Below are positions 1-55,865 of a DNA stretch of 55,865 nucleotides, piece after piece (within the stretch, counting starts at the first letter, position 1; each line of letters starts with the position of its first letter). The position numbers were made by a program, and so were the translations under genes. The notes under the pieces were generated by a model. The model searched no databases, was not told where the DNA came from, and was given only the letters and a program-made list of their open reading frames with translations. The stretch covers positions 1 to 55,865 of the forward strand of contig JAAURB010000024.1 of assembly GCA_012033335.1 (NCBI GenBank). The letters are read 5' to 3'. Source of the stretch: Oscillatoriales cyanobacterium RM2_1_1 (lineage in GTDB: Bacteria; Cyanobacteriota; Cyanobacteriia; Cyanobacteriales; Microcoleaceae).

Positions 1-391
1 GCTTGAGTTAATTGCTCAAAGTAACTCGCCTTGCAAAGTAAGGGTTCTGAACAGATGTAACCCCGTCCAGGTTTGGGGATCGGGGGCCGCGATAGCGAGA
101 CTGAAAAAATTCCACCAAGACATCGTAATCCAGATTCAAGTGGGTTCTGGATTTGCCCTGCTGCTCGAACTGGCGGTAAATTAATTCCTGGGATGCTTGC
201 CAGTCATTATTCCAGAGGCCCTCTGATTTGAGCTGGTCGATATCGGCCAGGGTCGGGCGGTAGGATCCTGGAGTCAGATCTTGAGCATGGTTCTGGGTGA
301 AATGCTCAACGGTATCGGCGATCGCCCGGCGATAGGAACCTCCCACATCCCGAAGCACTCCATCAATATCAAAAATCGCGATCGCCCTCAT
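1..391 (-). pseudogene. HAD-superfamily IA hydrolase, frameshifted and cut by the window edge
   Basis: The N-terminus starts MRAIAIFDIDGVLRDV, the HAD motif I with the nucleophile Asp and the second Asp (DxDGV), followed by a helical cap region. It resembles the cyanobacterial HAD-IA hypothetical-phosphatase subfamily (TIGR01548-like). The open frame that runs upstream to 421 begins with a non-conserved leader, so I place the start at the Met at 391. The frame stops at position 8 after an unlikely tail. From about position 60 to the window edge another frame reads YICSEPLLCKASYFEQLTQ, which looks like the expected family continuation. One or two small indels near 60-100, in G/C runs, therefore separate two conserved parts. 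The rest of the gene lies outside the window. Substrate unknown. Confidence 0.6.
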
Positions 392-433
392 TGTTGATGC
401 TCCTGAATCAATCCTACCCATTTTGGCTAACAG

Positions 434-462
434 ATTTCATTGTGCACGAGATCGGTTATAAT
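434..462 (+). promoter_or_regulatory. possible promoter of the PSRP-3 gene
   Basis: A perfect TATAAT lies at 457-462, 34 bases before the GTG at 496. No good -35 hexamer is seen at the usual spacing. It sits between the divergent HAD gene and the PSRP-3 gene. Inferred from sequence only. Confidence 0.35.
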
Positions 463-495
463 TGAAGACTGTGAAGTTTTTAATTGGCTGGGTCT

Positions 496-819
496 GTGGT
501 AGAAGAGGATTTATTATCGGCATCGAGGTTTGTTCTTAAAGTTCTCTGGCTAGACGAAAACGTTGCTTTAGCGGTTGATCAAGTGGTTGGCAAGGGCACA
601 AGCCCCTTGACTCAATACTTTTTCTGGCCTAGAAACGATGCCTGGGATCAGCTCAGAGCTGAGATGGAGTCCAAGCATTGGATTTCAGAGCTTGAGCGAG
701 TTACGCTATTAAACAAGGCAACGGAAGTGATTAATTTCTGGCAGGAAGAAGGCAAAGGCCGTCCAATGGCTGAAGCCCAGTCTAAGTTTCCAGAGGTTGT
801 TTTCACGGGCAGTAGTTGA
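496..819 (+). CDS. 30S ribosomal protein PSRP-3 (Ycf65 family)
   Basis: The protein contains the family hallmark stretches [37 protein letters not shown] and [13 protein letters not shown], which run nearly end to end through the PSRP-3/Ycf65 family. Members are small components of the 30S ribosomal subunit found in cyanobacteria and plastids. No ATG lies upstream of the conserved region. The frame could start at TTG 484 or GTG 496; I prefer 496 because it leaves a leader of about 25 bases behind the TATAAT at 457-462. No strong Shine-Dalgarno is visible, so the start is uncertain. A hairpin terminator follows at 903. Identity is secure. Confidence 0.9.
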
Positions 820-902
820 TTGAGTCAGTGGTTGATCATCAGGATTGTGATCATCAAGATCATTAACAAGCTCGTCAAGTTGAGTGAGATTGCGATTGAG
901 TT

Positions 903-937
903 GCCTACCTTAGCGGGTAGGCTTAAGTATTTTTTAA
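903..937 (+). terminator. rho-independent terminator after PSRP-3 gene
   Basis: GCCTACC at 903-909 pairs with GGTAGGC at 916-922 around a 6-base loop. A T-rich tract with six T in a row follows a few bases later. It lies 83 bases downstream of the PSRP-3 stop. Confidence 0.65.
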
Positions 938-1080
938 GAGTATTTCTAAGCAGATAACCCTGGATCAGACGAGCCTTCAGCCCCGCAGCAAAAACGGGAA
1001 TTGGATCTGTGGCGTGTTGCTTGAGTCTTCGTTAATAATGGGATCGGGAACTGCTGTCTTTTTGCTGAAGAGGAAGTATT

Positions 1081-1779
1081 ATGACGAATGCGACTCAGCC
1101 TACTTATACTCCGGAGCAAACCACTGCCTGGCTAAGGGGCTTGCTAGCGCTGGCCTGGGTAGATGGTCACTTTGACGAGGAAGAAAAGGAGCTAATTACC
1201 TCTTTGACCCACGGAGAACTGGTAACCGACAAAAATGTTGCAGACCTTGAACCTATCTCTCCCCAAGGTCTGGCCACGGTTTTAGGTCAGGCCACAGCCA
1301 CAGCCGAAAACTTTTTGAGAACAGCCGTGATGGTTGCCCTAGCCGATGGGGTCTATTCTATAGATGAGGATCGGCTGCTGCGTGAGTTTTGTGGGGCAAT
1401 GGATTTGAAGGTGGATGCCTTAGATGCCCTGCGGCATACGATGGCCAATTTTGCTGAGGCAGATTCTCCGGTAAATGCAGCGTCTACCGCTATTTCCCAA
1501 CCTGCGGAACCAGACCAGACTGTGGATTTGCTATCCCCGGTGAAGCACTGGCTTGATGATTGGGAAGTTCAAGATCCAAAAGTTGCTCACTTTGTCTGCA
1601 AACTGATTCCACCCCAATGTCCGTTTGAGCGAGATGTCAAGCTGTTTGGTCGCAAAGTGGTTCACATTCCGCCGATGTGTAAGCTCAATCCCCTGTATGA
1701 ACAGTTGGTCGGATTGCGGTTTCGAGCTCTTTCTTACCTGGCGGATGATTGCAAGGAAGATGTTTCCAAGTATTGCTAG
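1081..1779 (+). CDS. TerB-like / Mo-dependent nitrogenase C-terminal domain protein
   Basis: 232 residues in two parts. Residues 10-130 read like a TerB (tellurite-resistance-like) all-helical domain, with LRGLLALAWVDGHFDEEEKEL and the later acidic turn ALADGVYSIDEDRLL. Residues 155-232 match the Mo-dependent nitrogenase C-terminal family (PF06967-like): WEVQDPKVAHFVCKLIPPQCPFERD, then PPMCKLNPLYEQLVGLRFRAL, with conserved Cys residues and a C-terminal Cys. Despite the family name these proteins are widespread in cyanobacteria that do not fix nitrogen, and no nif genes are seen here. Function unknown. The ATG follows GAAGAGGAAG, a plausible ribosome site. Monocistronic as far as can be seen. 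Confidence 0.8.
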   Translation: MTNATQPTYTPEQTTAWLRGLLALAWVDGHFDEEEKELITSLTHGELVTDKNVADLEPISPQGLATVLGQATATAENFLRTAVMVALADGVYSIDEDRLLREFCGAMDLKVDALDALRHTMANFAEADSPVNAASTAISQPAEPDQTVDLLSPVKHWLDDWEVQDPKVAHFVCKLIPPQCPFERDVKLFGRKVVHIPPMCKLNPLYEQLVGLRFRALSYLADDCKEDVSKYC

Positions 1780-1968
1780 AGGGGTTGCTGGAGGGGCAAA
1801 TCTATAGAACTTCCCCATGTGATCAGTTGATCGAGGCAAGTTTACTTTTTAGGATCAGTCCCTCTACCGCAGGTTATGATTGATGCCCATCATGTCCTGT
1901 CATTAGAGAAATCTATCTTTTGGCGTAATCTAGAGGGGTGATGTAATCGGCCCCTGGATCGACCAGGG

Positions 1969-2346
1969 TCAGGGGTTCTCAGGGATTAGCCCCTCGAGTT
2001 TAATAATCTGTAGATGATCCTGCGTGATTCTGTAAGCCTGATTCCGGCAGCCATCTTCACCCCGGGCATGGAAATATCCAGACAGATTGAGATTGGCGGC
2101 GATCGCCCAGTCCAGCATTTCCTGGAAAAAAACCAATCCACTCCCCTGCATTTCTGCCCCATAAAAAACGTAGCATCGCCAGTTGATCAGAGTTGTTTGC
2201 CAGCACCACCCCGCCGCATAAAGTGCTTTTTCAGAACTTTGAGATTGATCAGATTGGATCCATTGCACCACTGCAATCAGCCGTTCAAATTGTTCTGGTT
2301 CAACCTCTAGCCATCCTCGTACAGAATAGAAGTAGGCCATATTCAA
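1969..2346 (-). CDS. conserved hypothetical protein
   Basis: 125 residues starting MNMAYFYSVRGWLEVE; the inner Met at 2340 is an equally good start. The protein is soluble, rich in aromatic residues (W, Y, F) and has no signal peptide or membrane segment. It ends in a small basic/hydrophobic stretch after an AYRITQDHLQI motif. I do not recognise a named family. The composition and length look like a real gene rather than a shadow of another frame, and nothing better is on the opposite strand. No operon partner: the neighbours are on the plus strand. Confidence 0.6.
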   Translation of the reverse strand: MNMAYFYSVRGWLEVEPEQFERLIAVVQWIQSDQSQSSEKALYAAGWCWQTTLINWRCYVFYGAEMQGSGLVFFQEMLDWAIAANLNLSGYFHARGEDGCRNQAYRITQDHLQIIKLEGLIPENP

Positions 2347-2349
2347 GTT

Positions 2350-2385
2350 AATATTTAAGTGGGCATTTAAGTCAGTATTTAAGTT
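2350..2385 (+). repeat. 12-bp tandem repeat, 3 copies
   Basis: Three consecutive 12-mers with core ATTTAAGT (AATATTTAAGTG, GGCATTTAAGTC, AGTATTTAAGTT) lie just upstream of the minus-strand gene that starts at 2346. Confidence 0.6.
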
Positions 2386-2565
2386 ATGTCAACTCCGTTA
2401 ATCTGCGACGGATAAGGTTTTTTTAAGTTTTCATATTAAGTTTTCATCAGCCCCGCCGCGCGGGACTCTAAAAAAGCAAAATATGACCAACCAATCGGGT
2501 TCGATCATTGAGCAACATTCAATTGTTATGCTTAGTGTAAAAGTTTTCCAAATTAGCGTGAGAAA

Positions 2566-3308
2566 ATGTTGCAGATTATGACTGCCTTGATTTCCTCGGG
2601 AATAATTGTTCTGATTTCAATACCAGGATCGATATCCCTCTCCTCAACCTTTAAACCCCAATTAATTCCAGACCCCCAGGTAGATCTGGAAAATAACCTC
2701 TCCTCCAGCAATCAGCCTGATCAAGGGTCAACTTCAACTTCCTACACCCAACTGGAAACCTATCTCCAACAGAAAAATTGGCAAGCTGCTGATCAAGCAA
2801 CCCGAACTGTAGTCAATCGTTGGGTTTATCCGGATCAGGATTGGTTTGCCCCCCTGATTTTAATCGGGTTGTCTGTGCTGAAGTGCAAACCCTGGATCAA
2901 CTGTGGACAACGTACAGCGACGGTAAATTTGGGTTTTCGGCCCAGGTTCAGCAGTGGCAGCAAGCGATCGCTGGATTTCCCAATGACCTTCGCACCGCCG
3001 TTGACACCTATGGCCAATTAGTGGGTTGGACTCGCCGGGAACCATTGAAGGATCAGGAGTTTCAAGCCCTCTGGTGGGCCTCAGATTGGCTCACCGAACC
3101 AGAACTAACCTACGACCTGAAAACCTCTGAGGGCCACCTTCCCTGGGGAGGAATCTCAACGGAGATTGTGGCGGATTTGGCTGATCAACATGACTCGGGG
3201 GGATGTGGAAGCTGTGGTACAGATGCGGTTTATCTCCAGGCAGAACGCCTCTACACCTACCTGCCGGGGTTTTACGCCCAGATTGCCCAGTGCCTATCGA
3301 AATCTTAG
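2566..3308 (+). pseudogene. GUN4-like domain protein, frameshifted
   Basis: The first frame (2566 on) gives a hydrophobic N-terminus (ALISSGIIVLISIPG, signal or anchor), a Ser/Pro-rich linker and then YTQLETYLQQKNWQAADQAT, the start of a GUN4 core. The second frame takes over near 2850 and reads DFNRVVCAEVQTLDQLWTTY, KFGFSAQ, VGWTRREP and LTYDLKTSEGHLPWGGI, the rest of the GUN4 domain. One extra base in the C run at 2849-2854 would join them into about 247 residues. GUN4 proteins bind porphyrins and activate Mg-chelatase; anchored GUN4-like paralogues have unclear roles. The tail holds GGCGSCG. Either a recent pseudogene or a sequencing indel. Confidence 0.75.
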
Positions 3309-3441
3309 GCTGTAAACTTCTCCGGCCATGCCCTCACCCTGGAGGTTCATCAAGTCGTAGGATGTTTATCCAGCACAATTTACAATATTGTAAGAGCAAC
3401 CTGAAAAGGTGCAACCAAGCAAAGGAGGTGAAATCTAGTCA

Positions 3442-3852
3442 ATGAAACAATTGGGTCAACACTTGATTTTGGATGCATGGCAATGTCCGAGCGATATCCT
3501 CAACGATTCAGAGCGGATTCGGCAGGCTATCTTAGAAGCCATTACCGCAGGGCAGGCTACATTGATTGATTTGTGTGTGCATCAGTTCAGTCCCCACGGG
3601 GTAACGGCAACTGCCACTTTAGCAGAGTCTCACATTGCGATTCATACCTGGCCAGAACATGGTTACTTTGCTGCGGACTTCTTTTTCTGTGGTCGAGGAG
3701 AACCCCGCAAGGCAGCAGAAGTGCTGATCATTGCATTAGAAGCCAGGCAGACAACCCTGAAAGAATTTAAACGGGGAATGGAAATGGCAGCAGAAACCCA
3801 TCCATCTCACCCCCTCACTCCTGACCTCAACTCGCAAACTTGTCTGGTTTAG
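3442..3852 (+). CDS. speD: S-adenosylmethionine decarboxylase proenzyme
   Basis: Makes decarboxylated SAM, the aminopropyl donor for spermidine synthesis. The bacterial class signature is present: TATLAESHIAIHTWPEHGY at residues 58-76. Self-cleavage is expected between Glu and Ser of AESH, which turns the Ser into the pyruvoyl group of the alpha chain. HGYFAADFFFCG supplies the conserved His and the catalytic Cys. 136 residues, a normal length for the short bacterial type. A strong ribosome site (AAAGGAGGTG at 3421-3430) precedes the ATG. A clear terminator follows at 3882. It stands alone as a transcription unit; a polyamine-type permease (potB-like) lies 24 kb away. Confidence 0.93.
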   Translation: MKQLGQHLILDAWQCPSDILNDSERIRQAILEAITAGQATLIDLCVHQFSPHGVTATATLAESHIAIHTWPEHGYFAADFFFCGRGEPRKAAEVLIIALEARQTTLKEFKRGMEMAAETHPSHPLTPDLNSQTCLV

Positions 3853-3881
3853 CTAGTCGGAATTGAGTTAGTCATCTGTTG

Positions 3882-3909
3882 ACCCGATCCCCTTCAGATC
3901 GGGTTTTTG
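3882..3909 (+). terminator. rho-independent terminator after speD
   Basis: ACCCGATC at 3882-3889 pairs with GATCGGGT at 3897-3904 around a 7-base loop, followed at once by a run of T. Confidence 0.85.
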
Positions 3910-4071
3910 ATTATTTTTTCAGTAATCACCAGTGATTTGTGAGACTTCCTTGGCTCAGGCTTACTAGCCTGAGGGGGAGTAAGATACAACGGTCTGCGGT
4001 GTGCTCTGGGTTTTGTATCATGCCAATTTTAAGAGTTCGTATGAGGAAAGCATCACCCAACATTTTAAGAT

Positions 4072-4911
4072 TTAAAAAACGTCACGATTTTTAGTTTTTA
4101 CCCGTTGATAGAGCTCTTCCATCACCTCAATAAATGAATTGTCTCGCTCCCAAAAGGCAGGAAAGTCCCCCTGCTTTTTCACCAAAACCCCAGAAACAGG
4201 TGCAGGTTGATTATCCTGTTGGGGAGGCGATAGGGGTTTAGATCCGAACCAAAATTCCCGTAATGTGGTTGCGGGGTTCAGAGTCGTTTTTTGGGGTTCA
4301 GGGTAGTAGGAATTCACCGGTTGAGGGGGAAGTTTTTCTGTTCCTAATCCCGCAATTAGAGCCTGGCCCAGGGAGGTTTTTGCTAATTCAGTGTGCAATT
4401 CCTCCCGGGACAACCCTCGCAATTCAAACAGGAGAAATGGATCATTGTCCAGTTCGACGGCAAAGCGATAACATAGACCCGCAATATGTTTACAAGGATT
4501 AGAAAAATCTGGGCAGGAACATGTGGTTTTAAAATCCTGACGGCTATGGGGCAAGAGATGTTGATTCACCGCTAGAAAACTTTTTTCAATGTTTTCGGGA
4601 ACTTCATTGAGGAGCAACTTTGAGACAAAGCTAGCATTGGTAGCCAGGACTTGCATGATTTTAGACCAGTCCTTTTTAGAAATTGGAGTAATGGTAATTT
4701 CAGTACCATAAATAGGTTCTTTGTATACACCAAAATAGGGATTGATAGAACCTCGAATGGTTCCCTCGATTTTGCCTTTGCTGGATTCGAAGGTGATGAT
4801 TTTGTTGCTTCTTGCATAGGAACGACCTCGACTTAATCGGGCTGAATCAGTGAAGGATTCCAGGGCTGAAATAAATTTTTGACCCCACCAGGTACGGCTG
4901 AATTGATTCAT
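4072..4911 (-). CDS. SWIM zinc-finger protein
   Basis: 279 residues. The SWIM finger is at about 130-150: CSCPDFSNPCKHI, the CxCx(n)CxH zinc ligand pattern, known for DNA or protein binding. The N-terminal part (WWGQKFISALE, ARSNKI) is typical of bacterial SWIM proteins, and the C-terminus is a proline/glutamine-rich linker followed by a short helix. It lies 111 bases downstream of the SNF2 helicase on the same strand, so the two are probably co-transcribed. That pairing recurs in bacterial genomes and suggests that the SWIM protein serves as a nucleic-acid-binding partner of the helicase. Exact role unknown. Confidence 0.85.
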   Translation of the reverse strand: MNQFSRTWWGQKFISALESFTDSARLSRGRSYARSNKIITFESSKGKIEGTIRGSINPYFGVYKEPIYGTEITITPISKKDWSKIMQVLATNASFVSKLLLNEVPENIEKSFLAVNQHLLPHSRQDFKTTCSCPDFSNPCKHIAGLCYRFAVELDNDPFLLFELRGLSREELHTELAKTSLGQALIAGLGTEKLPPQPVNSYYPEPQKTTLNPATTLREFWFGSKPLSPPQQDNQPAPVSGVLVKKQGDFPAFWERDNSFIEVMEELYQRVKTKNRDVF

Positions 4912-5022
4912 GATTGGTTTATCCTAAAATTTCTTGATCTAAATTATTGACTTGAGGGCTGGGTGACTTTCGGATTCAATGACTTAGAGGGCTGGGTGAC
5001 CCAGCTCCTACTTTGGGATTTT

Positions 5023-8000
5023 TTAATCTAAAATGGCGCTGTGATTCAAGGCAATTAACTGTTTAAAGGTGTCGTTATCCAGCTCTGTTAACCAGGATTC
5101 ATCCGCACCAACCACTAGAGAAGATAGCTTTTTCTTATCCTCAATCATTTGATCAATCTTCTCTTCTAAGGATCCCAACGTGACAAATTTATGTACAAAT
5201 ACATTCTTTTTTTGACCAATCCGAAAAGCTCGATCTGTAGCCTGATCTTCAACGGCAGGATTCCACCAGCGATCAAAGTGAAATACATGGTTAGCTTTGG
5301 TCAGGGTAATTCCTACTCCCCCGGCTTTTAGAGATAAGATAAAAGCACTGGGCGGACTGGCCGGATCTTGAAAATCAGCAATCATCTGTTCGCGCTTGTT
5401 TCGATTAGTTCCCCCGTGAATGTAGTAAGTATTATAGTGATGATGGCGGAGTTGCTGTTCTAAGGCGTCCCCAATCTCCCGGAATTGCGTAAAAATTAGC
5501 AGGCTTTCCCCTTCAGCAAAGACCTCTTCTAACATTTCCTGGAGTCGCGAGAGCTTGTGCGATCGCGCTGGGGAAAACTCACTTTCATCCTGAAGAAACT
5601 GGCGGGGATGGTTACAAATTTGCTTGAGTTTCATCAAGGTCGAAAGGATTAATCCTTTACGTTGAATCCCTTCTACTTCTACTTTTGCCAGTTGCTTCTC
5701 CACATCTTTGACCACGGCTTCGTAGAGGGAAGCTTGCTCTTTTGTCAGGTTACAGTAAACCTTTTGCTCCACTTTGTCAGGCAGATCTTTAATAATCGAT
5801 TGATCGGTTTTGACCCGCCGCAAAATAAATGGCTCCACTAATTTTTTGAGGGTGACACTTTGCCGCCGATCATTCTCTTTTTGAATCGGAATTTCAAAGG
5901 ATTTACGAAATTGATTTTGTTTACCCAGATACCCTGGATTGAGGAAATTAAAAATTGACCACAGATCCAATAAACGGTTTTCCACCGGAGTTCCAGTCAA
6001 AGCCAGGCGATGCTGGGCGGAGAGTTTGAGAATTTCTTTGGTTTGGGCAGTTTTGGGATTTTTAATATTTTGGGCTTCGTCTAAAACAATCCGATGCCAT
6101 GGGCTTGCACCGAGTAATTTGGCATCCTTACGAATCAAGGTATAGGAGGTGATTAACACGTCCAAATCCTGGCAAAGGGTTTGAAATACTTTGGGGTCTT
6201 GAATGCGATCGCCCCCATGATGAACCCGAGTTTTCAGGTGAGGGGCGAATTTTTTGATCTCTTTTTGCCAGTTGCCCAGGACGGAGGTGGGGGCGATTAA
6301 TAAAGTTGGGGTTGGCCCTTGGCGGTTGGCTACGGGAATTGAATCTGGGTGAATTGAATCTGGGTGAATTGAATCCTCCTGAAAGGATTTCTCTTGAACC
6401 AGCCGGGCGATCACCTGCACCGTTTTCCCCAAACCCATATCATCCGCCAGGCAACCGTTCAGCCCTAGGGTTTCCAGATAGTGCAACCAGGCTACGCCCC
6501 GCTTTTGGTAATCCCGCAGGGTTCCCTGGAGTTGGGGTAAATCTTCTATGGGTTCCAGGCGATTTTTATCCTGCAACTTTGCCAGCATATCCTCCAGGGC
6601 TGCATCCCGTTCAAATTCCACCTCATCTCCCGCTTCAGCTTGTTGTTGCATCAGTTCCATCAGGGACATCTGGGAACCGGCTTCCCCATGGGTCTGCCAG
6701 AACTCCAACATCTGCTGCATTTTGGTGGAGTCAAGCTCGACCCATTGTCCCCGAAACTGTACCAGGGAAGTTTTTGCCGAAACTAACTGCTGCCATTCCT
6801 CAGGGGTTACCGGTTGATCACCAATGGCCAGTTGATAATGGTACTGAACTAAAGTGTCCAGACCAAAGTAGGATTTAGTGTCCTTGGCATTGCTAGAGCT
6901 GCTCCTAGAGGCTTTCAGCCGGAGTTTGGCCCGCTTGCGCCCCGTCGGTGTCCACCAGGCTGGAACAATCACCTTATACCCAGCGGATTCCAGTACCCAG
7001 GCTGTTTCCTTGAGGAAGTCAAAGGCTTCCTCTAAATCCAGATGAACCCTTGCTGGTTCCGCCGTCTCCAAACCGTCCCACAGCCGGGGATAAATCCGAG
7101 CGGCGTAGCCCAGATTCAGCAGCAAATCTGAGGCAAATGCTTTCCCTAGCCAGGACTGCATTCCCTGCTGCTGTGGTGAGTCCAGCCGCCAGTAATCTCG
7201 CAGGGACAGTCTCAAGGATGGATCATGCTTTGGAGCTACTAAAAATTGTAATTCCCAGGATTCCTCCGCTTTTTCTGGGGCACAGAGCTGAAAATAAAGA
7301 TAAAACGGAATCGCTGTTTGGGTGTAACTGATGCGCTGTCGCCATCCCTGCCATTTCTGGTATTCTTCCAGGGCTATGTCACTGGATCGGCCCAGGGTAA
7401 TCTGGCTTGAATTCAGGCAGTTGGCCAACAATGTTCCAGCAATTTGCTTGTCAAACTGGGCTGTAGAAGGGGTATGGGTAACAATTTCAGTCAGCAAACA
7501 TTCGGAAAAATGATGCAGTAAGGATTCTGGATCATGGATTTGGGAAGATTCTGCAGCCGCCTCAAAACCGCAGCCGCAGACCAGGGGCATCGATTCTACA
7601 AAAGTTTGCTGGATTGCATTCCACTGTTCTGAAACAATTTCCCAACCCGGATAAATCTCAAAGACAGCAGACTGGCTTTTTTTGCTTTTGCGACTCCCAG
7701 AAAGCAGGCGATATTTTAAGCTGGGAATGTATTGATCCTGGAGTAAAACTTGCTTGAAAGCCTGGGTATAGTGATACCAGAAAAACAGATCTGACCCCAG
7801 TTGAATTTCCCCTTCTCCATAGGTTGTCAGGAAGTGTAAATCATTCAGAAATTGAATGACATGATTGACTTGGGCGTAGCTATAACTTCCGGTTTTAACC
7901 TGAGTTTTCAAACGATAACATGCGATTTTCCAGAAGACAAACTCAAACTCTTCTGGTAGTTCTGCTTCCTGATAGCGAGACAGTTCAATAGAGGGAATCG

Positions 8001-8259
8001 GTTGATTTTCAGCGGTAGGCAGGAGAAAATCACAGGGAGAAATTGCCGTTTTCCAATCAATATTTTCTTTGCCTTTTAGCCCTAATTCCTCAATTAAAAA
8101 GCTAGATAGTTCGGCTTCCTGCAAATGAAATGGATGGAACTGAGCCGCTTTTTTCTTAGTTTTTTGAAGGGGGGTAGTTTCAACCCACAAATAAAAATTT
8201 CCAGCTTGAATGAACCCTGCTGTATTTTCTGGAATCCAGGTTCCATGTAGAATTTTCAT
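5023..8259 (-). CDS. SNF2-family DEAD/DEAH-box helicase
   Basis: 1078 residues, a large bacterial Snf2/HepA-like ATPase. The N-terminal 450 residues are a divergent region like the SNF2-associated domain of bacterial members (DUF3670-like). The motor starts near residue 580 (LRDYQKRGVAWL). Walker A is DDMGLGKT at about 605, the DEAQ box (DEAQNIKNP) at about 725, LTGTPVENRL follows, and the helicase C domain carries FTQFREIGD, LKAGGVGITLT and the arginine finger motif QATDRAFRIGQ at about 1008. These enzymes translocate on double-stranded DNA and remodel protein-nucleic acid complexes. Likely operon with the downstream SWIM gene. All motor motifs look intact. Cellular substrate unknown; transcription recycling or repair are possible. 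Confidence 0.92.
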   Translation of the reverse strand: MKILHGTWIPENTAGFIQAGNFYLWVETTPLQKTKKKAAQFHPFHLQEAELSSFLIEELGLKGKENIDWKTAISPCDFLLPTAENQPIPSIELSRYQEAELPEEFEFVFWKIACYRLKTQVKTGSYSYAQVNHVIQFLNDLHFLTTYGEGEIQLGSDLFFWYHYTQAFKQVLLQDQYIPSLKYRLLSGSRKSKKSQSAVFEIYPGWEIVSEQWNAIQQTFVESMPLVCGCGFEAAAESSQIHDPESLLHHFSECLLTEIVTHTPSTAQFDKQIAGTLLANCLNSSQITLGRSSDIALEEYQKWQGWRQRISYTQTAIPFYLYFQLCAPEKAEESWELQFLVAPKHDPSLRLSLRDYWRLDSPQQQGMQSWLGKAFASDLLLNLGYAARIYPRLWDGLETAEPARVHLDLEEAFDFLKETAWVLESAGYKVIVPAWWTPTGRKRAKLRLKASRSSSSNAKDTKSYFGLDTLVQYHYQLAIGDQPVTPEEWQQLVSAKTSLVQFRGQWVELDSTKMQQMLEFWQTHGEAGSQMSLMELMQQQAEAGDEVEFERDAALEDMLAKLQDKNRLEPIEDLPQLQGTLRDYQKRGVAWLHYLETLGLNGCLADDMGLGKTVQVIARLVQEKSFQEDSIHPDSIHPDSIPVANRQGPTPTLLIAPTSVLGNWQKEIKKFAPHLKTRVHHGGDRIQDPKVFQTLCQDLDVLITSYTLIRKDAKLLGASPWHRIVLDEAQNIKNPKTAQTKEILKLSAQHRLALTGTPVENRLLDLWSIFNFLNPGYLGKQNQFRKSFEIPIQKENDRRQSVTLKKLVEPFILRRVKTDQSIIKDLPDKVEQKVYCNLTKEQASLYEAVVKDVEKQLAKVEVEGIQRKGLILSTLMKLKQICNHPRQFLQDESEFSPARSHKLSRLQEMLEEVFAEGESLLIFTQFREIGDALEQQLRHHHYNTYYIHGGTNRNKREQMIADFQDPASPPSAFILSLKAGGVGITLTKANHVFHFDRWWNPAVEDQATDRAFRIGQKKNVFVHKFVTLGSLEEKIDQMIEDKKKLSSLVVGADESWLTELDNDTFKQLIALNHSAILD

Positions 8260-8307
8260 CGCCTCTCCCTGATCTTAAACCGCGATATTCCAATGTTGTC
8301 GGGGCTA

Positions 8308-8429
8308 GGGTGAGGAGACCTCACCCCTACCTGCCTTCACCTATTCCTAATGTGTGGGTGAGGAGACCTCATCCCTACCTGTTCCTACCTGTCCTTAGAA
8401 TGAGGGTGAGGAGACCTCACCCCTACCTG
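8308..8429 (+). repeat. 48-bp tandem repeat with palindromic core, 3 copies
   Basis: A 26-base core beginning GGGTGAGGAGACCTCA starts at 8308, 8356 and 8404, an exact 48-base period. Each core contains GGTGAGG and its complement CCTCACC (CCTCATC in copy 2) around AGA, so it can fold into a small hairpin. Copy 3 lies inside the 3' end of the fibrillin gene. Confidence 0.85.
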
Positions 8430-9027
8430 TTCCTACAGGAACTCTATCTTTAATCAACACAAATACACTTCCTACATTCCCCCGGCCAATTCGCATATCT
8501 TCATCGAGATAGGTAATATCCAGCCATCCCTGCTGGCGACCTTCAGAGAAATTAAAATCAATGGCTGGGAATTTTTTACCCGATTCCAGAGACTCAATAA
8601 ACTGTCCAGGATTCTGGTATCCCACCAGCCGTTGCAGCCCCGCTACTAGCCGACTAAAATTAACCTGAACTCGACGCTCAGACAGCGCCTCAAATCGCGC
8701 CGTGACACTCACCAACCCTTCCAAATAAGGCAGCCCATAAACCTCCGCCAGATTATAAATATTACCAGTTTTAATTTGAATACATTGATAAATCTGTCCC
8801 AACTTATACAAAGGAAACCGATCTAGCCCTAACAACTCTTGACTGCTGGTGTAAAGTAATCGCCAATTTCCATCGAGAAGTTCCCTGGCTTCTAGAGGTC
8901 TAGGATTAGGGTTGTAATCCTCAAGCTGGGCGATCGCGGATAAGATCGCCTGGGCATCGGCGGGGGTAGATAATAGGCCCCGATTTTTCCCGGCGATCGC
9001 TTCTAAAAGTGCTGCTTTCTTAATCAT
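8395..9027 (-). CDS. PAP/fibrillin family protein
   Basis: 210 residues. Fibrillin (plastid lipid-associated protein) features are an N-terminal helix (KKAALLEAIAGKNRGL), the conserved LLDGNWRLLYTSS strand, a central beta-rich part with LVSVTARFEAL and VNFSR, and the late motif GWLDITYLDEDMRIGRGN followed by SVFVLIKD. Members are lipocalin-like proteins on thylakoids or plastoglobules that bind hydrophobic molecules and protect photosystems under stress. The last residues (GRGEVSSPSF) come from the 48-bp repeat, not from the family fold, so the natural stop was probably replaced when the repeat spread. Monocistronic. Confidence 0.87.
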   Translation of the reverse strand: MIKKAALLEAIAGKNRGLLSTPADAQAILSAIAQLEDYNPNPRPLEARELLDGNWRLLYTSSQELLGLDRFPLYKLGQIYQCIQIKTGNIYNLAEVYGLPYLEGLVSVTARFEALSERRVQVNFSRLVAGLQRLVGYQNPGQFIESLESGKKFPAIDFNFSEGRQQGWLDITYLDEDMRIGRGNVGSVFVLIKDRVPVGTGRGEVSSPSF

Positions 9028-9168
9028 TTCCCCAGGAACTCAAATATCAGGAACTTAAATAAATTTGCTTTGAATATACAGTTGGTTTGGTCAGTTGGGT
9101 GACAAGTTTTCATCGAGATGATGCTTGAACCACGAGCGATTATGACTGTCAATGTCAGTCACCCAATC

Positions 9169-9447
9169 CTAAAGCTTCGCTCGCACTATAAACGAGTAAT
9201 CCCCCCCCGGTTCTAGCTGATAATCCCACTTTTCCAAAAACCGTCCCAGGGGTTCTTGAATTAACGCCCGCCCCGCAGACGGATGAATCATCAGGCTCTT
9301 ATCACAGCGAAACCGCCACTGAAATCGCCACTCAAAAGCCCCAGCACTGACCTCCCCTTCCAGAAGCCCCTGCTGCCAGGATTGGTGAGTCACCCGAATA
9401 TAAGCCGTTGTGGTTGGTAAATGACTAGAGCCCACGTTCAAGATCAA
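9169..9447 (-). CDS. small conserved cyanobacterial protein (DUF3146-like)
   Basis: 92 residues with TTAYIRVTHQSWQQGLLEGE, FEWRFQWRFRC, GRALIQEPLGRFLEKWDYQL and EPGGDYSF. I recall this pattern from a short cyanobacterial family, DUF3146, but cannot confirm the number here. No catalytic motif is evident; the protein looks like a compact beta-rich fold. The longest frame starts at TTG 9447; TTG 9441 and GTG 9435 are alternatives and no ATG is available. It ends 36 bases downstream of the pth start side and runs in the same direction as pth, so it could be co-transcribed with it. Confidence 0.72.
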   Translation of the reverse strand: MILNVGSSHLPTTTAYIRVTHQSWQQGLLEGEVSAGAFEWRFQWRFRCDKSLMIHPSAGRALIQEPLGRFLEKWDYQLEPGGDYSFIVRAKL

Positions 9448-9482
9448 TCTAAAAGTTCAGACTCAGATTAAACATCTGAGTA

Positions 9483-10112
9483 CTAAACAATACTCTGACT
9501 ATTGTAGAGGCTCATTGCCTTCTCTACCCCCTCTCGCAGGCCAAGCTCTATCATTTCTGTCATCCGTTTCAGGACTTTCTCCACCACCGGCGCTTCGGCC
9601 ATAGAAAACTTGCCTAAAACATGGGGAATTGTTTCGGTATTAGCGTTTGGTATGGCATCCCCCGGCTTGCCAATACCCAGTCTCAGTCGGGGAAAATTTT
9701 GGGTTCCCAGGTGGGCGATCGCCGATTTCATGCCGTTGTGTCCTCCCGCTGAACCTGACAACCGCAACCGCACCCGTCCCAGGGGTAAGTCCATATCGTC
9801 GTAAATCACCAATACCGATTCGGGAGACAGCTTATACCAATCCAGTATCGCTCGGATCGCCTGCCCGGAGCGGTTCATGTAGGTTAGGGGCTTGACCAAT
9901 AAAACCTTGTGGCCTGGAATCCCCTGACCATCCCCGACAATAGCATTAAACTTCCGCTGCTCTGCTAGAGATATTTGCCAGCTTCGAGCTAGGACATCAA
10001 TCGCTGCAAAGCCAATATTGTGACGGGTTTGATCGTATTTGGGTTCAGGATTTCCCAGGCCCACCACCAATCGGGGAACCACTCGTTCGTTATTTACAGC
10101 CATCTCTGCCAT
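9483..10112 (-). CDS. pth: peptidyl-tRNA hydrolase
   Basis: 209 residues. It cleaves peptidyl-tRNA released from stalled ribosomes and recycles tRNA. The family motifs are in order: VVGLGNPEPKYDQTRHNIGF (with the catalytic His in RHNIG), KPLTYMNRSG, VIYDDMDLPLGRVRLR and GSAGGHNGMKSAIAHLGTQ. Length is normal for bacterial Pth. The frame starts MAEMAVNNERV; either Met is possible. On the minus strand between tatA (upstream) and the 92-residue conserved gene (downstream). No oddities. Confidence 0.95.
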   Translation of the reverse strand: MAEMAVNNERVVPRLVVGLGNPEPKYDQTRHNIGFAAIDVLARSWQISLAEQRKFNAIVGDGQGIPGHKVLLVKPLTYMNRSGQAIRAILDWYKLSPESVLVIYDDMDLPLGRVRLRLSGSAGGHNGMKSAIAHLGTQNFPRLRLGIGKPGDAIPNANTETIPHVLGKFSMAEAPVVEKVLKRMTEMIELGLREGVEKAMSLYNSQSIV

Positions 10113-10177
10113 CTAGCAGTCCTAAATCAATCCTGAAAAAAGCGGTAGAGAGGTTGGGGTTACCTTAACCCCTAACT

Positions 10178-10226
10178 AGGGGGCAACGCCTCCTTCACTC
10201 CATTTCACAAATCACTTGCGATCGCC
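10178..10226 (+). repeat. dispersed repeat family B, copy 1
   Basis: GGGGGCAACGCCTCC followed by CATTTCACAAATCACTTGCGATCGCC. Closely related copies lie at 21482 (same strand) and 32557 (opposite strand), with a partial copy near 3924. Confidence 0.7.
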
Positions 10227-10340
10227 ATAAATGTTGCTACAAATAGATACATAAATCTGCATTCATAAATCTAGATTCATGTATCGATGAATATACTCAA
10301 GCTTGACAGTATTAACTGAGAACAATCTGCTATTTGTCCC

Positions 10341-10646
10341 CTAGCCCTCGAGAGAATTCTGAGTTGCAGAGTTCTCAGCTACGGGGCTTTGGATAGAATT
10401 CTGGGGAGAGTTTTGAGTTTGAGCTGCGGTAATGGCTTTCCGAGAGGAGTCGAGTTCTGCCGTTTCCTCTAACTGCTTGACTTCCTGCTTGATTTCATTT
10501 TCAAATTCACGGGATGCCTCTTGGAATCCACGAATTGCTTTTCCCATACTCCGACCAATTTCAGGCAGTTTTTTGGGGCCAAAAACTAACAAGGCTAGAA
10601 CTAGAATCACCATCATTTCTGGTAAGCCAATCCCGAAAATATTCAT
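10341..10646 (-). CDS. tatA: Sec-independent translocase protein TatA/TatE family
   Basis: 101 residues. One N-terminal membrane helix ([17 protein letters not shown]) is followed by the hinge and amphipathic helix [20 protein letters not shown], the TatA signature. A charged helix ([14 protein letters not shown]) and a low-complexity Ser/Gln/Asn-rich tail follow. TatA oligomers form the protein-conducting element of the twin-arginine pathway for folded proteins in thylakoid and plasma membranes. UrtA in this window has a twin-arginine-like start (RRRFLIYSS) and could be a client. TatA versus TatE/TatB cannot be separated with certainty, but the FGPKKLPE form favours TatA. Confidence 0.9.
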
Positions 10647-10920
10647 GCGATTTACTCCTTCAAGTCCTTAAATCAATAATCCTGAATAAATCATCAGTCA
10701 ATACAACCCTTGAAATTATCGGAAGATTCTGGGTTGAACTTTTACCAAGAACCGGGGGGCATCAGCAAATAGAAGAAAAAAGATTCAAGGATCGATGTAA
10801 TCTCTTATACTTATGCCCCTCAATTATATGTCCCTAGCCAAATGTCCTCAAGATCTTCCCAGGTCAAGCTAGAACCAAGGTGTTGAAATCAGGAGAATCC
10901 CAAAGCTGATGGCTTGCCAC

Positions 10921-11124
10921 CTAGCGGGTCAAATTGGCCCAGTCTACATCAACGTTCTCTAACAATAGAGAAGAATTGTAGATCTGTAGAATAATCACCA
11001 GAAACAGGAAGAATAGCAAGATAAAAACACTCATCAATGGGGTAGTTCCCCAGCCTGGAGCAACCTTTCCATACTCAGAGTTGAGGGGACGCAGAATGTC
11101 ACCTAGCCAAGTTCGTTGTGCCAT
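10921..11124 (-). CDS. psbH: photosystem II reaction centre protein H
   Basis: 67 residues, the normal length. The N-terminal stromal part ([22 protein letters not shown]) precedes one transmembrane helix ([18 protein letters not shown]) and the lumenal tail with IYNSS. PsbH binds at the edge of the PSII core near CP47 and stabilises QB and bicarbonate binding. It is divergent from psbN, with 89 bases between the two starts; this psbH/psbN opposition is the conserved arrangement in cyanobacteria and plastids. No anomalies. Confidence 0.95.
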
Positions 11125-11213
11125 AAGTCACCTACTTAACGAATTCAACAACACTTTTTAATGTTTTGTAATAAGATTATAAGATAGTCCGGCTCAGATG
11201 TTAAATAACACTT

Positions 11214-11345
11214 ATGGAACCTGCAATAGCTCTTAACATTTCCATCGCGGTTTTTGTCGTTGGCATTACGGCCTATGCAGTCTATACTGCTTTTGGCCCT
11301 CCATCTACTGAATTGAGTGATCCATTCGAAGATCACGAAGACTAG
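11214..11345 (+). CDS. psbN: PsbN protein
   Basis: 43 residues beginning MEPAIALNISIAVFVVGITA, with one membrane helix, then YAVYTAFGPPS and the acidic tail DPFEDHED. This is the standard PsbN sequence and length. PsbN is not a PSII subunit but is needed for PSII assembly and repair. Transcribed opposite to psbH from the same short intergenic region, where a TATAAG lies at about 11178-11183 as a possible -10 element. It is short and easily missed by gene finders. Confidence 0.93.
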   Translation: MEPAIALNISIAVFVVGITAYAVYTAFGPPSTELSDPFEDHED

Positions 11346-11381
11346 ATCCCAAGCTGACTTTACCTAGTCTGGGGATCACCA

Positions 11382-11630
11382 TTGAGAATAGTTACTGTTC
11401 AGGGTCAGGCGCTGGAGCCACAAAACGATCTAGAGGGTCTGGTAGAGTTAGATTTGCTACCTGATGGATTCAGTGGAGAAAAGTTCAAGATGCAAGTCTG
11501 TGGCATTGGCATCTTGCCTGCTAAACAGCATCGTCTCGGCTGTTCTAATTTACTTGAATCCATAGTCCCCTTAATCCATAATCCCCAGTTACACCACGAT
11601 TATGAGCACTGGGCTGTTCTCTTCAGGTGA
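11382..11630 (+). CDS. small hypothetical ORF between psbN and aroC
   Basis: 82 codons starting at TTG 11382. No ATG is available near the start and no clear ribosome site is seen. The protein has no membrane segment and I do not recognise it. Its beginning (MRIVTVQGQALEP) and an even composition make coding possible, but it could equally be non-coding space between psbN and aroC. No homologue comes to mind. Listed because it is the only plausible coding content in the 388 bases between these genes. Confidence 0.3.
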   Translation: MRIVTVQGQALEPQNDLEGLVELDLLPDGFSGEKFKMQVCGIGILPAKQHRLGCSNLLESIVPLIHNPQLHHDYEHWAVLFR

Positions 11631-11733
11631 TGTTTGAGAGATCTGCTTTGCAGTGCTAATTGTGACTCAGATCATTTAGTGGCTCTCGGATATTTGATAG
11701 GATTTTTAGTGTGGGATAAAGCTAGTTATTTTC

Positions 11734-12837
11734 ATGGGCAACTCATTCGGACATTTATTTCGAATCACAACGTTTGGCGAGTCTCACGGTGGTGCCGTGG
11801 GGGTTGTGGTGGATGGTTGCCCTCCTCGCTTAGAACTGAATACAGCGGAAATTCAGGCTGAGCTTGATCGGCGACGACCGGGTCAAAGTAAGATCACGAC
11901 TCCTCGCAAAGAGGCGGATACTTGTGAAATTGTCAGCGGAGTGTTCGAGGGTAAAACCCTGGGAACTCCAATCACTATCCTGGTTCGCAACCAAGATACC
12001 CGTCCCCAAGATTACAGCGAGATGGCCACTAAGTACCGTCCGTCCCATGCAGATGCCACCTACGACGCTAAGTATGGAATTCGCAATTGGCAGGGGGGAG
12101 GTCGCTCTTCTGCTCGAGAGACGATTGGTCGGGTAGCTGCCGGAGCGATCGCCAAAAAAGTCTTGCAGCAGTTTTCCAAAGTTGAGATTGTTGGCTATGT
12201 CAAGCGGATTCAGCATTTGGAAGGGATGATTAACTCTGAGACTGTCACCCGGGAACAAGTTGAGAGCAATATTGTGCGGTGTCCGGATCCCGAACGAGCC
12301 GAGCAGATGATTGAACTAATCGAGCAAGTGCGAGATCAAGGAGACTCCATCGGTGGAGTGGTAGAGTGTGTAGCGCGACAGGTGCCGGTAGGCTTGGGCT
12401 CCCCTGTATTTGATAAGTTGGAAGCGGATCTGGCGAAGGGAATTATGTCCTTGCCTGCTAGCAAAGGGTTTGAAATCGGATCTGGATTTGCTGGAACGCT
12501 GCTCATGGGCAGCAAACATAATGATGAGTTTTTAACCGATTCCCAGGGTCGGATTCGGACTGCAACCAACCGATCAGGTGGAATTCAGGGTGGGATTTCC
12601 AACGGCGAGACTATTATTTTGCGAGTCGCTTTCAAGCCAACAGCTACAATTCGCAAGAATCAACAAACGGTTACTCAAACTGGAGAACCGACCCAACTAG
12701 CCGCAAAAGGACGACATGATCCCTGTGTTTTACCCAGGGCTGTGCCGATGGTAGAGGCAATGGTTGCTCTGGTTTTGTGTGATCATCTGTTGCGTCATCA
12801 AGGTCAATGTAGAACTTTGAAATTAGATCAGCCATGA
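11734..12837 (+). CDS. aroC: chorismate synthase
   Basis: 367 residues. It converts 5-enolpyruvylshikimate-3-phosphate to chorismate, the last shikimate-pathway step, with reduced FMN. Signatures are [17 protein letters not shown] at the N-terminus, [51 protein letters not shown] and, near the C-terminus, [17 protein letters not shown]. Full length and intact. Its stop overlaps the ATG of the following MBL gene by 4 bases (ATGA), so the two are translationally coupled. Chorismate feeds aromatic amino acids, quinones and tocopherol. Confidence 0.96.
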
Positions 12838-13754
12838 AGACCATTTCATCAATTGAACGAATGCATGGGTCAGTTACGACTTTAGCGTCTCATTCTCTGG
12901 ACTTCGAGGATTTTGTAGTTCAGTTTTGGGGGGTGCGGGGTAGTATCCCGACACCGGGAAAAGATACCGTTCGCTACGGTGGAAATACCTCCTGTATCGA
13001 AATGCGAGTGGCGGGAAAACGACTGATCTTTGATGGGGGAACAGGATTAAGGGTTTTGGGGGATAGCCTGATGCAGGAAGCTCCTGTAGAAGCTTATATT
13101 TTCTTCACTCACTATCACTGGGATCATATTCAGGGGTTTCCTCTATTTACTCCCGCCTTTACCCCAGGCAACTGCTTCAAAATCTACGGGGCAACTCCTC
13201 CGGAGGGAGAATCCATGAAGCAACACTTTGTTGAACGGATTCTTCATACCAATTCTCCGGTTCCTTTAAAGGGATTGCGGGCTGATTTACAGTTTAATGA
13301 ACTCAAAGTAGGCGATCGCGTCACGTTGGATGGGATTGAGATTCAAACAGGGCAACTCAATCATCCCAATACTGCCATGGGCTACCGGGTCACCTGGAAT
13401 GGGAAGACCGTGGTTTACTGCTCAGATACGGAGCATTTTCCCGAAGGAATCGATGAAAACGTCTTGAATCTAGCCCAAGGTGCCGATGTTTTAATTTACG
13501 ATGCCATGTATACCGATGAGGAATACCACAACGTCAAATCTCCTAAGATAGGATGGGGCCATTCAACCTGGCAAGAAGCGATTAAAATGGCAGAGGCGGC
13601 TAATATCAAGCAGGTTGTAATTTTTCATCATGATCCGACCCACACTGATGACTTCCTCGATGAGGTCGAACAGCAAGTTCAAGCGGCCTTTCCCCACATG
13701 GTGATGGCTAAGGAGGGCTTGATCTTGCCCGTGGGAATTCCTCAGAAATCTTAG
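12834..13754 (+). CDS. MBL-fold metallo-hydrolase
   Basis: 306 residues. Metallo-beta-lactamase fold with the metal-binding HYHWDH motif (HxHxDH) at about residue 93, an upstream FDGGTGLR strand, a further ligand in HPNTAMGYR, Asp in YDAMYTDEE and the last His in [10 protein letters not shown]. The opening [24 protein letters not shown] is the hallmark of a phosphodiesterase-like MBL group related to cyclic-nucleotide and PhnP-type enzymes. Substrate not determinable. A second Met at residue 10 is an alternative start. Overlaps aroC by 4 bases, so it is coupled to it, though no functional link is obvious. Confidence 0.88.
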
Positions 13755-13951
13755 TTTCGAGACCTATTTTGAGAACTGTTCAAGAACTGTTCAAGAACGG
13801 CTTCGGGAACTGTAATGTTTCAGATTGAGACACTATTGTAAGAGAGCTTTAGTCCCTCAGTATCGGCTCGAGTATCCCCTGTTGGATGACTCGAAGAGCC
13901 GTTAAGATTGGGCTATAGTTTCTATTGAAAGGATTTAGGATTAGGATTGTG

Positions 13952-14509
13952 ATGGGACTTCGAGCAAAGCTCAGGACAGCGATCGCTGGAGCTAGTTTTG
14001 CATTCCTTATTTTTGAAGGAGCAACAGCCTCTATCGCTGTCGAATTTGGCCAGAGAGAAGTTGATCAGGAACGATTTGTTGCGATCGCCGTGCCCCGTCG
14101 GTATGGCTATTCCCTGGTGATTGTGGAACAGGTATCCGATACCCGTCCCTGCTGGCAAGAAAGCGGTAACAATCCCACCGAGGTCGATCCCCTGTTGTTG
14201 ACCTTTGACTTTACAGGGATTTGTGGGCGGGCAACCGATAGTAATGGCTATTCCCTGCGGATGGGAGGTCGGGATCTGGCCCTAACCCACACCTTGAGTA
14301 TTCAAAGCGTCGGGGGTGATATTTTACTCGTGGCCTCCTCCAGGGTGGATGTCTATGCCCCGCTGATTATTATTGGTAGAACCTATGGCATGAGTAATGG
14401 TTTCACCAAGATTATTCTGGAGCCCGGTTGGCGGTTTGCCAAACGGACTTACGATAACAAGACCTTGGGCCATATCTATTTCACTAATGATTTGCTTTCC
14501 ACTCAATAA
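13952..14509 (+). CDS. DUF3747 exported protein
   Basis: About 185 residues from ATG 13952. The frame is open back to TTG 13925, but the later Met gives a normal signal peptide: basic start MGLRAKLR, a hydrophobic core (AIAGASFAFLIF) and an Ala-rich end near TASIA. The mature part begins VEFGQREVDQERFVAIAVP and contains RPCWQESGNNP, DFTGICGRATDSNGYSLRMGG and EPGWRFAKR, all characteristic of the cyanobacterial DUF3747 family. The two Cys could form a disulphide. Probably periplasmic; function unknown. Confidence 0.85.
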   Translation: MGLRAKLRTAIAGASFAFLIFEGATASIAVEFGQREVDQERFVAIAVPRRYGYSLVIVEQVSDTRPCWQESGNNPTEVDPLLLTFDFTGICGRATDSNGYSLRMGGRDLALTHTLSIQSVGGDILLVASSRVDVYAPLIIIGRTYGMSNGFTKIILEPGWRFAKRTYDNKTLGHIYFTNDLLSTQ

Positions 14510-14618
14510 CTCTGGGGATTAAACTCTGGGGATTAAACTTGGAGTGAAACCTTTGAGGCGGGGCTCGAAATGAGCTAACGTCAAACCAAACTGTCCAACT
14601 CTGAACGGGCCAGGTGTC

Positions 14619-15971
14619 ATGTCTTACTCTGTTGTCAATGTTCAACCGCCTCTGGAATTTTTAGCCCCTGACTTCAATATTTGGGTGTGGCGGTTTTGTC
14701 GAACAGGGATGCCCCTATGGATACGGGCCAATACTCCGATTGCGGAGGTTCAGACCCAGAATATTGAGCGGTTGGTTGAACTCTATTCCCAATTCCAACA
14801 GGGCAAAGTTCGTTTTCTGATGGCATTTCGCCATTTATGCGTTGATGATCCGTACTCCATCAGTCAGCTTTTGTGGCGGCAGATTCCTCAAATGGCTCAC
14901 CAGAAAGGCATTGCCTTGGCTGATCCGGTTCATGCTCATTTTATGTATGATCGGGGAATTCCAGTTTGGGCTGGTAGCTATGTCGCCTGGTTATTTCCCA
15001 AACTGGGGGGAACTTCTATCGTGCGGGGCAAACTCGACCGACAGGGATTAAAATCGGCTCGACACTTAATGGCGAATGGTCGTTTTCCCCTGGCTGCCGC
15101 CCCTGAAGGCTCGACCAATGGCCATAACCAACGGGTGAGCCCCCTGGAACCTGGAGTGGCTCAGTTGGGGTTCTGGTGCGCCGAGGATCTACAGAAAGCT
15201 GGGCGAACCGAGGAGGTATTTATTGTACCTCTAGGTCTGCAATACTCCTATTTGGAAGAGAACTGGGGGGCGATCGCCGACTTACTCTCCCAGATGGAAA
15301 CTGACTGCGGTCTGAGTGGGCCAATAAATTCTCCTGAGAACTTTGAAGGGCTCTATCCTCGATTGGTCAACCTGGGCAAACATTTGCTGGGACTGATGGA
15401 GAATTTTTACCGACAGTTTTATCATCAGCCCTTAGTCACGGATGAATCGGCGGAGCTATCAACCCGCCTGCAACAGTTACTCAATACCGCCCTGCAGATT
15501 GCTGAGGATTATTTTGCCGTTCAGGCTAAGGGCAGCTTGACTGATCGATGCCGTCGTCTAGAACAGGCAGGTTGGGATTGTATCTACCGTGAAGATATCA
15601 AAGATGTCGAGGCCCTGTCGGCGGTGGAACGGGGCTTGGCGGATCGGGTAGCGGAAGAGGCTAGTTTGCGGATGTGGCACATGAGATTGGTTGAGAGTTT
15701 TGTGGCGGTCAGTGGTCGCTATGTCCAGGAAAATCCGACCTATGATCGATTTGCTGAGACCAGTTTGATTCTCTGGAAAACCCTGGTTTGCCTCAAGGGC
15801 AATGAACCGATCCGTCGCCCTAATCTGGGCAAGCAACGGGTCAATCTCGCTGTCGCTGAACCCCTATCCGTCTCTCAGTGCTGGCCAGACTATAAAGCCA
15901 ATCGCCGTCAAGCCGTAACGGACTTGACCCAGACTTTACAGATTGTGCTTGAAGCCATGATTACTCCTTGA
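14619..15971 (+). CDS. 1-acylglycerol-3-phosphate acyltransferase-like protein
   Basis: 450 residues. PlsC-like acyltransferase motifs are present: FRHLCVDDP (HxxxxD) near residue 69, GGTSIVRGKLDRQGL near 130 and AAPEGSTNGHN (the PEG block) near 160. These enzymes transfer acyl groups to glycerol-3-phosphate derivatives in membrane-lipid synthesis. The protein is about twice the usual PlsC length; the C-terminal 250 residues are a helical extension of unknown function. No strong membrane helices. This long form is shared among cyanobacteria as far as I recall. The actual acceptor cannot be read from sequence. Confidence 0.82.
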   Translation: MSYSVVNVQPPLEFLAPDFNIWVWRFCRTGMPLWIRANTPIAEVQTQNIERLVELYSQFQQGKVRFLMAFRHLCVDDPYSISQLLWRQIPQMAHQKGIALADPVHAHFMYDRGIPVWAGSYVAWLFPKLGGTSIVRGKLDRQGLKSARHLMANGRFPLAAAPEGSTNGHNQRVSPLEPGVAQLGFWCAEDLQKAGRTEEVFIVPLGLQYSYLEENWGAIADLLSQMETDCGLSGPINSPENFEGLYPRLVNLGKHLLGLMENFYRQFYHQPLVTDESAELSTRLQQLLNTALQIAEDYFAVQAKGSLTDRCRRLEQAGWDCIYREDIKDVEALSAVERGLADRVAEEASLRMWHMRLVESFVAVSGRYVQENPTYDRFAETSLILWKTLVCLKGNEPIRRPNLGKQRVNLAVAEPLSVSQCWPDYKANRRQAVTDLTQTLQIVLEAMITP

Positions 15972-16002
15972 GCCCAGGGGCGGGTTGACTTAGCTCCAAC
16001 CC

Positions 16003-17259
16003 TTAATTGCTGACAGCAACCTCTTCTAATAAGGGCGATCGCACCACGGAAGGGAGATCGGACATCTTTTCAAACAGCAAAGCCAATCGGGCAGACTCAT
16101 AGGCAATATTGTGGAGTTTGAGGACTTTTTCGCGGCCTTGTTTGCCCATAAATTCAAGCTGTTGTGTTGGGGTGTTGAGGGCAACTTGGATTGTCTTGAT
16201 TAAAGCATCTACAGAACCCGAAGGAACCAACCAGCCATTTTCTCCAGGCTCCACTAATTCAGGAATTCCAGCTACATAGGTACTGATCACAGGACGGGAA
16301 AGGGCCAAAGCTTCCATTAGCACAACGGGCAATCCCTCAGCAAAGCTTGGTAAGACCAGGATTTGAGCGTCTAAAATGTGCTGCCGCACTTCTCGGCTTG
16401 TGGCCCATCCGGTAATTTCAATGTAGTTCTCCAGGCCAGATTGGGCAATGCGGGCTTCAATTTGAGGCCGCAGTTGCCCATCCCCGACAAAAACTAACTT
16501 GAATTGCAATCCCGTCAAGGCCAACTGACTGACCGCTTCCAACAGCAGGAGATGGCCTTTTTGTTCGCTCAGGCGACCCACACACACCAATCGGGGTGCA
16601 TCAGGAATTGGCGTATAGCTATAATCCAGGAATAGTTCATCTAGCCCACAACGAATAATCTGAATTTTTGACCACTGGGTATACGGACACCAGCGGAACA
16701 GTTGACTCTTGCCATAGGAACTGATCGCCACCACAAAGCTGGCGTGATCAATTTTTTCAGATAAAGCGATCCCCTGAGGCTTATCAAACTCCTCCGGGCC
16801 ATGGACAGTAAAACTATAGGGGGGCCCGCCCAAAACCCGGCATAACATCGCCACCGTCGTGGAATTAGTACCAAAGTGAACATGCAACCGATCCACCCCT
16901 GCCTCCAAGAGCCAGTGTAGCAACACACAAGCCTCAGCCAGGTAGATCAAGTGATACAGCAAACCCCGATCAGATTTGATCCCAACTTTCCAGGCTAGCC
17001 CCAAACCCTGGAAGAACCGCCCCGGACGGGTAATCATTGCCCTCAGACTATGGGCCAACAAACCCCAGCCGCCCACACCCAAAACGTAGCGAGTTTTCTT
17101 GAGCTCTAACTGATCTGCATCATCCACCAATTCCTCAGCAACAGAACGAACCGCAAACCGCAAAACTTCAATTCCACAGGCTTCAATCCCTAAAATTTCT
17201 CGTCGAATGAAACTATGACTCACCTTGGGATATAGATTGACGAAGTAGGCAATTTTCAT
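16003..17259 (-). CDS. glycosyltransferase family 4
   Basis: 418 residues with a GT-B fold. The N-terminal Rossmann half starts MKIAYFVNLYPKVSHSFIRREI, a typical exopolysaccharide GT4 beginning. The second half has RLVCVGRLSEQKGHLLLLEA and the nucleotide-sugar motif PSFAEGLPVVLMEALALSRP, the E-x7-E pattern, then GIPELVEPGENGWLVP. Cytoplasmic and peripheral. It lies 23 bases downstream of the GT2 gene on the same strand, so both form one operon, probably for an extracellular polysaccharide or glycolipid. Donor and acceptor unknown. Confidence 0.9.
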   Translation of the reverse strand: MKIAYFVNLYPKVSHSFIRREILGIEACGIEVLRFAVRSVAEELVDDADQLELKKTRYVLGVGGWGLLAHSLRAMITRPGRFFQGLGLAWKVGIKSDRGLLYHLIYLAEACVLLHWLLEAGVDRLHVHFGTNSTTVAMLCRVLGGPPYSFTVHGPEEFDKPQGIALSEKIDHASFVVAISSYGKSQLFRWCPYTQWSKIQIIRCGLDELFLDYSYTPIPDAPRLVCVGRLSEQKGHLLLLEAVSQLALTGLQFKLVFVGDGQLRPQIEARIAQSGLENYIEITGWATSREVRQHILDAQILVLPSFAEGLPVVLMEALALSRPVISTYVAGIPELVEPGENGWLVPSGSVDALIKTIQVALNTPTQQLEFMGKQGREKVLKLHNIAYESARLALLFEKMSDLPSVVRSPLLEEVAVSN

Positions 17260-17282
17260 GAGGGTTCAGGATATTGAGGACG

Positions 17283-18500
17283 TTAGGTAGAGTCCCGATC
17301 CGTTCGCACCCATTCCTGTTGGCGTTTGAACAGAAAGGCGAAATACAAGGGGATTTTCCAGAGAATATAGCCTGGAATACTGAGCAGAGTCTTGAGGGGA
17401 ACCTGATCTTGACCGAACTTTAACCAAGCCAAAGCTACAGCTAAAAGCAGCAGTCCCCCTTCTATAACTGATAATACAAAGGGCTGCCAGGCCATCCCAA
17501 AAAACAGGGCCAGACCCGTCAGGGCGGTAACTCCAAGCCACAACATTACCAGCAACGATAGGGGCGGAACCGATAAATCCAGGGCCATGGCCAATAAGTC
17601 CCAGCGCCTTTGCTGAATCGCGGCCTGAATCAGGCGGGGCGCTTGACCCAGGATCAATTGGAGATGGCCATGTTCCCAGCGGGTACGCTGGCGGGTAGCC
17701 GCCTGCTCCTGCTGGGGCAGTATCCCAATTACCATGGCTTCCGGGCAAAACAGCGGTGGAAATCCAGCGATCGCCAGATCAATTCCCAGTTGCATATCCT
17801 CAACGATATTGCCACTGGCCAGGGAAATACCTTGCAAAGACACCCACGGAAAAGCCATGCCCGTGCCTGTCAATGCACAGGGAACCCCCAAGTGTAGTAA
17901 TCCTTGGGGTCGAACCTGATTTTTGACCAGGAAGGCCAGAGCCGAAATTGAGTCTTTAGAGCTGGGGTTGGCTGGGGTTTCCATCAGGTAAAGGGCCTGC
18001 ACCGGTCTTTGGCTATCCTGGGCCAGTTGAGCAATCCGGCTGACGGTGCCGGGTTCAACCCGACAATCCGCATCCACCATCACCAGAACGTTTGGGGGCC
18101 CTGCTGATGAATTCCGGGCCAGAAATTCTAGACCGTAGTCAAGGGCATAACCTTTCCCCCGTTGCTCCAAATTTTGACGCTCCAAAACTGTAACCCCTAA
18201 CTGGCGAGCGATCGCGGCGGTTTCATCACTGCAGTTGTCAGCGACTACGACAATCTGTTCAGATCTCTGAACTTGAGGCAATAACCCCTCCAGGGTTCCC
18301 TGAATCTGTAATGCCTCATCATGGGCTGGGATTAAAACAGAGACTTTAGTTTCAGACGTTTGAGATTCAGGAAGATGTTGTCCCTTGGGATTCTCTTGAC
18401 GAGAAACAAAGGCGACTCCACACTCAATCAAAAGAACACCGACCGGAAGCGCTAAGGCTACCGTCAGAACCAGCAGAACAACATCTAAAAACCCGTTCAC
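17283..18500 (-). CDS. membrane glycosyltransferase family 2
   Basis: 405 residues. An N-terminal membrane helix (VVLLVLTVALALPVGVLL), then a GT2 catalytic domain: VSVLIPAHDEALQIQ, VADNCSDETAA, the DxD motif VMVDADCRVE, the NIVEDMQLG block and RQRTRWEHGH (Q/RxxRW), which marks processive or membrane-coupled GT2 enzymes. Two or three C-terminal membrane helices follow from about residue 310, and the protein ends with a basic stretch. First gene of a two-gene operon with the GT4. Probably makes or elongates a polysaccharide at the plasma membrane. Confidence 0.9.
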   Translation of the reverse strand: MNGFLDVVLLVLTVALALPVGVLLIECGVAFVSRQENPKGQHLPESQTSETKVSVLIPAHDEALQIQGTLEGLLPQVQRSEQIVVVADNCSDETAAIARQLGVTVLERQNLEQRGKGYALDYGLEFLARNSSAGPPNVLVMVDADCRVEPGTVSRIAQLAQDSQRPVQALYLMETPANPSSKDSISALAFLVKNQVRPQGLLHLGVPCALTGTGMAFPWVSLQGISLASGNIVEDMQLGIDLAIAGFPPLFCPEAMVIGILPQQEQAATRQRTRWEHGHLQLILGQAPRLIQAAIQQRRWDLLAMALDLSVPPLSLLVMLWLGVTALTGLALFFGMAWQPFVLSVIEGGLLLLAVALAWLKFGQDQVPLKTLLSIPGYILWKIPLYFAFLFKRQQEWVRTDRDST

Positions 18501-18812
18501 AAATAGCCTTGGATAAGATTGATTTTGATCTAGATCTTATCAAGCTTAACCTGCATCGACAAGGCTGGCTAACCCTCGGGATTCTGTTAACAAAAGGTTA
18601 AAATGACTTCAAGTTCTGGGGTTCTTTTACTAGATCCGACTCTCTGATCACCTGAATGACCATGGGAATAGCCCTGACAAAATCGACAGAAACCATCGAC
18701 AGAAACCAAGGTGCTTTACGATAGCTTTAAAGACGCAACTAGAAAATTTACACAAGATTTACATAAAGTACCTAGAATTTTAGAGGCAGGCTGTGCAATC
18801 TTGAATGCTTCT
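18501..18812. other. divergent intergenic region between GT2 and nucleotidase genes
   Basis: About 310 bases that should hold promoters for both divergent units. A short duplication ATCGACAGAAACC occurs at about 18683-18706. The frame of the nucleotidase is open from GTG 18711, but that leader is not signal-peptide-like. No RNA gene seen. Confidence 0.4.
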
Positions 18813-20549
18813 ATGATTCGGCGAAATTTTTTCCTGGCTCTGTTTTGCGTGATCACCGTCTTAGGGATTTCAACCGTGTCCCCAGCCCAATCTCCCCTGA
18901 CTAAAACCATTACGATTTTGGAAACCAGTGATCTCCATGGCAATCTGATGCCCTGGGATTATTTTGCCAATCAGTCGGCTGAGTGGGGGCTGGCTAAAAT
19001 TGCCACCCTGATTGAGCAAGAGCGCCTCAGAAATCCGAATACCCTGGTGATTGATAACGGAGACACTATTCAGGGAACTCCTTTGGCTTATTTTTATAAC
19101 AAAATTGATATTCAGTCTCCCCATCCCGTTGCCGCCGCCTTAAATCAGCTTCAGTTTGATGTGTTTGTTCCAGGCAACCATGATTTTGACTTTGGTCTGG
19201 AGGTTTTATCGCGGTGGACAGAGCAACTTCAGGCCACCGTCCTCTGTGCTAATCTGGTTCGTCCAGATGGCACTCCAGCCTTCAAGCCCTACATTTTGCG
19301 GGAGATCGATGGGGTAACTGTAGGAATCTTGGGATTGACAACCACGGGGGTGACCAACTGGCTGCCTGCTGAAAATTTTGGCGGATTATCCTTCATCGAT
19401 CCCATTGCCACTGCCCAACGCTATGTGCCAGAGCTCCGCCAGCAGGGAGCAGATGTGATTGTCGTAGCCCAACACACCGGCTGGGAAAAGGCTCCAGGGA
19501 AGCGTTCTAACGCCTCCGCCTGGTTAGAGAGTCCAAACACCTGGGAATCAACCCCATCACCCCCCGGCGAGAACGTCACAATTGCTTTGGCTGAGCAGGT
19601 CAAGGGGATTGACATTATTCTGGCGGGGCATTCCCACCTGGATGTGCCCCAGTCAGTGATTAATCAGGTTTTGATTGCAGAACCCTCCTATTGGGGAAAA
19701 GCCCTGAGTAAATTCACCGTCCAACTGGAGAAACGCTCAGGGGGTTGGAAGATTATTCAGAAGGACGCGGTCAATTTGCCCGTCAACGGAATCTCTCCCA
19801 ATTCTGAGTTTGTTCAGCGATTTCAATCGGCCCATGAGCAAACCTTGGAATACATTAATCAACCCATTGGAGTCGCTAAAGCAGCTTTTGTAGGAGGTGC
19901 GGCTGCTCGCTATCACAGCAGTGCCTTGGCTAACTTGATCAATAGTGTTCAAATTCAGGCGGCAGAAGGGGCAGGTTACCCTGTGGATATTGGAATTACG
20001 GCAATTTTTACTGATACTGGGGCTATCCCAGCGGGGAACATTACTTTACGGAATGCCTACAGTGTTTATGTCTATGACAACCGCCTGTTTGTGATTGAAA
20101 TTAACGGGGATATGCTGCGGCGATCGCTGGAAAAAAATGCCGCTTACTTTAAGCAATTGACTATCCCATTACCCGACTCTCCCAAAGCGGTAGTAGCGGA
20201 ACAACAGCGCAGTTATAATTGGGATCTCTACCGGGGAATTGACTACGCGCTGGATTTGACTCAGCCTCTCGGAAAACGAGTTACTCGACTGGAATTCCAG
20301 GGAAAGCCCGTCGAGCCCGATCAAACGTTTCGAGTCGCCTTGAATAATTACCGAGCCCTGGGAGGGGGTGGATATACCATGTTCAAGGAGGGAAAAATCA
20401 TCTGGCAGTCTACCCAGGAAATTCGGGAGCTGATTGCTAAGTACCTCACCTACCAAGAAATTGTTGATCCCCAGGATTATGTATCCTCAAACTTTCAGCT
20501 TGTACCAGATCTGTACGCTTATTATTTCGGGAACAAGAATAGTCAATGA
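18813..20549 (+). CDS. 5'-nucleotidase / 2',3'-cyclic phosphodiesterase family, exported
   Basis: 578 residues from ATG 18813, chosen because MIRRNFFLALFCVITVLGIS with cleavage near SPAQS is a clear signal peptide; the longer GTG 18711 start would bury it. Calcineurin-like metallophosphatase motifs are TSDLHGN, DNGDTIQG, GNHDFDFG, ANLVRPDG and GHSHLD. The C-terminal half is the 5'-nucleotidase substrate domain (FTDTGAIPAGNIT, GGGGYTMFK). Acts in the periplasm to release phosphate from nucleotides. Convergent with thyX, overlapping it by 7 bases at the 3' ends. Metal ligands look complete. Confidence 0.9.
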   Translation: MIRRNFFLALFCVITVLGISTVSPAQSPLTKTITILETSDLHGNLMPWDYFANQSAEWGLAKIATLIEQERLRNPNTLVIDNGDTIQGTPLAYFYNKIDIQSPHPVAAALNQLQFDVFVPGNHDFDFGLEVLSRWTEQLQATVLCANLVRPDGTPAFKPYILREIDGVTVGILGLTTTGVTNWLPAENFGGLSFIDPIATAQRYVPELRQQGADVIVVAQHTGWEKAPGKRSNASAWLESPNTWESTPSPPGENVTIALAEQVKGIDIILAGHSHLDVPQSVINQVLIAEPSYWGKALSKFTVQLEKRSGGWKIIQKDAVNLPVNGISPNSEFVQRFQSAHEQTLEYINQPIGVAKAAFVGGAAARYHSSALANLINSVQIQAAEGAGYPVDIGITAIFTDTGAIPAGNITLRNAYSVYVYDNRLFVIEINGDMLRRSLEKNAAYFKQLTIPLPDSPKAVVAEQQRSYNWDLYRGIDYALDLTQPLGKRVTRLEFQGKPVEPDQTFRVALNNYRALGGGGYTMFKEGKIIWQSTQEIRELIAKYLTYQEIVDPQDYVSSNFQLVPDLYAYYFGNKNSQ

Positions 20550-21280
20550 TGACTTAGTTCCCATGCTGCAATGCACTGGGGCACAATCGGTTTAATGATT
20601 TTCAATAGCCCGTCTGCATAGGCTGCAATTTCATTCTGAGCCCCGGAACCCAGGCGCAATTGAATGAAATTCAGCAATGCCTGCAAGGAAACTGTCCAAA
20701 CCCAGGATGTATAGACTGAAGGGACTAAGACCCCCCTAGCCTGTTCTCGCCCGACCCCTAAATCTAGAAGTTGACGATAGGCTGTATAGCTTTGGTCACA
20801 TTGCCGGGAGTAAATTTCTAGAGCCTGTAGATTGGCAGTTTCATCAATGAAACCTTCTGTGGCTTGTTTATTACTTTTTGCCTGCTGACGAAAGGTTTTT
20901 GGAATATAAAAATCATCGCCATCATCAATTGAAACATAGCGAAAGCTTTTTTCATTCCAGCCCAATTGTTCATCGTTGTGATTGCTGGCGATCACATGTT
21001 TCCACCATTGCCGACAGACAAATAAAGGCGCTTTGATCTTAAACTTAAACACCACCCCTCGAAAAGGACTAGTATGGTCGTGATCGATTAAATATTTAAT
21101 GAGTTTGATATCTTGTTCACTCAGCTTTTTAGAGACTTTTTCAAAGCTGGCACGAGCATCATTGACAATATCTAAATCACTGCCCATAGAGTTGATCAGC
21201 TCAATCCGACTTTTACCATCTTCTAAAGGATCAATCCAGGTTGCTATTTGAATAGTAGTTTGAGGGGTAGTTTGACTCAT
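20543..21280 (-). CDS. thyX: flavin-dependent thymidylate synthase
   Basis: 245 residues. Makes dTMP from dUMP using methylene-tetrahydrofolate, FAD and NADPH. The ThyX core is visible: HDHTSPFRGVVFKFKIKAP, then VCRQWWKHVIASNHND (the ThyX-motif region, with the RHR signature in the variant form seen in many cyanobacterial and phage members), WNEKSFRYV and near the C-terminus LRLGSGAQNEIAAYADGL. No ThyA-type sequence is present. It is divergent from dut and dCMP deaminase across 594 bases, which puts three steps of thymidylate supply side by side. Confidence 0.93.
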   Translation of the reverse strand: MSQTTPQTTIQIATWIDPLEDGKSRIELINSMGSDLDIVNDARASFEKVSKKLSEQDIKLIKYLIDHDHTSPFRGVVFKFKIKAPLFVCRQWWKHVIASNHNDEQLGWNEKSFRYVSIDDGDDFYIPKTFRQQAKSNKQATEGFIDETANLQALEIYSRQCDQSYTAYRQLLDLGVGREQARGVLVPSVYTSWVWTVSLQALLNFIQLRLGSGAQNEIAAYADGLLKIIKPIVPQCIAAWELSHH

Positions 21281-21874
21281 TCAATCCTCCTAAAGATATT
21301 GATTACTGTGCTCAAGGGAGTCAGAAACTTTATTCATTGTATGATGTAATGTTCAATTTTTGAATTTTTGAGGAATGGTGGCAGTCCTGAATCAATTATG
21401 AAAAAAATCATGAAAAAAGTGAGGGTAGGATTCACAGACGAAATCCTTGAGAAGCAAGGGACAAAATCCCCAAAAAGAAAGAGGCAATGCCTGCTTCACC
21501 CCATTTCACAAATCACTGGTGATTGCTAGATATGAAGAGTGATAGTATTGGGGATGGTTTTTAAGATTTTATTAAGATCCATAAAATTTATAACTCCAGT
21601 CACAACTCCAGCTACAACTCCAGAATTTAAGCTTTACTTAAACTTTGGATGTCTGACCTGAGATTGTCAGGATAAACTTTACTGACCTGAATTTTCAAGG
21701 TAAATTCTTTTAATCTATGGCTTGAACTTAATTCTTAAGCCTAATTCTTGAACTTAATCTACAGCGATTTTCAATCCCGGCAGGTACGAATTTCGGAGGT
21801 GGCGGCGCACCGCGTCACTAACTCCTTTACTCCAGCCTAAACACTTTAATCCTGAACTGGCAATCTTACCTTAT
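21281..21874. repeat. repeat-rich intergenic region between thyX and dut
   Basis: 594 bases with no gene. It holds a family B dispersed repeat (21482-21529: GAGGCAATGCCTGCTTCACC then CATTTCACAAATCACTGGTG), three 12-mers of AACTCCAGNNNN at 21592-21627, and a degenerate ACTTAATTCTT repeat at about 21725-21760. Promoters for the divergent genes must lie here; I see no convincing hexamers. Confidence 0.6.
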
Positions 21875-22330
21875 ATGAAGCTCAAAGTTATAAAATTAAA
21901 TCCGGATGCTATCTTACCCCACTATGCCCATGCCGGAGACGCTGGTTTAGACTTGTTTGCCCTTGAGGATCGGGCGATCGCCCCTGGTGAAAGTCAGTTG
22001 ATTCCCACGGGAATTGCGATTGAACTTGTCCCTGGAACCGAGGCCCAAGTGCGTCCCCGTAGCGGTCTGGCTTTGAAGCATCAGATTACGGTCTTGAATA
22101 CCCCTGGAACCGTGGACGCAGGATATCGCGGGGAAATCGGTGTGATTTTAATCAACCATGGCAAGACCATATTTCAGGTGACTCCAGGGATGAAAATTGC
22201 TCAACTTGTAATTGCTGCCGTGCTTCAGGTTGAGCTGATGGAAGTATCCCAGATCAGCGAAACCACCCGAGGAGCTGGAGGATTTGGTTCGACTGGAATG
22301 ACCATGAATTCTACAGGAAGCCCCCAATGA
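21875..22330 (+). CDS. dut: dUTP diphosphatase (dUTPase)
   Basis: 151 residues, a normal trimeric dUTPase. All five motifs are present in order: [10 protein letters not shown] (I), RPRSGLAL (II), [15 protein letters not shown] (III, with the catalytic Asp and the uracil-binding Tyr), KIAQLVI (IV) and [10 protein letters not shown] (V, the C-terminal arm). It hydrolyses dUTP to dUMP, which keeps uracil out of DNA and supplies ThyX. The stop overlaps the start of the dCMP deaminase gene (ATGA), so translation is probably coupled. Confidence 0.96.
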
Positions 22331-22902
22331 CCCATCTTATCGGTTCCATGGCTCAAGATTATCAACCCCCGTTACGGCCCACCTGGGACGAGTATTTTTT
22401 GATGCTGGCGAAGCTGGCAGCAACCCGTTCAACCTGTTTGGCCTTTCCGGTGGGAGCCGTGATTGTTCAGGATCGGCAGGTGTTGGCGACGGGCTACAAT
22501 GGCCCGCCTTCAGGATCGGTACACTGCATTACGCAAGGCTACTGTTATCCGGGTTTACTCAGTTGTGATAGCAATAAAGCCCTACCTTCCCGAGCCGTTC
22601 ATGCTGAAGCCAATGCCGTTGCCCAGGCAGCAAAACATGGAATCTCCTGTGCTGGGGCCAGTATTTATGTGACCTTGGAACCCTGTTTATCCTGCTTGAA
22701 ATTAGTGATTTCGGCTGGGATTAAGCAAGTGTACTATGAGACCAGTTTTAATTCTGGAGATAAAGCAGTGGTCAGGGATTTATTTATTCAAGATGGCCTG
22801 GTCAGTTTGAAACAAATCGTTCTGTCAGAGGCGATCGCCCAGAAAGCGGCTGAATGTTTAATGCGACCGATTTCAATTCCCCAAACCCAACTTCAACCCT
22901 GA
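22327..22902 (+). CDS. dCMP deaminase (ComEB-like)
   Basis: 191 residues of the cytidine/deoxycytidylate deaminase fold. Zinc-site motifs are [11 protein letters not shown] (His and catalytic Glu) and LEPCLSCLK (PCxxC), preceded by [12 protein letters not shown]-like strand residues and YNGPPSG, which marks dCMP-specific members. It converts dCMP to dUMP, the substrate of ThyX. The frame begins at the ATG overlapping dut; Met 8 at 22348 (MAQDYQPP) is a possible later start. Operon with dut is clear from the 4-base overlap. Confidence 0.9.
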
Positions 22903-23018
22903 GGACTCAAGGGGGAAATTTCAAAACTTTTGCAGTTGATCCTGGAGATGGGAACCTGGAAATAAATCAATTCCCAAAGCAGATTTAATCAAGTACAGCA
23001 GCAGAAAAATCTGACTCT

Positions 23019-24242
23019 TTACTCAGGGGTCAAAAGAATCAACTGACGAGTTTGCAGCGATCGCACGGTTTCCAGATCCAGGGGAGCTTGCACTAGAATA
23101 TCCCTGACCGTTTTAGCTAAGTCTGGAGACCGTTCCTCTCCGGGTAGCAAATTGACCTCGCAGGCTTGCATAAACTGAAATTCGTCATCAGAGAGGGTGA
23201 TCAACTTGTAGTCCGGGTCAAACAGGGTTTGACTCGGCCAGCCATTCAGGCAAGGGCTCACCTGAGGGATTGCATTTAACAGGGATTCTTCCTCTGACCA
23301 ATGATTTAAAGGCAGGGGCGGTCGTCCCAGAAAAAATTCATAGTGACTGAGTTGGGGATCGAGCAGCTCAATCAGACGATAGCGCTGCATGTCACTCAGC
23401 TCCGCTGCCCGTTCAAGCAACTCCGGAGCTTGACCCAATAATCGATCCAATTGCCAGTAATTCGGATTAGAAAACCCAATAAATTCAAGACCAGAGGCTT
23501 CAATCAGCTCAAACAGCGTTTGGATGTTGTAGTCAATTTCCTGGGGATGAACGTACATGTCAGCAAAGCACTCATCTCGCTGATTTTCCATGGCCCAACG
23601 GCTGGACTCATACTTTGCCAGGGGGTTCTCCGGGGGCAAAGCGGCAAACATCTGACGGCCCGTTTTGACCCCGTCCTGGTAATTGCCTCGCCGATTTCCC
23701 TGCAATAGGGCGATCGCTTCTTGCATCAGGCGAATTTCTCGACGACCCAGCTCAGCATAGACAAAAATATGCATCAATCCCCCCGGAGCCAGCTTCACCG
23801 CCAGGTTTCGCAGCCCCCGAATCGGATCAGGTAGATGATGTAGTACCCCGACACAGTTAATCAAATCAAACTGACCAGCCAGTTGGGTGACATCATACAG
23901 GCTCAATCGCTGAAACTCAGGTTCCGGAGTCCCCGCAGAGCAAATTCCAGATTGACTACAGCGCTCCCTAGCCATTTTGATTGCCCCATCGCTCAGGTCG
24001 ATTCCTAAAACAGCGGCTCGAGAATTGAGCTTGATCAGATATTCCGTACTTGATCCTGTACCGCATCCGGCATCTAGAATCCGAATTTGATAGTCTTGGG
24101 GGGCCTGTCCTGTGCAAAAACTATAGGCTGTGGGCCAACACCAGCGCCAGTTATAGCCAGGAGGGGGTTCATTAGACAATGGATCGGGGGGAAAGGGATA
24201 AGTGTCATAAAGCTGTTTAACGGCGGCGCTGATGTCTTCCAT
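23019..24242 (-). CDS. class I SAM-dependent methyltransferase
   Basis: About 407 residues from the ATG at 24242. A longer frame reaches TTG 24260, but that codon falls inside a 13-bp tandem repeat and is unlikely. The SAM motif I is IRILDAGCGTGSSTEYL near residue 60, followed by AVLGIDLSDGAI and, later, INCVGVLHHLPDP. The opening YDTYPFPPDPLSNEPPPGYN and a C-terminal 170-residue part are typical of a cyanobacterial group of methyltransferases of unknown substrate. No partner gene is adjacent on the same strand. Confidence 0.83.
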   Translation of the reverse strand: MEDISAAVKQLYDTYPFPPDPLSNEPPPGYNWRWCWPTAYSFCTGQAPQDYQIRILDAGCGTGSSTEYLIKLNSRAAVLGIDLSDGAIKMARERCSQSGICSAGTPEPEFQRLSLYDVTQLAGQFDLINCVGVLHHLPDPIRGLRNLAVKLAPGGLMHIFVYAELGRREIRLMQEAIALLQGNRRGNYQDGVKTGRQMFAALPPENPLAKYESSRWAMENQRDECFADMYVHPQEIDYNIQTLFELIEASGLEFIGFSNPNYWQLDRLLGQAPELLERAAELSDMQRYRLIELLDPQLSHYEFFLGRPPLPLNHWSEEESLLNAIPQVSPCLNGWPSQTLFDPDYKLITLSDDEFQFMQACEVNLLPGEERSPDLAKTVRDILVQAPLDLETVRSLQTRQLILLTPE

Positions 24243-27671
<3,429 letters not shown>

Positions 27672-27750
27672 TGTCTTGGGGTTATGGCTGAAGGTTAGTT
27701 TTAGGACTAAGTTTTAAGTCTCAACCTCAGAGCCTCAAACGTTAAACTTG

Positions 27751-27784
27751 AATTCTCCTCTGTGAATGCAGAGGAGAATTTTTA
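27751..27784 (+). terminator. terminator after apcE
   Basis: AATTCTCCTCTG at 27751-27762 pairs perfectly with CAGAGGAGAATT at 27769-27780 around a 6-base loop, followed by T residues. A flanking A-rich start on the left side could let it serve the convergent potB-like gene too. Confidence 0.88.
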
Positions 27785-27804
27785 TCAGGTTGTTAGGTTT
27801 TTCG

Positions 27805-28656
27805 TTAAGTCTGAGGACGGCTACTGCGGAAGTATAACCATACTGGGATCAACACCAAGGCTATCAACACCGTAGATAAAGCCGATCCCAATGGCCAATG
27901 TCGGGCTTGGAGGAATTGATTTTGAATCAAATTCCCAATCATCAAGGTTTTAGCTCCCCCCAGAATATCTGGAGTAATAAATGCTCCTAAAGCGGGGATA
28001 AATACCAGAATAGAACCAGCGGTAATTCCTGGGCGAGTCAACGGCAAAATCACTCGCCAGAGGGTACGCCAGTCGCTTGCTCCCAAATCCTGAGCCGCTT
28101 CCACCAGGGAAAAATCTAGCTTTTCCAAATTGGCATAGAGGGGCAATACCATAAACGGTAGATAGCCATAGACCAAACCCACTACAACCGCTAAGGGTGT
28201 GAATAAAAGCTTTATGGGTTCGTCAATGATCCCAAGACTGGCCAGAACAGAATTAATCACGCCCTCCTGGCGTAAAATCACCATCCAGGCATAGGTTCGC
28301 ACCAGAAAGTTTGTCCAAAAGGGAATAACCACCAGTAATAGCAACAAGTTCCGCCAGGGAGAACGGCGGGTGACAATAAAAAATGCCAGGGGATAGCCCA
28401 ACAATAAGCACATCCCCGTAGTCAAGATGGCCAACAGGAGCGATCGCCAAAAAACCTGGAGGTATAGAGGATTGACAATTTTGCGGTAGTTTTCTAGGGT
28501 GAATTCCCAGTCCACCCCCCCATAGGTTCCCCGTCCAAGAACGCTATAGAGCAAAACAATCAACAGGGGCAACAGAAAAAAAAACAGCAACCAAACCGTT
28601 GCCGGGAGAAGTAAAACCATCAGACTGCGACGTTTACGAGTCTCTAAATCATTCAT
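27805..28656 (-). CDS. potB: PotB-like ABC transporter permease (spermidine/putrescine type)
   Basis: 283 residues with six predicted membrane helices, the first at LPATVWLLFFFLLPLLIVLL. The permease coupling loop EAAQDLGASDWRTLWRVILPL (EAA motif with G) is at about residue 190, and the N-terminal segment fits the PotB/PotH type of polyamine importers. No ATPase, second permease or binding protein is adjacent, so it is a stand-alone gene here and the rest of the transporter must be elsewhere. Polyamine specificity is inferred from sequence type only. Confidence 0.8.
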   Translation of the reverse strand: MNDLETRKRRSLMVLLLPATVWLLFFFLLPLLIVLLYSVLGRGTYGGVDWEFTLENYRKIVNPLYLQVFWRSLLLAILTTGMCLLLGYPLAFFIVTRRSPWRNLLLLLVVIPFWTNFLVRTYAWMVILRQEGVINSVLASLGIIDEPIKLLFTPLAVVVGLVYGYLPFMVLPLYANLEKLDFSLVEAAQDLGASDWRTLWRVILPLTRPGITAGSILVFIPALGAFITPDILGGAKTLMIGNLIQNQFLQARHWPLGSALSTVLIALVLIPVWLYFRSSRPQT

Positions 28657-28733
28657 CAGAGCACTTAAACCAGGATCGGGGGGGACTGGTGGACAACCAT
28701 AGCAGAATTTCAGCCGTGATTGAGACAGAGAGA

Positions 28734-29228
28734 TTAGCGATCGCCTTGAAGCTGATAGCGACGTTGCTCCATGATTTCCGCGAATTGATCCCGCTGAGCT
28801 GGGGTCAAGATATCCCGCATTTTCAAAAGCATCTCTAGTTGAATTTTATCCTTATCCTGGCGAACTTGTTCAAGTTCCTCATGCTTACGACGAATTTCTC
28901 CCTCTGAGGCATTGCCAACCATTAATGCATTCAATTCCTGTTGGAGTTGGATCCATTGTTGGCGGCGGTTGGTAATCTCGTTTCTATAGCGGTTGTAAAT
29001 TTCCCGCATTTTCTTGCGCTGTTCCGGAGTGGTATTGAGTTCATCGAGTAATCCCTCTACTCCCCGCTCCTGTCTGTCCTGGCGCTGGGCCGGCCTTTGG
29101 GCCTGAATCTGAGCCTGCCGTTGGGCCTGAATCTGGAAAGAACCTGAAATCGGATTTGCGAACGCTTCCCCCATCTGATCCCAAACCGCAAGAAAAATTA
29201 CAAGTGTAACAATTCGATCCCTCAACAT
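28734..29228 (-). CDS. Spy/CpxP-like periplasmic protein
   Basis: 164 residues. The N-terminus is a probable signal peptide (RDRIVTLVIFLAVW, Ala-rich end before NPISG). A Gln/Ala/Arg repeat segment (about 33-52) precedes a helical domain with ELNTTPEQRKKMREIY and DILTPAQRDQFAEIM, two LTPxQ-type motifs as in Spy and CpxP. Such proteins sense or chaperone misfolded envelope proteins. Third gene after an ECF sigma and an anti-sigma-like gene on the same strand, so probably part of an envelope-stress regulon. The gap to the gene before is 167 bases. Confidence 0.8.
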   Translation of the reverse strand: MLRDRIVTLVIFLAVWDQMGEAFANPISGSFQIQAQRQAQIQAQRPAQRQDRQERGVEGLLDELNTTPEQRKKMREIYNRYRNEITNRRQQWIQLQQELNALMVGNASEGEIRRKHEELEQVRQDKDKIQLEMLLKMRDILTPAQRDQFAEIMEQRRYQLQGDR

Positions 29229-29395
29229 AGTGCGTTCCTATCTGATTCCATTCAATTTCAAAGTAGGCTCTTAAACTAAGCTTAGTTTAGAGTCTAAGTT
29301 TAGAGTTTCAGTTCAATCAGTTTCAAACTGGCCCGAATTAATAACGCAATTAACTGTGACTTTGGCTGGCAACTTCAAGGGATCATTGACTTTGA

Positions 29396-29767
29396 TCACT
29401 CTGCCCAACTCTCTTGAACCTCAAGCCATTCAGTTTCGCTCATTCCAGTCATCACCTCATCCCAGTTACTGACAATAAAGTCCTCTAGCTGTTGTTGCTC
29501 CCTCAGACTGAGTTGGTTCGGTCGATAGACTCCGTACCCAATCCAGGCGGTCAGCAACCCTGCCGTCAGGGCGATCGCGATTCTCAGGGATCTCAGATAA
29601 TGTTTACTGGTTCGATGCGATTGATTCAATTCTGCCAGAACCGTTTCTGAGTCATCAATGGCCGTCATAATCCGTTCCTCCAGGTCAGAAGAGGCTGAAG
29701 GAGGAGTAGGTTGGTATGTTTTCAGAAAATGGATGAGGGTAGACTCCTCAGGATGAAACAAAGTCAT
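29396..29767 (-). CDS. putative anti-sigma factor, single membrane helix
   Basis: 123 residues. The N-terminal part is soluble and helical (LEERIMTAIDDSETVLAELN), then one membrane helix (LRIAIALTAGLLTAWIGYGV) and a short acidic outer part. Its start overlaps the sigma-factor stop by 4 bases (ATGA), so they are translationally coupled. No zinc-binding anti-sigma HxxxCxxC motif is present, so the assignment rests on position, size and topology. Cytoplasmic N-terminus would bind the sigma factor. Confidence 0.6.
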   Translation of the reverse strand: MTLFHPEESTLIHFLKTYQPTPPSASSDLEERIMTAIDDSETVLAELNQSHRTSKHYLRSLRIAIALTAGLLTAWIGYGVYRPNQLSLREQQQLEDFIVSNWDEVMTGMSETEWLEVQESWAE

Positions 29768-30345
29768 AGATTTACTCCTTGATGCTCCAGAAATTTCCGC
29801 ATGGCCGCTCGCCCATGAAACAAACGGGATTTGACAGTGCCCACAGGCACTCCGATGATATCGGCCACCTCTTTTTGAGAAATGTCCTCCAAGTCATGGA
29901 GCACCAGAACAGTCCGATGCTCAAAACTGAGTTGAGCCAGACCCCGTTCGACAATATCTTGGTAGTGCAGATTCACCAGATTGGTTGCTAGATTGATACT
30001 GGTCATGGGGTTGTCCACAACAGAGGCTGCTTTCTCGAGGCTAGAACTTGACGCTCTTTGTTTGGCAAAGTTTCGTCGCTCATCGGCAGCAACATTCCAG
30101 GCAATTCGGTACAGCCAGGTCGAGAAGGTTTCAGGTTGACGCAGCTTTGGCAAGCCCTTCCAAACTCGCAAGAAAACTTCTTGTACCAGATCATCGATGG
30201 AGATACCCCCACAGAGTTGATAGAGAGTTGACCGCACCCTAAGCTGATATCGCTGATAAAGATGGCGAAAGCAGGCTCGATCTCCTGACTGACATTGGCG
30301 CACCAGGTCACTGTCAGAACGTTCGTCTGTTAGCATAATCTGCAT
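29764..30345 (-). CDS. ECF-type RNA polymerase sigma factor
   Basis: 193 residues. Sigma region 2 contains DLVRQCQSGDRACFRHLYQRY and DDLVQEVFLRVWKGLPKLRQ, with FSTWLYRIAWNVAADERR. Region 4 is LSFEHRTVLVLHDLEDISQKE followed by VPVGTVKSRLFHGRAAMRK, a helix-turn-helix for the -35 element. Region 3 is missing, as expected for group 4 sigma factors. Start could be Met 1 or Met 4 (MLTDERS). First gene of the sigma / anti-sigma-like / Spy-like unit. In Synechocystis a similar trio includes SigH, but I do not assign that name. Confidence 0.92.
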   Translation of the reverse strand: MQIMLTDERSDSDLVRQCQSGDRACFRHLYQRYQLRVRSTLYQLCGGISIDDLVQEVFLRVWKGLPKLRQPETFSTWLYRIAWNVAADERRNFAKQRASSSSLEKAASVVDNPMTSINLATNLVNLHYQDIVERGLAQLSFEHRTVLVLHDLEDISQKEVADIIGVPVGTVKSRLFHGRAAMRKFLEHQGVNL

Positions 30346-30513
30346 ATTTTTCTGTCTGCGAAACCTTGATTAGTGGCCGCAAATCTCATCAATATAGACA
30401 GTCCAATTGCCAGAAAAGTTCAGTCACGACCTTAATCTCTGTGGGGGAAAGCGGTGCTATGGCAAAGTCCAATCAATCCATCAGAAAGCTAAAGAGGGGT
30501 TAGGACTTCGGCC

Positions 30514-30566
30514 TCAAGGGGGCACTGACCCCGCACCCCTTGATCATAAATTATGCCTAATTGCTA
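30514..30566 (-). repeat. dispersed repeat family A, divergent copy
   Basis: On the minus strand this reads AGCAATTAGGCATAATTTA, then a GGGGTGCGGGGTCAGTGCCCCC tail in parts, resembling copies at 40421, 45814 and 55732. It lies in the 457-base region between the sigma gene and the SPFH gene, which otherwise holds no gene. A TATAAT at 30565-30570 is also present. Confidence 0.5.
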
Positions 30567-30802
30567 TAATATGGATCTAGGATGCTTTCTAGCTCAGTAA
30601 AGTTAGGGTTAACTTATTTCAAATAATAAATTATCTCAAGCCGAGCTGGAGTTGCCACCATCGCTTGACTCGTTCGTTCTATCTCATTTGTTTTGTTCAG
30701 TAGGCTTCAACTTAAACTTCAATTGAGGATATTAACTTATCCCGTTGATGTTTTCCTGTTGATATTTCAAGTCCCCCAAGTACTCAGCACCAAAAATTAC
30801 TT

Positions 30803-31695
30803 ATGCCACAGTACTTTCTAGGTATTCTCGCGACCTTCGTAATTGGTTACATGATCAACTCTTCAGTGAGAATTGTTGGGGGGAGTGATGAGGCAATTGT
30901 CGAACGTCTAGGGAAGTACAACCGAACTCTCAAGCCTGGACTGGCCTTTATTTCACCAGTTCTCGAAAAAATTGTCTACTACTATGACATCAGCCGGGAA
31001 CGGTTAATTGATATCAAGCCCCAAGACTGATCACGAAAGATGAAGTGCCGTTAAAGATTGATGCTGTTGTTTACTGGAAAGTTGAAGATCTCTACAGTTT
31101 CTACTACAACGTCGATCAGATTGATGAAGCGATTTCTAACCTAGTGATCACTTCATTACGAGATGAGGTCGGCATGACTACCCTGCGAGAATTGCTGTCT
31201 TCCGTAAACAGTTTGAATCAGAAATTAGTCAAGACCCTGGATGAATCAACCGCAAATTGGGGTGTCAAGACCATCCAAGTGCGACTCCAGAAGATTGCTC
31301 CGCCAGAGTCTCTATTGCGGGCAATGGAAGCTGAACGAGCAACCAAAAGTCAGCAGCAATCTGAGATCAATCTGGCTAAAGGTCAGGCTGAGGCAATTCG
31401 AGTCCTTTCTCAAGCTTTGGGAATCGAGCCCAGTCGGCCTGAATTTATGCAGTTTTTGATTGCTCAGCGATATGTTGAAGCCAATGAGAAGTTGAGTGCC
31501 AGTGACAATAGCAAGATTATTTTCATGGATCCAAACCGACTGAATGAAGCTCTATCAGATTTGATTAGCGATCCTCAAGAGCTTGAGGGTTATGGCAATG
31601 GTTCTCACTCCCAGAGAGCCCATTCGGGCCCCAAACCCAATCTGAACAAGTCTGCTGAAACTGGTTCCCACGGCGGTGGCAACCCCGAAAGCTAG
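30803..31695 (+). pseudogene. SPFH/Band 7 (stomatin-like) protein, frameshifted
   Basis: First frame (30803-31030): MPQYFLGILATFVIGYMINS (membrane anchor), then IVERLGKYNRTLKPGLAF and RLIDIKPQD, ending at a TGA. In the other frame ITKDEVPLKIDAVVYWKVED starts at once and continues to a stop at 31695. Adding one base at about 31028-31029 (restoring a Cys codon) gives a single protein of about 297 residues with the normal stomatin order: N-terminal helix, SPFH domain, and a coiled-coil (EAERATKSQQQSEINLAKGQ). Stomatins organise membrane microdomains and proteolysis. The clean one-base break suggests a sequencing indel or a very recent mutation. Confidence 0.85.
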
Positions 31696-31749
31696 GATGT
31701 CTATTTTTAAATCAGCCCAGCTAGTTTCGCGACTAATCTGCCAACGCGA

Positions 31750-32502
31750 TCAAACAGCCAGGAAGCGCTGAATTACCTCCTGGCTTAACTCCTGAGTCGA
31801 ACCGGATGCAACAATCCCACCCTTTTGCATCGCATAGTAGCGATCCGCCTGTCGGACAAAATGCAGATGTTGCTCCACTAGTAGCACGGAGATGCCTGCC
31901 TTCTCAATGATCCGACGCACAGCCGCCTCAATTTCCAGGACAATGGAGGGCTGAATTCCTTCCGTGGGTTCATCCAATAACAGAAATTGAGGTTGCCCCA
32001 TCAAAGCCCGGGCGATCGCCAATTGTTGTTGTTGACCGCCGCTCAAATCACCCCCCATGCGAGACAACATAGTCTTCAAAACAGGGAACAATTCAAAGAT
32101 AGTATCGGGGATTTCCTTGACTCGTTTTTGGGTCTTAGGACGAGCTTCTAATCCCAGCAATAAGTTTTCTTTTACCGTGAGCCGGGGAATGATCTCTCGC
32201 CCCTGAGGAACATAGCCAATCCCCATCCTCGCCCGTTGATCAGGGGACAGGGAATTGATGGTTTGTCCTGTAAATTGCACCGTTCCAAGACGAGGATTTA
32301 ACAGTCCGATCACTGTTTTTAATAAGGTTGTTTTACCAACACCATTGCGGCCAATTAAACAGACCATTTGCCCCGGAAAAACATTCAGGTCTACATCCCT
32401 TAAAATATGGCTTTCACCATAGTAAACATTCAGATCCGATACCTGTAACATGGGAACGAGTGAAGGATCTTTTGGTAAGTTTAAAGTTTGAATGGCAGTC
32501 AT
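31750..32502 (-). CDS. urtE: urea ABC transporter ATP-binding protein UrtE
   Basis: 250 residues. ABC ATPase with Walker A GRNGVGKTT, Q-loop region, signature LSGGQQQQLAIARALM, Walker B FLLLDEP and the switch His in LLVEQHL. Most similar to LivF/UrtE-type ATPases. The annotated frame begins MTAIQTL; the inner Met 18 (MLQVSDLNVYYGES) is the usual UrtE start and may be correct (32451). Last gene of the urtABCDE order on the minus strand. A 280-base gap to urtD holds a family B repeat. Confidence 0.92.
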   Translation of the reverse strand: MTAIQTLNLPKDPSLVPMLQVSDLNVYYGESHILRDVDLNVFPGQMVCLIGRNGVGKTTLLKTVIGLLNPRLGTVQFTGQTINSLSPDQRARMGIGYVPQGREIIPRLTVKENLLLGLEARPKTQKRVKEIPDTIFELFPVLKTMLSRMGGDLSGGQQQQLAIARALMGQPQFLLLDEPTEGIQPSIVLEIEAAVRRIIEKAGISVLLVEQHLHFVRQADRYYAMQKGGIVASGSTQELSQEVIQRFLAV

Positions 32503-32556
32503 TTTTAGAATTAGTTGATACTAGTTGTTAATGTTGGGATTAATTGTACTGCTATG

Positions 32557-32606
32557 TAGCAATCACAAATGATTTATGAAAAGGGGGTGAAGGGGGCGTT
32601 GCCCCC
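32557..32606 (-). repeat. dispersed repeat family B, copy 3
   Basis: On the minus strand this reads GGGGGCAACGCCCCCTTCAC and then CATAAATCATTTGTGATTGC, matching copies at 10178 and 21482. It lies between urtD and urtE. The same 280-base gap has no gene. Confidence 0.7.
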
Positions 32607-32782
32607 TTCTTTGGAACTTCGTCCCCCAACCCCTCTCTAATCTTTTTCACGTAATAGAGATAGGACTTCTATATCAAAACAAGCAAGTTCACTTGAAAAG
32701 ATATCCAGAAATAGTTCAAGCCTCAACTCAATCTTCAACCTTTAGGGCTAACTTTAGAGATCCTTTTTAGCGAGTTAAACGT

Positions 32783-33979
32783 TTAATGGCTCTGCAAAGG
32801 GTTACTTACCTCTGCTTCAATTTGCTCTACTCTGTCAACTGGCAAATCCAGTAACCCAACTAACTGATCATAGGCTTGCTTTTCCTCTGGATTGATCAAA
32901 GACTCCCCAGGGTAGGTGTTGAACTGAACGACAGTGTAAGCCAGCTTTAAAATTTGCTCTCGTTCCTCAACGGTTTCAACCTGATTAATGGAGGATTTAA
33001 TTGAGCCTCCCTGGTAGATATAGTTGAGTAATTCCTGTTGAAGATGCTGCTGTTGATCAGGGTTTTTAGAAAACCAGGTACTCAGACGGGTTGCAATCAA
33101 TTGGGCTTCAGATTCAGAAAGACTATCATCGGCCCAGGCGATCGCCGCCATAATTCGCAATAACTTCATCTGATGGGGGGTAATGGAAGGGGCTTCCCCT
33201 AGGTAAACTTCAATCACCCTTGGATCACTTTGGACTTCATCCATTGTGCCCTCATAGAGTACTGAACCCTGGTGTAAAACTGTGACCTTGCGGGCGATTT
33301 GTCGAACAAACTCCATGTCGTGTTCAATCACAATAATTGAATGACTTTTCGCCAGGGCGAGGAGTAAATTTCCGACATTTTCTGTTTCTTCATCGGTGAG
33401 TCCGGCAACCGGTTCATCTACTAAGAGTAAATCAGGAGATTGGGCAACCAACATACCAATTTCTAGACGTTGCTTTTCCCCATGGGAGAGCAAAGCGGCC
33501 TTTAAATCAGCCTTGGCATCCAATCCAATAGTTTCCAGTAAGCCCGCGACATTGCGTTTCTCCCCCGCAGAGGCATGACCAAATAAGGTGCTGAACACCC
33601 CTTTGTGACGATTACAAACCAGATCCAAATTCTCTCGAACACTCAAATTTAAGTAAACCCTGGGGGTTTGAAATTTGCGACCAATGCCCAATTGTACAAT
33701 CCGATGTTCCGGGATGCCCCGAAGATTGCGGCCTTGAAATCGCACCTGACCTTCCGTGGGCTGAACTTTGCCCGTAATCACGTCTAAAAACGTAGTTTTC
33801 CCCGCTCCATTTGGCCCAATAATCACTCGCAATTCTCCAGCATCCATACTGAAATTGAGGTGATTCAGGGCCTTGAATCCATCAAAGCTCACAGTTAAAT
33901 CATTGATTTCTAGAATCTTTTGATCCGGCTTTTGACTACTATTCTGACTGGTGCTTTGATCCATCTGATTCCCAATCAT
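32783..33979 (-). CDS. urtD: urea ABC transporter ATPase UrtD fused to a TerB-like domain
   Basis: 398 residues, about 140 more than a minimal LivG/UrtD ATPase. Residues 20-265 are the ABC domain: Walker A GPNGAGKTT, signature LLSHGEKQRLEIGML, Walker B LLLVDEPVAGL and switch His IVIEHDMEF. From about 268 the chain continues LLRIMAAIAWADDSLSESE, STWFSKNPDQQ and LKLAYTVVQFNTYPGE, which reads like a TerB/tellurite-resistance-like helical domain with its acidic turn (WADDSLSESE). The frame is continuous, with no internal stop or start. The domain could regulate or couple the ATPase; I do not know how common it is. Confidence 0.9.
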   Translation of the reverse strand: MIGNQMDQSTSQNSSQKPDQKILEINDLTVSFDGFKALNHLNFSMDAGELRVIIGPNGAGKTTFLDVITGKVQPTEGQVRFQGRNLRGIPEHRIVQLGIGRKFQTPRVYLNLSVRENLDLVCNRHKGVFSTLFGHASAGEKRNVAGLLETIGLDAKADLKAALLSHGEKQRLEIGMLVAQSPDLLLVDEPVAGLTDEETENVGNLLLALAKSHSIIVIEHDMEFVRQIARKVTVLHQGSVLYEGTMDEVQSDPRVIEVYLGEAPSITPHQMKLLRIMAAIAWADDSLSESEAQLIATRLSTWFSKNPDQQQHLQQELLNYIYQGGSIKSSINQVETVEEREQILKLAYTVVQFNTYPGESLINPEEKQAYDQLVGLLDLPVDRVEQIEAEVSNPLQSH

Positions 33980-34018
33980 AATGTTAAGAATTCCCTAAAG
34001 AATCTCCTGAAAAATCTT

Positions 34019-35230
34019 CTACAAATCTCCTTGTTGGTTACTGGGTTCGGGCGGTTGAGTCAGTAACGTTCTTTGCTCTAAATCGGATTGCTCCCGTTGA
34101 ACTTCCGGGTCTGCCTCAATGCTGGGGTAATTAACCTGTTGGGGCTTACCGAGTAGCGATCGCAACCCATCCAATCCAGAACGCCTAAACCAACCGACAA
34201 TCCCATCGGGGATCGCCGTTACTACCAATAGAAATAATGCCCCTTGAAAAAATAACCAGATCTCAGGAAATTGTTCACTCAATAAGGTTCGAGCCAGCCG
34301 TACAATCAGAGTACCTATAATCGCCCCGATCAAGGTTCCTCGACCTCCTACAGCCACCCAGATCACCATCTCAATTGAGAACGCCACCTCCATAAAACTT
34401 GGGGTGATAATCCCAGTTTGAACGGTATAAAGTGCCCCTGAAATTCCAGCGATCGCCCCCGAAACCGCAAAAACAAACACCTTAAATCCTGTGGGATTGT
34501 ATCCAGAAAACCGCACCCGCATTTCATCATCTCGAATCGCCACTAATAGACGACCAAAGCGCCCACTTACCAACCAACGACAGAGCAAGTAAGTCAAGAT
34601 CAATAGCAGAATCGTCAGCTCATAAAATAGAATCTGGGCTGGATTTGAACCGACCCTCAGGCCAAAGAACATTTCAGTATCGGTTTTTAGGCCATTAGTG
34701 CCGTTGATTAATTGCTGTTGACCGTTGAAGAAATTGAAGAAAACCAGCAACGCCGCCTGGGTGAGAATCGAGAAATAAACCCCCTTGATTCGATTGCGAA
34801 AAACCAGATACCCCAACAGTCCAGCAATAATTCCAGGGATTAAGACAATTGCAATTAACGTAAATGGAAAAGAATGAAAGGGTTCCCAAAACCAGGGAAG
34901 TTTCTCAACACCATAGAGGGTAAAAAATTCTGGTAGTTCCCCTTCCGGAAGCTGCAATTTCAAGTGCATCGCTAGGGCATATCCCCCTAAGGCAAAGAAA
35001 ATTCCATGGCCTAGGCTGAGCAACCCAGTGTAGCCCCAGATTAAATCGATTCCCAGGGCCACAATACACAGGGCCAGAAACCGCCCAATCAATTTCAACC
35101 GGAATGCTGGCAGCAAAAAAGGGAGAACAGCCGCTAGAAAAATAACAATTCCCAAGCCAATTCCCGCCTCAATCAACCCCTGCTGTTTCTGTTGCTTGCG
35201 TCTGAGTGAACCTGTAGTTTCTATCATCAT
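34019..35230 (-). CDS. urtC: urea ABC transporter permease UrtC
   Basis: 403 residues, a LivM-type permease with about ten membrane helices. Diagnostic stretches are DLIWGYTGLLSLGHGIFFALGG near residue 65, FLNRI-type loops, SGYNPTGFKVFVFAVSGA and WVAVGGRGTLIGAIIGT. The C-terminus is hydrophilic and Gln/Pro-rich. It lies between urtB and urtD on the minus strand, with short gaps of 21 and 39 bases, which supports a single operon. Two Met codons adjoin at the start. Confidence 0.94.
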   Translation of the reverse strand: MMIETTGSLRRKQQKQQGLIEAGIGLGIVIFLAAVLPFLLPAFRLKLIGRFLALCIVALGIDLIWGYTGLLSLGHGIFFALGGYALAMHLKLQLPEGELPEFFTLYGVEKLPWFWEPFHSFPFTLIAIVLIPGIIAGLLGYLVFRNRIKGVYFSILTQAALLVFFNFFNGQQQLINGTNGLKTDTEMFFGLRVGSNPAQILFYELTILLLILTYLLCRWLVSGRFGRLLVAIRDDEMRVRFSGYNPTGFKVFVFAVSGAIAGISGALYTVQTGIITPSFMEVAFSIEMVIWVAVGGRGTLIGAIIGTLIVRLARTLLSEQFPEIWLFFQGALFLLVVTAIPDGIVGWFRRSGLDGLRSLLGKPQQVNYPSIEADPEVQREQSDLEQRTLLTQPPEPSNQQGDL

Positions 35231-35251
35231 GCCAAACTTTCTTAATCCTCT

Positions 35252-36411
35252 CTATAACTCAGCCGTCCGACCTTTTTGAGCAAAAATTCCTGAAGGCTTA
35301 ACCTGTAGAAAAATGATAATCAGGACAAATACCAGAACCTTAGCCATACTAGTGGTGGCAAAAAAGTTAAACAGATTCACCAGGGGTTCCAGGACTTCAA
35401 AAGGCGATAAAATCAGGGCTAGAGTACCTGAACCAATCAGATAGCTAACCGTACCAATGGCCATCGCGGCAATTACTGTCCCCAGTAAGTTTCCGACTCC
35501 TCCCACCACCACGACCATAAAAGTATCGACAATATAGTTTTGACCCGTATTGGGGCCAACAGAACCCAATAGAGTAATAGCACAGCCCGCAATCCCCGCC
35601 AACCCTGAACCGATAGCAAAGGTCAATGCGTCAACCTTAGCAGTTGGAATCCCTAAACAAGCACTCATCTGGCGATTCTGAGTGACGGATCGAATCTTCA
35701 GACCCCAATCTGACCGATTCAAAAACCAGTAGGTTCCTAGCAGACATAAAACAGTCAAAACAATAATAAAGATTCGGGAGTAAGGAAACTGTAACGTGCC
35801 TAACTGAAACCCACCTCGCAGCCATTCTGGAGGGGTAACATCAACATTTCTAGCCCCGAACCAGGGCTTGGCTAAAGCACTATTGGCCCTAGCGATCAGG
35901 GTTGCTGCGGTTACAGAAATGCCGCTGGCTAGTAAAAAGATTAACCCCAAAACCAGGACTTGATGGTTTGGGTGGAGTGGCGTTTGAGGAAGAACAAACC
36001 GCCGAAAAACAACAAACAAAATAGCAAAATTCCAATTACCAAAACTCCGCTAACGCTGCGAACAAATTGTTGCAAAATCAAACTAACTCCCCAGGTCGCT
36101 AACAGGGTTTCCAGAGGGCGGCCATAGAGATAGCGAATCACCCCCCGTTCTAGGGCTAAACCGACTAATGCAGCCACAATGAATGCCATCGGCAGGGCAA
36201 AGAAAATGTAGCTATTAAACCAAAATTCCCCTAGGGGTTTGAACAGGTTTTGAACTACAAAAGTGGTGTAGGCTCCTAACATCATTAGCTCCCCATGAGC
36301 TAGATTAATCACCCCCATTAAACCAAAGACAATCGCTAAACCCAGAGCGGCAATTAGTAGCACCGAGCCAATACTAATTCCATTAAAAATAGCACTAAGA
36401 AGTTCTGGCAT
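35252..36411 (-). pseudogene. urtB: urea ABC transporter permease UrtB, frameshifted
   Basis: First half from 36411: MPELLSAIFNGISIGSVLLI, GVINLAHGELMMLGAY, RYLYGRPLETLLATWGVSLI and FFGGLFFLKRHS, the LivH/UrtB pattern. The frame then hits a stop just after KSWFWG near 35942. The other frame takes over with LIFLLASGISVTAATLIA and continues through PWFGARNVDVTPPEWLRGG and GVGNLLGTVIAAMAIG to 35252. One extra G in the run at 35944-35947 (CCCC on the plus strand) joins them into about 386 residues. As both halves are conserved, this is either a sequencing error or a very recent lesion; if real, urea uptake would be lost. Confidence 0.9.
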
Positions 36412-36527
36412 AAGCTCAGGGTAGAGAAGTGAATAGAGAAAAGCTCTGCACTTAAAATCTTAAGAGGCAGAGCAATATTTCAACGTCTGGACATGAACTC
36501 TAATCCGGCTTTATGGCTCAATTAAGC

Positions 36528-37865
36528 CTAAGCTCCTTCAAACTTAAATTTTTCTCCCTTGGCAGGATCAGACCAATCGCAGGCAAATCCCTTGGTGGCT
36601 GGGACGTATTGATTCCAGGGGACTGGCTCAACTGGCCCATCCGTTGATGAGACAATATCGAACAAGCCATCATCTCTGACCTGACCGATCCTCACCGTCT
36701 TAGAAATATGATGATTGTTGTTCATCGTAACCTGCCCTTCCGGAGCGGCGAAGGTTTGACCCAGGGCAGCAGTTCTCACCGCCTCTAAGTCATCTGCAGT
36801 GCCCGCTTTTTCGACGGCTTGCTTCCAGAGATATACCATGATGTAGGCGGCCTCCATCGGGTCATTCGTCACCCGATCCTCGCCGTACTCCGCTTTGAAG
36901 TCGGCAACCCATTTGGTATTTTCTGGAGAATCTACGGTTTGGAAGTAGTTCCAGGCGGCGTAGTGACCGATCAAGAACTCTTTACCAATTTGCCGCACCT
37001 CTTCTTCGGCAATACTCACAGACATGACTGGATAAAGATCTGGGGTCAATCCTGCCCCCTGCATTTGCTTAAAGAAGGCGGCATTGCTATCTCCATTCAA
37101 GCTATTGAAGATCACTCCCCCATTCGGCAGGGCTTGCTTGATCTTGGTAATAATCGGAGTCACCTCAGTATTGCCTAGGGGCAGATAGTCTTCCCCTACG
37201 GTGGTTCCGCCTTTGGCGGCTAACTGTTCCTTGATGATGGTGTTGGCGGTGCGGGGAAATACGTAATCCGAACCCACCAGGAAAAATTCTTTGCCTTTAT
37301 TTTCCAGGAGCCAGTCTACCGCCGGTTCGATTTGTTGGTTGGGGGCAGCGCCCGTGTAGAAGATATTTTTAGAACATTCCTGACCTTCATACTGGACTGG
37401 ATACCACAGCATGTGATTCTTCGACTCGAACACGTCCTTTACCGCTTTCCGACTTGCCGATGTCCAGCACCCAAAAACAGTGACTACCTTGTCCTGATCG
37501 ATTAATTTCTCAGCTTTTTCCGCAAAAGTTGGCCAATCAGAAGCCCCATCCTCAACCACGGCTTCAATCTGCTTTCCTAGAACCCCACCGGCAGCGTTGA
37601 TTTCCTTAATGGCTAGCTTCTCGGCATCCACCACCGTGGTTTCACTAATGGCCATGGTGCCACTGAGGGAGTGAAGGATGCCAACTTTGATCGTGTCACC
37701 ACTCGAAGTCCCTGGACTTTCTGCGGTTCCCGCCGGACTTTCCGTTGGCGTGGTTTGATCAGTTGTTTGTGAAGGTGGACTGGTACAGGCTTTTAGCAGC
37801 ACACTACTTCCCAAGGCAGCAGAACTGTAAATTAAAAATCTCCGTCTTCCCAAACCTTTGCTCAT
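36528..37865 (-). CDS. urtA: urea ABC transporter substrate-binding protein UrtA
   Basis: 445 residues. The N-terminus has a twin-arginine-like run ([16 protein letters not shown]) and a lipobox LLKAC with Cys 27, so it is probably a lipoprotein, possibly exported by Tat. A Thr/Ser/Pro-rich linker (28-60) precedes a LivJ-type binding domain beginning [19 protein letters not shown] and containing [20 protein letters not shown] and [13 protein letters not shown], the UrtA/AmiC-like pocket region. It captures urea for UrtBCDE. First gene of the operon, 116 bases from urtB, behind an NtcA-type promoter. Confidence 0.95.
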
Positions 37866-37970
37866 GGTAATTTTGATGCTCTAAATAGTTAACGAGATCC
37901 AGAAGCAGCAAGGCAAACATATGTTCAACCCCCCAAAGGAAGACATTGCTATTGCACTGCATGGACTCGT

Positions 37971-38012
37971 ATCCTAAAGGAGTTGAGAATTGATTATTGT
38001 AACCATCTATAC
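37971..38012 (-). promoter_or_regulatory. NtcA-activated class II promoter of urtABCDE
   Basis: On the minus strand GTA-TAGATGGT-TAC (38012-37999) matches the NtcA site GTA-N8-TAC. Exactly 22 bases further lies TAGGAT (37976-37971), a TAN3T -10 box. This site-plus-spacing pattern is the canonical NtcA class II promoter. The start would give a leader of roughly 100 bases before the urtA ATG. NtcA activates nitrogen-scavenging genes, as is known for urt operons. Confidence 0.85.
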
Positions 38013-38087
38013 AAAATGCAAAAAACGGATGTAGAGATTTGTTTTTTGCATTTTTAAAGGTGTTAGTCACTATGCTTGTAATAATTC

Positions 38088-38321
38088 TTACTCCAGGGAA
38101 TTATGGAGCAGCAAGTTATGTTGTAATTTATGTTGTAGTTGCTCTCTAGATTCTTGCCTGACCCGACCTTTCATGGCCTCAATCTGTAAAGTGACTAGGG
38201 CATCAAAATCTTTGCGATCGCACTGACTTGCCTGCAAAATTTGTCTCAACTGCCCTTCAGCTTCGATGCTTAAGTAGCTTGTATTTAGAACTTGTTTGAC
38301 GATGCCGTAAATAGAACCCAT
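38088..38321 (-). CDS. small conserved cyanobacterial hypothetical protein
   Basis: 77 residues, starting MGSIYGIVKQVLNTSYLSIE and followed by AEGQLRQILQ, then DFDALVTLQIEAMKGRVRQESRE. Short helical proteins of this pattern are common and unnamed in cyanobacteria. It is highly charged, soluble and has no cysteine pair except one Cys. It lies upstream of the urt promoter on the same strand; the 490 bases between it and the 3' end of rpaA hold no gene. No function can be inferred. Confidence 0.75.
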   Translation of the reverse strand: MGSIYGIVKQVLNTSYLSIEAEGQLRQILQASQCDRKDFDALVTLQIEAMKGRVRQESREQLQHKLQHNLLLHNSLE

Positions 38322-38812
38322 TGCTTTTCCTGATATAGTTTCCTGATATAAACCTGATATGAACTAATTGAAAATATCTTCCGGCTGTGACTGACTTAAC
38401 TGCGTTAGAGGTTAGATCTCACGATAATTTTAGAGTCATTAAATCCGTACCATCTAGTTAACGCTAACCATTGATCACAATCTTTTTTGAATCATCAACG
38501 CGGATCAGATCTAGGGGCTGATCCAGATAAAAGCCAGTACTATAAATTCCCATAAATAAATTGTTTGGCAAATTGTTCTTTCGATTGATTCTTTTCCCAG
38601 CCCCAGGCTTCCTGAAGACCAGGGTGATCCTACATCAGCAGTTGCTAAATTTGCTGAGTCAGCCTGAGAATGTCAATTCAACACTCTCTGTAATATTCAT
38701 AGGTATCAGACCATCAAAGATATGCAGTCTCGAGCCATAAGCTTAAGCCAATAACCCGGTTATAGTATTCCAGAACCTACCTTAGAATTCAGCTCTTGGA
38801 ATTCAGCAAAAT
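38322..38812. other. gene-free stretch between the small hypothetical gene and rpaA
   Basis: 491 bases with no coding frame I trust. Near 38786-38812 AATTCAGCTCTTGG and short AATTCAGC repeats resemble the 14-bp units of the array at 50783. No RNA gene recognised. Confidence 0.4.
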
Positions 38813-39583
38813 TCAGCCCGTCTGCTTGCCACCCAGATTGACCGCCGCCGTAGAATGGTCGGGAGCTTGGTCTGAATGCCCCGAACTGGGAAGCTCCAAA
38901 CAATATCCAGCCCCGTAAACAGTCTTGATATAGCGGGGATGACGGGGATCGGGCTCCATTTTTGTTCTGAGATGCCGGATATGAACCCGAATAGTCTCAA
39001 TATCGTCATTCGGATCGTAACCCCAAACCTCTTTGAGAATTTCACTAGGAGCTACCGTTTGACCGTGGCGCTGGAGCAAGCAATGCAGTAACTCAAACTC
39101 TAAGTGGGTCAGCTTGACCGTCTTTTCAAACCAGATGGCTTCAAACCGTTCAGGCACCAGGGTCAACACACCATAGTTCAAAATTTCGCTGTGTTTGGCC
39201 GCTTGGGGAATTCGGTCTGTCCGCCTGAGTAAAGCCCGTACCCGAGCCAGCATCTCTTCAAGCTCAAAGGGTTTTGTCAAATAATCATCCGCGCCAGCAT
39301 TAAATCCCTCTACTTTATTTTGAGTTTGCCCCAAGGCAGTCAACATCACCACCGGAATGTCTGCCGTCCGCTCATCACGCCGGAGACGCTGACAGACAGT
39401 AAACCCATCCACTTTGGGCAACATCAAGTCCAGAATAATCAAGTCGGGCAGGAGTTGCAGGGCTAATGCCTGCCCTTTGATGCCATCCTCAGCTTGGCTG
39501 ACTTCATAGCCTGCCATTTCTAAATTAATGGCTACTAATTCTGCGATCGCAGGATCATCATCTATTATCAAAATCCGAGGCAT
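38813..39583 (-). CDS. rpaA: OmpR-family response regulator RpaA
   Basis: 256 residues. A receiver domain opens [20 protein letters not shown], has the phosphoacceptor Asp in LIILDLMLP and the Lys in [10 protein letters not shown] winged-helix DNA-binding domain follows ([54 protein letters not shown]). Sequence identity pattern is that of RpaA, the circadian-output regulator that also affects energy transfer from phycobilisomes. A short Ser/His-rich tail ends the protein. RpaB is the main alternative, but the [14 protein letters not shown] stretch fits RpaA better. Monocistronic. Confidence 0.87.
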
Positions 39584-39874
39584 TTTCTATCACTCAGAAA
39601 CTTCAAGGGCACAACGAACTTCAAACTCATACTGGCTCCTACCAACTTTTCAATGGCTCAATAAACTGCACTCTGCAAGTTAATCAGTCCATAAACTCAG
39701 GTCAGCAAGCAGACAATGGAACTTTAAGATTTAGTAAGAACTATACTACATTTGTAAAGTTTACTATACAAAGTATAAGCAAGACCAGTATAGAAATTAT
39801 GAGCCCGGTGACACCTGATCGCGGAATACTGGATTGAATCCCTGAATATTCAAATACCTGACCCGGCTAAACCA

Positions 39875-40210
39875 CTAATCGCAGCAGGGACGGGCTGGAA
39901 ATAAAGTGCTGGTGAGCCGATACTCAGTCAGATAGTGTTCCAGGGCAATGAATTGGCTCAGGTTCAAACTGTAATAAACCCAGCGACCCTCCTGCCGTCC
40001 CTGAACTAAATTGGCCTCTCTGAGTATTCTGAGATGAAATGACAGCTTGGATTGGGTGACCCCTAGCTGTTCACACAAATCGCAGACACAAAGCTCCTGC
40101 TGGCGCAGAAGTTCCAAAACTCGAACTCGAATCGGATCGGCTAGAGCATGAAAACTAGATGCAATCTCTGTGGGTGAGGTTGAAGGTGGGGTTGAATAAA
40201 TAATAGTCAT
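39875..40210 (-). CDS. arsR: ArsR/SmtB-type transcriptional repressor
   Basis: 111 residues from Met 9 of the open frame (MTIIYSTPPS); the frame is open to 40234 and the longer start is possible. Winged-helix repressor with the metal-binding motif ELCVCDLCEQLGVTQSKLSFHLRIL, the Cys-x-Cys-x-x-Cys box in helix 3, plus a CysCys pair at the C-terminus. This is the As(III)/Sb(III)-type ArsR arrangement, so it likely de-represses on arsenite. No arsenite pump is adjacent; targets may be elsewhere or the gene upstream of it. RGDNA wing GRWVYYSL is intact. Confidence 0.85.
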   Translation of the reverse strand: MTIIYSTPPSTSPTEIASSFHALADPIRVRVLELLRQQELCVCDLCEQLGVTQSKLSFHLRILREANLVQGRQEGRWVYYSLNLSQFIALEHYLTEYRLTSTLFPARPCCD

Positions 40211-40420
40211 TAATCTGGAATAAACGTCATGCACTCTTCTCGGGAAGAATTTCTAGCCTGATGCTGGATCTGTTTCTATGAACTATTTTTACAGATCTTT
40301 ACGGGATCCAGCAGGAATCCCTAAAGGTTCTGGATTGAATGAAATAGAATAACTGTCTGGGTTGCCTCCCCCGATAATAGTTCGGACTAAGCTTTCTCAG
40401 ATCTTAGCTATCAGATCTCA

Positions 40421-40490
40421 ACTAAGTAACTAGGCACAATTAATTAGAAGATACATGTAGGGGGTTGAAGGGGCACTGCCCCAGACCCCC
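40421..40490 (+). repeat. dispersed repeat family A, copy 1
   Basis: ACTAAGTAACTAGGCACAAT, then TAATTAGAAGATACATGTAG, then GGGGTTGAAGGGGCACTGCC. It is almost identical over about 55 bases to the copy at 55732, and related to 45814 (opposite strand). It sits in the 380-base gap between arsR and the peroxiredoxin gene, which has no other feature. Confidence 0.85.
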
Positions 40491-40590
40491 TTCTGTTTGA
40501 TAATTAATTCCAACCATCTACTTACGAGTTTCAATCAAGAATCTTAATCATTAATCATTAATCTCAATAGAAAACAACACAAAAATCCCT

Positions 40591-41145
40591 TCAGGAGGCT
40601 TGAAAGCTAGATTTCTGAAGTTCCTTCAGGCGAGCTAGAACGTCCTGGCTATGAATGGCTGGCTCGACCTTGACAAAGGTCTCCCGTAAAATTCCCTCTG
40701 GATCAACAATAAAAGTATGACGCATGGAAAAGAAATTCAGCCAGGAACCATAGGCTCGACTGACCTGACCATCTACATCCGCCAATAGGGGAAATTTCAA
40801 CCCTTCAGCATCACAAAATTCTGCATGGGAATCGATATCATCGGCACTGATTCCTAAAATCTGAGTGTTGTGAGCCAGGTATTGGGGGAGATCCTGCTGA
40901 AACCGTCTCGCTTCTAAAGTGCAGCCCGCCGTAAAGTCTTTGGGGTAAAAATAGACCACTAACCACTGACCCCGATAATCGCCCAGAGAAATCTCTCCAT
41001 CCCCAGTATTGGTGGGCAATGTAAATTCGGGGGCCGGTTCATCCTTGGGAGGCAGAGTACCTCCCAAAGTCCACCCAGGAGCACTATAGCTCAAGAAAAA
41101 ACAGAAAGTTGTGAGAATCAGCGTAATCAATATTCGGCGAGACAT
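40591..41145 (-). CDS. exported peroxiredoxin, PrxQ/BCP-like
   Basis: 184 residues. An N-terminal signal or anchor (ILITLILTTFCFFLSYSAPG) comes before a BCP/PrxQ fold: PEFTLPTNTGDGEISLGDYRG, then FYPKDFTAGCTLEARRFQ with the peroxidatic Cys 75. The residue five after it is Arg, not the resolving Cys of canonical PrxQ (CxxxxC), so resolution may use Cys 111 (SHAEFCD) or another thiol. It reduces hydrogen peroxide and alkyl peroxides, probably in the thylakoid lumen or periplasm. Single gene. Confidence 0.88.
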   Translation of the reverse strand: MSRRILITLILTTFCFFLSYSAPGWTLGGTLPPKDEPAPEFTLPTNTGDGEISLGDYRGQWLVVYFYPKDFTAGCTLEARRFQQDLPQYLAHNTQILGISADDIDSHAEFCDAEGLKFPLLADVDGQVSRAYGSWLNFFSMRHTFIVDPEGILRETFVKVEPAIHSQDVLARLKELQKSSFQAS

Positions 41146-41263
41146 GAATTCTTAACCTGGTTGAGATGTTACTTCAGACATTACATTTACATAGTAACTG
41201 ATGTGAACTTATGTAAATCAATTGTGCAAATATGTAACATCTTCAAGGCTAAGGTCTGAATGA

Positions 41264-41656
41264 CTATTTAGCGCCAAGAGTTCTCAGCTTGAGAGCTAAT
41301 CCGATTAACCCCACTTTCAATGCTAGGTTCAACCCCCCATAAACTAGCACATTCCCAGAAAATAGCTGGGGGATCTCCGCAGTAATGGCTAGGGTTTTTT
41401 GGGGTTCCAGGGATGTATAAACTGAGCTCTGGATAGAGCCGTGGGAAGACAATCCATCAATGGATGGTCTGATAGACTTTGAATTAAAAGATGCATCCAA
41501 CTGATCAGCACCACTAAATAAACTATTAGATAGATTGTCTCTAAGTTCACCATCCGCTGCTAATACTGTCGGCGATTGCATAATCAATACAGACAATGCA
41601 ATCCCGCAACTCATCCAAAGTCCTTGAGTTCTGGCGTAGGACTGAGGCTTAAACAT
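41264..41656 (-). CDS. hypothetical exported protein
   Basis: 130 residues. A signal-like N-terminus (GLWMSCGIALSVLIMQSPTVLAAD) is followed by a Ser-rich region and a C-terminal hydrophobic segment (VYGGLNLALKVGLIGLALKL) that may be a membrane helix. I do not recognise a family and the middle looks low in complexity. The position between the peroxiredoxin and the UbiA-like gene gives no hint of function. Confidence 0.5.
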   Translation of the reverse strand: MFKPQSYARTQGLWMSCGIALSVLIMQSPTVLAADGELRDNLSNSLFSGADQLDASFNSKSIRPSIDGLSSHGSIQSSVYTSLEPQKTLAITAEIPQLFSGNVLVYGGLNLALKVGLIGLALKLRTLGAK

Positions 41657-42056
41657 TGCAACAACTTCCTTACTTTTGACTACAACTCAATTCGGATTTG
41701 TCCTTACTGTAATGGAGAACTCGAGCGGCAACAATAGGAATATTCGGATTTTTCACAATCTTTACATCCATTCTCTTATGGGAGTTTCTGGCTTTACATA
41801 AGGGGGGTTTATTTAAAGGAAACCAAGGATTATCCCCAGTTCTAGGGATTTAGTTTGGAGAAATGTAGCGAATTATTAAGTTTATAGCCTGCTCAGATTA
41901 TCTAATCTCTTCCCAGTAAGATAGAGTCACTGAAACTGTCTACAGAGCGGTATTACCTGGGCTAGAACAGTCAATATCGGCAAAAGTTAATAGGCATAAA
42001 CTCTTGTTGACCAAGGAATGATTGCGATTGCTCAATCTGCTATTGATAAGTAATTC
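41657..42056. other. 400-base gap without a visible gene
   Basis: AT-rich and without open frames of interest. Nothing resembling a tRNA or terminator with a clear stem was found. Confidence 0.35.
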
Positions 42057-42971
42057 CTACTGAGTAGTTATTGCGATCGCCCAATCTACCAACAACGGGA
42101 TAGATAGACACGCCTCAATCCAAATGCTGTAGACCAATCGAGGAGTATTGAGGCTAACTGCCCAGACGTAGCCAAGATTAACCCCTACAGCCACAATCAT
42201 TTCTGGATGAAAAGCCAGAGTATGGGTCAGCCATGCCCCCACTATGATCAATAACATCAATATATTCATCGTAGCTAGTAGTATTTTTGTTCCCTTAATT
42301 CCTAATATGATTGGTACCGTAATTACCCCCTTCTCGCGGTCAGATTCTAAATCTCGAATATCGAATGTGTGGGAGTTAGTCACAATAAAAACAAACATAA
42401 ATAGAGTGACCAAGGCTACCTGACTATCAAATTTTGCTCCAGCATAAGCTAGAGGTAAAATGATAACAGCATAGGTCAGGATGCTCCCAACAATCCAGGC
42501 TTTTGAGCCTGGGATATCTTTGAGGCGATACCACCGTAGTCCAGAATTACCTTCCCAGGGCAGCAAAGGTATACCGTAAAGTAAAGGAATAATCCCTGCA
42601 CAACTAACATAACGAACCCTCGACGGCGCAATATAAAGCAGTACAATAGTTGCCGAGATCGCGGCCAATAATAAGCCCCAGACCTGGGGTCGCCGAAAAA
42701 ACAATTGTGCTTTATTGTCAGGAATTATCTGTACATAAGAGTCAAAGATACGATCCAAGTTATAAGGAATTAAAGCGGCTGCAAAAATCAAAGCTATGGG
42801 TTGCCAGTTGCTCTCAAATTCTAAGGTTCTTTGAGTAAAGATGCCTAAGGATGCGATCGCCATAGCAACCCAGATATTGGAATAAATTAGCAAATTCAGA
42901 AACCAATCATATGGCCAGAATGGGATCAGGTTAGATTCATTTGTTTCTTTCTTTAGGGGGAAGTCATCCAT
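42057..42971 (-). CDS. UbiA-family prenyltransferase-like membrane protein
   Basis: 304 residues with about eight membrane helices. The two Asp-rich UbiA motifs are seen: NLDRIFDSY (N-x-x-D-x-x-x-D type) at about 71-79 and FDIRDLESDREKGVITVPIIL at about 203-223, where the second Mg-diphosphate site lies. Such enzymes attach prenyl chains to aromatic or other acceptors, such as in quinone, heme or chlorophyll synthesis. The acceptor cannot be predicted; the sequence is more divergent than the standard ubiA, chlG or hpt genes. No obvious operon partner. Confidence 0.72.
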   Translation of the reverse strand: MDDFPLKKETNESNLIPFWPYDWFLNLLIYSNIWVAMAIASLGIFTQRTLEFESNWQPIALIFAAALIPYNLDRIFDSYVQIIPDNKAQLFFRRPQVWGLLLAAISATIVLLYIAPSRVRYVSCAGIIPLLYGIPLLPWEGNSGLRWYRLKDIPGSKAWIVGSILTYAVIILPLAYAGAKFDSQVALVTLFMFVFIVTNSHTFDIRDLESDREKGVITVPIILGIKGTKILLATMNILMLLIIVGAWLTHTLAFHPEMIVAVGVNLGYVWAVSLNTPRLVYSIWIEACLSIPLLVDWAIAITTQ

Positions 42972-43276
42972 AGGGACAATCTTTAATCTAGTGATTAAGA
43001 GCTAGGCTGATTTGAACATAGGATGGATCGATATCCTTTAGGAGAGCTTCAAATACAGGAAGTCAGATGTGGGCTTAACCTTGACCTGCGTAAGTCTTAC
43101 ATTTAATTCTACTGATTTAACTGCACTAAATCGGGCCTTTCTATCGAGTAGATTTTACAGATCAGCAAACAAGTTCAGACTAAGCAGAAGATTACAAAAA
43201 TGTTCAATTAGATATTTAACTATTCTAAATCCATAATTTATCCCTGGGAACGAGTGTTGACTCAATATCAAATACT

Positions 43277-43438
43277 ATGAATTATCTGATTGCAATTTTA
43301 CAAAATAGACAACAAGCAGAGGCTGCACACTCTGTTTTGCAGAAAGACGGCGTCTCTCCCCGAAACCTGACTATTTTGGGGGAGGGCTATCAAAGTGCCA
43401 ATGAGTTGGTTTCTCGATATTGCTTAATCAGTTTTTGA
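43277..43438 (+). pseudogene. truncated stress-type small protein gene, interrupted by IS630 relic
   Basis: The reading frame starts MNYLIAILQNRQQAEAAHSVL and continues LTILGEGYQSANE, similar to a cyanobacterial conserved protein whose first 45 residues have this shape. After about residue 43 the frame runs into foreign sequence and stops at 43438. The foreign stretch reads, on the other strand, as an IS630-type transposase N-terminus. The rest of the gene is not seen downstream, so it appears destroyed by the insertion. Confidence 0.55.
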
Positions 43439-43548
43439 ATAAAACTCGGTGCAACACTAAATCGTTTTGCTAATTTTCGTTGCGCAATAGCTTTGTCTTC
43501 ATGGGTCTTGATAATCTTTCAGCGGAAGGCTACTGAATTAGGTTTCAT
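43407..43548 (-). mobile_element. IS630-family transposase relic
   Basis: On the minus strand, from ATG 43548: MKPNSVAFR, an in-frame TGA at codon 10, then KIIKTHEDKAIAQRKLAKRF and SVAPSFIQKLIKQYRET. That is the helix-turn-helix start of IS630-type transposases. Only about 47 codons remain, with an internal stop and no catalytic DDE part. The flank at 43577-43600 (TATAAACTGTACCTCACTAG) could be an IS end. A dead fragment. Confidence 0.7.
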
Positions 43549-43896
43549 CACTGTTATATTAGAGCAGATTTAAGAAGTATAAACTGTACCTCACTAGAGT
43601 GGGAAACGCTGTATCAGAGTTCAAAAATTAAAATAACCAGTACCCCTAGAGCAATATGCAGTAATCAGCCAGCAATGCTTGCTCTGCGATCGCTTACATT
43701 GGAAAGTTTTCACCCACTGAATTAGTCTTGAAGGGTGACAAAGATTAGTGAAGAGTGCTAACAGAGGGAGATCTAGCCAAAAGCGCCTAAAAATAGTTGG
43801 GTGGCTATCAGCCACCCAAAATCATGAAAAGTGTTGACCCCATTCTATCGGGAAGTTTCAGAAAAGCACCTGAACAAGAAGTGCCAATCTGATATT

Positions 43897-44997
43897 TCAA
43901 CTCTGATCAGTTGAAAGCGGACAGGGAACAGTCTGGGTTCCAGACCAATCTGTAAAGGTATTTTCATCCTTGTAATATCGAGGAGTTTGTAACATCAATT
44001 GCCAGGTTTTCTGGGCATCTAACAAATTAAACCGATCAGGATAATGAGTTTTCAACAATTCCTGAACCATCGGATAGTAATCAGAATTCATTCCTGGAAA
44101 AATATGGTGCTCTGTATGATAAGAGAAATTGAGATGGAGTACATCAAATATTCGAGGAACCCGTATAGAAAGACTGTTAATCAAGGGATCATTAACATCA
44201 GTCATCCGACATAGCATGTGATTGGTATAGATGTAGAATATTGCACCGGCATAGCCAATCCAGATGGGCAGAAAATAACCCAGCAATAACTTGATCGGAT
44301 CAAATCCCAGATAAGCGATAACACTCAAGTGCAGCCCGATCATCACCAACAGCTCTAACGCGATCGCCCGACGATCCCGGGGGCTGACGGTAAATGAAAC
44401 CACCGGATATTCAGTCAAACCATGATTAAACAATAGGACTGAAGATAGGTTACGAAAGGTATGAACTCCCCAGGCGCTACTCATCCCAATGATTAATCCA
44501 ATCGGATGAACATTGGCTGAAGGCACAAATACATTCTGAATCCATTTGCCCCAGTTATCCGGTTGCTCACAGAGATAATTACGATCAGGATCAGATAAAG
44601 AATTAGTATTACCGTGGTGTTCCCGGTGGTGAACAGCCTTCCAAAATGTTGGCGGTGTCCACAGCATGGTTAATCCCAACAAGCTGATCAGTTGTCGCCA
44701 AAATGGGCTTTTGATGGCGCTGCTATGCATCAAATCATGGGTACTGAATAGCAGAATAATAATACTGTTTCCCATGATGAATGACAGGGGAAGATAGATC
44801 CATAAAAAATACCAGCTCCATTGATCAAGATGACTGGCAATTCCCCAACCCAGCATTAAAATGGCTATGTTAATTAATAGAATCCATTTCTTGCCTGGAT
44901 CGGGAAGAAAGGCTTCTGCAGGAAGTAAAGGACGAAGTTTTTTGGCATAGTCTGCCTGGGAAATCCAGGTTTCATCTGGAGCGCATTTTGTGACCAT
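43897..44997 (-). CDS. membrane fatty acid desaturase-type protein
   Basis: 366 residues. Three His boxes are typical of membrane di-iron desaturases/hydroxylases: STHDLMHSS (HxxxH), AVHHREHHGNTNSLSDPDR and NFSYHTEHHIFPG. Four membrane-spanning stretches flank them (LLINIAILMLGWGIAS, IYLPLSFIMGNSIIILLF and others). Probably introduces double bonds in membrane lipids, using ferredoxin as donor; carotenoid hydroxylase or ketolase activity is an alternative because those enzymes share the boxes. No operon partner. A 340-base region upstream of the IS relic precedes it on the 3' side. Confidence 0.86.
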   Translation of the reverse strand: MVTKCAPDETWISQADYAKKLRPLLPAEAFLPDPGKKWILLINIAILMLGWGIASHLDQWSWYFLWIYLPLSFIMGNSIIILLFSTHDLMHSSAIKSPFWRQLISLLGLTMLWTPPTFWKAVHHREHHGNTNSLSDPDRNYLCEQPDNWGKWIQNVFVPSANVHPIGLIIGMSSAWGVHTFRNLSSVLLFNHGLTEYPVVSFTVSPRDRRAIALELLVMIGLHLSVIAYLGFDPIKLLLGYFLPIWIGYAGAIFYIYTNHMLCRMTDVNDPLINSLSIRVPRIFDVLHLNFSYHTEHHIFPGMNSDYYPMVQELLKTHYPDRFNLLDAQKTWQLMLQTPRYYKDENTFTDWSGTQTVPCPLSTDQS

Positions 44998-45162
44998 TCA
45001 TGACTCTCTTTTAAGAAGATAAGAAGTTCTGCAACAAATCGATGTTTCTACAAAACTTCTGGTTCCACACTATTTTACAGGGTTTTCTAAAAGATTGCCC
45101 GGAACAAAAAATCTTTTTGGCACGCTATTTTGATGAGTTGAATTCTCAGAAAGACTTTGAAC

Positions 45163-45606
45163 TTAATCCCGAGACCAACCTTGTTGGGCCTGGGAAAATA
45201 CATAGGCTGAAACCTGCTGAATTTCTTCAGGGCTTAATCGATCTTGATAGGCAGACATATTGTTTTTCCCATGGGTGACAATCCCGGCGATCGCCTCAAT
45301 CCTATCAAATCCATTGCGCTCTAAAGCCCGCTTTTTCAAGGTTTTGCCGCGACGAATCAGGTTTCCGCCTCCAGCATGGCAACCGGCACATTGCAGTTGG
45401 AAAATCCGAGGGCCAATTTCAGAGCTAACTTCAATGTCAGATTCAGGGCTAACTGGGGACTCAAGCGCTTCGGTTTGCAGGGGATTTTTTGAGATAGGGT
45501 TGGTAGCCGCGTTGGCAATTGGAACTATGGCCCCCAGAACTAGAATGAATCCTAGCAGGAGAGTAGAAAGTCCAATGGTGAGTTGCTTGAGAACGGGATA
45601 ATTCAT
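45163..45606 (-). CDS. cytochrome c6-like protein
   Basis: 147 residues from the Met at 45606; the open frame reaches 45705 but that leader lacks signal character, while MNYPVLKQLTIGLSTLLLGF is a clear signal peptide. The heme-binding CAGCH motif lies at about residue 77, after a linker rich in Ser, Pro and Glu. The distal Met ligand is in GKNNMSAYQD. A sequence block around IRRGKTLKKRALERNG fits the c6-like (c6B/c6C) group rather than standard c6. Lumenal electron carrier, role likely different from PetJ. Confidence 0.87.
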   Translation of the reverse strand: MNYPVLKQLTIGLSTLLLGFILVLGAIVPIANAATNPISKNPLQTEALESPVSPESDIEVSSEIGPRIFQLQCAGCHAGGGNLIRRGKTLKKRALERNGFDRIEAIAGIVTHGKNNMSAYQDRLSPEEIQQVSAYVFSQAQQGWSRD

Positions 45607-45813
45607 TGTCCAGGTTTTGCCAGAATTTATAGTCAAAATTTGTATGCAAGGTTTCTCATATTGCTGGGCTTGGGAGTTGGTGACTCGGTGCCCCATCAAT
45701 TCCAAAGTTCGGATCTCACAGGATTGAAAATCGCTGTATTTATATTTTAATGTACTTCAGTAGGTGGTTGTCATTAATTGTTAAATAGAAAGGAGTCTGG
45801 AGCTTCTCCCAGG

Positions 45814-45878
45814 AAAGGGGCACTGCCCCCTGCACCCCTACATCAATTTTCTAGTTAATTGCGTCAAGCTACTTAGTA
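45814..45878 (-). repeat. dispersed repeat family A, copy 3
   Basis: On the minus strand: TACTAAGTAGCTTGACGCAA, TTAACTAGAAAATTGATGTA, GGGGTGCAGGGGGCAGTGCC. It follows the same order as copies at 40421 and 55732 with substitutions. The palindrome GGGGCAGTGCCCC is the most conserved part. Confidence 0.75.
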
Positions 45879-45926
45879 GATTTAATTTATAGATTTAATC
45901 TGTAGATTTAATTTGTAGATTTCCGG
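45877..45926 (+). repeat. 13-bp tandem repeat, 3.8 copies
   Basis: Repeats of TAGATTTAATNTN at 45877, 45890 and 45903, then a partial unit TAGATTTCCGG at 45916. It adjoins the family A copy directly. Confidence 0.7.
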
Positions 45927-46005
45927 ATGCCTGGGTGAAGCATAAAGTTTGAATCCTTCTTATTCTAGGGCACATCAGTTCTGGCTTCAGCAGCAATATT
46001 CAGGC

Positions 46006-46036
46006 AGGTGTTCCCCGAGAAGACCGGTGAACACCT
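46006..46036 (+). promoter_or_regulatory. leader hairpin upstream of ribBA
   Basis: AGGTGTTC at 46006-46013 pairs with GAACACCT at 46029-46036 around 15 bases. It lies 77 bases before the ribBA start. It is not an FMN riboswitch by consensus; role unknown. Confidence 0.45.
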
Positions 46037-46112
46037 CTGAAGGATTATAGGTACAATCAAGGAAATAACTCTTCCCTTCAAGCATTCCTTAAATAGTTCT
46101 GTAGAAAACTCT

Positions 46113-47843
46113 GTGACTCTGACCCATATACCCCCCCTAGGATTCCAGTTTGACTCGATTGAATCTGCCCTTGCCGAGCTTCAGGCTGGACATTGCATCG
46201 TCGTTGTCGATGATGAAAACCGAGAAAATGAAGGAGACTTGATTGGGGCAGCTCAATTTGCTACCCCGGACATGATTAACTTTATGGCAGTTCATGCTCG
46301 GGGTTTGATTTGTCTGGCCTTAACGGGCGATCGCCTAGATCAATTAGACCTGCCGTTGATGGTGACCAACAACACTGACAGCAATCAAACAGCCTTTACC
46401 GTTAGTATTGATGCCTCCCCCACCATTGGAGTCACCACAGGAATCTCCGCCGAAGACCGGGCCTTGACTATTCAGGTCGCCATTAACCCCAGCACCCAAC
46501 CCCAGGACTTACGCCGACCGGGACATATTTTTCCCCTGAGGGCACGGGAAGGGGGAGTTCTCAAACGGGCAGGGCACACGGAAGCTGCCGTCGATCTGGC
46601 CCGGTTGGCTGGGTTGTATCCCGGGGGGGTAATCTGCGAGATTCAGAACCCCAATGGCTCCATGGCTCGATTGTCAGAATTGGTCGAATATGCCAGAATT
46701 CATCACCTGAAGTTGATTAGCATTGCAGATTTAATCAGCTATCGTCTGCAACATGACCGGTTTATCCAGCAGGAATCCATTGCCAAACTGCCGACCCAGT
46801 TTGGGGAATTCCTGATCTATGCTTACCGTAATCTCCTGGATCAGTCCGAACATGTGGCGATTGTCAAGGGGAATCCCCGGGAATTTCAACATCAACCGGT
46901 GATGGTACGGGTTCACTCCGAATGTTTAACGGGGGATGCCTTCGGTTCCCTGCGGTGCGACTGTCGAATGCAACTGCAAACCGCGTTAAAAATGATTGAA
47001 CATGCCGGAACTGGAGTGGTGGTTTATCTGCGGCAGGAGGGACGGGGCATTGGCTTGATCAATAAGTTAAAAGCCTATTCGTTGCAGGATATGGGACTCG
47101 ATACGGTTGAGGCCAATGAACGACTGGGATTTCCGGCGGATCTGCGGAACTATGGCATCGGTGCCCAAATTCTCAATGATATCGGAGTCAAACAGATTCG
47201 CCTGATTACCAACAACCCCCGCAAGATTGCTGGACTCAAAGGCTATGGCATCGAAGTGGTGGATCGGGTTCCGTTATTGATTGAAGCGACCGACCACAAC
47301 TCAGGATATCTGGCCACAAAAGCTAGAAAACTCGGTCATTTACTTCTGCAAACTTATCTAGTCACCGTTGCCCTCCGGTGGGATGATCAAGTTTCTCAGG
47401 CCCCTCAACAAACCTTATCTACCCCTTCTGTTCTGCACTCCGCCGCTCAACTGTCTGATCGCTCCACCTGGTTGGAACGATTAATTGATCTGGCAGCCAC
47501 TCACAATTTGCTTCTGCAAGAAGAACAGCGCCCGGTGGCGATCGCCCTGTTTGACCAAAGTTCTCTGATTTTTCATCTGGGGCTGGATCAACCCTGTGAA
47601 AAGGATTCAGACTGGTATCAAGATCCGCAGCATTCTTACGTTCAGGCCGTTGCCGCTATTCTGGATCAGATTGTCACCTGGCCTCATTTACAACGGTTAG
47701 AATTTCTTCTGGCCCCCGGTTGCGATCCCTTGACCACTCTAAAAGTGCAATTGGATCGGCAGCATTTCCCCCTGGGGGAGCCCCCCTCAACCCTATACCA
47801 AACCCTGGAAGCTCAGTGGATCTATAGTTTTTCTAGGACTTGA
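46113..47843 (+). CDS. ribBA: bifunctional 3,4-DHBP synthase / GTP cyclohydrolase II
   Basis: 576 residues starting at GTG 46113. DHBP synthase half: [18 protein letters not shown] near residue 32, [32 protein letters not shown] and [12 protein letters not shown] cyclohydrolase II half: [20 protein letters not shown] with the zinc cysteines at about 270-288, then [15 protein letters not shown] and [11 protein letters not shown]. Together they open riboflavin synthesis from ribulose 5-phosphate and GTP. The last 155 residues (from about 420) are an extra C-terminal part with no recognised catalytic motif, which many cyanobacterial RibBA also carry. Both active sites look complete. Confidence 0.93.
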
Positions 47844-47894
47844 TGACTGAAGAGAATGGCTAGAAGGAGGGATGGCTGAACCGGGGGCTTGACC

Positions 47895-48812
47895 TTAGAG
47901 GCGTGCACACCATTGGCTCACCGCCTGGACAAATTCCACAGGGGACTCATAGGGCAAAACATTCCGGCCCGGCAGTATCTCACAGGTCGCATTGCCCCAG
48001 CCCTGACTATAGGCTCGACAGCGATCTGGGGGGGCTTCTGTCAAGCCACTGCGACTAATACTGGAGGCGCGATCGCCAAAGATTACCAGAGTCGGTTGGG
48101 CAATTCCTGCCATATCAGCTCCATAGTTCTGCCGCCAAAATCCAGCCAGAAACGAAAATACAGCATAGCGGCTTTCGGACCGAACTGCTCCACGCTCCAA
48201 CATATTGAGCCATTGGGCATCAACAGCGGCTGAGTCGGCAAAAAGCTGGCGAATTGAAAACGATTCAACAAATTTCCGGCGGCGGGCATATTGCCAGAAT
48301 AATTGGCCCACTGGAGCCGCAAAAAATAAATTCCACAATGCCCGTTGGCGGTTCAGGGGAGCAGCTTCGGTCATGACTCTCCAGGCTGGGGGCCCAGAGA
48401 GAATAATGCCTTTGACCCAATCAGACTGTTGGGCTGGAAGTTGCTGCATCAACCGAATTGCAACCGGTAATAAAGCCCCCTGCACCACTAGAATCACAGG
48501 TTGCTGAATCACCGTTTGGATTAAAACCAGTAACTGGGCCGCCCAATCCTCAGGATAATAGGCCACTTGGGGCATCGTGCTCTCCCCACAGCCTAACAAA
48601 TCGGGACTGTAGATTGGATTTCTGGCCCCTTGCCCCTGCCATTGTTCGCAGAAGCGATGCCAGAACTCCCGGGACAATCCCACCCCAATGGGATGAATCA
48701 GCAATAGGGGAGTTTGGGAGGCTTCTCCGGGGTAAAATTCGTAGGCACAACGATAGCGCTGCCAGGTATAAAAGTCGGCTTGGGGCGGGGTAAACGTCAG
48801 GGTCGGGGTCAT
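47895..48812 (-). CDS. alpha/beta-hydrolase fold protein lacking catalytic residues
   Basis: 305 residues of alpha/beta-hydrolase shape: PLLLIHPIGVGLSREFW (oxyanion hole region), DLLGCGES, and a nucleophile-elbow position reading VVQGALLP where Gly-x-Ser-x-Gly is expected; the Ser is replaced. The late Asp is kept in VIFGDRASS, but the expected catalytic His reads GRNVLPYES. Two of three triad residues are thus missing, which suggests a binding or scaffold protein rather than an enzyme. Convergent with ribBA, 51 bases apart. Confidence 0.8.
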   Translation of the reverse strand: MTPTLTFTPPQADFYTWQRYRCAYEFYPGEASQTPLLLIHPIGVGLSREFWHRFCEQWQGQGARNPIYSPDLLGCGESTMPQVAYYPEDWAAQLLVLIQTVIQQPVILVVQGALLPVAIRLMQQLPAQQSDWVKGIILSGPPAWRVMTEAAPLNRQRALWNLFFAAPVGQLFWQYARRRKFVESFSIRQLFADSAAVDAQWLNMLERGAVRSESRYAVFSFLAGFWRQNYGADMAGIAQPTLVIFGDRASSISRSGLTEAPPDRCRAYSQGWGNATCEILPGRNVLPYESPVEFVQAVSQWCARL

Positions 48813-48834
48813 AGGGAAATCGCCAGGAGTAGGG

Positions 48835-49458
48835 TTATTCTTCTAAACCGCTCGTTTCTTGAGAGCCCCAGATCAAGAAATCAGCTTCTGAATCTGATGA
48901 ACTGATCGAATCCATCCCCAGTTCCTCCGGGTAAACCACAAAGGGTAACTGCGCTCCAATCAATCCCTGCTGGATGGCATCGGGGGTTGCAGGAAACAAG
49001 ACAAACAGGGGGTATAGCTTTTCGCCTTCTTGGGAGTAGATATCGCTGTAATGATGGGGCATCACCCAGTCATAGCCCCGATCCAGCCAGATCTGGGTCA
49101 ATCGCCAACGGCTCAACAAGTCAGAAAAAGTTTCATGAGGGCGGTAAATATAGATAAAAATTTCACCGCCGACCTTGACCTTCCATTCTGGATCGCACAG
49201 CAAAACACTCAGATCACAGGGTAAACAAACCGCTTGCCCTGCTGCAATGCTAACCCCTGATTTACCAGAAGCGGCTACACTGTCCCGCAACCGCACAATA
49301 GGTAAAGGAATTGTGATCAGGCTTTCTGCCGGACGACGCAGACTCGGCAACATTTCTAGGTAAGGCCGATGCTGTCTGAGGAGGGCGATCGCCGCCTCAG
49401 GATTGCAATATCGAGTCAGTAGGGCTTCATAGTGGGAGGACTGAACTGGCATTTTCAA
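48835..49458 (-). CDS. conserved hypothetical protein
   Basis: 207 residues, soluble, with an acidic C-terminus (SSSDSEADFL). Visible segments include EAAIALLRQHRPYLEML, VRLRDSVAAS and RWRLTQIWLDRGYDWVMPHH. No signal peptide or membrane helix. I do not recognise a named family, though its length and composition look like a real cyanobacterial gene. Lies 22 bases upstream of the hydrolase-like gene on the same strand and might be in one operon with it. Confidence 0.6.
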   Translation of the reverse strand: MKMPVQSSHYEALLTRYCNPEAAIALLRQHRPYLEMLPSLRRPAESLITIPLPIVRLRDSVAASGKSGVSIAAGQAVCLPCDLSVLLCDPEWKVKVGGEIFIYIYRPHETFSDLLSRWRLTQIWLDRGYDWVMPHHYSDIYSQEGEKLYPLFVLFPATPDAIQQGLIGAQLPFVVYPEELGMDSISSSDSEADFLIWGSQETSGLEE

Positions 49459-49508
49459 TCAATTTGAAATCAAGTTGAAATAATTTGAATCTAGAGAGTT
49501 TCAGTGGA

Positions 49509-50645
49509 TTAGCCCAGGTCTTGAAACACCTTAAACATGGGCAGATACATCGAGAGCAACACTGAGGCAACAATCCCCCCGACCACCAGAATCATTAGAG
49601 GTTCCAGGGCGCTGGTTAAGCTTTTTACTGCCTCTTCCACTTCGGTCTCATAAAAAGCCCCCACCTTCATCAACATTTTGTCCAGTTCCCCGGATTCTTC
49701 CCCAATGGCAATCATCTGAATCGCCAGGGCCGGAAAGACTTCTTTTTCCGCCAGGGCCGTACTGATCAATCCCCCCTGTTGAATATTTACCCGGGCATTC
49801 TCAATCGCATCAGCAATAGTCTGGTTGCCAGCCACATCCCGCACAATCTCCATGGAACTCATGATCGGTACCCCAGAACGGGTCAAGCTCCCAAAGATAA
49901 CACAGAAGCGAGCCACAGCAGATTTTTCAATCAGCGGGCCAAACAATGGTAACTTCAGGTAAATCCGATCCATGATCCGTTTGCCAGCGGGGGTTTTATA
50001 AAAAGCCTGGTAGGCTAAGAAAGCCCCAATCAGACTCAAAACCGTTAAAACCTGAGGAATGGGCGGTTGCTGAGTACAGAACTTGCTGATTCCTAGCATG
50101 AACACCGTAAAGGCAGGCAGCTCTGTCCCGATCTCCTCGAAGATTTTGGCAAAAGTCGGGAGTAAAAATGTCGTCATCCCAAAAAACACGGCGATCGCAA
50201 TGAACATCACCGTTTTGGGATAGGACATAGCGGACTTGATTTCGCTTTGGGTCTTGTGGTTTTTTTCCATCATGACCGCCAAACGCTCTAGCACCTCATC
50301 GAGTACCCCCCCGGTTTCCCCGGCTGCTACCATACTGGTGAAGAGCTTGTCAAATACAGTGGGGAACTTCTTCATTGAGTCAGATAGGGCTCCCCCTTCT
50401 TCCACGTCTGCTCGAATTTTGGTCAGTGCTTGCTTGAGTCTGGCATTGCTGCACTGCTCTGAGAGAATGCTCAAACAGCGGGCCATAGCAATCCCCGCAT
50501 TAAACATGGCCGCGAACTGACGGGCAAAGATGGCCAAATCTTTAACACCAATACTGGAGAGGGCAACGTTTAAGTTTTCCTCAAGTTTTTTGAAATCAAA
50601 CTTTTCGTCTCGGGATTTGGTTCTTAGAATTCTGCTGGTTGTCAT
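49509..50645 (-). CDS. pilC: type IV pilus inner-membrane platform protein PilC
   Basis: 378 residues in two repeated halves, each with the GspF/PilC pattern: FARQFAAMFNAGIAMARCLSIL and AAGETGGVLDEVL in the first, FCVIFGSLTRSGVPIMSSME and IGEESGELDKML in the second. Membrane helices occur near 150, 190 and at the C-terminus (LEPLMILVVGGIVASVLLSM). It anchors PilB/PilT for pilus assembly and retraction. The N-terminus is 25-30 residues shorter than usual; upstream, a different frame reads AETVLTELGLKP right before the ATG, so another frame break is possible. Confidence 0.92.
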   Translation of the reverse strand: MTTSRILRTKSRDEKFDFKKLEENLNVALSSIGVKDLAIFARQFAAMFNAGIAMARCLSILSEQCSNARLKQALTKIRADVEEGGALSDSMKKFPTVFDKLFTSMVAAGETGGVLDEVLERLAVMMEKNHKTQSEIKSAMSYPKTVMFIAIAVFFGMTTFLLPTFAKIFEEIGTELPAFTVFMLGISKFCTQQPPIPQVLTVLSLIGAFLAYQAFYKTPAGKRIMDRIYLKLPLFGPLIEKSAVARFCVIFGSLTRSGVPIMSSMEIVRDVAGNQTIADAIENARVNIQQGGLISTALAEKEVFPALAIQMIAIGEESGELDKMLMKVGAFYETEVEEAVKSLTSALEPLMILVVGGIVASVLLSMYLPMFKVFQDLG

Positions 50646-50782
50646 GGTTTTAACCCTAGTTCTGTTAATACTGTCTCAGCTCGGTTCTGTCAATTGTTCA
50701 GCCGCTATTCACTCTCTGAACGCCATTTTAAATTTTTCAGGCTTGTAGAATCAGTCCCATCCCGTTCAAAGTGCAATCTCAA

Positions 50783-50981
50783 GATTCAGGTCTTGGAGTT
50801 TAGTTCGTGGAATTCAATTCTCGCAACTCAATTCTGACAATTTAGCTCTTGCAATTCAATTTTTGTAATTTAACCTTCACTCAACTCTCAAGATTCAGTT
50901 CTTAAAGTTTAGCCCTCGGATTTGACTCTCAGAACTCGATAATTTAACACTGGCAATTCAACATTGGCAATTCGGCACTGG
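50783..50981 (+). repeat. degenerate 14-bp tandem repeat array
   Basis: Units such as AATTCAATTCTCGC, AACTCAATTCTGAC, AATTTAGCTCTTGC, AATTCAATTTTTGT and AATTTAACCTTCAC are consecutive at 50811-50880, and similar 13-14 base units continue on both sides (50783-50810 and 50892-50981). About 13 units in all, roughly matching AATTCAANTCTTGC. It fills half of the 414-base gap between pilT and pilC, which carries no gene. Confidence 0.85.
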
Positions 50982-51059
50982 ATCGCCAGAGGAACTTGAG
51001 AAGAAGCATTTAAAAAATTCCCTGGATTCTTCCTAAGTTCCAAATAACTAATTCAATTC

Positions 51060-52166
51060 CTAGCGAGCTGCAACCTTCTGAGCCTTGCCTCCCTTCGGTG
51101 CTGGGCCAATCAAACGCTCTAACTCATCGGGTCTAGATGACTTGGTCATGGCCGCCTCCCAGGAGACTTTTCCTTCCTGATAAAGTTTGGCCAGGGACAT
51201 CTCCATAGTTTGCATCCCCAACTTTGCCCCCATTTGGATCTGAGAATAGATCTGGGCGCTTTTTCCTTCCCGGATCAGGTTCCCCATGGCTGGGGTATTG
51301 AGCATAATTTCTTGAGCTGCACACCGTCCGCCCCCGATGGTCTGCACCAGGTTCTGGCTACAAACTCCGACCAGGGAGCCAGAGAGCTGAGCTCGAATCT
51401 GAGGCTGCTGAATCGGCGGAAATACATCCAGAATCCGGTCAACGGTGGAGGAAGCTGAGTTAGTATGGAGAGTACCAAAAACCAGGTGACCCGTTTCCGC
51501 CGCCGAAATTGCTAGGGCAATGGTTTCTAAGTCCCGCATTTCTCCCACCAGAATAATATCAGGGTCTTCCCGCAGGGCCGCTCTCAAGGCATTGGCAAAA
51601 CTCTTAGTATCTTCCCCTTTCTGCCGCTGGTGAAACAGGCTTTTGATGTTGGGAAAAACATACTCGATTGGATCTTCAACGGTCAGGATATGTTCTGAGC
51701 GAGTCCGGTTGATTAAATCCAGTAGAGCCGCCAGGGTCGTGGTTTTTCCTGATCCAGTTTGACCCGTCACCAGCACCAAGCCCCGAGGACGCTCGGTCAT
51801 GTCTCGAATGGTTTGGAGAATTCCTAACTTATCAGCGTTGGGGATTTTAGAGGCTAGGGCCCGGAGACAAGCGGCCCAACAGCCCCGTTCTCGATAGACA
51901 TTTACCCGAAAGCGGGCCAATCCTTTAACGCCATAGGCACAATCCAATTCCCATTCCTGTTCCAGTTGCTTGCGCTGCATATTATTGAGCATCTGGAAAA
52001 TCAGAACCTGCACCTCTTCGGGAGAGAGCAATTCCCCAAACTGAGGCTGAGGGGAAAGTTTTCCATTGACCCGAAAGAAAATCGGAGCTCCTGCTTGAAT
52101 GTGCATATCAGAGCCCCCTTGTTCTACCAGGGACTCCATAATATCTTCGATCATCCAGCTTGCCAT
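51060..52166 (-). CDS. pilT: type IV pilus retraction ATPase PilT
   Basis: 368 residues. PilT/VirB11-type ATPase: SDMHIQAGAPIFFRVNGKL at the N-terminus, Walker A GQTGSGKTTTLAAL, Asp box TVEDPIEYVFP, Walker B DPDIILVGEMRDLET and the His box GHLVFGTLHTNSA. The C-terminal AIRNLIRE-type stretch reads GNLIREGKSAQIYSQIQ. It powers pilus retraction for twitching motility and DNA uptake. Placed between pilB (101 bases) and pilC (414 bases with a repeat array), the standard pilBTC order. Confidence 0.94.
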   Translation of the reverse strand: MASWMIEDIMESLVEQGGSDMHIQAGAPIFFRVNGKLSPQPQFGELLSPEEVQVLIFQMLNNMQRKQLEQEWELDCAYGVKGLARFRVNVYRERGCWAACLRALASKIPNADKLGILQTIRDMTERPRGLVLVTGQTGSGKTTTLAALLDLINRTRSEHILTVEDPIEYVFPNIKSLFHQRQKGEDTKSFANALRAALREDPDIILVGEMRDLETIALAISAAETGHLVFGTLHTNSASSTVDRILDVFPPIQQPQIRAQLSGSLVGVCSQNLVQTIGGGRCAAQEIMLNTPAMGNLIREGKSAQIYSQIQMGAKLGMQTMEMSLAKLYQEGKVSWEAAMTKSSRPDELERLIGPAPKGGKAQKVAAR

Positions 52167-52267
52167 TTGCTTAATCCTCCATCAGATATTTTTGAGTTAG
52201 TCTTTAAACAAGATTTTAACGAACCTATTTCAGTGAACCTATTCAATCAACCTGACAAACCCCCCTA

Positions 52268-54291
52268 TTACCCGTGAGCTTCTTCATATTCGGCAAATCG
52301 AGGGGTCATACAGTAAGGACAATCCCGCCATTCTGGCTTGAGCTCCGCATTACACACCCGACAAATCAGGTTTTGCTTGGCCAGTCGTTTCATCTCAGCC
52401 TCTAAACCAGAGTCAGTAAATGTAACCCGATCAACCTCATCAAACGTAGTATGCCCATCTCGCACCAATTGCAAACTATAGGACAACAAAGTTTTCATGC
52501 CCTCCTCCACTGCCGCCTCTTTAAGTTGCTCTGTGGGAGCCCCCTGGGTGACCAATCCCTGAATTCGCTCCGTCACTTTCAGAAACTCATAAACCCCAAT
52601 CCGTCCCTTGTAGCCTAGCCCCCCACATTTCTTGCAGAGGTCTCCCCGATCCGAGAGCTCTTTTCGCTGCTCCATCGGAATTACATTCGCCAGATAGAAG
52701 GTGAAATCCTCTTCCTGGTTGATGGAGAGCCCATAGCGGGAGAAGTCCTCCACCGTAGGCATATAGGGAATCCGACAGTCTGTACAGACTTTTCGCATCA
52801 AGCGCTGGGCCAGAATTCCTAGCAGGGCAGCAGAAACCATAAAAGGCTCAACCCCCATCTCATCCAAGCGAGCGATCGCCCCCGCCGCATCATTAGTATG
52901 GAGGGTGGTCAATACCAGGTGTCCTGTCAAGGCCGCTTCAATAGCAGTTTTTGCAGTTTCCAGGTCGCGGGTTTCTCCCACCAGCAGCACATCAGGGTCT
53001 TGCCGCAGAAATGCCCGCAGAATCCTTGAAAAGGTCAGATCCTTCTCGCGGATCACCTGACATTGAGTAATCCCAGGGAGGGCATACTCGATTGGATCTT
53101 CAGCCGTACTGATATTGACCGCTGGATCATTGCGTTCGGCCAGAATCGAATACAGAGACGTTGATTTTCCTGAACCCGTAGGCCCCGTGACCAGAATTAG
53201 CCCAAAGGGACGGGCCGCCGTTTCTCGAACGAGAGCCAGGGTTTCCTCGTCTGTAATCAACTTGTCGAGCCCAATTGGGTAGAAGAACTGTCTAGAATCC
53301 GCAGGACGATTTTCTCTCCGTAGCGACTGGGCAGGCTGTTTACCCGGAAATCCACAGTTCTGCCTTTGAATCGTCGGCGAATCCGCCCATCTTGAGCCTG
53401 GCGGCGTTCAGCAATGTCCAATTCAGCTAGAATCTTGAAGCGGGAGGTGATCGCTGGAACCACCTTCTTCGGAAAGCGGAAATACTCCTGCAGGACTCCA
53501 TCTTTGCGCATCCGGATCCGCATTTCATGTTCTTGAGGCTCAACATGAATGTCGGAAACCCCCTCTGATAAAGCCTTGGCTAGGACAATATTGACCGCTT
53601 TAATCACAGGGGCCGTTTCAGCCTGATCAATTTCATCGGCCAAATCGAGACCGGCAGACTCTTCAATTTCCTCCAGCTCAGCCGCCTCAAATTCCGCTGC
53701 GCCGAATTGCAACTTTTCCTGTTCTCGTTTAGAAGCCTCGACCTGTTTGCGCTTTACATCTTCATCACTATAGGCTGAGATCAGCTTGTCATAGTCTCCC
53801 TGGGTGATCACTCGCCGCTGCAAGGCCCAACCCTTGGGTCGAAGAATTTGGTTTTTCAGCTCATCGAGGGCACTCAGGTTATCGGGAGTCACCATGGCGA
53901 TCAACACTGTGGGGATACCCCGGTCATCGATAGTCTGCACTGGAATGAATCGATGACGTTTACAGGTCTCGATGGAGGTTTCCAGAGTATTGATCATCTG
54001 ACGGAGTTCTTCTACTGAAATCTGGTCAATTTCCAGATCAAACGCTTCAACTCCATAGATAATCTTCTGCTCAAATAGCTGCTGTTTCTTGTACTGACGG
54101 GCTAGCTCTGGGGGGAGCGGTTTACCCGTCAGGGATTCTAATGCTTCTGTCAGGGATTTCCCCGACTTGCGAGCATTGAGCGCTTGTTGAAGCTGCTCGG
54201 GGCTGATGTAACCCGCTTGAATCAGTTGGTTACAGAATGGTGTGGTGCTTTGAGCCACGAGGGCAGTTCTTCGCCGAGATGAATCTGTCAT
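52268..54291 (-). pseudogene. pilB: type IV pilus extension ATPase PilB, frameshifted
   Basis: First frame (54291 to 53257): N-terminal T2SSE-type domain (LIQAGYISPEQLQQALNARK), then SDIHVEPQEHEMRIRMRKDG and LPSRYGEKIVLRILD, ending GSTS. Second frame (53260 on): ITDEETLALVRETAARPFG, Walker A VTGPTGSGKSTSL, AEDPIEYALPGITQ, LVGETRDLETA, HLVLTTLHTNDAAGA and a tetracysteine zinc motif (CTDC ... CKKC). One more base in the GGG run near 53270-53272 gives LGLDKLITDEE and one protein of about 674 residues, the normal PilB size. Both halves are fully conserved, so sequence error is likely; otherwise pilus extension is lost. Confidence 0.93.
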
Positions 54292-54488
54292 AGCTGGAGG
54301 TTAAAATCTCTAGTAAATATTAAGGTTCTAAGGGAAGAGCGAAAGTGTTCCAGAGCAAGACCCGAGACTTCAGAATCTAAAACTAAACTTGCACACCACA
54401 TCCGAATGTGCCTATTTTAACCCTACCTTTGCATTCCCGGAGGAGGGTGCGGTTAAAGTGCTGTTTCGGGGGGTTGGGTTGAATTCGA

Positions 54489-54494
54489 TATAAT
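54489..54494 (+). promoter_or_regulatory. possible -10 element for grpE
   Basis: A perfect TATAAT stands 176 bases before the grpE start, in the intergenic region between divergent pilB and grpE. No good -35 hexamer is seen. No CIRCE-like inverted repeat was found here. Confidence 0.35.
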
Positions 54495-54669
54495 ATTCTA
54501 GTATAGAACAAGTGATAGGCGAACTCATCATATGGTGCTGGTCGTCTGGCACTAGTCAGACTACTGAACCGGTAACTACTGAACTGATAATTGACTAAAT
54601 CGATTGACTCTAACGATTGACCCTGAGATTGATAGGAGTCAGGTTCTCATAGTTTGTTATGGTGTTAGG

Positions 54670-55419
54670 ATGAATCAAGATCATCAAGATGATATGAATC
54701 CCAATTCAATGGCTGAAACATCTAGTGCTAATCCTAACCTGGAGGGTGACCCATCAAGCTTTAACCCCCAGGAAGTTCAATCTATTGAGCCGGAGGTGAT
54801 TGTGGAGACTTCTAACTTCCCATCGGCAAATTGGTCTGAAAGTGGAGGAGAGGTTGCTGATGAAGCCCAGGATGGCGAGATCCAGACAGAATCTGCGGCG
54901 ATCGCCCAGGCCAATTCGGCGTTGGCAGCTCAGTTAGAAGACGTTAACGGCCAATACCGTCGGTTGGCGGCGGATTTCGAGAATTTCCGTAAGCGTTCTC
55001 AGAAAGAGAAAGAGGAATTGGAGGAACGGATTAAGGGTGCTGCACTTCAGAAACTTCTCCCGGTTGTAGATAGCTTTGAGCGGGCTCGCTCCCATATCAA
55101 GCCTGATAGCGAAGGGGAAATGGCCATTCATAAGAGCTACCAGGGGGTCTACAAACAGATGGTAGATTGCTTAAAGCAGGCTGGCGTTTCAGTGATGCGG
55201 CCTGAGGGAGAGCTGTTTGATCCGAATCTTCATGAAGCCGTTATGCGAGAACCAACGGATCAGTATCCTGAGGGTACAGTGATTGAAGAGTTGGTGCGAG
55301 GCTATATCATGGGAGATCGGGTACTGCGGCACGCCATGGTCAAAGTTGCCGCCCCCCCTGAAGACTCGACTGATTCTGGGCCAAGTGCATCTGACTCTGA
55401 GAGTTCCCCCGAAGATTAA
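54670..55419 (+). CDS. grpE: nucleotide exchange factor GrpE
   Basis: 249 residues from ATG 54670; the frame is open to TTG 54604 but that leader is not conserved. An acidic, disordered N-terminus (to about 95) precedes the long coiled coil with [21 protein letters not shown] and the beta-rich C-terminal head, [21 protein letters not shown] and [16 protein letters not shown]. GrpE releases ADP from DnaK and tunes it to heat. The usual dnaK partner is not within the remaining 445 bases, which are repeats; it may follow beyond the window. Divergent from pilB. Confidence 0.94.
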
Positions 55420-55640
55420 ACTTGTGGAACAGCCGTCTTAGCAGTTTCCCAGCAGGCAAGGTGTCTGCTCCACAGAACTTTTATCTGATTTGATGGTTTC
55501 CTAGCCTGAATGTTAAGCTTGTGAAACAGTCGAGACGACTGTTTCACAAGCAGGCAAGATGCCACAGGTTTCTTTCATCTGACTTGATGGTTTCCTAGCA
55601 GGCAAGGTGCTTGAACCACAGCAGGTTATGACAGTGATAA
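55420..55640. repeat. inverted/direct repeat cluster after grpE with perfect 15-bp hairpin
   Basis: CTTGTGAAACAGTCG at 55518-55532 pairs perfectly with CGACTGTTTCACAAG at 55536-55550 around AGA. The unit ATCTGAYTTGATGGTTTCCT with AGC after it occurs at 55483 and 55577 (94 bases apart). AGCAGGCAAGGTG and CAGGCAAGATGCC also recur. Likely a palindromic intergenic element; the hairpin is not followed by T, so it is not a standard terminator. Confidence 0.8.
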
Positions 55641-55731
55641 TTGGTGAGGATAAGCCTTACATCAAGGAGTAAACTCAAAAAAATCTTTTATCCTAACCTT
55701 GCAACGCACTAGTTTCTAACTCTCTCATCTC

Positions 55732-55800
55732 ACTAAGTAGCTAGGCACAATTAATTAGAAGATACATGTAGGGGGTTGAAGGGGGCAGTGCCCCCCTTCC
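55732..55800 (+). repeat. dispersed repeat family A, copy 2
   Basis: ACTAAGTAGCTAGGCACAAT, TAATTAGAAGATACATGTAG, GGGGTTGAAGGGGGCAGTGC. Nearly identical to the copy at 40421. The rest of the window's end has no gene. Confidence 0.85.
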
Positions 55801-55865
55801 TGCACATCGTCCCCAGCCCCCCCTTACCCTTCGTTTGATTTAATTAAATTTAACAACTAACTACC

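Follow-up and report, generated by a model that had tools for sequence, protein, structure and literature searches.

The urtD gene in the 55,865-nucleotide stretch analysed here (contig JAAURB010000024.1 of Oscillatoriales cyanobacterium RM2_1_1; in the following, the window) continues beyond the point where a urea-transporter ATPase normally stops, which raises the question of what the additional part is, how it came to be there and what it may do for urea import. A preliminary description had proposed one continuous frame encoding the UrtD ATPase followed by a C-terminal helical, TerB-like domain. Indeed, the fusion is a single open frame of 398 amino acids at 32783-33979; the plus-strand reading of these positions has stops throughout and was rejected, which places the gene on the minus strand, a point on which the preliminary description was silent. 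Its ATPase part (residues 22-262; 33194-33916, minus strand) was identified as UrtD by TIGR03411 with 371.2 bits (curated cut-off: 304.1), and Pfam placed PF00005 at residues 38-192 and the branched-chain C-terminal motif PF12399 at residues 243-263. Up to residue 262 and in its urt gene cluster the protein thus resembles other UrtDs of the TIGR03411 family, but about 135 more residues, beginning directly past the normal UrtD end and in the same frame, form a helical domain (residues about 263-398; 32786-33193, minus strand).

The surrounding genes, all on the minus strand between 31750 and 37865, follow each other in the order urtA (substrate-binding protein, 36528-37865; TIGR03407, 604 bits), urtB (permease, 35252-36411), urtC (permease, 34019-35230; TIGR03408, 447 bits), urtD and urtE (31750-32502; TIGR03410, 331.5 bits), the last of which encodes the second ATPase, a 250-aa protein without the extension. 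The urtB gene, recognized from its frames and profile matches, is divided into two overlapping frames (35252-36019 and 35941-36411) with the break near 36.0 kb; in L041, the intact homologue compared with it, a single frame encodes 386 aa. The assembly therefore has a urea transporter without an intact UrtB. The urease alpha gene of the window's genome (G000) is likewise split into two frames. Both splits may be assembly errors or decay, so the window's own urea transporter may not work. As a separate observation, the frame change in urease alpha falls at almost the same position, about residues 143-148, in G000:C75:56354-58059 (L204) and in G215:C29:23428-25124 (L205); these two genomes, of different families, are the ones with such a split among the 56 searched, and the coincidence may reflect chance, error or a site-specific cause.

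To which family does the added part belong? Searched alone, it matched TerB (PF05099) with E 8.7e-5 and 23.2 bits, below the Pfam gathering cut-off of 24.4 (21.2 bits for the window's protein in the genome-wide scan), and DUF533 (PF04391) was equally close with E 8.1e-5 and 22.7 bits, below its cut-off of 29.6. TerB was matched at E ≤ 0.01 by 28 of the 31 family members, the window's included, and DUF533 by 17. The hercynine-metabolism family of NCBIfam, which appeared in 1 of the 31 members with E 8e-4, was rejected as weak, and for a 128-aa stretch of the standalone relative L071 Pfam returned nothing at E ≤ 0.001. AlphaFold2 predicted helices at residues 268-281, 289-303, 307-321, 327-331, 337-353, 364-377 and 381-392 in the full-length protein (best model pLDDT 81, five models 63 to 81), and again seven helices when the domain was modelled alone (best pLDDT 80, five models 70 to 80). 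The acidic turn AWADDSLSESE noticed at the outset is present in this helical part (residues 281-291; 33107-33139, minus strand) and contains D284 and E291; such a D...E turn is presumably the TerB motif.

A profile search of the PDB returned 2h5n (PG1108) first with E 0.038, and VIA-align 2 with the domain also placed 2h5n first (Z 8.4, rmsd 3.4, 112 aligned residues, 11% identity), a Z score that helical bundles can reach by common arrangement; the runner-up had Z 6.0 over 69 residues. We take 2h5n to be a TerB-family structure. The single domain gave no match in a phmmer search of the PDB, and Foldseek returned 286 weak matches to it, ferritins first and none at E ≤ 0.001; when the full-length model was the query, ABC ATPases took up the list of structural matches, which was thus uninformative on the added domain. 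From the sub-threshold TerB score, the two matches to 2h5n and the Foldseek result, we conclude that the extension is TerB-like rather than a member of PF05099. It shares with that family a sequence match under the Pfam cut-off and with 2h5n the best fold match, but it lies among urt instead of ter genes. The resemblance to TerB claimed in the preliminary description is thus borne out by most members of the family, although the window's own domain stays short of the cut-off.

For the distribution of this architecture, we drew 386 genomes from the cyanobacterial phylum and called UrtD at E ≤ 1e-70. UrtD was found in 141 genomes, in 140 of them above the curated cut-off, and the domain was in frame with it in 16 genomes with nine family codes (G000, the window's, G058, G076, G083, G093, G109, G119, G131, G133, G135, G145, G170, G187, G211, G286 and G360). 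As had been assumed from the sequence alone, the extension is not shared by most UrtDs: the protein lacks it in 125 of the 141 genomes, and transport can therefore do without it. We examined 44 loci from these 125 genomes, 40 of them plus 4 chosen for long frames. The 40 plain UrtDs stop 1-23 residues past the ATPase match and the long-frame picks L047, L048 and L050 stop 6-9 residues past it, with the fourth pick (L049) left out of the count. A second scan, of named contig records, yielded 15 fused and 65 standalone forms among the best 80 of 163 relatives, where 15/80 is no fair rate since the one pattern used favours certain sequences. Of the 15 fused loci besides the window's, 13 have a further urt gene close by, and none was found in the examined stretch for L038 and L039. 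All 31 fused domains (16 from the sampled genomes and 15 from named records) have distinct sequences, and this together with their recurrence shows that the fusion is no read-through artefact of one assembly. These results confirmed that UrtD with a C-terminal TerB-like domain is real and recurrent, uncommon among UrtDs and not unique to the window's genome.

Within the window's own family, the window's genome is the only one of 61 with a fused UrtD; a domain match at E ≤ 1e-30 was obtained in 56 of the 61. Outside the Cyanobacteria, the survey covered plasmid records; among 184 with a UrtD match, one covers at least 80% of the query, in a search that a strongly diverged extension would escape; this lone match (H1) was rejected, being a 253-aa urtD that runs on into urtE. 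A fused urtD was also present on L130 (JAAUTE010000283.1), a 4.7-kb metagenome contig labelled Chloroflexaceae; it sits among the cyanobacterial sequences in the tree, and the contig is probably mis-binned.

The nearest kin of the fused domain is a standalone cyanobacterial protein of about 160 aa, 38-45% identical to the window's domain (15 rows), which unlike the fused form has a proline-rich N-terminus and a C-terminal tail. Among exactly 65 standalone loci, many of them on short contigs, 41 have a CRP-like gene upstream, 33 an M61 peptidase gene and 28 an inositol-phosphatase gene, one representative of each having been named by Pfam. We note here a recurrent cyanobacterial cluster of a CRP-like regulator, an M61 PDZ peptidase and the small TerB-like protein, often with the inositol-phosphatase-like gene upstream. 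The closest relative inside the window's genome is such a standalone protein on G000:C29, a contig on which the CRP-like, M61 and TerB-like genes lie together (L051:1318-4496). The M61 gene occurs in 14 of the 16 fused genomes and a standalone copy in 3 of them (G000, G135 and G170); since these three have both forms, the idea of mutually exclusive forms was abandoned. A standalone match above 160 bits was found in 29 of the 386 genomes, a count that excludes matches of only 20-110 bits, most of them from family code f25, and 27 of the 29 have UrtD (Fisher p 5e-11, ignoring kinship). With kinship uncontrolled and the weak matches excluded, we do not build on this association.

Did the standalone protein join UrtD once or several times? 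In a tree built from 47 of the 89 standalone domains together with every one of the 31 fused domains, a single branch separates the two forms (support 95/85, 93% of 200 bootstrap trees), to be read with caution given its few columns and the long branches among fused rows. The 74 ATPase parts compared (31 from fused and 43 from plain UrtDs) gave a tree in which the two kinds are intermixed, with 16 changes, at least 7 of them forced by well-supported branches. Constraint tests rejected a clade of all fused UrtDs (AU p 8.35e-9) and one of the eight own-family UrtDs (p 0.0066) but did not reject genus g9, with two fused and two plain members, as a clade (p 0.32). Since the fused domains group together but the fused UrtDs do not, there was probably, as far as the two trees can tell, a single old fusion, followed by repeated loss with urt gene transfer or by recombination at the 3' end of the gene. 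Several independent fusions, with the single grouping as a long-branch effect, would also fit the rejected clade of fused UrtDs and the long branches of many fused domains. We consider them unlikely, because the two forms are separated by one branch, because the spacing from the ATPase end is identical and the C-terminal tail absent in 16 of 16 fused alignment rows, and because the distances between fused proteins computed from the domain and from the ATPase part correlate (Spearman 0.39; none of 2000 permutations reached this value). These comparisons support, without proving, a single origin of the fused domain, which would then be an example of an add-on that apparently arose once and was later lost or transferred on many occasions. 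The domain evolves far faster than the part to which it is attached: mean pairwise identity is 0.44 for the domain vs. 0.80 for the ATPase.

What the domain does for UrtD can be approached from its position, its conservation and what is known of the urea transporter of Synechocystis PCC 6803. Our preferred reading, to which we assign a probability of roughly 0.55, is that the C-terminal TerB-like copy is a lineage-specific, dispensable docking or regulatory module. The domain would lie on the cytosolic face of UrtBCDE and there bind a partner protein and thereby tune or localize urea import, while PII would act in parallel on UrtE. Its position makes a regulatory role plausible, by analogy with the cyanobacterial nitrate transporter, whose NrtC is likewise an ABC ATPase that serves nitrogen import and carries an additional domain at its C-terminus. 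That domain is NrtA-like and unrelated to TerB. It has been cited as taking part in ammonium inhibition (PMC6603209), and would thus be a precedent for regulation by a C-terminal add-on on this side of a nitrogen importer. The recurrence of the fusion, its usual urt context, its low dN/dS, the single-branch grouping of the domains and the helical fold in the models speak for a docking or regulatory module; the fast evolution of the domain, the two loci without a nearby urt gene (L038 and L039) and a two-hybrid result from Synechocystis given below speak against it.

Synechocystis UrtD (Sll0764) is listed at 41.19 kDa in PMC6603209, and the published urtD primers translate into TSKILEIQ for the N-terminal and VDEDGD followed by a stop for the C-terminal end, both of which are the ends of L039. 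Read from MTSK, L039 has 373 aa and a mass of 41.27 kDa; that of L038 is 41.31 kDa, and the domains of both are 37% identical to the window's. Since primers and mass fit L039, Sll0764 very likely has the same fused architecture as the window's protein. According to PMC6603209, tagged PII strongly enriched both UrtD and UrtE on urea, and PII contacted UrtE in the two-hybrid assay but gave no signal with UrtD. An extra domain on UrtD is not mentioned in the passages of PMC6603209 and PMC6737895 considered here, and a literature search by title and abstract start returned nothing on a TerB-like domain of UrtD or a role for it. The domain would be an overlooked part of a transporter already studied in Synechocystis PCC 6803, a model laboratory strain, where PII control and urease co-purification have been reported and the UrtD side is unexplained. 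If a role in docking or regulation holds, it would be a possible second control point of urea import and would for the first time place one branch of the TerB-like proteins in a functional setting.

Two narrower readings are special cases of such a docking or regulatory module. The domain might tether urease, or the accessory proteins of urease, to the transporter and so channel urea, for which we see a slim chance. Besides the enrichment of UrtD and UrtE on urea, PII tagged at its N-terminus co-purified the urease complex in Synechocystis, whose UrtD matches the fused architecture, and the authors suggest possible channelling (PMC6603209); however, the bait was PII instead of UrtD, and PII tagged at its C-terminus did not enrich urease. 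All 56 genomes tested have a urease alpha gene, both the 16 with fused and the 40 with plain UrtD, so that its presence does not discriminate. Similarly tentative is the idea of a dedicated second control input, in which the domain would recruit urease or a signalling protein to UrtD, with UrtE as the docking site of PII, and import would be physically coupled to hydrolysis in some cyanobacteria.

The other special case is a metal or calcium sensor, in which binding of a divalent ion at the acidic turns would gate the ATPase, for instance to match urea uptake to nickel or calcium status. TerB itself binds metal. Among the 78 domains compared (31 fused and 47 standalone), D284 is kept in all 78 and E366, a glutamate of the second half, in 76 (47/47 standalone, 29/31 fused). 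E291 is kept in 70, with Glu in 47 of 47 standalone but in only 23 of 31 fused domains; the other 8 fused copies have Gln, and the stretch ahead of E366 is shortened in 12 of the 31. The loosening of E291 in the fused branch speaks against strict metal binding, and the metal sensing suggested at first is weakened to a rather improbable reading, even though its aspartate is invariant.

A near-neutral passenger, tolerated and freely lost while doing little, would suit the many UrtDs without the domain and the intermixed ATPase tree, but is also quite improbable in view of the nine family codes, the conserved core residues and the domain's dN/dS, which was 0.044-0.168 in 8 of 9 chosen close pairs (the ninth was not computable). 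The ATPase part had 0.000-0.056 in all nine pairs, and in some wider pairs dS exceeded 1.5, which makes those ratios rough. Judged from the close pairs, the domain is under purifying selection.

Two minor observations concern other genes of the window. The protein encoded at 1081-1779, to which the same fold type had been ascribed, has a TerB match over the cut-off (39.6 bits), joined to Mo-nitro_C (PF06967), the C-terminus of the Mo-dependent nitrogenase. The protein is only distantly similar to the UrtD add-on family, with which no more than 35 columns align. Finally, the overlapping frames 2566-3021 and 2820-3308 (together 2566-3308), judged by eye, are apparently one gene with a frame change.
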